From positions 1 through 29,669 of IMG/VR virus record IMGVR_UViG_3300013102_000802: a stretch of DNA of 29,669 nucleotides; one strand, written 5' to 3'. The notes under the pieces were generated by a model. It was not told the DNA's origin. It did not search any database and was given only the letters and a program-made list of their open reading frames with translations. Position 1 is the first letter of the stretch; the number at the start of each line of letters is the position of its first letter. Shown piece by piece: positions 1 through 29,669 of the stretch. This DNA comes from a virus. The position numbers and the translations under genes are program-made.

Positions 1-555
1 TTAGCCTACTTTCTTATCGGATGTTAGGCTCTGGGGGAGTGCTTCGCCAAGATTATCGGCACCACACTCTCTAGCCTCTGCATCATCGTGAGCCATATCC
101 TCTGGTGTTCTATGCTGAATGCCTAATATCTTCTCTTTCACCACGCGATCCATCTTCAGTAACTTAATATTATCCTCGTCAAGTAGGTATAGAACGGTTT
201 CAACCCCCTTTCGAGCCAGCATAGTTGCCAAACGGGTTCGTTCATCCTTAGTGAGGAAATCAAGCATCCGTGTAAGTTCATCACCATTGCTTGGTGTTTT
301 TGGTGTTTCATTGTCACCAGCTTGAAGCCATTCCAAGCTAACCCCTTCGCAGGCCGCGATTTGAGCCAGCAAATTTTCTCTGGGCATTGGTGGGTCTACA
401 TCGTTTTTAAAGTAACTGTTTAACGTATTGATGTTTATACCCCAAGCCCGAGCTGCAGCGCTGCGTGATTTATGACGCCTAACTAGCTGGGAGATTCTTT
501 CAATAACAGGTTTTTTGTCCTGCTCCTGAAAAGAACCTAAACGTTCTTTTCTCAT
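1..555 (-). CDS. c: Mu-type phage repressor (c-like)
   Basis: A 184-residue protein read from an ATG at 555 to a TAA at the window edge. The N-terminal half (about residues 17-80) looks like a helix-turn-helix domain: SRSAAARAWGININTLNSYF has the usual Ala-rich first helix and a recognition helix, and is followed by a second helical part ending in VSLEWLQAG. The C-terminal half is charged and helical and has no LexA-type Ser/Lys protease signature, so it resembles Mu repressor rather than lambda CI. It diverges from ner and A across a 162-bp control region with palindromes, which is the c/ner arrangement of Mu. The expected role is holding the early promoter shut in the lysogen by binding those operators. 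An AGGA about 11 nt upstream on the minus strand is the only ribosome site seen. Family assignment rests mainly on position and the HTH domain. Confidence 0.85.
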   Translation of the reverse strand: MRKERLGSFQEQDKKPVIERISQLVRRHKSRSAAARAWGININTLNSYFKNDVDPPMPRENLLAQIAACEGVSLEWLQAGDNETPKTPSNGDELTRMLDFLTKDERTRLATMLARKGVETVLYLLDEDNIKLLKMDRVVKEKILGIQHRTPEDMAHDDAEARECGADNLGEALPQSLTSDKKVG

Positions 556-572
556 GTGACGTTTCTTTCCTA

Positions 573-601
573 AAAAACACCATTAAAAACAAGGTGTTAT
601 T
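573..601. promoter_or_regulatory. Candidate repressor operator, inverted pair 1
   Basis: AAAAACACC (573-581) faces GGTGTTATT (593-601) across 11 bp. The core AACACC/GGTGTT is a perfect inverted repeat. The half-site matches the AAAAAYACC element of the larger palindrome at 616-652, which suggests one protein binds both. It lies just upstream of the repressor start codon, where autoregulation would act. Binding by the repressor is inferred. Confidence 0.5.
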
Positions 602-615
602 AAATTTATTACAAA

Positions 616-652
616 ATCACGAAAAATACCTTGAATTGGTATTTTTCGTGAT
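616..652. promoter_or_regulatory. Perfect 15-bp palindrome, probable main repressor operator
   Basis: ATCACGAAAAATACC (616-630) is followed by a 7-bp spacer and its exact reverse complement (638-652). It contains the candidate -35 element of the rightward early promoter inside the spacer, so a bound repressor would block that promoter. It has no T-run on either side, so it is more likely an operator than a terminator. Centre-to-centre distance to the first inverted pair is about 47 bp. Confidence 0.65.
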
Positions 653-659
653 CAATACT
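631..659 (+). promoter_or_regulatory. Candidate early promoter Pe
   Basis: TTGAAT (631-636) and AATACT (654-659) are separated by 17 bp, giving a sigma-70-like promoter pointing at ner. Start of transcription would be near 666, about 50 nt before the ner start. The -35 box lies in the centre of the 616-652 palindrome. Sequence-based prediction only. Confidence 0.5.
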
Positions 660-671
660 TTTATCCGTAGA

Positions 672-689
672 GATAACCACGCGGTTATC
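672..689. promoter_or_regulatory. Palindrome upstream of ner, candidate Ner operator
   Basis: GATAACC (672-678), 4 bp, then GGTTATC (683-689) is a perfect inverted repeat. TTATCCG also occurs twice as a direct repeat (661-667 and 685-691). It would lie at the start of the early transcript, a suitable place for Ner to turn down early transcription as in Mu. Which protein binds is inferred. Confidence 0.4.
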
Positions 690-717
690 CGCACGAGTAA
701 CTTTTTAGGATAGATGA

Positions 718-969
718 ATGATGAATCGAAAAGAAGAGCGGGTTGTCGATTGGCACCCTGAAATCATCAAAGCGGAGATCCACCGACGCGGATTGTCGTT
801 CCGTACTCTGTCTCTCCAGGCGGGTTACAGCAAAGATTCACTCAAAAGCGTTTTGCGCACGCCATGCAAGCCTTATCAGCAGATCGTCGCAGATGCACTG
901 GGGGTGACACCGCAAGAGATCTGGCCCAGTCGTTACCAGACTGAAAGTTATATTCAGAGGGCTTCGTAA
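718..969 (+). CDS. ner: Ner family DNA-binding protein
   Basis: An 83-residue protein of the Ner/Nlp (SfsB) family. After a short basic start come DWHPEIIKAEIHRRGLSFRTL and a helix-turn-helix of the Ner type, with the family-typical APQE/TPQEIWPSRY ending seen here as VTPQEIWPSRYQ. In Mu, Ner is the first early gene product and represses both the early promoter and the repressor promoter. The start is ATG 718 or the adjacent ATG 721; AGGA at 707-710 serves either. Transposase A begins 2 nt after the stop, so the two are co-transcribed. Confidence 0.92.
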   Translation: MMNRKEERVVDWHPEIIKAEIHRRGLSFRTLSLQAGYSKDSLKSVLRTPCKPYQQIVADALGVTPQEIWPSRYQTESYIQRAS

Positions 970-971
970 CC

Positions 972-3044
972 ATGTTTGTTGTTGCTAAAGAGTTAGTGGG
1001 CATCCCCGGACTTCCCGCAACAACCAAAGGGGTACGGGAAGCACTGTTTCGGTTATCCAGTGGCCATCCTGATTTTGTGCGAAAGCGTGAAGGCACTAAA
1101 GCCTTCGAGTACCACGTTGATTGCCTGCCGGACGCTGCACGTCAAGCCGTTCAGGCCCGTTTAGCTCGTCAGCTGCTGGCGCAGTCTGCTTCCCTTCCGG
1201 TCAAAGCGACCGCCAGAGGCGAACTGGTAGCTGGAGCCGGTGGCGAGAAAGTGCAGCGCGAGCTGGCGCTGTACCGTAAATGCCCGGCACTGCAGGAGAA
1301 GAAGCTGCGCGAGCTGACCGACAGCCAGAAAGCAGTCGGTGATGCGAGGATGGTGCTGGTTCAGGAGGTGTTACGCCTGATGGACAGCAGCGAAAATGGC
1401 GGTCTCAAAATGAAGCGCAAACAGGCGGTCGAGTTTATTGCCGACGCTTCTGTCGCCGGGACGCTGCCAGATTATGTGCAGCGGGCCGCAGATATCGCCA
1501 ATGCCCGCAAGGGTGCCACCCGCACCGGGGTTAGCGTGCCCACGCTTCAGCGCTGGCTCTCAGCCTGGATGGCTGCGGATACGGTGGGTGAACGCATGGT
1601 GCTGCTGGCACCTGGTAAGGTCAGCAAAAAAGAGGTATTCCAGTATTCATGGATGCCGGACTTCATGCGCTTCTGGCGCGATACCAATAAACCCACCGTT
1701 ATGATGGCATACGAGAAGTTTGCGAAGTGGTGGGTTGAACAGTACGGAGACAACGAGATCATGTTATCCATGCTACCGAAGGTCGATACAGTACGCTATG
1801 CGCTGGACAAGCTGCCTGTAGCCGAGCGCGAGCGCGGACGGGCAACCGGCTCCGATTACAAGAAGTATCTACCGTTCGTGCGCCGCGACTGGTCTGTTAT
1901 CCCGGTTAATGGCGTGTGGGTCGGCGATGGCCACGGCATGAAGATGGAAGTGATTAACCCTGAGACGGGCAAGCCGTTCCGGCCTGAGATTACGCTGGTG
2001 ATCGACGCCCGCACCCGCGTGGTGGTCGGCTGGAGTCTGGCCATGTCCGAGAGCCAGGTCGCCGTAGGCGATGCCATCCGTAACGCTGTATCACGCTACG
2101 GCGTACCGCTGATGTATTACTCCGATAACGGTGGCGGTGAGAAAAACGCCGTATTTGATGCCGATATTACCGGTATTTTCTCCCGCCTCGGTATTGAGCA
2201 CCCCACCGGTATTCCGGGTAATCCACAGGGGCGCGGTATTATCGAACGTCTTAACCAGGAAATACCGAAGCGTGCCGCGATGGCCTTTGGCTCCTGGGTG
2301 GGTAAATCTGGTGACCGGGAAGCGCAACGTAAGTACCGAAAAGCGGTGGATTCAGCGGTCAATGCGCTGGAGAAAGGTAAGCCCCTGAATGAAGTACAGG
2401 CCTCTGCCATGCGCAAGGTGCCGACGATGGAGCAGCTGGTTGCAGAGATTGAGCGGCAGATAGAGCGGCATAATAATCGCCCCCACAGCAGCCTGCCAGA
2501 GCGTAACAACGGGCAGCACTGGTCTCCGCTGGCCTACCGTAATCACGTTATTAAGCAGGAAAAGGAAGAAATTCAGTTCCTGACCAATTCTGAACTGCAT
2601 GAAATGTTCAGACCTGAGCAGATTTGTATAGCGCGACGCGGCGAAATTAAGCTGTTTAAAAATATCTATTTCAGCACCGAACTGGCCAGTGTCGAAGGCG
2701 AAGAGGTACGTGTCTGTTTTGATATTCATGACCCCCACAGCGTTATCGTGCGGCGTATGGACGGCACCTGGATATGTGATGCCATCTGGAACGGCAACAA
2801 AGTCGATGCCTTCCCGAAAGCCCGTATCGAGCAGCTTAAAGAGAAGCGCGTTAAACGCAGCGTCAAGAACCTGGAAGACAAGGTGCGTCGCAAGCAGGAA
2901 GAACTGCGGCCTGCACTGGAACAACGGCCTGAAATTGACGTTACGATGTTTGCCCCGCAACGGAATCACAACGAGCCTGAAAAGGTTTATTTATTCGAAT
3001 CAGAATTTGAAAGCGATTTAAAGAAAGCCAGTAATCATCAATAA
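972..3044 (+). CDS. A: DDE transposase A (MuA-like)
   Basis: A 690-residue transposase (MuA is 663), which joins phage ends to target DNA during replicative transposition. The N-terminus (residues 1-70, VAKELVGIPGLPATTKGVRE) is the Mu-type winged-helix domain that in MuA binds the internal enhancer. The region around 120-270 should hold the end-binding domains. The catalytic core has the acidic triad D319 (in VGDGHG), D385 (in YYSDNGGG) and E425 (in GIIERLNQE). The C-terminal 150 residues are charged and helical, as expected for the domain that in MuA contacts MuB and ClpX. Start ATG has GAGGG at 956-960. B follows 10 nt after the stop. All three catalytic acids are present, so it appears intact. 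Confidence 0.97.
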   Translation: MFVVAKELVGIPGLPATTKGVREALFRLSSGHPDFVRKREGTKAFEYHVDCLPDAARQAVQARLARQLLAQSASLPVKATARGELVAGAGGEKVQRELALYRKCPALQEKKLRELTDSQKAVGDARMVLVQEVLRLMDSSENGGLKMKRKQAVEFIADASVAGTLPDYVQRAADIANARKGATRTGVSVPTLQRWLSAWMAADTVGERMVLLAPGKVSKKEVFQYSWMPDFMRFWRDTNKPTVMMAYEKFAKWWVEQYGDNEIMLSMLPKVDTVRYALDKLPVAERERGRATGSDYKKYLPFVRRDWSVIPVNGVWVGDGHGMKMEVINPETGKPFRPEITLVIDARTRVVVGWSLAMSESQVAVGDAIRNAVSRYGVPLMYYSDNGGGEKNAVFDADITGIFSRLGIEHPTGIPGNPQGRGIIERLNQEIPKRAAMAFGSWVGKSGDREAQRKYRKAVDSAVNALEKGKPLNEVQASAMRKVPTMEQLVAEIERQIERHNNRPHSSLPERNNGQHWSPLAYRNHVIKQEKEEIQFLTNSELHEMFRPEQICIARRGEIKLFKNIYFSTELASVEGEEVRVCFDIHDPHSVIVRRMDGTWICDAIWNGNKVDAFPKARIEQLKEKRVKRSVKNLEDKVRRKQEELRPALEQRPEIDVTMFAPQRNHNEPEKVYLFESEFESDLKKASNHQ

Positions 3045-3054
3045 GGTTATTTAA

Positions 3055-3972
3055 ATGAACATCAAAGATAAATTAATCCACTTGCTGGAGGGGACTGGCT
3101 ACACCCAAAAAAAGGTGGCCACTAAAACAGGGCTAAGTACTGCGGTTATTTCTCAGTATCTGAAAGGCGTCTATAACGGCAATATCAGTAATGTCGAGTC
3201 GGCTATCGCTGACTTTATCAGCCGCGAGGAAGAACGTGCCCGCCGCCGTGAAGTTAAAGAGCGTTTTGTTCAGACCCATCTTGCCGGGCTGGCGCTGGGC
3301 TTGATTAACAATACCCATATGGACGGCGATATTGGTGTGATCTACGGCCCGGCAGGCATGGGTAAAACAATGGCGCTGAAGCGCTATGTGGAGATGAATA
3401 AGGGCGCGATCCTGATTGAGGCTGACCCCGGCTACACCGCCAAAGTGCTGCTACAGGAGCTGTGCGCCCGCCTCGGCGTGAAGAAGAACGGCAATATTCA
3501 TGAGTTAAGCGAGGAGTGCATACAGGCGCTGACGGGCACCGGCTGGGTTGTCCTGGTGGATGAAGCCGAGTTGCTGCCTTACCGGGCGCTGGAAGTCCTG
3601 CGCCGCATCCACGACCGTTCTGGCGTCGCCATCGTGCTGGCGGGCATGCCACGCCTGCTGATTAACCTCAAGGGGTCTCGCGGTGAGTTTGCTCAGCTCT
3701 ACAGCCGCGTGGGCATGGCGTTAGACCTTGAGGCCCACAAGGGCAAGTCCGAGGTCGAAGACTTCAACACCATCCTCGCCAGTCTGCTGCCGGATGATGG
3801 TGATGACGTTATTACCGCTCCGGGGGTTGCTGAGGCTTTCCTTAAATATTCAAAGGGCAATTATCGCCGCATGTTCAAGCTGGCGCGGGGTGTTGTTCGT
3901 GCCAGCGCTATCGGTAATCAGGGTATCAGCGTCAAGTTAATCGAAACTTACGCGCAACTGTTAATTCACTAA
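3055..3972 (+). CDS. B: Transposition target-selection ATPase B (MuB-like)
   Basis: A 305-residue AAA+ ATPase (MuB is 312). Residues about 10-45 form an HTH (YTQKKVATKTGLSTAVISQY), as in MuB. Walker A is GPAGMGKT at 98-105 and Walker B is VVLVDE at 165-170. A C-terminal helical domain follows (KGNYRRMFKLARGVV). In Mu, B coats target DNA, delivers it to the A transpososome, stimulates A, and is removed from DNA near phage ends to give target immunity. It lies directly after A in the same operon, and all nucleotide-binding motifs are intact. Confidence 0.95.
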   Translation: MNIKDKLIHLLEGTGYTQKKVATKTGLSTAVISQYLKGVYNGNISNVESAIADFISREEERARRREVKERFVQTHLAGLALGLINNTHMDGDIGVIYGPAGMGKTMALKRYVEMNKGAILIEADPGYTAKVLLQELCARLGVKKNGNIHELSEECIQALTGTGWVVLVDEAELLPYRALEVLRRIHDRSGVAIVLAGMPRLLINLKGSRGEFAQLYSRVGMALDLEAHKGKSEVEDFNTILASLLPDDGDDVITAPGVAEAFLKYSKGNYRRMFKLARGVVRASAIGNQGISVKLIETYAQLLIH

Positions 3973-3986
3973 TGGAGTAACGGGTC

Positions 3987-4211
3987 ATGGATAAACAAGT
4001 TCTTAACTGCCACCGCTCACGCGCCAGAATGGAGATTCAGACTCACGGCGGACGTGTGACTGGCTGGCATCCTAAATTACCCATTGTCTACGCTATTGCA
4101 CCGCTTAGTGGCCCTCTTTGGCCAGTAGTTGAAGTGGCTGAGAAATCGGGCGGTGTTGTTAAAACCACCCGCACATCAAATATCGACGGTTGTACTGTTA
4201 TCTGGAGGTAG
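3987..4211 (+). CDS. Hypothetical early protein, 74 aa
   Basis: Function not recognised. A small protein without membrane segment; it has a basic N-terminus and the piece VTGWHPKLPIVYAIAPLSG. GGAG at 3974-3977 precedes ATG 3987. It sits 14 nt after B and 2 nt before the next gene, so it belongs to the early operon. Its stop codon overlaps the ribosome site of the next gene (GGAGG at 4204-4208), suggesting coupled translation. Confidence 0.75.
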   Translation: MDKQVLNCHRSRARMEIQTHGGRVTGWHPKLPIVYAIAPLSGPLWPVVEVAEKSGGVVKTTRTSNIDGCTVIWR

Positions 4212-4213
4212 TT

Positions 4214-4444
4214 ATGGCAATTATGATGAAAATAATTATTGAGCAGGACGAAAAAGGCGTGGGTACTCGTATAGAGGCCAGCGGCCCTTGCACCGAACTT
4301 GAAGCCGCTCAGGCCACATTTATTCATCAGTCCATTATAGCGGCGCTGGAAACGAAAAAAGGCTTTAAACATTTAGATACCACTGTTTGTGAAACAAAAG
4401 AAATTAACCAATCAGTTAACGGAGAAAATAAAAATGTCCACTAA
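4214..4444 (+). CDS. Hypothetical early protein, 76 aa
   Basis: Not recognised. It begins with a beta-strand-like MAIMMKIIIEQDEKGVGTRIEA followed by a helix (ELEAAQATFIHQSIIAALE) and a polar tail. ATG 4214 is preferred over upstream in-frame starts because GGAGG (4204-4208) lies 5 nt before it. It overlaps the DUF3164 gene by 11 nt, and the SD of that next gene is inside its last codons. Confidence 0.75.
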   Translation: MAIMMKIIIEQDEKGVGTRIEASGPCTELEAAQATFIHQSIIAALETKKGFKHLDTTVCETKEINQSVNGENKNVH

Positions 4445-5081
4445 TAACGTAATTTCAGCGCAATACACAACTACCCCGGCTCCGGCTGGCTACTGGGTTG
4501 ATGCAAAGGGCGTGTTAACGCCGGAACACCTTATCAAACCAATTGATAAGGCCCGTGATCAACTTGTTGGAGAGATTGTTGAGCGGGCTATCGCTCTTAA
4601 TTCAGCGCTGGCTGAATTTAAACTGGCAGGATTCGGTGATATTGCCGCGTTTGTTGACCTCTCAGCCAATGAGTATGGCGTGAATGTCGGAGGCAAGAAA
4701 GGCAATGTCACCCTGCACACCTTTGACGGGCGTTTTAAGATTCAGCGAGCGATGCAGGATCGCATCGCTTTTGATGAACGTTTGCAGGCAGCAAAAGCCC
4801 TTATTGACCAGTGTCTGACGGACTGGACTGAAGGGGCCAGCCCCGAAATCCGCGCCATTATTAACCGCGCCTTCCAGACAGAAAAAGAAGGTGAAGTGAA
4901 TACCGGTGCTGTACTCGCCCTGCGTCGTCTTGATATCACTGACGAACGCTGGATAAAAGCGATGGATGCCATCGGGGAGGCTGTACAGGTTGTGGGAAGC
5001 CGGTCTTATATTCGCGTGTATGAGCGCGTGGGCGATTCAGACCAGTATCGCCCGATTGCACTTGATATTGCTGGGGTCTGA
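4434..5081 (+). CDS. DUF3164 family phage protein
   Basis: A 215-residue protein that matches the DUF3164 family, common in the early region of Mu-like phages and prophages. Recognisable parts are GYWVDAKGVLTPEHLIKP near the N-terminus, a helical middle and the conserved LRRLDITDERWIKAMDAI toward the end. The biochemical function is not known. The start is ATG 4434 (CGGAGAAAATAAAA before it), not the upstream in-frame ATG 4389, which lies inside the previous gene. It is well placed in the early operon and has intact length for the family. Confidence 0.88.
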   Translation: MSTNNVISAQYTTTPAPAGYWVDAKGVLTPEHLIKPIDKARDQLVGEIVERAIALNSALAEFKLAGFGDIAAFVDLSANEYGVNVGGKKGNVTLHTFDGRFKIQRAMQDRIAFDERLQAAKALIDQCLTDWTEGASPEIRAIINRAFQTEKEGEVNTGAVLALRRLDITDERWIKAMDAIGEAVQVVGSRSYIRVYERVGDSDQYRPIALDIAGV

Positions 5082-5084
5082 AAC

Positions 5085-5306
5085 ATGAATATGAAAACTG
5101 AGAACGCAGCACGTAATAATTATGGGCTGTACGCTGTGGGCGCGGGCCGCGCAGAGCGTAATGGAGAATGGGGTAAGGCAGCTGAACTGTGGCAGTCTGC
5201 CTTGAGTCATGCCCGTACCAGCCATTGTCGTCAATGGGCTGAGGCCCGTATCGCTTATTGTTCTAATGCAGCTGCGCGTGGCTGGGGGGGGATAAATGAA
5301 AGCTAA
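5085..5306 (+). CDS. ANR-family-like small regulator
   Basis: A 73-residue protein with the pattern of the ANR (aggregative adherence negative regulator) family: a helical YAVGAGRAERNGEWGKAAEL, then W...A and the typical WAEARIAYC near the C-terminus. In pathogenic enterobacteria ANR proteins bind AraC-type activators such as AggR and block them. Many are phage- or plasmid-borne. The assignment here is from pattern memory, so function is tentative. A run of eight G residues (5284-5291) lies in its last codons and also acts as the SD of the next gene. Confidence 0.6.
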   Translation: MNMKTENAARNNYGLYAVGAGRAERNGEWGKAAELWQSALSHARTSHCRQWAEARIAYCSNAAARGWGGINES

Positions 5307-5487
5307 GGCGTTTAATCAGGCGCACGCGGTAGGAAGTCATTTTATATACCAGCCATGCAGAGCGCTCAGGGGCGGTTATCCGGTCAGAACCAGAGATAAA
5401 GCGCGTGATTTTAAATGTGGCTGTATTGTTGAAATAGACCGCGCTCCTTATTTTGTTAAAACGGAAACACTGACGCCTGCGGGCTGA
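5296..5487 (+). CDS. Hypothetical early protein, 63 aa
   Basis: Not recognised. A basic 63-residue protein, possibly a small beta fold: GGYPVRTRDKARDFKCGCIVEI followed by APYFVKTETL. A CGC pair (two Cys) is notable. It overlaps the previous gene by 11 nt, and its only SD is the G8 tract at 5284-5291, 4 nt before the ATG. Confidence 0.65.
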   Translation: MKAKAFNQAHAVGSHFIYQPCRALRGGYPVRTRDKARDFKCGCIVEIDRAPYFVKTETLTPAG

Positions 5488-5518
5488 ATCTAAATCGAAA
5501 TTAAGCATCGTTTAATTA

Positions 5519-5550
5519 TGGCGTAAACCGTCAGGAGCGGTTTTACGCCA
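5519..5550 (+). other. Stable intergenic RNA hairpin with SD-like loop
   Basis: TGGCGTAAACCG (5519-5530) pairs with CGGTTTTACGCCA (5538-5550), leaving one bulged T, around the loop TCAGGAG. No T-run follows on the plus strand, so it is not a normal terminator. It lies in the 80-nt gap before the VVA0879-family gene, whose own SD (AGGA, 5557-5560) is outside the stem. Possible roles are an mRNA processing or stability element, or a weak terminator. Unassigned. Confidence 0.5.
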
Positions 5551-5567
5551 AATTTCAGGAATAAAAT

Positions 5568-5945
5568 ATGAAAACATTAACTTTAGAGGAATTCTTGGCT
5601 GAACTCAAAGCTCAGGGTGTAGAGCGTGAAGATTATGCTTTTAAATGTCCGATGTGCGGCACCATTCAGTCGGGTCGAATGTTAATTAATGCCGGAGCTG
5701 GAGCGGATTTTGAGGCTATAAATGGGACTATAGGATTTAGCTGTATTGGCCGTTTTACCGCAAAAACATCACCATCTATTGAAAAAGGTAAAAACCACGG
5801 CTGTAACTGGACGTTAGGAGGGTTATTTCAGACGCATACACTTGAAGTAATTACGCCTGACGGTGTGGCACATCCACATTTTGAGCCAGCCAGTCCTGAA
5901 GAAGCTAAACGTCTGGCTCGCTCAATGGACGGGGCACTGAGATGA
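5568..5945 (+). CDS. VVA0879 family phage protein
   Basis: A 125-residue protein with the marks of the VVA0879 family: a start like TLEEFLAELKAQGV, a CPMCGTIQS zinc-ribbon-like half-site (Cys near residues 27 and 30), GFSCIGR with a third Cys, CNWTLGGLF with a fourth, and an ending HFEPASPEEAKRL. The four cysteines suggest one zinc site. The function of the family is unknown. SD AGGA at 5557-5560 lies 7 nt before the start. The following gene starts inside its stop codon (ATGA). Confidence 0.85.
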   Translation: MKTLTLEEFLAELKAQGVEREDYAFKCPMCGTIQSGRMLINAGAGADFEAINGTIGFSCIGRFTAKTSPSIEKGKNHGCNWTLGGLFQTHTLEVITPDGVAHPHFEPASPEEAKRLARSMDGALR

Positions 5946-6118
5946 ATATTTTGCTTGATTCAGAATGCCCTCAGTGTAAGCACACTGCCGTTATGGAACC
6001 AAAGGCTGATGCCGCCACCCATGATGCGCAGCAGCTCGATATCGTCGTGGAATGCCATTTTTGTAAAACAGTATTCAATGAGTTTATTTCTCTTAATGAA
6101 ATGGTGGTGTGCCCGTGA
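5942..6118 (+). CDS. Small double-CxxC zinc-ribbon protein, 58 aa
   Basis: A 58-residue ORF from ATG 5942, overlapping the previous stop by 4 nt, to TGA 6116-6118. The sequence has two knuckles, CPQC (residues 9-12) and CHFC (residues 38-41), 29 apart. That is the layout of a small treble-clef or zinc-ribbon protein. Tight coupling on both sides and the Cys pattern support a real gene. Specific function unknown; it could bind nucleic acid or protein. Confidence 0.75.
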   Translation: MNILLDSECPQCKHTAVMEPKADAATHDAQQLDIVVECHFCKTVFNEFISLNEMVVCP

Positions 6119-6831
6119 ACAAAGAAAGATATCTCGCAAAAATTAAAAAGCTCCTTCGCCTCGCCAGGGGGACCTCCAGCCCGGAAGAGGCGGCTAACGC
6201 GATGGCAAAAGCCCAGGCCTTTATGCGCGAGTATGGCCTGAGTGAGAGTGATGTTGAATTTGCCACGATCAACACTGCGGACAGCGCAGGCGCACCGAGT
6301 GATGCAGCCAGGTCCCCTGCGTATATGCACCACCTTGCCAATATGATCTGCCGGGCCTTTGGTGTTGAATGCTATTTCTCTGGCTCATGGCGCAGCACCG
6401 GCAGCCTGAAAAGGTTTGTGCGTTTTTATGGCCCCGGCCAGCGTGCTGAGATTGCGGCATATGCCTTCGATGTACTCTCCCGCCAGATGAAACTGGCCCG
6501 CAAGGAATATCAAACCAGACACTGTAAACGCTGTAAACCTGCGACCCGAATTGCGCGTGGTGACCAGTTCTGTGAGGGTTGGGTCGGTGGTGCATCCGGG
6601 GTGGTTACCGCTTTCGGAATGTCGCCAGAAGAAAAAGGCATGCTGGAGCGCTACACCAAAAAGCTCCATGCAGAAAAAGGACTTTGCGAAGGTGAAGCCC
6701 GATCAGCTAAGTCCTGTCGAGGTTCCGACGATGCCGTTGGGGCTGGATATCTCGCGGGGAAAAGTGCCCGCCCTCATCATGGTGTTGGCGGCCACGCTGA
6801 CTTACAGCCGCTGGCTATCGGGAGGCGATAA
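6115..6831 (+). CDS. DUF2786 domain protein
   Basis: The N-terminal about 45 residues (NKERYLAKIKKLLRLARGT, then PEEAANAMAKAQAFMREYGL) are a clear DUF2786 domain, a helical module found in many phage and prophage proteins. The rest (about residues 65-200) contains a conserved core with FYGPGQRAEIAAYAFDVLSRQ and the common GDQFCEGWVGG segment. Function unknown. GTG 6115 is chosen because it overlaps the preceding TGA (GTGA) and matches the usual family start; GTG 6109 is an in-frame alternative. No good SD is visible, so expression may depend on coupling to the upstream gene. Confidence 0.85.
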   Translation: MNKERYLAKIKKLLRLARGTSSPEEAANAMAKAQAFMREYGLSESDVEFATINTADSAGAPSDAARSPAYMHHLANMICRAFGVECYFSGSWRSTGSLKRFVRFYGPGQRAEIAAYAFDVLSRQMKLARKEYQTRHCKRCKPATRIARGDQFCEGWVGGASGVVTAFGMSPEEKGMLERYTKKLHAEKGLCEGEARSAKSCRGSDDAVGAGYLAGKSARPHHGVGGHADLQPLAIGRR

Positions 6832-7061
6832 TGCTGCTTAGAGTATCCGAAGCAATTTATCCTCAGCCTGGCGAACGGCACGAGTATCGTCTTAACGATG
6901 GTAGTTCTGTTGTTGAGTGCCCGGCCCTGCCAGCCGTTTCGCGTTTGAGGTTCTACGACAACCGTAATCATCGGATTCTGAATAAAACAGTCCAGGCATC
7001 GATGAAGGCTGCTGTTAACCTGCATAAGAAAAGATGGGGTGTAAGTCATGGCCAGCGCTAA
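6831..7061 (+). CDS. Hypothetical early protein, 76 aa
   Basis: Not recognised. It starts in the TAATG overlap with the DUF2786 gene, with GGAGG at 6821-6825. The N-terminal half has beta character (RLNDGSSVVECPALPAVSRL), and the C-terminus is basic. It overlaps the next gene by 14 nt. A real operon member judging by SD and spacing. Confidence 0.72.
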   Translation: MLLRVSEAIYPQPGERHEYRLNDGSSVVECPALPAVSRLRFYDNRNHRILNKTVQASMKAAVNLHKKRWGVSHGQR

Positions 7062-7278
7062 TCCGTATGCTGAACACGTTAAAGCCGCCCGCAGCCACCT
7101 GCGTCGACTGGCGACGATCGAGCGCCATTTGCTCGAAATGTCAGAGTGCTGGGGTGAGCTGGATACCTGGGTGATGTCGTTGCTGGAACTGCAGGCTAAT
7201 CAAATTCGTGATCTATCAAAAGAGTTTGCAGCTTCAGTAGACGACTGGAAGCGCGGCGCTGAATGGGAGGATAGTTAA
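7048..7278 (+). CDS. Hypothetical helical early protein, 76 aa
   Basis: Not recognised. The sequence is almost entirely helical, with heptad-like spacing (HVKAARSHLRRLATIERHLLEM, then WVMSLLELQANQI) and an acidic C-terminus, suggesting a coiled coil or small helical bundle. It overlaps the previous gene and ends 2 nt before the next. Confidence 0.7.
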   Translation: MASANPYAEHVKAARSHLRRLATIERHLLEMSECWGELDTWVMSLLELQANQIRDLSKEFAASVDDWKRGAEWEDS

Positions 7279-7280
7279 TT

Positions 7281-7619
7281 ATGGGTAAAATGACATTTGT
7301 AGTTGATTTTCCTGATGGTCGGGAGCCTGTAGTCAGTGCTGCCACTGACATTCTCGGCGGTAAACTGCTGTCTGTGGCCTTCAAGGATGCAACGCAGGTC
7401 GATGATCTTTCAATGGCGCGCTTTAGCCTGCAATGTGGTGCCGGGTGGAGTGTAGTGCTGGGTGAGTTCATTGAGGATAAGGGCTGGAGGCGTGAACCCG
7501 CAGGACGCGACTACGAGGTTATTACCGTCCCGAAAGGCGATGAAGACTTTGCGCGCGAACTGGTGAAAGAGATTGTCCCTGTGATATACCGGATTGATGT
7601 CGTCCCCGATTCTCTGTAG
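7281..7619 (+). CDS. Hypothetical protein ending the early operon, 112 aa
   Basis: Not recognised. It starts MGKMTFVVDFPDGREPVV and has an alternating alpha/beta look with no membrane segment or cysteine cluster. GGGAGG at 7265-7270 precedes ATG 7281. A strong intrinsic terminator follows the stop by about 17 nt, so this is the last gene of the first early transcription unit. Confidence 0.75.
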   Translation: MGKMTFVVDFPDGREPVVSAATDILGGKLLSVAFKDATQVDDLSMARFSLQCGAGWSVVLGEFIEDKGWRREPAGRDYEVITVPKGDEDFARELVKEIVPVIYRIDVVPDSL

Positions 7620-7635
7620 CACCATTTAAATTACT

Positions 7636-7672
7636 AAAAGCCCCAGACCATGATGGTTGTGGGGCTTTTTTT
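7636..7672 (+). terminator. Intrinsic terminator of the early operon
   Basis: AAAAGCCCCA (7636-7645) pairs with TGGGGCTTTT, with a further ACCA/TGGT inner stem, and runs into a T-tract at 7666-7672. A classical Rho-independent terminator. Genes beyond it (tiny ORFs, gemA, mor) need read-through or their own promoter. Confidence 0.9.
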
Positions 7673-7721
7673 ATACACTGTCGGTTCGTTGATAAAAGAT
7701 TGAACAATAACGGCAGATAAT

Positions 7722-7748
7722 AACCTCAGTGAATTATATTTTGAGGTT
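7722..7748 (+). promoter_or_regulatory. Hairpin covering the SD of the first tiny ORF
   Basis: AACCTCA (7722-7728) can pair with TGAGGTT (7742-7748) across 13 nt. The 3' arm contains GAGG (7743-7746), the ribosome site for the ORF at 7752. Translation could therefore be limited by this fold. A GATAAT (7716-7721) just upstream could be a -10 box but has no well-spaced -35. Confidence 0.4.
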
Positions 7749-7751
7749 CCC

Positions 7752-7838
7752 ATGTTTCTGATGCTGATCTGTTATCTCGCCACTGTGCCGATTGCCACGT
7801 TTTTTGCGTGGTGTCTGGTGCGTATGAACGATGATTAG
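7752..7838 (+). CDS. Tiny membrane peptide 1, 28 aa
   Basis: ATG 7752 to TAG 7836-7838. One hydrophobic helix (residues 2-22, rich in L, I, V, A, F) and a charged end RMNDD. GAGG sits 5 nt upstream. First of four consecutive small hydrophobic ORFs. It could be a regulator of membrane proteins, a lysis-timing or holin-like factor, or an exclusion peptide. No homologue recognised. Confidence 0.45.
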   Translation: MFLMLICYLATVPIATFFAWCLVRMNDD

Positions 7839-7851
7839 ATGGAGGCACTTT

Positions 7852-7938
7852 ATGGCTCTCTGGGTTGTTGCAACGTTTGTTCTGGTCGTGTTGTGGGGCG
7901 CAGCGTGGGTGCTCGGTAGCCCCAGAATGCGCGACTGA
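7852..7938 (+). CDS. Tiny membrane peptide 2, 28 aa
   Basis: ATG 7852 to TGA 7936-7938. A strong GGAGG at 7841-7845 is correctly spaced. Residues 2-21 form one hydrophobic helix with two Trp, and the C-terminal RMRD resembles the RMNDD end of the previous peptide. This is the best supported of the four because of its SD. Confidence 0.5.
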   Translation: MALWVVATFVLVVLWGAAWVLGSPRMRD

Positions 7939-7949
7939 CGGGGGTTCGG

Positions 7950-8030
7950 GTGGTTGTTTCTGATTGTATGATTTGCCTGGTGATTGCGGTTTGTTGTTCG
8001 CTGGCAGCTTTTGTGGTGTGGTCGCTGTAA
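7950..8030 (+). CDS. Tiny membrane peptide 3, 20-26 aa
   Basis: GTG 7950 (26 aa) or ATG 7968 (20 aa) to TAA 8028-8030. Nearly all residues are hydrophobic, with four Cys in the longer form. A GGGGG at 7940-7944 could be the SD for the GTG. Start uncertain, and it could be chance, but it fits the tandem series. Confidence 0.3.
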   Translation: MVVSDCMICLVIAVCCSLAAFVVWSL

Positions 8031-8033
8031 TCA

Positions 8034-8123
8034 ATGTTAAGAATTGCCTTTGAAGTCTTCGCGGCACTGGTATCATGCTGGTATGTTATCTGGTTATTAA
8101 TTGACAATATTATCCAGTTGTGA
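8034..8123 (+). CDS. Tiny membrane peptide 4, 29 aa
   Basis: ATG 8034 to TGA 8121-8123, beginning 3 nt after the previous stop. One hydrophobic segment of about 24 residues (AALVSCWYVIWLLIDNII). No SD of its own, so it would need coupling. Its 3' end overlaps the candidate promoter at 8101. Confidence 0.3.
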   Translation: MLRIAFEVFAALVSCWYVIWLLIDNIIQL

Positions 8124-8129
8124 TCCAAT
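8101..8129 (+). promoter_or_regulatory. Near-consensus promoter ahead of gemA-mor
   Basis: A perfect TTGACA (8101-8106), 17 bp, then TCCAAT (8124-8129). Start would be near 8136. Transcription runs into the terminator at 8171-8195, then to the 8221 gene, gemA and mor. Predicted from sequence only. Confidence 0.45.
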
Positions 8130-8135
8130 TAATTC

Positions 8136-8196
8136 GTTAAAACTGTTCGCCACAATTTGAAAATGGCTCAAGCCCCGCCCTGTGCGGGGCTTTTTC
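8136..8196 (+). ncRNA. Candidate short RNA or attenuated leader
   Basis: The RNA between the predicted start (near 8136) and the terminator would be about 60 nt: an unstructured A/T-rich 5' part ending in a GC hairpin with a U-tract. That is the form of an Hfq-type sRNA or of a leader in which termination is controlled. No known RNA family was recognised. Confidence 0.3.
8171..8195 (+). terminator. Intrinsic terminator before the gemA operon
   Basis: AGCCCCGC (8171-8178), a short loop, then GCGGGGCT and TTTTT (8191-8195). Strong Rho-independent form. It separates the tiny-ORF region from gemA-mor. Confidence 0.88.
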
Positions 8197-8220
8197 GTTT
8201 AAATTCCCGGAGAATTTCCC

Positions 8221-8499
8221 ATGACCAACTATGCCAAACTCGGCGAGTACACCGCCTATAAAAAACAGGCTCAGGACGCGGCAGAGCGTCGTCGCCTCAG
8301 TCTTGCCATGCTGGAACGTAAAGCCGGTGATTTGAAAAACCTGTGTGCTGTGGCTATTGATGTGCCGGAATTGACCACTCTGCAGCAGGATGCCGTCAGG
8401 GCTGAAGAGGAGATGCGGGCCGCAGTCGAGATGGCTAATCAGGCCGCACCACTATGCGGTGAGCAGAAGATTGATCTCAAGCTCCTTATGGACATCTGA
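8221..8499 (+). CDS. Hypothetical protein upstream of gemA, 92 aa
   Basis: Not recognised. A helical, charged 92-residue protein: KKQAQDAAERRRLSLAMLER and ELTTLQQDAVRAEEEMRAAV suggest a coiled-coil hairpin. GGAG lies about 8 nt before ATG 8221. It ends 16 nt before gemA and is probably co-transcribed with gemA and mor. Confidence 0.75.
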   Translation: MTNYAKLGEYTAYKKQAQDAAERRRLSLAMLERKAGDLKNLCAVAIDVPELTTLQQDAVRAEEEMRAAVEMANQAAPLCGEQKIDLKLLMDI

Positions 8500-8515
8500 C
8501 GGCCACGGGATACCC

Positions 8516-8911
8516 ATGAAAGCAAATCTGATCCGTATCGTTCACACCGGCAAAACCTCCCTCGGCTGGGATGATGAAACCTATCGCGATGTACTGGCCC
8601 GCCAGACGGGTAAACGCTCGGCGCGTGACTGCACCACCGCCGAACTGGAAAAAGTGGTGCTGTACATGCGCACTCAGGGCTTTGCGCCGTCTTACCGTGG
8701 TCGCCGTCCCCGCGTGGCAACGGGCCGTAAAGCCATGCTGGGCAAGATTGAGTCCATGCTGGCGGAGGCGAACCGCCCGTGGAGTTATCTGGATGGGATC
8801 GTGGAGCGCATGCTGGGCGAGAAAAAGCCGATTGAGTGGCTGAATGACGATCAGGTGCGTAAGCTGATGCAAATGCTGATTGTTGACGCGAAGCGTCACG
8901 GGAGGCTGTAA
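8516..8911 (+). CDS. gemA: GemA (gp16 / DUF1018) protein
   Basis: A 131-residue protein of the GemA/gp16 family. Marks include the IRIVHTGKTSLGWDDETYRDVL start, then CTTAELEKVVLYMRTQGF, and the end LSDEQVRKLMQML-like part seen here as LNDDQVRKLMQMLI. In Mu, GemA affects host gene expression and DNA gyrase function during lytic growth. ATG 8516 is chosen; an in-frame upstream ATG lies within the previous gene. mor begins 1 nt after its stop, as in Mu-like phages, where gemA and mor are adjacent. Confidence 0.92.
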   Translation: MKANLIRIVHTGKTSLGWDDETYRDVLARQTGKRSARDCTTAELEKVVLYMRTQGFAPSYRGRRPRVATGRKAMLGKIESMLAEANRPWSYLDGIVERMLGEKKPIEWLNDDQVRKLMQMLIVDAKRHGRL

Positions 8912-8912
8912 T

Positions 8913-9362
8913 ATGCGCGAGTTCGACCTTGAATCCCTCGAAGAGCTGCTGCCGGATACCGCCCGCCAGATAGCCGATGTGATTGGCTTCCCCGCCACGC
9001 AGCGGCTGATTGAACGCTTTGGCGGTGCCTGTTTCCCTGTCGGTCGCGGTCTGCGCGGCACTGGCGAGCGCCGTCTGGCCATGCTGCGGGACGTTATCGG
9101 CGAAGAGAACACCCGCCAGCTTGTTAAGCGTTTCGGCGGTGACAGTTCGCTGGTGATCCCCCGCTGCGCTGGTGCGCTGCGCGAGTGGCGCAACCGCTGT
9201 TTTCTCGCCGAGGTTGACAGCATGCTGGCCGATGGCGAATCATTGCGTATGGCGCTCACGGTACTCGGCCCCAAATACGGCATCGGTAACACCCGTGCAT
9301 GGGCCATTGTGGCAAGCCGCCGTCAGGCTGTTTCTCCCCCGGCACAGGGGGCGCTGTTCTGA
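8913..9362 (+). CDS. mor: Mor family transcription activator
   Basis: A 149-residue protein of the Mor/C family. The N-terminal half is the dimerisation part (ESLEELLPDTARQIADVIGF). The C-terminal part has LTVLGPKYGIGNTRAWAIV in the position of the HTH recognition helix. Mor in Mu switches on the middle promoter, which drives C, and C then drives four late promoters. Here no second Mor/C protein is found: the lysis genes begin 84 nt after mor. So Mor probably activates the late promoters directly. GGAGG at 8901-8905 and ATG 8913 define the start. Confidence 0.93.
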   Translation: MREFDLESLEELLPDTARQIADVIGFPATQRLIERFGGACFPVGRGLRGTGERRLAMLRDVIGEENTRQLVKRFGGDSSLVIPRCAGALREWRNRCFLAEVDSMLADGESLRMALTVLGPKYGIGNTRAWAIVASRRQAVSPPAQGALF

Positions 9363-9369
9363 TGGTATA

Positions 9370-9416
9370 CCGCTTCACCCCCGTATCATGCCCTGAGTTA
9401 CGCCTCCCATCACAAT
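9370..9416 (+). promoter_or_regulatory. Candidate late promoter 1 (lysis/packaging operon)
   Basis: CCGCTTCACCCCCGTA at 9370-9385, then a -10-like CACAAT at 9411-9416. The same 16-bp motif with the same 41-bp offset to a -10-like hexamer recurs at 16927 and 28490, each time before a late operon. The motif would lie at about -53 to -38, where Mor/C-type activators bind. There is no -35 consensus, as expected for an activator-dependent promoter. Confidence 0.65.
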
Positions 9417-9446
9417 AACCCTCACAAACTTTGTGAGGGTTTTTTT
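9417..9446 (+). terminator. Terminator hairpin overlapping the endolysin SD
   Basis: AACCCTCACAA (9417-9427), loop ACT, TTGTGAGGGTT (9431-9441) form a perfect 11-bp stem followed by T residues to 9446. The endolysin ATG is at 9447, and its SD (GAGGG, 9435-9439) is inside the 3' arm. The hairpin should both stop transcripts arriving from mor and hide the SD in any read-through RNA. Confidence 0.85.
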
Positions 9447-9845
9447 ATGTCTTCTTTCCGCTTCAGTCAGCGCAGCGAGTCCCGCCTGCAGGGTGTTCAC
9501 CCTGACCTGGTGAAAGTGACCCGCCGTGCGCTGGAACTGTCTCCCGTTGATTTTGGTATCACCGAAGGCCTCCGCTCTCAGGAACGCCAGAAACAGATGG
9601 TCGCTCAGGGCAGCAGCCAGACTATGAACAGCCGCCACCTTACCGGGCATGCGGTCGACGTTGTGGCGTATGTCGGCAGTGATATTTCGTGGGATATGCC
9701 GCTCTATCAGCAGATTGCGCAGGCGTTCAAACAGGCTTCAGTTGAGCTTTCCATCCCCGTTGAGTGGGGTGGCGACTGGAAAACGCTGAAAGATGGCCCG
9801 CACTTCCAGCTTCCCTTTGCACAATATCCGGCTACAGCCGCGTGA
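9447..9845 (+). CDS. M15-type L,D-peptidase endolysin
   Basis: A 132-residue peptidase of the M15 family (T5 endolysin / VanY-like), expected to cut peptide cross-bridges of host peptidoglycan at lysis. Zinc ligands are H64 and D71 in SRHLTGHAVDVVA and H119 in DGPHFQLP. The preceding segment GLRSQERQKQMVAQGSSQT is also typical. There is no signal peptide, so it should depend on a holin. Mu uses an unrelated lysozyme-type enzyme at this place, so this is a substituted lysis module. SD GAGGG lies 7 nt before the ATG, within the terminator stem. Confidence 0.92.
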   Translation: MSSFRFSQRSESRLQGVHPDLVKVTRRALELSPVDFGITEGLRSQERQKQMVAQGSSQTMNSRHLTGHAVDVVAYVGSDISWDMPLYQQIAQAFKQASVELSIPVEWGGDWKTLKDGPHFQLPFAQYPATAA

Positions 9846-9865
9846 TGTTCCGGGGGATCGTACTG

Positions 9866-10114
9866 ATGGCGCTCCTTAACCGTCTCGCTGAGTTAATCAC
9901 TAATCCGCAGGGACGATTGTCCACCACCGATACGGCCACCATGGTGGCGTTGGTTGTCAGCTCGCTGGCGCTGCTTATCTGCGTGGTGATGGACAGGCAA
10001 CCTGATGCCGCGCTGGGCCTGTATCTCGGTGCCTGGGTAACACATGCAGGCGTGCAGGTTCACCAGAAGCTTAAGGTGCCGGTTGCCCGGTCTGCGGGAG
10101 GCAAGGATGAATAG
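9866..10114 (+). CDS. DUF2644 membrane protein, candidate holin
   Basis: An 82-residue protein of the DUF2644 type seen in Mu-like prophages (MALLNRLAELITNPQGRLSTTD start). One strong membrane segment (VALVVSSLALLICVVM) and a second weaker hydrophobic stretch (AALGLYLGAWVTHAGV) give a small two-helix membrane protein. Its place between endolysin and Rz suggests a holin or antiholin, but this is inference. ATG 9866 is preferred because GGGGGA lies 8 nt upstream; ATG 9845, overlapping the endolysin stop, is the alternative. Confidence 0.8.
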   Translation: MALLNRLAELITNPQGRLSTTDTATMVALVVSSLALLICVVMDRQPDAALGLYLGAWVTHAGVQVHQKLKVPVARSAGGKDE

Positions 10115-10577
10115 CGCAGCTAAATGGCTTTTAACCCGCCTTTTACCCGGCGTCGTGCTTTGCGCGGCGCTGGCCGGAGCGGGATGGTGGCTGCACAGCA
10201 CCGGCTATGACTCCGGGCATAAAGACGCTAAGGCGGATGGCGATACGGCGCTGGCCAAAGAGAAACAGGCCCGTGCGGATGAACGCCAGCAGCTGGCTCA
10301 GGCCGGACAGCAGGCACTGCTGCAGGCAAGAGATGGCGAGCGAGAGCAGCGTGAGCGGGCTGACCTGCTCGCCCTGCAGCTGGCTAATAAAGAATTTAAG
10401 CTGAAGCAGACCAGCAGTCTGCTGCAACTGAATATCAGTAAGGCGGTCAGCGATGACAATCAGACTTCTGGCTGTGGCTATAACGGGCTTGGGCCTCACA
10501 GCCTGCAGCTCTACACCAAAGCCCTCGGATACGCCGGTGGTGGTAACGCCAGCGCCGGTGATAGTTCAGGACAGTAA
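10107..10577 (+). CDS. Rz-like inner-membrane spanin
   Basis: A 156-residue type II membrane protein: short basic N-terminus, membrane anchor at about residues 12-29, and a long charged helical periplasmic region (KEKQARADERQQLAQAGQQ and following), as in lambda Rz. It would join with the o-spanin to fuse inner and outer membranes after wall degradation. GGGAGG at 10096-10101 marks the start. It overlaps the previous gene by 8 nt and shares 125 nt with the o-spanin in another frame. Confidence 0.85.
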   Translation: MNSAAKWLLTRLLPGVVLCAALAGAGWWLHSTGYDSGHKDAKADGDTALAKEKQARADERQQLAQAGQQALLQARDGEREQRERADLLALQLANKEFKLKQTSSLLQLNISKAVSDDNQTSGCGYNGLGPHSLQLYTKALGYAGGGNASAGDSSGQ

Positions 10578-10767
10578 ACCACCGCGAGCGATGGTCACGG
10601 TAGCCCCGATGCCGCCCGCACCGTCAGCATATGCCGGTGGCTCATCGGGGCTACCCCCGGATGCACTGTTGCGACATGCAGCAGATTACGGAGCCTGGTG
10701 CCAGACGAACGTCGCAAAACTCAAGGCTCTTGAGGTGTTTTTCTGGCCAGGCAAGGAGGACCAATAA
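10453..10767 (+). CDS. Rz1-like outer-membrane spanin lipoprotein
   Basis: A 104-residue lipoprotein. The N-terminal signal MTIRLLAVAITGLGLTAC has a lipobox LTAC with the acylated Cys at residue 18, followed by a Pro-rich stretch (TPVVVTPAPVIV, PMPPAP), as in Rz1. It starts inside the Rz gene in the +1 frame and extends beyond it, the common overlapping arrangement of two-component spanins. Longer than lambda Rz1, with a C-terminal extension of unknown role. Confidence 0.88.
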   Translation: MTIRLLAVAITGLGLTACSSTPKPSDTPVVVTPAPVIVQDSKPPRAMVTVAPMPPAPSAYAGGSSGLPPDALLRHAADYGAWCQTNVAKLKALEVFFWPGKEDQ

Positions 10768-11034
10768 ATGGACGCAGGACACATTGTGGAATTTTGGCAA
10801 ACCGCGTTACTGGGCGTTTTTTCGTTCGGTTTTACTTTCTGGATAAAGAATCTGCACTCCACAATTAACCGCCTGTGGGAAGAGAACCGGCAGATGTACA
10901 CGGTGTTTCAGCTCAAATCAGATGCACTCCGCGATCAGGAGCAGATTATGACCATGCTCTCGGAAATTAAGCAGTCGATTGAGCGCATGAACGACCGTAT
11001 AGACCGCCGCACCGATGCCACGGGGGGCCGCTAA
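10768..11034 (+). CDS. Membrane-anchored coiled-coil protein (DUF2730-like)
   Basis: An 88-residue protein with a membrane segment near residues 9-27 (WQTALLGVFSFGFTFWI) and then a helical coiled-coil-like region (EQIMTMLSEIKQSIERMNDRI). Size, position between lysis and terminase genes and topology match the Mu gp25 / DUF2730 type. Function unknown. It starts right after the o-spanin stop (AGGAGG at 10755-10760), and its stop overlaps the next start. Confidence 0.75.
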   Translation: MDAGHIVEFWQTALLGVFSFGFTFWIKNLHSTINRLWEENRQMYTVFQLKSDALRDQEQIMTMLSEIKQSIERMNDRIDRRTDATGGR

Positions 11035-11555
11035 TGGCGCACCCGAAAGCGGTAAGGGATGCCGTCAGGCGCGATTACATTGCGCAGGGGATCGCCCCCG
11101 AAGTGCTGGGGCCGATGCACGGGGTCAGCGTGGCGTCGGTTATCCGCTGGCGGCGTGAGTCGCGGGAGAACGGCGACGACTGGGACAAACAGCGTGCGGC
11201 CCGTCGCCTGTCGTCCGGCGTGCCGGAGGATATCACCCGTGACCTGCTGCTGGAGTTCCTTGAGCACCATAAGCATGCGATGGAACAGCTGCGCAAGGCC
11301 CGTGAAGGTGCAGACGGTCAGACCGCACTGCCAGCCGATGATTACGCCAGCCTGCTGGCAAAGCTGCAGGACGGCTTTAACAAGATGATAGCCGCCAGTA
11401 AGCGCATTTTGCCGGAGACCGACCGTCTGATCGTCGCGGCGGGCGTGGTGGAGGATTTAGCCGCCTTTCTCAGCGATAAGCACCCGGCGCTGATGGCGGG
11501 CTTTCTGGACGTATTACCTGAGTTTCAGCAGATTGTGGAGAAGAAATATGGCTGA
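11034..11555 (+). CDS. DUF1804 protein, putative small terminase
   Basis: A 173-residue protein of the DUF1804 type found just before the large terminase in Mu-like phages. Residues 1-45 look like an HTH (RRDYIAQGIAPEVLGPMHGV and VASVIRWRRE), as in small terminase subunits that recognise packaging sites; the rest is helical and may oligomerise. In this Mu-like context it would recognise the phage left end (pac). It overlaps the next gene by 8 nt. Confidence 0.82.
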   Translation: MAHPKAVRDAVRRDYIAQGIAPEVLGPMHGVSVASVIRWRRESRENGDDWDKQRAARRLSSGVPEDITRDLLLEFLEHHKHAMEQLRKAREGADGQTALPADDYASLLAKLQDGFNKMIAASKRILPETDRLIVAAGVVEDLAAFLSDKHPALMAGFLDVLPEFQQIVEKKYG

Positions 11556-11778
11556 AGTTACCAAACCCGTTAAGCAGTTTATTACTCTGAACGATCGCAA
11601 TGCTGTGCGTGCCGATACCATCGTTCGCGTATACGTGCAAAGCGATTACCTGATGGTACAGACTGAAGATGGCGAGATTCACCAGGCCGATGGTCTTTAT
11701 GGCAAATCGGTATGGCACGCAAAATCCGTGTTGCTGGAGCAGATTGAGGCGGCGCTGGCGAACCGCAGTCAGGACTGA
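11548..11778 (+). CDS. Hypothetical protein between terminase genes, 76 aa
   Basis: Not recognised. The composition suggests a small beta-barrel (ADTIVRVYVQSDYLMVQTED) followed by a helix (LLEQIEAAL). GGAG at 11537-11540 and ATG 11548, overlapping the DUF1804 stop. It is unclear whether it takes part in packaging. Confidence 0.72.
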   Translation: MAEVTKPVKQFITLNDRNAVRADTIVRVYVQSDYLMVQTEDGEIHQADGLYGKSVWHAKSVLLEQIEAALANRSQD

Positions 11779-11788
11779 GGGCAGATAA

Positions 11789-13477
11789 GTGTCGTCCAAA
11801 TCATCGCTTAAAGCCTTCCGCGAGAAGATTGCCCGCATTCAGGGGGAGCTGCGCGACCGCATAGAGAGCGCAAGCTGTGGTCTGGACAGCAGCCCGGAGG
11901 CGATACAGGCTCGCCGGTTACAGGTCAGCGATCCGGTGACCGGGTTTCGCTTCTTCGTAAACACCTACTTTAAGCATCACCTCCATCACCCGGAAACCAG
12001 TGCGCTGCACGAGTATCTGTATGAGCGCCTGCCGCAGATTGTCACCAGCCCTGAGAGTGAGAATGACGTTATTGCCGCCCCGCGTGGTGAAGCAAAAACC
12101 ACCCTCGGTCAGCAGCTGTTCGACCTGTGGTGCGTCGTTCTTGAGCTGAAGAAATTTATCATAATCGCCTTCGACACGTCCGCTCAGTCGGCGGAGTCTC
12201 TTGAGGTGATTAAGGCCGAGCTGCTCTATAACGCCGGTCTGGCGCTGGACTTCCCGGAGGCCTGCGGACAGGGACGGGTGTGGCGTATCGGCTGCATTTT
12301 GACTGCGTCGGGCATCAAAATTGAATCGGCTGGTCAGGGACAGAGTCTGCGTGGCCGTAAGCACGGCGCATATCGTCCTGACCTGGTTCACCTCGATGAC
12401 CTCGAAAACGACGAGAACGTGGTGACACCAAAGCAGCGTGACAAGCTGGAGAAGTGGCTGAACAGCACGGTGCTGCCGCTGGGCGGGGCCGGGGTCAAGC
12501 TCGATGTTATCTACGTCGGGTCAATCCTGCACTACGATTCCGTGCTGGCCCGCACCATGAAAAACCCGCTGTGGAACGCGAAACGTTTCCAGGCAATCCT
12601 CGCGTGGCCTGAGAATCTGGCGCTGTGGGATGAGTGGGAAGCGGTGCTGCGTGGTAAGGGTAAAAATGCTGCGAAGGCGTTCTATAACCGCCATGAAAAA
12701 GCGCTGCTGAAAGGCTCCCACGTTTCCTGGGCCGCTCGACCACTGCTGGCGCTGATGTTGATCCGCGTGCGCGTAGGCACCCGCGCTTTCGATGCGGAAT
12801 ACCAGAATGACCCCGTCAGCGGCGAGCATGCCATCTTCCACGGCTGTATCCATGAGTGGCGGGAGCTGGAGCCTGACCTGATTTACTTCGGTGCCTGCGA
12901 CCCGTCGCTCGGCAAGCACAACAGCCGGGGCAACGACCCCAGCGCGTTGCTGATTGGCGGATGGCACCGCATCAAAAAGGTGCTCAAGGTTGTCCGCGCC
13001 GATATCCGCGTGCGCCGCCTCAAAGCGATTATTACCGATGTTATCCAGCTGCAGCGCGAGTTCGGCTGCGTCGCGTGGGCGTTTGAGTCGGTGCAGTTCC
13101 AGGACTTTCTGCGCGAGACGCTGATAGAAGAATCCCTGAAGGCGGGCGTCCCCGTTCCAGCCCGCGCTGTTATTCCCTCTACTGACAAGGCCGGACGTAT
13201 TGAATCTCTGCAGCCCTTTATGGAGAGCGAGCACATTCTGATCGCCCGTGCGCTCGCCACGTTGCGTGAACAGTTGATGCATTTCCCGATGGCTGACCAC
13301 GATGACGGCCCGGATGCGCTGCATATGCTGTTTGCCATCGCGTCAACCAGCGTGGGTAACTTTGAATTTATTCCCGTCAGCCAGCTGGAGGCGGTGGAGT
13401 CGGATTCTCCCTCACGCCGCAGGCATGACGATGACGACGATTATGGCTCTGACGGGTTCGGGTCTGGAGGATGGTAA
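11789..13477 (+). CDS. Large terminase subunit (Mu gp28-like)
   Basis: A 562-residue packaging motor. The ATPase part has a Walker A-like APRGEAKTT (residues 97-105) and a Walker B LDDLEND with D203/D204. The nuclease part begins with GACDPSLGK, whose D371 is the expected first metal-binding acid; DDGPDALH near the C-terminus supplies another acidic cluster. It cuts and packages DNA by the headful from the integrated Mu-like genome. GTG 11789 has GAGG at 11777-11780. The C-terminal tail is very acidic (HDDDDDYGSDG). Confidence 0.93.
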   Translation: MSSKSSLKAFREKIARIQGELRDRIESASCGLDSSPEAIQARRLQVSDPVTGFRFFVNTYFKHHLHHPETSALHEYLYERLPQIVTSPESENDVIAAPRGEAKTTLGQQLFDLWCVVLELKKFIIIAFDTSAQSAESLEVIKAELLYNAGLALDFPEACGQGRVWRIGCILTASGIKIESAGQGQSLRGRKHGAYRPDLVHLDDLENDENVVTPKQRDKLEKWLNSTVLPLGGAGVKLDVIYVGSILHYDSVLARTMKNPLWNAKRFQAILAWPENLALWDEWEAVLRGKGKNAAKAFYNRHEKALLKGSHVSWAARPLLALMLIRVRVGTRAFDAEYQNDPVSGEHAIFHGCIHEWRELEPDLIYFGACDPSLGKHNSRGNDPSALLIGGWHRIKKVLKVVRADIRVRRLKAIITDVIQLQREFGCVAWAFESVQFQDFLRETLIEESLKAGVPVPARAVIPSTDKAGRIESLQPFMESEHILIARALATLREQLMHFPMADHDDGPDALHMLFAIASTSVGNFEFIPVSQLEAVESDSPSRRRHDDDDDYGSDGFGSGGW

Positions 13478-15037
13478 ATGGACATTAAAACCGCGTTTAA
13501 ACGATTTTTTTCCCGCGATAACACACAGGCCATGCAGAGCAGTGGCGATGATTTTCTTTATGGTGATACCGCTACGCACCCCTCTACGGGGCTGGATATT
13601 CAGCGGGTGTATGCCCTGTTCAGCGCTGCCGAACAGGGCGACATTCAGGCACAGAGCGACTTGTTTACCGATATGGAAGAGCGCGACGGCCACCTGTTCG
13701 CCGAGCTGTCAAAGCGTAAGCGTGCGCTGCTGACGCTGCCGTTTTCCGTCAAGCCGCCCCCGGATGCGACCGAGGCAGAGAAAAAAGTCGCGGCGGAGGC
13801 CGACTGGTGGCTGCGCCATCTGCCGGGATTCCGGGAGATGCTGATGGATATGCTTGATGCCATCGGTCACGGCTTTTCGTGTATCGAGATCGAATGGGGC
13901 CGTAAAGGGTCACTCTGGCTTCCGTCAGCGTTCCACAAGCGACCGGCGCGGGCCTTCACGATGCCGCAGAACGACCTTGACAGTATCCGCCTGAACCGTG
14001 GCGGCGTGGGCGGCGAGGAGCTGTGGGATATGGGCTGGATCGTGCATAAGCACAAGTCCAAATCCGGCCCGGTGGCGCAGAGTGGCCTGTTCCGCGTGCT
14101 GGTCTGGACGTACCTGTTCAAGAATCTGTCTGCCCGCGACTGGGCGCAGTTCCTGAACCTCTACGGCCTGCCATTCCGTATTGGTAAGTATGATGCCTCC
14201 ATGACCGACAGGGAGCGACTGAACCTGCTTCGCGGTATCCGCATGCTGGCCCGCGAAGGCGGTGGCATCATTCCGTCTAATGCTGAAATTTCGCTGGTCT
14301 CTCCGTCAGCAGGCCAGAGTGCGCCTTTCCTGGATATGGTGAGCTGGTGCGAGAAGGTACAGTCAAAGGTCATTCTCGGCGGGACGCTGACCAGCCAGGC
14401 TGACGGCAAATCTTCGACCAATGCGCTCGGAAATGTGCATAACGAAATCCGTCACGATCTCCTCGTCGGTGATGCATGGATGTCGGCGGAGACGCTGACC
14501 CAGCAGCTGCTGTGGCCAGTGCTGGCGATAAACGGGCGTTTTAACCCGGAGCGGGCACCGTATCTGGAATTTGATGCCCGCGAGTCCGTTGACCTTGAGC
14601 GCCTGATGACGGTAGTGAACACTGCCCAGCAGGCGGGCTTTGACATTACCGCTGACTGGGTCTCGGAGAAAAGCGGTATCCCGCTGCCTCAGGAGGGGCA
14701 GACCATCCTGAAACCGCTGGCCCGCCAGCAGGCTGGTGACGCCGCACTGTCTCAGGTCATGCAGGCCCGACTTGCTGCCCTCTCTGTGCCGCAGAGTGGA
14801 ACTGACAAGGTACAGCTGCAGTTGGATGCCGCTCCGCAGCTTCTGGCCATTCAGGCCACTGCCGCTGCTGAAGCAATGTTGAAACCGCTTATTTCGAAGG
14901 TAAAAGCCGCCCGAAGCCCGGATGAGGTTTACGAGCTTCTTGCAGCCAGCTATCCAGCGCTGGACGATATGGCCCTGCGCGAGCTGGTTGGTCAGGCGGT
15001 CTTTGTCGCAGACTTCATGGGGCAGCAGAATGCCTGA
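13478..15037 (+). CDS. Portal protein (DUF935, Mu gp29-like)
   Basis: A 519-residue portal of the DUF935 family. Recognisable features are the N-terminal LDIQRVYALFSAAEQGDIQA, the RDGHLFAELSKRKRALL segment, the FKNLSARDWAQFLNLYGLP core and ILGGTLTSQADGKSSTNALG in the second half. It forms the dodecameric channel at the capsid vertex. It starts directly after the terminase stop with GGAGG at 13466-13470. Length is normal. Confidence 0.95.
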   Translation: MDIKTAFKRFFSRDNTQAMQSSGDDFLYGDTATHPSTGLDIQRVYALFSAAEQGDIQAQSDLFTDMEERDGHLFAELSKRKRALLTLPFSVKPPPDATEAEKKVAAEADWWLRHLPGFREMLMDMLDAIGHGFSCIEIEWGRKGSLWLPSAFHKRPARAFTMPQNDLDSIRLNRGGVGGEELWDMGWIVHKHKSKSGPVAQSGLFRVLVWTYLFKNLSARDWAQFLNLYGLPFRIGKYDASMTDRERLNLLRGIRMLAREGGGIIPSNAEISLVSPSAGQSAPFLDMVSWCEKVQSKVILGGTLTSQADGKSSTNALGNVHNEIRHDLLVGDAWMSAETLTQQLLWPVLAINGRFNPERAPYLEFDARESVDLERLMTVVNTAQQAGFDITADWVSEKSGIPLPQEGQTILKPLARQQAGDAALSQVMQARLAALSVPQSGTDKVQLQLDAAPQLLAIQATAAAEAMLKPLISKVKAARSPDEVYELLAASYPALDDMALRELVGQAVFVADFMGQQNA

Positions 15038-16286
15038 AATTAATGCAGGTTTTGCCATGACCCTGCCACCGGCGCGGGCGATAGCTTACTTCCAGTCAAA
15101 AGGGTTAGCGCCCACCATGAGCTGGAAGGATATGCAGGACGAGGCTCACGCGGTGGAGTTTGCGGTGGCCGGCATCACAAAGCTGGATGTTCTCAGCGAT
15201 ATCCAGAACAGCCTGACGCGCTCGCTTACGGAAGGGATGAGCTTCAGCCAGTTCCAGGACGAACTGGAGCCGCTGCTGCAGCGTAAGGGCTGGCTGGGGC
15301 GCGGGCTGGTTGCCGATGATGATGGCGTGCTGCAGGGCAAAAAGCTGATGCCGTATCGGCTGGATACCATTTTTCGCACCAATATCCAGTCGGCGCATGC
15401 AGCGGGCCGCTGGCAGTGGATGGTGGCGAATGCGAAAGAGCGCCCTTACTGGCAGTACAACGCCATCATGGACGGTCGCACCCGGCCTGCACATGCAGCC
15501 CTGCACGGGCGTATATTCCGCTGGGACGATCCTATCTGGAATGTGCTGTTTCCGCCGAATGGCTATAACTGCCGCTGCTTTGTCAGGGCGCTCACGCAGG
15601 CTCAGGTTGATGCGCATCCGATTGGTGTTGAATCCTCGGAAGCGTACATGACCACAATCCAGCAACCTTACGGCACTGACGGGGAGATGCGCCCGGTGAC
15701 AGCGTTTCGTGATCCTAAGACCGGGCAACTGCTGGTGCCGGACGCGGGCTTTCACCTTAATCCGGGGCGTGGGTATCTGGCCGGGCTGGGTCAGTCCCTC
15801 CTGGAGAAAAGCGTTGATGCCCCTCCACGCCTTGCCGCGCAGGCAGTGTATGAAACGCTGCGCAATAACCGGCTGGCCACGGCAATGAACCGCGATCTTG
15901 ATCGCTGGGTGCGCTCGCTGCCTGCGCGACCCGGCAGGGATTTTCGCCGCGCCGGTGCATTATCACCGCTGGTGCTGGCTGCAATCAGTGACAGTGCGAC
16001 TCTGCCGTCGCCGGTTATCACCTTACCGGCGCAAACGGCTGTCAGCCTGCGGGAAGCCAGTGCGTCGTGGCTTGGACGTCTGGCATCGGCATTTCGTTAC
16101 CCGATGGCCGTGCTGCAGCGCCGCGAGTTTCTGCTGATGGTGGTGGAAGATTTAACGGGCTACAGCGTGGTCACGCTTGCCCACAGCGCTGATGGCTTTG
16201 AACCGGTATCCTCGGTGCCGTGGTCACCTGCAGCCGTCGCACGCGCCCGCCTGATTGACGGTACGCTGCCGGAGGGGAATGCATGA
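15030..16286 (+). CDS. F: Head morphogenesis protein F (Mu gp30-like)
   Basis: A 418-residue minor head protein. The SPP1 gp7 / Mu F domain spans about residues 105-195: YRLDTIFRTNIQSAHAAGRW, then DGRTRPAHAALHGRIFRWDD and PPNGYNCRCFVRAL with the usual His/Cys residues. The last about 190 residues are less conserved and not assigned. ATG 15030 overlaps the portal stop. In Mu, F is needed for making heads competent for DNA. Confidence 0.92.
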   Translation: MPEINAGFAMTLPPARAIAYFQSKGLAPTMSWKDMQDEAHAVEFAVAGITKLDVLSDIQNSLTRSLTEGMSFSQFQDELEPLLQRKGWLGRGLVADDDGVLQGKKLMPYRLDTIFRTNIQSAHAAGRWQWMVANAKERPYWQYNAIMDGRTRPAHAALHGRIFRWDDPIWNVLFPPNGYNCRCFVRALTQAQVDAHPIGVESSEAYMTTIQQPYGTDGEMRPVTAFRDPKTGQLLVPDAGFHLNPGRGYLAGLGQSLLEKSVDAPPRLAAQAVYETLRNNRLATAMNRDLDRWVRSLPARPGRDFRRAGALSPLVLAAISDSATLPSPVITLPAQTAVSLREASASWLGRLASAFRYPMAVLQRREFLLMVVEDLTGYSVVTLAHSADGFEPVSSVPWSPAAVARARLIDGTLPEGNA

Positions 16287-16759
16287 AGCTCGATATCGAT
16301 ATTTCTGACGAGTTCCGCGACTGGCTCGACAAGCTGGCCGCACGTTGCCAGCACCGTGAGCCGCTGATGAATAAGGTCGCGGGTATTATGCTCGATGCGG
16401 TGGATGAGAACTTTGTTCAGGGCGGGCGTCCGGCGTGGAAGCCGCTTAAATATCGAGACGGCAAGCCGCTGATGAAGACCGGACGCCTGCACGGCTCAAT
16501 TGAGCCGTTCGCCGATAACGATCAGGCGGTGGTGGGCACCAATGTGGTCTATGCCCGAATCCACCAGATGGGCGGGAAAACGCGCCCTCACATCATCCGC
16601 CCCCGCAACAAAAAAGCGCTGTACTTTAACGGACGCTTTGCGAGTCAGGTCAACCACCCTAGTTCAGATATTCCGGCCCGTCCTTTCCTCAGCCTGACGG
16701 ATGATGATAACGACGCCATCCGCCAGGCGGTCATTGACCATCTTGGCGGGGAAGACTGA
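16283..16759 (+). CDS. G: Virion morphogenesis protein G (Mu gp31-like)
   Basis: A 158-residue protein of the phage virion morphogenesis family (Mu G; P2 S type). Features are FVQGGRPAWKPLKYRDGKPL, KTGRLHGSI and VVYARIHQMGGK, followed by IPARPFLSLTD. The family links head and tail completion. ATGA overlap with F. A terminator follows within 5 nt, so this ends the lysis/packaging operon. Confidence 0.92.
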   Translation: MKLDIDISDEFRDWLDKLAARCQHREPLMNKVAGIMLDAVDENFVQGGRPAWKPLKYRDGKPLMKTGRLHGSIEPFADNDQAVVGTNVVYARIHQMGGKTRPHIIRPRNKKALYFNGRFASQVNHPSSDIPARPFLSLTDDDNDAIRQAVIDHLGGED

Positions 16760-16763
16760 TAAG

Positions 16764-16791
16764 CCCACAAAAGGCCGTTGTGGCGTTTTTT
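16764..16791 (+). terminator. Terminator after G
   Basis: CCACAA (16765-16770) pairs with TTGTGG (16778-16783) across AAGGCCG, followed by CG and six T residues. A reasonable Rho-independent terminator dividing the packaging operon from the capsid operon. Confidence 0.8.
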
Positions 16792-16799
16792 CGCTTTCG

Positions 16800-16866
16800 G
16801 GGGTAACGTATTACCCCTGCATTGTTTTAACGCCATTCTGCGCGATTTAAACGGGTTTTAAACGGG
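16800..16866. repeat. Intergenic inverted and direct repeats before the capsid operon
   Basis: GGGGTAA (16800-16806) and TTACCCC (16811-16817) form a perfect inverted repeat with a 4-bp centre. Then TTTAAACGGG occurs twice, at 16846-16855 and 16857-16866, with an 11-bp period, so the copies lie on the same helix face. No coding potential is seen from 16760 to 17009. The role is unknown; protein binding is possible. Confidence 0.45.
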
Positions 16867-16926
16867 GTTGCGCCATGCAGCCACGGTGTTACTGTCTTAA
16901 TCCCCTGATTCCTCCCCCTGTTCTTA

Positions 16927-16973
16927 CCGCTTCACCCCTGTAACTGTCGGGCATTTAGCCTGCCGCCTATCCT
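16927..16973 (+). promoter_or_regulatory. Candidate late promoter 2 (capsid/tail operon)
   Basis: CCGCTTCACCCCTGTA at 16927-16942, one base different from the other two copies, then TATCCT (16968-16973) exactly 41 bp from the motif start, as at the other sites. The predicted start near 16980 gives a 30-nt leader to the I gene at 17010. Corresponds by position to PI of Mu. Confidence 0.65.
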
Positions 16974-17009
16974 GTCCTCACTTTGACAGTTTCAGGACGC
17001 AATACACCG

Positions 17010-18089
17010 ATGTGGAAGCTCGCCACCGCCTCACTTTCAGGCATCAACAAGGACAACACCGCCCGTATTCAGCTGTTTCCGGCTGGCTGGTTTGGTGCGC
17101 CGTCAGGTGGTCAGCGCTGGTTCCTGGACGCCTCACTGGCACAGCGTCTGATTGATGCCGCCAACAGCCGGGTGAATGACTACCAGTTTGACTATGAGCA
17201 CCAGTCCCTGAATGCCCCACAGGCCAGTGGCCCGGTGCCTGCGTCAGGCTGGTTTAAGTCTCTGACCTGGGTGGAGGGTGAAGGCCTGTTTGCTGACGTC
17301 AAGTGGACTGAACGTGCCGCCTCGCTGATTCAGGCTGATGAATACCGCTATGTATCGCCGACCTTCCGCTATGACGAGCAGGGAAACGTGCGGGAGCTGG
17401 TCAACGCCGCGCTCACCAATATGCCTGTGCTGGACGGGATGCGTCAGGTGGCGGCGTCCTTAATGTTTTTTGATAACGGAGAAAAACCGATGAACGAAAA
17501 TTTGCGTCTCACCCTCTGCGCCATCATGGGGCTGAAGCAGGAGGCTGATGAGGCGGCTATTCAGACCGCACTGGAAGACCTGCAGAACAATCAGCTCAAA
17601 GAGGCCAACTGCTCCAGCATCGGTGCGCTGATTGACGCTCACAAGGCACAGCTGACCGCAAAAGACCAGGCCATTCAGGAAGGTCAGACGAAGATTGCCG
17701 CCCTGTCTGGCGCGCAGACCGGTGCGCCTGACCCCACCAAATTTGTGCCTGTGGCCGTGGTGGACGATCTCCGTAATGAACTGGCCTCTCTGTCCTCTCA
17801 GATTCAGGGCGACAAGGTCGAGACCCTGCTGACCGCCGCCCTGAGTGACGGGCGCGTGATGAAAGGTGCGGATGAAGACAACCTGCGCGAGCTGGGCAAG
17901 AGCAACTATGCGCTGATGGAAAAGATGATCAGCACCCGTAAGCCCATCAAGGCTCTGTCACAGCTGCAGTCTGACGGTATGACGTTTGAGGGTGGCCGGG
18001 ACAATAGCGTCGAACTGACCGCCGAGCAGCTGGCTATCTGCAGCCAGTTCGGTAATACCGCTGAAGACCTGACCGGAGAGAAAAAATGA
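17010..18089 (+). CDS. I: Head maturation protease with scaffold (Mu gpI-like)
   Basis: A 359-residue protein from ATG 17010. The protease half (about residues 1-155) has FDYEHQSLN, PASGWFKSL, EGLFADVKWTERA and YRYVSPTF, all typical of Mu I-type proteases. The C-terminal half is a helical scaffold (MGLKQEADEAAIQTALEDL and a coiled coil) with an own internal start. TTG 16983 is an in-frame upstream start, but the predicted promoter start near 16980 would leave no leader, so ATG 17010 with AGGA at 16994-16997 is preferred. It processes scaffold and capsid during head assembly. Confidence 0.92.
   Translation: MWKLATASLSGINKDNTARIQLFPAGWFGAPSGGQRWFLDASLAQRLIDAANSRVNDYQFDYEHQSLNAPQASGPVPASGWFKSLTWVEGEGLFADVKWTERAASLIQADEYRYVSPTFRYDEQGNVRELVNAALTNMPVLDGMRQVAASLMFFDNGEKPMNENLRLTLCAIMGLKQEADEAAIQTALEDLQNNQLKEANCSSIGALIDAHKAQLTAKDQAIQEGQTKIAALSGAQTGAPDPTKFVPVAVVDDLRNELASLSSQIQGDKVETLLTAALSDGRVMKGADEDNLRELGKSNYALMEKMISTRKPIKALSQLQSDGMTFEGGRDNSVELTAEQLAICSQFGNTAEDLTGEKK
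17490..18089 (+). CDS. Z: Nested scaffold protein Z from internal start
   Basis: In frame within the I gene, ATG 17490 has CGGAG (17477-17481) 8 nt upstream. It opens a 199-residue product that begins MNENLRLTLCAIMGLKQEAD and contains only the helical scaffold part. Mu makes gpZ from gene I in exactly this way to provide excess scaffold. The strong internal SD in the linker between the two domains supports the same here. Confidence 0.75.
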   Translation: MNENLRLTLCAIMGLKQEADEAAIQTALEDLQNNQLKEANCSSIGALIDAHKAQLTAKDQAIQEGQTKIAALSGAQTGAPDPTKFVPVAVVDDLRNELASLSSQIQGDKVETLLTAALSDGRVMKGADEDNLRELGKSNYALMEKMISTRKPIKALSQLQSDGMTFEGGRDNSVELTAEQLAICSQFGNTAEDLTGEKK

Positions 18090-18517
18090 CCGCTATCACT
18101 GAACCGCGCGACACGGCATGGCGCGACTGCATTCTGGTGCCGGTGCCCGTTGCCAAAGGCGAAGTTATCCCGATGGGAGCCATCGTCTGTGTAAACGCGA
18201 CCGGCTTTGCCGTCAATGGCAAGGAGGATGCCACTCTGAAATATGCGGGCTGTGCCGACGAGTCCGTGGATAACAGCGCCGGTGAAGACGGGGCGCAGCT
18301 TATCAACGTTCGCGCCAACAAAGCGTTCAAGTGGGCCAGCGATGGCACCATCACTCAGGCCAGTCTGCTCAGCCGCGCTTACATCGTCGATAACCAGACG
18401 CTGTCTGCTGAAAACGGCGGTACGCCTGCTGAAGGCGAGACGCCTGCAGGTGAAGCGACCCGCAGCAGCGCCGGGAAAATCATCCTGATCGAAAGTGACG
18501 GCGTCTGGACTTACTGA
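18086..18517 (+). CDS. Putative capsid decoration protein
   Basis: A 143-residue protein starting in the ATGA overlap with I. The pattern DCILVPVPVAKGEVIPMGAIVCVNATGFAV, then a Gly/Ala-rich strand region and VRANKAFKWASDG, resembles small beta-rich head-stabilising or cement proteins found between scaffold and major capsid. A low-complexity PAEGETPAGE stretch occurs near the end. Assignment by position and fold-like pattern. Confidence 0.65.
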   Translation: MTAITEPRDTAWRDCILVPVPVAKGEVIPMGAIVCVNATGFAVNGKEDATLKYAGCADESVDNSAGEDGAQLINVRANKAFKWASDGTITQASLLSRAYIVDNQTLSAENGGTPAEGETPAGEATRSSAGKIILIESDGVWTY

Positions 18518-18534
18518 TTTATAAGGAAAATATT

Positions 18535-19446
18535 ATGGCTGCAATCAACAAAGCCAATCTCAGCGTGCTGTTTCTGAACCTTAAAAAGTCGTTTCAGAAC
18601 GGTCTGACGCTGGGTAAACCCCAGTGGCAGCGCGTGGCAACCCGTATCCCTTCCACGGGGGCGGCGAACTACTACGCGTGGCTTGAGATGTTCCCCAAGA
18701 TGCGCGAGTGGATTGGTGAGAAGCAACTGACCAGGCTGCTGAAACAGGACTTTACCGTACCGAACAAGGATTTTGAGGCCACGGTTGTCGTCAAGCGCAA
18801 CCACATCAAGGATGACCAACTGGGTATCTACGGCATTCAGGCTGCGGGTGCTGGTGAAAGCGCGGCGATGTGGCCGCATGAGATTGTGTTTGAGTTACTG
18901 ACCAAAGGTTTCATCGAGAAGGCTTACGATGGTCAGCCGTTCTTCAGCGACAAACACGTTATTGGTGACAAAACCTACAGCAACATGGGCAAGGCACCGC
19001 TGTCCGTTGCGTCTCAGGCTGAAGCGAAAGCGTCCTTTGGTGCGGCCCGCACCAGTATGAAAAAGCTGAAAGACCGCCACGACCGTCCGCTGAACATCAC
19101 CCCGGATGTACTGGTTGTCCCTCCGGCGCTGGAAGATGTCGCCAGGACGCTGATGACCGCTGAACGCCTGGAAGACGGTAAGCCGAACCTCTACAAAGGC
19201 TCTGCGGAAGTGCTGGTGATTCAGGATCTGAAAACCGACACCGAGTGGTATCTCCTCGACACCACCAAAGTGCTGAAGCCGCTTATCTTCCAGGAGCGTG
19301 AATCCCCGGACTTTGTCTCCCAGACCAATATGGACTCGGACGACGTCTTTATGCGGGCTGAGTATAAATATGGCGTTGAGTCTCGCGGTGCCGCTGCGTT
19401 CGGCTACTGGCAGATGGCTTACGGCTCCACGGGTAAAGGAAACTGA
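18535..19446 (+). CDS. T: Major head subunit (Mu gpT-like)
   Basis: A 303-residue Mu-type major capsid protein (Mu T has 305). Typical parts are the N-terminal FLNLKKSFQNGLTLGKPQWQ, IPSTGAANYYAWLEMFPKMR, the DFEATVVVKRNHIKDDQLG segment and VPPALEDVARTL. AGGA at 18523-18526 gives the start. It forms the shell that the I protease matures around the Z scaffold. Confidence 0.95.
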   Translation: MAAINKANLSVLFLNLKKSFQNGLTLGKPQWQRVATRIPSTGAANYYAWLEMFPKMREWIGEKQLTRLLKQDFTVPNKDFEATVVVKRNHIKDDQLGIYGIQAAGAGESAAMWPHEIVFELLTKGFIEKAYDGQPFFSDKHVIGDKTYSNMGKAPLSVASQAEAKASFGAARTSMKKLKDRHDRPLNITPDVLVVPPALEDVARTLMTAERLEDGKPNLYKGSAEVLVIQDLKTDTEWYLLDTTKVLKPLIFQERESPDFVSQTNMDSDDVFMRAEYKYGVESRGAAAFGYWQMAYGSTGKGN

Positions 19447-19448
19447 CC

Positions 19449-19889
19449 ATGAGCTACGCCACCCCGGAGGACTACAAAACCTATTTCACAGAGCGTGATG
19501 CGGTCAGCGTGTCAGCGCCATGGAACAGTGATGAGGCGGATGATGAGCGTCTCGCCCGCCACCTCCGGTCGGCGAGCGGCAGGATTGATGCGTATATCGG
19601 TGCCCGCTACCGCCTGCCGCTGCGGCAGGTGCCCGATGCGCTGCGTGATTACTGCTGCGATATCGCCCGTTATCTGCTGACCGGTAACGAGCATACCTGC
19701 AACGAAGTGATCCGCCTGCGCTACGAGGATGCTATCAGTTGGCTGAAGCTGGTCGCCAGTGGCAAGGCCGGTATCGGCTCAAACCCGGAGAACGGCGGCA
19801 CCGTCGACGCCTCGACGCCGACCGTCGAGTTTTATTCCGGTGGCGACGATCTGTGGAGCCGTAACCGCACGGGTGGAGGGGCGTACTGA
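19449..19889 (+). CDS. DUF1320 head-tail connector (Mu gp36-like)
   Basis: A 146-residue DUF1320 protein: YATPEDYKTYFTERDAV start, then SASGRIDAYIGARYRLPL and VPDALRDYCCDIARYLL. The family probably forms an adaptor ring below the portal. Starts 2 nt after the T stop; TGATG overlap with the next gene. Confidence 0.9.
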   Translation: MSYATPEDYKTYFTERDAVSVSAPWNSDEADDERLARHLRSASGRIDAYIGARYRLPLRQVPDALRDYCCDIARYLLTGNEHTCNEVIRLRYEDAISWLKLVASGKAGIGSNPENGGTVDASTPTVEFYSGGDDLWSRNRTGGGAY

Positions 19890-20539
19890 TGATTACCACC
19901 ATCGAAAAAGCGCTGTGTGAACGCCTGCAGCAGGGGCTGGGCCGGATGGTCAACAACCCTGTAGTGACATGGAACGTGCTGGCCACGGATATCGGCGTGG
20001 CCCTGCGGCAGCTCCCCGGCGTGTGCGTGGTGTTTTCAGGCATCACTAACAGCCGGGCACATGACACCTCCCGCCGCCGCTTCCTCGTCACCGGTCGCTT
20101 CAGCGTCTTTGTCGTGGATTACAACCTGCGCAGCAATGAGGCGCTCCGCCACGGCGGGCCGGGGACTGAAGAGCCGGGATGCTATCGCCTTATTCGCAGC
20201 GTGCGCCGCCTGCTCACCGGGCAGGATTTGGGGCTGAAGATTGATTATCTGAAGCCTGAAGGCGTGCGCCCCGTAGCCGGGCAGGCGTTTAACGATAAAG
20301 GCGTGGCGGTCTACGAGTGCGTATTCAGCACGCAGTGGATGGAGGATGCACTGGATAACGGCCACTGGCCTGCACCGGAGCTGCCGACCGATGACGACGC
20401 TGACTTTGTTCGCTGGAAGGGGCGCATCGAAAAACCGCTGCCGTGGCATGAAAGCACCCGCATGGCCTACTTCCAGCCCGGCGTTGCTGACCCGGTCGCC
20501 GAAGATATCATGCACAACAGGACTGACAACGATGATTAA
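19889..20539 (+). CDS. DUF1834 protein (Mu gp37-like)
   Basis: A 216-residue protein of the Mu gp37 / DUF1834 family, at its usual place between gp36 and gp38. Features: TIEKALCERLQQGLGRMV, QLPGVCVVFSG, and GCYRLIRSVRRLLTGQDLG. Probably involved in joining head and tail or in tail completion. Length normal. Confidence 0.88.
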   Translation: MITTIEKALCERLQQGLGRMVNNPVVTWNVLATDIGVALRQLPGVCVVFSGITNSRAHDTSRRRFLVTGRFSVFVVDYNLRSNEALRHGGPGTEEPGCYRLIRSVRRLLTGQDLGLKIDYLKPEGVRPVAGQAFNDKGVAVYECVFSTQWMEDALDNGHWPAPELPTDDDADFVRWKGRIEKPLPWHESTRMAYFQPGVADPVAEDIMHNRTDNDD

Positions 20540-20777
20540 GGTAATTGCCCGCCAGGGTATTCAGGTGCCGGTGGAAGGCCGTCCTGACCGTTACATCACG
20601 GACAAAGAGGCTGTGGACGTACCGGAGACGGCCTACTGGCTGCGCCGTCTCAGGGATGGCGATCTGTTGCCGTATGCCGATCCAGCTAAATCCGCTGAAA
20701 CTGAGGCTGCTGACGCAAAACCGTCCGATACAACCGCAGATAAACCTGCTGCTTCGGCAGCTAAGGCGGATAAATGA
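20532..20777 (+). CDS. DUF2635 protein (Mu gp38-like)
   Basis: An 81-residue protein of the DUF2635 family: IKVIARQGIQVPVEGRP and DVPETAYWLRRLRDGDLL match the family core. An Ala/Lys-rich tail (about residues 52-81) is a low-complexity extension. It overlaps gp37 by 8 nt and the sheath gene by 4 nt (ATGA). Confidence 0.88.
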   Translation: MIKVIARQGIQVPVEGRPDRYITDKEAVDVPETAYWLRRLRDGDLLPYADPAKSAETEAADAKPSDTTADKPAASAAKADK

Positions 20778-22273
20778 CTATGGATATTACAACTATTCCG
20801 AACCCGATTTATAAGCCCGGCGCTTATTTCGCGTTCAACACTACGCTGGCCTCACGTGCGCTGGCCACCAACGACCAGAAGCTGCTGATTATTGCCCAGC
20901 GTCTGACGCAGACAACCGCTGCTGAAGTTCTCACGCCGGTGAATGTCTTCAGCGACGATGAGGCGGCGCTGTACTTCGGACGTGGCTCACAGGCGCATCG
21001 TATGGCCCGCGCGGCGATCAAGGCGAACCAGTACATACAGCTGACCGTAGTCGGGCTGGATGATGCTGAGGCGGGCGTGGCGGCAACCGGTTCGGTGGTG
21101 GTTAACGGCACCGCCAGCGGTTCCGGTCAGGTTCGTCTGGCTATCTGTGGCACCACCGTTGCTGTTGCTGTCAGCCAGGGAGACAAAGCCGATGACGTGA
21201 TGGCCTCACTGGCCAGCGCAATAACGCTGCAGGACGATCTGCCCCTGAGCGCCACCGTGGGTGAGATTGATGGCCCTGACGACGGTGAAGGTAATCCCAC
21301 GAAAATCAAGGCGCTGGTGCTGACCGCCCGCAACAAGGGCAGTACCGGTAATGAGTGCGGCCTGATCTGCACCATCACCGCCAGTGGTCTCACGGCCACG
21401 CTGACGCCTATGAGCGGTGGTCAGGGCGACCCGTCTCTCGATGCGGCATTCAGCGCGGTATTCGCCTCCGGGCACACGATGATTATGCTGCCGTATACCA
21501 GCGATGATGCGCTGGCGAAGCTATCCGCGCATCTGGATAACGTTTCCGGGCCGCTTGAGCAGCGCGGCGCTGTGGGTATCACCGGCTGGAACGGGACGCT
21601 TGCCAGCGGCACCACGCTGACCAGCAAGGTTAACGCGCCGCGTATTTCCTGCGGCTGGCATGCCGGTTCAGCACTGCCGAACGGCGAGCTGGCGGCAGTT
21701 TACGGTGCGGTGATGGCCAGTGAATCCGATCCGGCCCGCCCGCTGAACACCCTGACGTTACCGGGGCTGGATATCACGCCGCAGGACAACTGGCCGGGGC
21801 GTACCGAGCAGGAAAATGCCCTGATGAACGGCCTGACGCCGTTTGAGGTGGACGGCAGCGTGGTGCGTATCGTGCGCTCGGTCAGTACCTTCGTGAAGAA
21901 CGCCGCTGGCGTGACCGACCGGTCGCTGATGGATATCACCATTATCCGCTCGCTCGACTATGTACGCCTGGCGTGCCGGACGCGCTACACCCAGCGCTTC
22001 CCGCGAGAAAAGCTCACCGATGCCCGACTGGCCCGCATCCGTTCCGAGTTGCTCGATGTGCTGTATTCGCTTGAGCAGCTGGAGATTGTGGAGAACGTCG
22101 ACGCGCTTAAAGACCAGCTTACCGTCACCCGCAGCCTACAGGACGATACGCGGGCGGAGGCCACCATTCCGGCAGCAATCGTGCGGGGTCTGCATGTGTT
22201 CGCCGCCGTCATTTTACATGCCGGTGTCCGGCTATCTGATGTAAGGAGACGACAATGGCCCTTGAATACGTAG
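20774..22273 (+). CDS. L: Contractile tail sheath (Mu gpL-like)
   Basis: A 499-residue sheath protein (Mu L has 495). Recognisable: the start TTIPNPIYKPGAYFAFNT, a Gly/Thr-rich variable insert in the first half, RISCGWHAGSALPNGELAAVYG, and the C-terminal SLDYVRLACRTRYTQRFPREKL, which is the conserved sheath core. It contracts around the tube on infection. It overlaps the tube gene by 19 nt. Confidence 0.95.
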   Translation: MTMDITTIPNPIYKPGAYFAFNTTLASRALATNDQKLLIIAQRLTQTTAAEVLTPVNVFSDDEAALYFGRGSQAHRMARAAIKANQYIQLTVVGLDDAEAGVAATGSVVVNGTASGSGQVRLAICGTTVAVAVSQGDKADDVMASLASAITLQDDLPLSATVGEIDGPDDGEGNPTKIKALVLTARNKGSTGNECGLICTITASGLTATLTPMSGGQGDPSLDAAFSAVFASGHTMIMLPYTSDDALAKLSAHLDNVSGPLEQRGAVGITGWNGTLASGTTLTSKVNAPRISCGWHAGSALPNGELAAVYGAVMASESDPARPLNTLTLPGLDITPQDNWPGRTEQENALMNGLTPFEVDGSVVRIVRSVSTFVKNAAGVTDRSLMDITIIRSLDYVRLACRTRYTQRFPREKLTDARLARIRSELLDVLYSLEQLEIVENVDALKDQLTVTRSLQDDTRAEATIPAAIVRGLHVFAAVILHAGVRLSDVRRRQWPLNT

Positions 22274-22623
22274 GCTCGATTGTCCTGGACGTTAACAGCG
22301 TGGAGGTTGAGGTCACTGACTTCAACCCCACCGAGACAACCGGGAAAAAGCTGGTCAAGACCATGAACAGCACTGGCCGCGCGAAAGGTTATACCCAGGG
22401 TATCGCCACGTGGGAGCTGGCCATCACGGCAGTGGTGCCAAAGGATACCACCGTTAACTGGGCGCAGATTGCCGGGGCAAAACTGACCCAGACGCCGCTC
22501 GGCAGCGGCAAACGCACCACCTATCAGGATGTGTTTGTCACGCAGGTCGGTGAGCAGTACACCGTGGATAACGAGGCGCGTATCAACATCACCGCCTTTG
22601 CACTTAACAAAATTGAGGAATAA
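22255..22623 (+). CDS. M: Tail tube protein (Mu gpM-like)
   Basis: A 122-residue Mu-type tube protein. Marks: YVGSIVLDVNSVEVEVTDF, a GRAKGYTQGIATWELAITAV core and DNEARINITAFAL near the end. It forms stacked hexamers inside the sheath. Start ATG 22255 has GGAGACGAC upstream. TAATG overlap with the chaperone gene. Confidence 0.93.
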   Translation: MALEYVGSIVLDVNSVEVEVTDFNPTETTGKKLVKTMNSTGRAKGYTQGIATWELAITAVVPKDTTVNWAQIAGAKLTQTPLGSGKRTTYQDVFVTQVGEQYTVDNEARINITAFALNKIEE

Positions 22624-23012
22624 TGATGTCCGGGAACATTACCTGCACAGGTTCACTGCCGGTTGGCATTCTGTTTGATGGCAAGCTCCACCAGGACGTG
22701 GAACTGGGTCTGGCAACGGTCGGAGACGAGATTGCCGTGATTGAAGACGGCGTCTCTGACGCTGGCGTGCCGATTGCTGTGCTGGCCCGCACGCTGACGA
22801 AGATTGGCGACATTCCCGCTGAGAGCATTACCTATCAGTTGCTCTGCGACAATCTGGTCTCTGAGGATTATGCCTACCTGCGCACCCTGCGCGATGAGGT
22901 GAAAAAAAAGCTCAAATCCATGAGCAGCGCTTTACCGAATACCGGTACACAGTCATCCGGCTCGGACGATACGGCATCACAGAAGAGCAAATCCGACGCG
23001 CCAGCGCTGTAG
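22623..23012 (+). CDS. Tail assembly chaperone (Mu gp41-like), unshifted form
   Basis: A 129-residue protein: beta-rich start (SLPVGILFDGKLHQDVELGL), a helical TYQLLCDNLVSEDYAYLRTL part, and a polar Ser/Lys-rich tail after the slippery site. It sits between tube and tape measure, the standard place of tail chaperones made in two forms by frameshifting. SD GAGGAA lies at 22615-22620. The residues after the slip site are low complexity, whereas the -1 frame is protein-like. Confidence 0.88.
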   Translation: MMSGNITCTGSLPVGILFDGKLHQDVELGLATVGDEIAVIEDGVSDAGVPIAVLARTLTKIGDIPAESITYQLLCDNLVSEDYAYLRTLRDEVKKKLKSMSSALPNTGTQSSGSDDTASQKSKSDAPAL

Positions 23013-23134
23013 AGCTGGCCGGATGGCTGGATGCCATCACCCGCCGGGAAAACCCCAAAGCCTGGCAGAAAAACCGCACCGTTATCAGCCTGCGTCGCCC
23101 CCGTAAAAGGGCACGCAGCGCTGCTTCCCGCTAA
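22623..23134 (+). CDS. Tail assembly chaperone, -1 frameshift product (170 aa)
   Basis: A -1 shift at A AAA AAG (22904-22910) joins 96 residues of the first frame to 74 codons of the -1 frame, which end at TAA 23132-23134. The extension is a sensible helical protein (QRFTEYRYTVIRLGRYGITEEQ, then AVELAGWLDAI and a basic tail) and has no start codon or SD of its own. It fills the otherwise unexplained gap before the tape measure gene. Mu and many other tailed phages make a short and a long chaperone this way. Confidence 0.88.
22904..22910 (+). promoter_or_regulatory. Programmed -1 frameshift site A AAA AAG
   Basis: The heptamer is in the correct phase (A AAA AAG with the last two codons in the zero frame) inside an A8 run (22902-22909). 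It is the same heptamer as in E. coli dnaX, one of the most efficient in enterobacteria. An SD-like GAGGTG (22896-22901) is directly upstream, perhaps too close to stimulate. The A8 run could also cause polymerase slippage. Confidence 0.88.
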
Positions 23135-23146
23135 GAGGACTGCCCC

Positions 23147-25378
23147 GTGGCCCGTGATTTTGATACTCAGATTAAATTTGGCGTGCAGGATAACGCCACG
23201 CCCAAAATCCGGTCGTTATCCGAAGAGTTCCGCCGCATGTCCAGCGCCCGTGAGTCGCTGGGAATACGCTCAGAGCATAACATCCAGCGGGAAATCAGCC
23301 GCACGGTCGCGGCCTATAACCGACTTGAGCGTAGCGGCGTTCTGTCGGTCAAGGAGCAGGAACGGGCTTACCAGCGCATGCAGTCAACGGTCTCCCGTCT
23401 GCGACAGGAGATGGGCGAGACGCTGCGTGTCCAGGAGAAGATGAACCCGGCCCTACAGGAGTACCGCCGACAGGCGCAGGCCCGCGAAACGCTGGGTATT
23501 CGCTCCGAGCAGTCCATCCGCCGCGAGATTAACCAGACGCTGGCCGCGTACAACCGTCTCTCCCGCAGCGGCACCATGAGCGCCAGCGAACAGACCCGCG
23601 CATGGAACCAGACGCAGGCGACCGTTGCCAGGCTCAAACGCGAGCTGGGCGAAACCGAGCGCAGCTATCAGCGCCTTGCCCGCGTGGGCAAAACCGTGGG
23701 TGCCATCGGGGGCGGTCTGGTTGCCGGTGCAATGGTGATGCGCAAGCCCATCGAGAATCAGATGGAGTACGATTCCGAACTGCGCAAGGTGGCCAACTTC
23801 GCTTACAAGCATGACAATCTGGCCGGACGACAGTCGGGGATGACAGATATCGACAGTGCGATCAAAGCCGCGTTGCGTGACGGTGGCGGCGATATCAATG
23901 GCGCTTTTCATGGTCTGGAGGTGATGCTCCGCTCCGGCACCATGACCAGAGAGCAGGCCTATCGGGCGTTGCCTGGCGTCATGAAGAACGCCACCGCAAC
24001 CGAAACCGATGCGGCCTCTGTCGCCAGCCTTCAGTCCAGCGCGTTTAACTTTGGGCTTAACGAGAAGGATGCGCGAGCAGGCCTCAGTGTCACCACCACA
24101 ATGGCGCAGAACGGCATGGTGGATGTGCCACTGCTGGCCAAAGAGATGCCAAAGGCGCTGGAGTCTGCCAAGTCCATTGGCCTGCACGGTCGCACCGGCT
24201 TCTCACAGGTTGCTGCACTTTTTGAGGCGGCTGCACGCGGTGCTGGCTCCCCTGAAGAAGCGGCGACGTTCACCACCAACCTGCTCTCTGAGCTGTCTTC
24301 ACCGACGCTGGCCAACAATTTCAAGCAAATCAAAGTCGGCAAGCGCGGCCTTGATATTCGTGCGCTGATGCGTGCTGACGCGGCGAAGGGGCTGACCCCG
24401 CTTGATACTGTCGACCGGGCCATTCGCAGCATGGATGAGCACGATCCTCAGTTCGTGGACCTGAATAAGCAGATTGCCCGGACGGCTCCCGGTGAGGCCA
24501 GAGCGCAGCTGGAGGCATGACGCGACCAGATTCACGGCCAGAACGTGGGGAGAATCTTCACCAATGAATATTCCCGTATGGGCTTCCTGAACTGGGAGCG
24601 TAACAAGGACTACTACCACAAGCTGGTCGGGGAAGGTAACGAGCAGTTTGATATGCCTGCCGGGAAAACCTCAGCTGACCTTGACTTTGAGCTGGTGAAG
24701 GACAGCCCGGCATTTCAGGTCAACAAAGCCAAAAACGAAGCGGCCTTTTCATCCAATGATACTGCCTCTCCTTTCACTAAGTGGGTTGGGGAGGCGGCTG
24801 ATAAAGCGGCTGAGCTGGCGAAAGAATTTCCCAAACTGACCACCGCGATCAGCGGGGCTTATTCCGCCATTCAGGGCATCGGGGCCGCAGGTGGTGCCGG
24901 GCTGGGGGCACTGGCACTGGCGGGCGGGCAGAAGCTGTGGAAACGTCTCCGGGGCGGTGGCTCAGCTGTGGCAGAAGAAGCCGCCGAAACAGCTGCAAAA
25001 AGCGGAGGCCTACTCAGTAAAGGCGGAAGCCTGCTGGGCAAGGTCGTCCGTGCGCCACTGGCTGAAGGGTACATGGCTGCGGGCCAGTTTTACGACCAGT
25101 TTCTGGAGCGTGGCGACGATAAGGTTAAAAGGCTGAAAGAGGATGGCTACAACATCCCGGACAACATGCCTAAGCCAGTTGGCTTTCTGGATGCCTTTGA
25201 TGAAATCAAGAGCTTTTTCTCGCAGAACAGTACCGCAAAACCTGCGCCTGCTGGTGCAAATGTTCCCTACGGCCCGCAGGGGCCGCAGCAACCGATTGTG
25301 GCTAATATCTACCTCGACAGCCGCGAGGTGACAGATACGGTATTGCGCCGGATTGATGTTGATTCGAGGAGGAAATAG
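23147..25378 (+). pseudogene. Tail tape measure protein split by an in-frame TGA
   Basis: One reading frame of 743 sense codons from GTG 23147 (GAGG 8 nt upstream) to TAG 25376-25378, broken only by TGA at 24518-24520 (codon 458). The first part (457 aa) has a helical N-terminus with a 58-residue tandem repeat and a Gly-rich membrane-like stretch (VGAIGGGLVAGAMVM). The second part (24521-25378) has another hydrophobic stretch (YSAIQGIGAAGGAGLGALAL) and a C-terminus ending in a P/Q-rich segment. Both sides read as one protein, so the TGA is a nonsense mutation, a base error or a recoded stop; CGA to TGA is the simplest path. A GTG at 24545 has no SD, so the second half is probably not an independent gene. 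The tape measure sets tail length and must be full length. Confidence 0.85.
23246..23653 (+). repeat. Tandem 58-residue repeat in tape measure N-terminus
   Basis: Residues 34-91 and 112-169 align without gaps at about 62 % identity (36 of 58). Both contain ARE(S/T)LGIRSE, AAYNRL.RSG and RL(R/K).E.GE. The period is 78 residues (234 nt). An old duplication that lengthens the coiled-coil part of the tail ruler. Confidence 0.85.
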
Positions 25379-26697
25379 TGGCGGATACGATTAACGAGAT
25401 TGCTTCAGCGCTGGGGATAGACCTTCTGATGCCTGCCTCGTTCCGGGGCGTGGAGTTTGACTGCCTGTTTACCCGCGACACGCTGGCAAAGGACACCGTG
25501 TCCTACGCTTACCCGTACCGGGACGGCGAAGAGGTGGAAGACCAGGGGCTGAAGGCGGTGAACTTCCGCCTGCAGGCACTCTTCTGGGGCAACCGCTACC
25601 AGACGCAGCTTAAAGCCTTTTTAAATGCCCTTAAAACGGCGGGCACCGGCGAGCTGGTTCACCCGGTATACGGCTCTGTGCCGGACGTGCAGTTTCTGGA
25701 GGCCGGGGTTTTCCATGAGGTGGAACCGGTTAACGCTGTCACCGTCGACCTGGTCTTTGTGGAGAGCGGCAAGCCCGATGCGCTGTTCGCCACCACCCAT
25801 TACGAAGCAGACGGCGACAGTATTTTCGACAGCGCGATTGGCTGGTTCGGGGACGCAATGGACCGGCTTCGCGATATTCAGCAGGATATTGCCCGCGTCA
25901 CCAATATCATCGCCTCAGCCGAGTACGTGGTAAACGCCCTGGCAAACGAGGTGCAGTCCACCATCGGCAGCGCCCTCGACTATCTGGACTACCCGACCGC
26001 CTTTATCTCCGACCTGAAGCACCTGACCGGTGCATTCACTGACCGGCTGTCACTGAGCGAAGCTTCGCGCCTGTCAGACTGGAACGCGCTGACCGGGCTG
26101 AAGGACACCATGCTGACGTTACCGGCTCAGCGCACCACCTCGCAGCAGACCATGTCCTCCGGCAGCGTATTCGCTTCCACGCTACGCCGCGCCAGCGTGA
26201 TGCCGCAGAGCGATACGGAGATGATCAACCAGGCCATCCGACTGGTGGCCGTGAGCGAAATGACCGACACGGCCAGCGATATCTTTGTGAATGAGACCGC
26301 CTCCCCGACGCTGTCCTCCACCGATATTGAGCGCATCACCGGCGACGTGCGCACCCTGATTGTGGAGGCGATAGCGGCCCAGCGGGCGTCCGTCTCGGCG
26401 CGTATGGCCACTGCCGTTCGCGAGCAGGCCGGTACGCCGGACACCCGTCAGGATCAGGCCATCATTGCCGCGCTGCAGGAAAGCGCCTGGCACCTGCAGG
26501 AGCAGGCTCGCGGGCTGATTCTGGCGTTGCCGCCGCTGGTGCAGCGTCAGGTGACGCGTCGCTGTAATCTGCCCCTGCTGGCATTTGAGTGGTACGGCGA
26601 CGCGTCCCGCGCCACGCAGCTGGCCCGCCTCAATCCATCATTGCGCGAGTCAAATAACCTGAATCCGGGGGATGTGCTGTATGCCTGGGCAAGATGA
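25378..26697 (+). CDS. N: DNA circularisation / tail protein N (Mu gp43-like)
   Basis: A 439-residue protein of the Mu N family. The N-terminal domain contains FRGVEFDCLFTRDTLAKDTV, the YPYRDGEEVEDQGLKAVNF segment and FLNALKTAGTGELVHPVYG. The C-terminus (LARLNPSLRESNNLNPGDVL) looks like a LysM-type or tail-X-like module. It is a tail-tip or baseplate hub component. GTG 25378 overlaps the tape measure stop with GAGGAGG just before it. Confidence 0.92.
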   Translation: MADTINEIASALGIDLLMPASFRGVEFDCLFTRDTLAKDTVSYAYPYRDGEEVEDQGLKAVNFRLQALFWGNRYQTQLKAFLNALKTAGTGELVHPVYGSVPDVQFLEAGVFHEVEPVNAVTVDLVFVESGKPDALFATTHYEADGDSIFDSAIGWFGDAMDRLRDIQQDIARVTNIIASAEYVVNALANEVQSTIGSALDYLDYPTAFISDLKHLTGAFTDRLSLSEASRLSDWNALTGLKDTMLTLPAQRTTSQQTMSSGSVFASTLRRASVMPQSDTEMINQAIRLVAVSEMTDTASDIFVNETASPTLSSTDIERITGDVRTLIVEAIAAQRASVSARMATAVREQAGTPDTRQDQAIIAALQESAWHLQEQARGLILALPPLVQRQVTRRCNLPLLAFEWYGDASRATQLARLNPSLRESNNLNPGDVLYAWAR

Positions 26698-27799
26698 GCA
26701 GCGCCTGACGCTGCGTATCGGGGGGCGGTCGCACGACGACTGGGAGCGCTTCGAGGTGGATTCCGACCTGCTGACCCCCGCGGGCGGCTGGCAGTTGTCG
26801 GTCGGCACCGCCGAGCCGGTGTTGCCCGTGAACGTGGAGGCCGGAGCCAGAGCCGAGCTGCGCTACGGCGACAGCACCATCATGACCGGCATGATTGATG
26901 AACTGAGTCACGACGTGAGCCGTGGACAGCATATGCTGGAGCTGACCGGGCGCGACGCAGCGGCGGTATTGGTGGACTGTTCGGCCCCCATTTTTACCGC
27001 ACAGGAAATGACGCTGCAGGAGGTTATCTCGCAGGTGATTAAGCCGCTGGGCGTGACCACTATCCGCATGCAGGCTGAGAACCCCGGCAGCGTGAAGAAG
27101 GTCAGTATCGAGCCGGGAGACAGCGCGTGGGACGCCCTGAAACGTGTCGCCGAAATGAGCGGCCTGTGGCCGTGGATGGCCCCGGACGGTACGCTGATTA
27201 TCGGCGGGCCGGACTACAGCGCCACGCCGGTGGACACGCTCATCATGCACCGTAACGGGCAGAACAATAACCTGCTCAGGCTGGGCAAGCGTACCGATAT
27301 GAGCGGGCGTTACTCTCAGACCACGGTACTGGCGCAGGGCCACGGCACAGGGCATGAAGATGGCAAGGCAAACCGCAAATGCACGGTGAAAGATACCACC
27401 ATGACGCTCTACCGCCCGCGCATCGTGGTAGAGGGTGACTCACAGAGCGATGAAGAGGTGCAGTTTCGCGCCCGCAAGCTGCAGGCAGATGCCAGACTGA
27501 ACGGTTTTGCGCTCTCGGCCACCCTGCGGGGCTTCACCACCGCGAACGGCACGCTGTGGGCACCGGGCCAGCGGGTTTACGTTAAAAGCGACGTCCACGG
27601 GGTCGACGACGTTTACTTCATCATGCGCCGCACCTTCCGGGGCGGTCGTGGCCAGCGGCAGGAAACCTCGCTGCTGCTGCGTGAGGACGGTATCTGGCTG
27701 CCGGATGCATATCCGAAGTCCGGCCATCGCAAGGGACACCGGCGCGGCAAAAAAGACAAGGGACTGTGGACAACATGGGAGCAGGTCGACAATGCCTGA
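26681..27799 (+). CDS. P: Baseplate hub protein P (Mu gp44-like)
   Basis: A 372-residue protein of the Mu P / T4 gp27-like hub family. It starts LTLRIGGRSHDDWERFEVD and has SGRDAAAVLVD-like GRDAAAVLVDCSAP and SVKKVSIEPGDSAWDALKRV; the C-terminal end is basic. It forms the trimeric hub on which the spike sits. ATG 26681 (GGGGGA 8 nt upstream) is inside the last codons of N. Confidence 0.93.
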   Translation: MPGQDEQRLTLRIGGRSHDDWERFEVDSDLLTPAGGWQLSVGTAEPVLPVNVEAGARAELRYGDSTIMTGMIDELSHDVSRGQHMLELTGRDAAAVLVDCSAPIFTAQEMTLQEVISQVIKPLGVTTIRMQAENPGSVKKVSIEPGDSAWDALKRVAEMSGLWPWMAPDGTLIIGGPDYSATPVDTLIMHRNGQNNNLLRLGKRTDMSGRYSQTTVLAQGHGTGHEDGKANRKCTVKDTTMTLYRPRIVVEGDSQSDEEVQFRARKLQADARLNGFALSATLRGFTTANGTLWAPGQRVYVKSDVHGVDDVYFIMRRTFRGGRGQRQETSLLLREDGIWLPDAYPKSGHRKGHRRGKKDKGLWTTWEQVDNA

Positions 27800-28457
27800 T
27801 TTTTCTGGACTGGTAGATAAACGCATCCGTAAGGCGCTCAGCGGCATACGTCTGGCCTTTCGTGGCGTGCTGACCCGTATCACCACCACGGGGGGCGTAC
27901 AGACCGCGCAGGTGGCCGGACTGGCCCCTGAAGGGCTGGAAGGCATTGAGATGTTCCAGCAGTACGGTTTCACCACCGTACCGCCAGAGGGTGCGATGGC
28001 GATTGTGCTGCCGCTGGGCGGACGAACCAGTCACGGGATCGTGATTGCCACCGAACACAGCAGCTACCGTCTGCAGGGGCTGGAATCCGGTGAGGTGGCC
28101 ATCTATACCGATGAGGGAGCCAGCATCGTCCTGAAGCGTAACCGCATCATTGCTGTCACCTGCGACGACTGGGAGCTGAACTGCAAGCGCATGAAGGTTA
28201 ACGCCTCGGAGTCTGCAGCGTTCACCACGCCGGAGCTGAGTACCTCGGAGAAGCTGACCGCACAGGGGCTTATCAGCGGCAACGGCGGTATGGCCATTAA
28301 AGGCGGTGACGGTGGCGTGACGGCCTCGTTTGAGGGTAATATCAGCCATACGGGCGGCACCATCACCTCGGTGGCAGTCACCATCAACGGTGTTAAAATT
28401 GGGCCTCACATCCACGACACCCCGGATGGCCCGTCAGGCCCGCCCAAAAACGCATAA
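27792..28457 (+). CDS. Baseplate spike protein (Mu gp45-like, gpV family)
   Basis: A 221-residue protein with an OB-like N-terminal domain (residues about 15-95, PEGLEGIEMFQQYGFTTVPP and PLGGRTSHGIVIATE), then a repetitive beta-helix stretch and the tip motif KIGPHIHDTPDG. The H-I-H pair is the iron-binding apex of the Mu/P2 membrane-piercing spike. Overlaps P by 8 nt; the in-frame ATG further upstream lies within P. Confidence 0.93.
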   Translation: MPDFSGLVDKRIRKALSGIRLAFRGVLTRITTTGGVQTAQVAGLAPEGLEGIEMFQQYGFTTVPPEGAMAIVLPLGGRTSHGIVIATEHSSYRLQGLESGEVAIYTDEGASIVLKRNRIIAVTCDDWELNCKRMKVNASESAAFTTPELSTSEKLTAQGLISGNGGMAIKGGDGGVTASFEGNISHTGGTITSVAVTINGVKIGPHIHDTPDGPSGPPKNA

Positions 28458-28463
28458 CCCCCA

Positions 28464-28483
28464 CCGGGGCATTCCCGCCCCGG
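28464..28483. other. GC-rich hairpin between gp45 and the third late-promoter motif
   Basis: CCGGGGC (28464-28470), ATTCCC, GCCCCGG (28477-28483) is a perfect 7-bp inverted repeat beginning 6 nt after the gp45 stop. No T-run follows. It could slow or end transcription of the capsid/tail operon just before the next promoter. Confidence 0.5.
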
Positions 28484-28489
28484 ACTTAG

Positions 28490-28536
28490 CCGCTTCACCC
28501 CCGTACCTTCCTGCCTTAGCGCCCCTGCGGCATTCT
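28490..28536 (+). promoter_or_regulatory. Candidate late promoter 3 (baseplate wedge operon)
   Basis: CCGCTTCACCCCCGTA at 28490-28505, identical to the first copy, then CATTCT (28531-28536) at the same 41-bp offset. The -10 match is weak (3 of 6). The predicted start, near 28543, coincides with the gp46 ATG at 28544. By position it stands near PP of Mu. Confidence 0.6.
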
Positions 28537-28543
28537 GCCCGCT

Positions 28544-28894
28544 ATGGACGCCTATATCGATCACACCACCGGCGATTACACCGGACAACGCTGCAACGAC
28601 CTGCATAACGCGGTCTGGCTGCGTCTGCGCATTCGCAAGGGCACATACTGGGCTGACCCGCAGATGGGGTCTCGCCTGCACGAACTGGCCCGCGCGAAGG
28701 ATACGCCGCAGACCCGCACGCTGGCCCGCCAGTATGCCGAACAGGCGCTGCAGCCGCTGATTGATGACAAGCGGGCGACCACTGTTGATGTGGTCGTCAC
28801 CTCGCCTGAAACCGGCTGGCTGCTGCTTTCCATCACGGTCACCAGCGCGGGCGGGAATGTACTGACCTTCCGGCATCCGGTCAAAGTGGTTTAA
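28544..28894 (+). CDS. Baseplate wedge protein (GP46 / gp25-like)
   Basis: A 116-residue protein of the phage GP46 family: YIDHTTGDYTGQRCNDLHNAV, GTYWADPQMGSRLHELARAK, RQYAEQALQPLIDDKRA and the ending LTFRHPVKVV. It is a T4 gp25-like wedge component and sheath initiator. The start at MDAYIDH agrees with the family, and the next Met is at residue 41. There is no SD in the 20 nt before the ATG. Confidence 0.92.
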   Translation: MDAYIDHTTGDYTGQRCNDLHNAVWLRLRIRKGTYWADPQMGSRLHELARAKDTPQTRTLARQYAEQALQPLIDDKRATTVDVVVTSPETGWLLLSITVTSAGGNVLTFRHPVKVV

Positions 28895-28904
28895 ACGGGG
28901 AATT

Positions 28905-29669
28905 ATGGCTCGCAGCGTACCGGCACTCGCCGACATTACTCAACAACAGCTACGGGATATCCGCAACCAGCTACCGGATGCGGACGTCTCCGGTGACAGT
29001 GATTACGCCATCCGGGCGAACGCCGTCTCCGGCGTGGCGCAGGGTCTGTACAACGACCAGAGCTGGATACTGCGCCAGATATTTCCCGACACCGCCGATC
29101 ATGACTGGCTGGTGATGCACGCCCGCTCACGTGGCCTTTCCCCTAAACCCGCCAGCGCGGCAAGCGGTCAGGTCACGCTTACCGGCTCTGCGGGCCTGAA
29201 GGTGGCCAGCGGTCTGCAGTTCCGTCCGCGTAGCGGCAATGTCCTGTACCAGACCACGGCAGAGGCCGCCCTCAGCGATAAAGGCACCGTCACCGTGAGC
29301 GCCAGCGCCATGACTACTGGCGTCGTGGGCAACCTCGGCGACAACACCGCCGCCACGCTGCTCAGTGCGCCGCAGGGCATCGACAGCGCGGTAACGATAA
29401 AAACCATGCGCGGAGGGACAGATGCCGAGAGTGATACCTCATTGCTTTCGCGTCTGCTGGAGCTGATGCGCCGCCCGCCAGCCGGGGGCAATAAGTACGA
29501 CTATCGCCGCTGGGCGGTGGAGGTCAGCGGCGTATCGGAGGCGTATGTGTACCCCCTGCGCCGGGGCTACGGCACCGTGGACGTGGTGATTACCGCCAGC
29601 GGCGGCCTGCCGTCCGACGAGACTCTCAAGGCGGTGCAGGCCCATATCGACGACCAGCGCCCGGTTACA
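28905..29669 (+). CDS. Baseplate J-like protein (Mu gp47-like), partial
   Basis: The first 255 residues of a baseplate J family protein, cut by the window edge. Marks are ARSVPALADITQQQLRDI at the start, QIFPDTADHDWLVMHARSRG, the Gly/Thr/Ala-rich beta domain, and RGGTDAESDTSLLSRLLELM with PPAGGNKYDYRRWA, which is strongly conserved in the J family. It is the T4 gp6-like wedge. SD GGGGA lies 4 nt before ATG 28905. Confidence 0.95.
   Translation, partial: MARSVPALADITQQQLRDIRNQLPDADVSGDSDYAIRANAVSGVAQGLYNDQSWILRQIFPDTADHDWLVMHARSRGLSPKPASAASGQVTLTGSAGLKVASGLQFRPRSGNVLYQTTAEAALSDKGTVTVSASAMTTGVVGNLGDNTAATLLSAPQGIDSAVTIKTMRGGTDAESDTSLLSRLLELMRRPPAGGNKYDYRRWAVEVSGVSEAYVYPLRRGYGTVDVVITASGGLPSDETLKAVQAHIDDQRPVT

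Follow-up and report, generated by a model that had tools for sequence, protein, structure and literature searches.

A predicted activator-dependent promoter nested in a hairpin over the endolysin ribosome binding site: a probable lysis lock in a Mu-like transposable phage

How can a phage carry its lysis gene directly behind its early operon without killing the host cell early in infection? Phage Mu is without a holin, the usual timer of lysis, and the control of lysis in other transposable phages, whose endolysins are very diverse, is largely unstudied (PMC9239132). The question is raised here by a Mu-like transposable phage, an IMG/VR virus record of 29.7 kb that was analysed over its whole length and is referred to below as the window. 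The window encodes a Mu-type transposase, and in it the gene for GemA is followed by genes for a Mor/C-like activator, an endolysin, a DUF2644 membrane protein and Rz-like spanins. The endolysin (9447-9845, plus strand) is a 132-residue protein of the M15 peptidase type, assigned through PHROG 465 (endolysin, E = 5e-74) and Pfam Peptidase_M15_4. Between the stop codon of the activator gene at 9362 and the endolysin ATG at 9447 lies a hairpin, which is the subject of this work. Two more terminator-like hairpins (7638-7672 and 8170-8192) are found upstream, between the early genes and gemA, and the approximately 530 bp that they enclose have little recognisable coding content and contain a TTGACA at 8101.

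The gene that follows gemA (8913-9362, plus strand) encodes a Mor/C-like late transcription activator of 149 residues, which we presume to act at the promoter described below. This assignment rests on the match to PHROG 836, 'late transcriptional activator' (E = 1e-35, 123.7 bits), on profile comparison by hhalign with Mor and C of Mu, Vibrio and Shewanella (74 columns, E = 6e-5) and on gene position; the match to the Pfam Mor family (PF08765; E = 0.0032, 17.9 bits) falls under the curated cut-off of 24.9. Neither a Foldseek search of the activator model against the PDB nor a profile search of PDB sequences gave a Mor match or any significant hit. The predicted model contains a repeated helix-helix-strand unit ahead of C-terminal helices that no solved structure matches, and the sequence has two FGG motifs. 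The window has no second gene for an activator of the Mor/C type, but the record is possibly incomplete.

The hairpin that precedes the endolysin gene has a perfect 11-bp stem with arms AACCCTCACAA and TTGTGAGGGTT (9417-9441, plus strand) and a 3-nt loop, ACT, and it runs into a T7 tract at 9440-9446. Its fold z-score is -4.55, with none of 200 shuffles folding equally well, and the combination of a stable, G+C-containing 11-bp hairpin with T7 directly after it makes it a predicted intrinsic terminator. The original prediction, which had been made from the DNA letters, described a perfect 11-bp hairpin with a T-tract at 9417-9446 and placed the Shine-Dalgarno (SD) sequence of the endolysin in its 3' arm. 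Both points are upheld, the first by the fold statistic and the terminator scan and the second by the position of GAGGG (9435-9439, plus strand), which lies wholly within that arm and 7 nt ahead of the ATG. The single nucleotide that it had left between the T-tract and the ATG has to be corrected to none, as the T run abuts the ATG. In 25 distinct enterobacterial sequences, counted without regard to relatedness, 93.6% of cells in the stem pair, against 30-62% when the partner is slid; four stem pairs show two-sided changes (25 cells), and none of 500 shuffles reaches the covariation score. One stem pair is C-G in 12 sequences and U-A in 12. An Rfam search with the element found no family at threshold, and a match to STnc350 on the opposite strand (28.4 bits against a threshold of 60) was taken as chance. 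No match to the element was found when E. coli genomes were searched.

Immediately ahead of the 5' arm stands the hexamer CACAAT (9411-9416, plus strand), a weak -10 sequence with four of six matches to TATAAT. Five of its six positions are invariant among 32 distinct enterobacterial relatives, in an alignment that is anchored on this hexamer. Approximately 31 bp upstream of the -10, the same relatives share a conserved block centred on CCCC (CTTCACCCCCGTATCA; 9373-9388, plus strand), a candidate operator for the activator, and between the CCCC block and the hexamer lies a spacer of constant length, about 23 bases, with little conservation. At the operator position, L109 has the perfect dyad CTACG-CCCC-CGTAG, which is imperfect in the window itself. 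The register between operator and -10 matches that of the Mor site of Mu Pm, centred at -43.5, and this places the predicted transcription start at 9423-9424 (plus strand), within the 5' arm of the hairpin. At 9424 or the corresponding position, 29 of the 32 enterobacterial modules and 11 of the 12 from Pasteurellaceae have an A. A scan for sigma70 promoters found no -35 and did not list the CACAAT site, as would be expected because the promoter is presumed to be activator-dependent. It is best described as a predicted Mor-type promoter that uses host sigma70, with one Mor/C-like activator encoded just upstream. A -10 at 9411-9416 and a start near 9423-9424 had both been proposed at the outset; the former agrees with the conservation of CACAAT across the 32 relatives and the latter is supported, as a prediction, by the conserved register and the Mu Pm distance. 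The idea that the -10 is conserved merely because of the stem was rejected, since the hexamer is outside the stem in most members. Outside the enterobacterial clade the hexamers were picked by eye, and for the Vibrio and Shewanella phages CATAAT in 1.136 was replaced by CACAAT within the arm, where the operator register fits better, which is a judgement call.

What would a start within the hairpin do to the endolysin ribosome binding site (RBS)? Opening energies were computed in silico at 37 °C for positions -15 to -4 in a 50-nt and in a 24-nt leader. The endolysin start costs 17.2-17.6 kcal/mol to open in the long leader and 4.1 kcal/mol after truncation. Ranked against all 779 ATG, GTG and TTG starts of frames of at least 60 codons in the window, it comes first for closure (17.2 kcal/mol; background 6.1 +/- 2.8) and first for release by truncation (a drop of 13.1 kcal/mol; background 0.4 +/- 2.4). 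Every base of the SD is paired in the read-through RNA (unpaired probability 0.000), and computation in this way bears out the claim that RNA coming through from upstream carries a masked SD. An RNA begun at 9424 keeps at most the 4-bp remnant ACAA/UUGU, as had been predicted, whereas for one begun at 9423 the remnant is 5 bp; the SD is outside both. With a start at 9420, most of the SD would still be masked. The description of the SD as free in the late RNA holds with regard to the remnant and the opening cost, but in RNA from 9423/9424 it pairs weakly with the coding sequence (about -2.4 kcal/mol).

We propose that the hairpin acts as a lock on the lysis gene and the choice of start site as its key, so that lysis is tied to the activator-dependent promoter, and we consider this reading to be distinctly probable. 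Early RNA that comes through gemA and mor would fold the full hairpin, and much of it would end at the T-tract; RNA reading past the T-tract would have its SD buried and yield little or no endolysin. The Mor-like activator, once accumulated, would bind at about -43.5 and bring RNA polymerase to the -10 at CACAAT. Initiation at about 9423/9424, inside the 5' arm, would then give a late RNA that lacks the SD-pairing portion of the arm; unable to form the terminator, this RNA would present its SD unmasked on a leader of 23-24 nt. The computational tests, namely opening costs, register, covariation and recurrence in other phages, all agree with the original prediction that translation of the lysis gene would be tied to the late promoter. 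If true, a cis-acting RNA lock would explain how a lysis gene can stand directly behind an early operon without early cell death. On the other side, several points count against the lock: the -10 matches the consensus weakly, the activator scores below the Pfam cut-off and its model has no Mor match among known structures, the SD of the late RNA is not entirely unpaired, and the strong terminator-like hairpin at 8170-8192 may already halt some early transcripts before they reach gemA.

The same geometry recurs in other phages. In SuMu, Mannheimia phage 3927AP2 and their relatives a different hairpin (AAAGTCTCTTTAA..TTAAAGAGGCTTT) covers the RBS, and different hairpins likewise lie over it in Pmp9, in AFS-2018a, in VW-6B and its relatives, in Klebsiella phages, in Vibrio 1.136 and martha and in Shewanella MuM16-2. 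These hairpins are flush with the lysis ATG or a few bases from it, and the start given by the -10 candidate falls in the 5' arm; their sequences are unrelated between the Pasteurellaceae, VW-6B/Klebsiella and Vibrio/Shewanella clades. The gene behind the module is of the M15, GH24, GH19 or amidase type, that is, the endolysins are unrelated, and in L110, L121-L128 and L187-L194, which have further genes separating mor from the lysis gene, the module remains in front of the latter. Across 64 distinct modules, truncation lowers the median opening cost from 14.6-16.7 to 2.5-5.7 kcal/mol, the values differing between clades. In 11 named relatives with an annotated lysis gene, the lysis start is among the top three of its region in nine and first in seven, and the comparison of these lysis starts with 154 other annotated starts gives p ~1e-5. 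When all ATG frames after mor were scanned (about 95 loci), the lysis start was best or second best in most.

The comparison between clades also bears on a simpler explanation, that the early operon ends in a normal terminator, pushed against the lysis gene by a compact genome, and that its overlap with SD and promoter has no further regulatory meaning. The T run of at least five in 30 of 32 enterobacterial and all 12 Pasteurellaceae modules is in keeping with this, as is the early terminator of Mu, which adjoins Pm and masks no RBS. However, the hairpin is found without a T run in L157, L158, L183, L184, L121-L132, L198, L112 and L117, the SD is within the arm in all clades, and where other genes intervene the module adjoins the lysis gene instead of following mor, so that we regard the explanation as unlikely. 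Counted by type, a T run of five is missing, with the hairpin kept, from 11 of 15 GH19/VW-6B-type modules, from martha and from L112 and L117. Because several members without a T-tract keep the hairpin, selection seems to act on masking of the RBS itself and not on termination alone, and termination would be a second lock in those modules that have the T run.

It is considerably less probable still that the RBS is masked as described but that transcription starts upstream of 9417, and that release is brought about by a protein, an RNase cut or ribosomes. RNase processing is common at hairpins, and the start site used here is a predicted one. An upstream start would, however, leave the opening cost at about 17 kcal/mol, and the start expected from the conserved -10 is within the arm. 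Ribosomes that terminate on mor would stop at 9362, too far (55 nt) from the hairpin to open it. Lastly, a dyad across the start region could bind a regulator as a palindromic operator in the DNA, with no RNA element involved, but the arm spacing differs from clade to clade and also among members of one clade, different clades have unrelated sequences, the SD is always under one arm and paired changes preserve RNA pairing, which leaves this reading with almost no weight.

The module has limits to its spread. It is absent from lys of Mu and D108 and from JBD69, HS6, MuM16-1 and PhiKM, and in sampled genomes of Gammaproteobacteria none of the 19 regions surrounding Pfam-Mor matches that could be scanned contained one. 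These 19 regions rule out a generalisation to all Mor-family loci, and the claim is therefore limited to the lysis cassettes of certain transposable phages. Nor is the module strictly tied to endolysins, because at L096 2514 and L103 646 the first gene behind it is not a recognisable endolysin and has no PHROG match. In L095 (438-510) the ATG of the module opens a 16-codon frame. This frame overlaps, as ATGA, the start of an endolysin of the lysozyme type, whose N-terminus carries a hydrophobic segment, and the arrangement suggests translational coupling. In L094 the activator frame has two stops, the hairpin is decayed and there is no ATG at the usual place. The start of mor is itself behind an RBS-masking hairpin in some Pasteurellaceae phages (L160 2501, opening cost 20.4 to 4.0 kcal/mol; L199 2489, 16.7 to 3.6 kcal/mol; weaker at L161 2495), and in Pmp9 a perfect TATAAT stands just ahead of the 5' arm at mor; these phages may have reused the lysis-type switch for mor. 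High RBS masking is also seen at starts in the packaging region, downstream of the lysis cassette (L161 4935, 14.4 to 1.9 kcal/mol; L199 4983, 12.9 to 2.3 kcal/mol). That activator-dependent promoters nested in RBS-masking hairpins are the general lysis-timing device of transposable phages in which a Mor-type activator controls the lysis cassette directly, that they were built anew several times from unrelated sequences, and that Pasteurellaceae phages reused them before mor, is a proposition to which we give roughly even chances. The lock, if true, would also provide a simple, testable rule for finding activator-dependent promoters in transposable phages.

A leader of this kind is known from T4 gene e, where the long early RNA masks the RBS and the late RNA starts inside the structure, with an approximately 100-fold effect; T4 soc, 49 and I-TevI have the same kind of leader (PMC3014915). 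As in T4 gene e, which encodes lysozyme, the long transcript of the locus studied here pairs the SD in a stable structure, and a late RNA without the 5' portion of that structure is predicted to be translated, the likeness being one of mechanism and not of homology. The two differ in that T4 uses its own late sigma promoter (TATAAATA), whereas the promoter here is predicted to be of the Mor type and to use host sigma70; the hairpin here is also terminator-like, and the sequences are unrelated. The site bound by Mor at Mu Pm is a dyad that has a G/C-rich spacer and its centre at -43.5, and the promoter has a -10 and no -35 (PMC4390567; PMC4287176). The candidate site described here has the same centre, a -10 without a -35 and the same location just after mor. 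Unlike the hairpin here, the early terminator of Mu is upstream of the Pm start, overlaps the Mor site and covers no RBS. Only mild structure is predicted at the gp18 start, where opening costs 6.5 kcal/mol before and 2.8 kcal/mol after truncation, and the Mu endolysin is controlled by C and Plys. Pm was rejected as a full homologue, as the terminator hairpin of Mu and the gp18 RBS are separate. In IS10-type transposase leaders, the SD is masked in outside RNA and free in transcripts that the element initiates itself; their purpose is to ignore outside transcription, whereas the promoter here appears to be a developmental switch. RNA-seq of the transposable phage Fc02 (PMC9936078) has no bearing on the matter, its mor being at the genome end and away from the lysis genes, and we found no report in the open-access PMC literature of a lysis switch with its start in a hairpin in transposable phages. 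The principle is already known from T4 gene e; what is new is the Mor-type, terminator-fused version and its breadth and, if true, the solution used by T4 gene e would be widespread in an unrelated group of phages.
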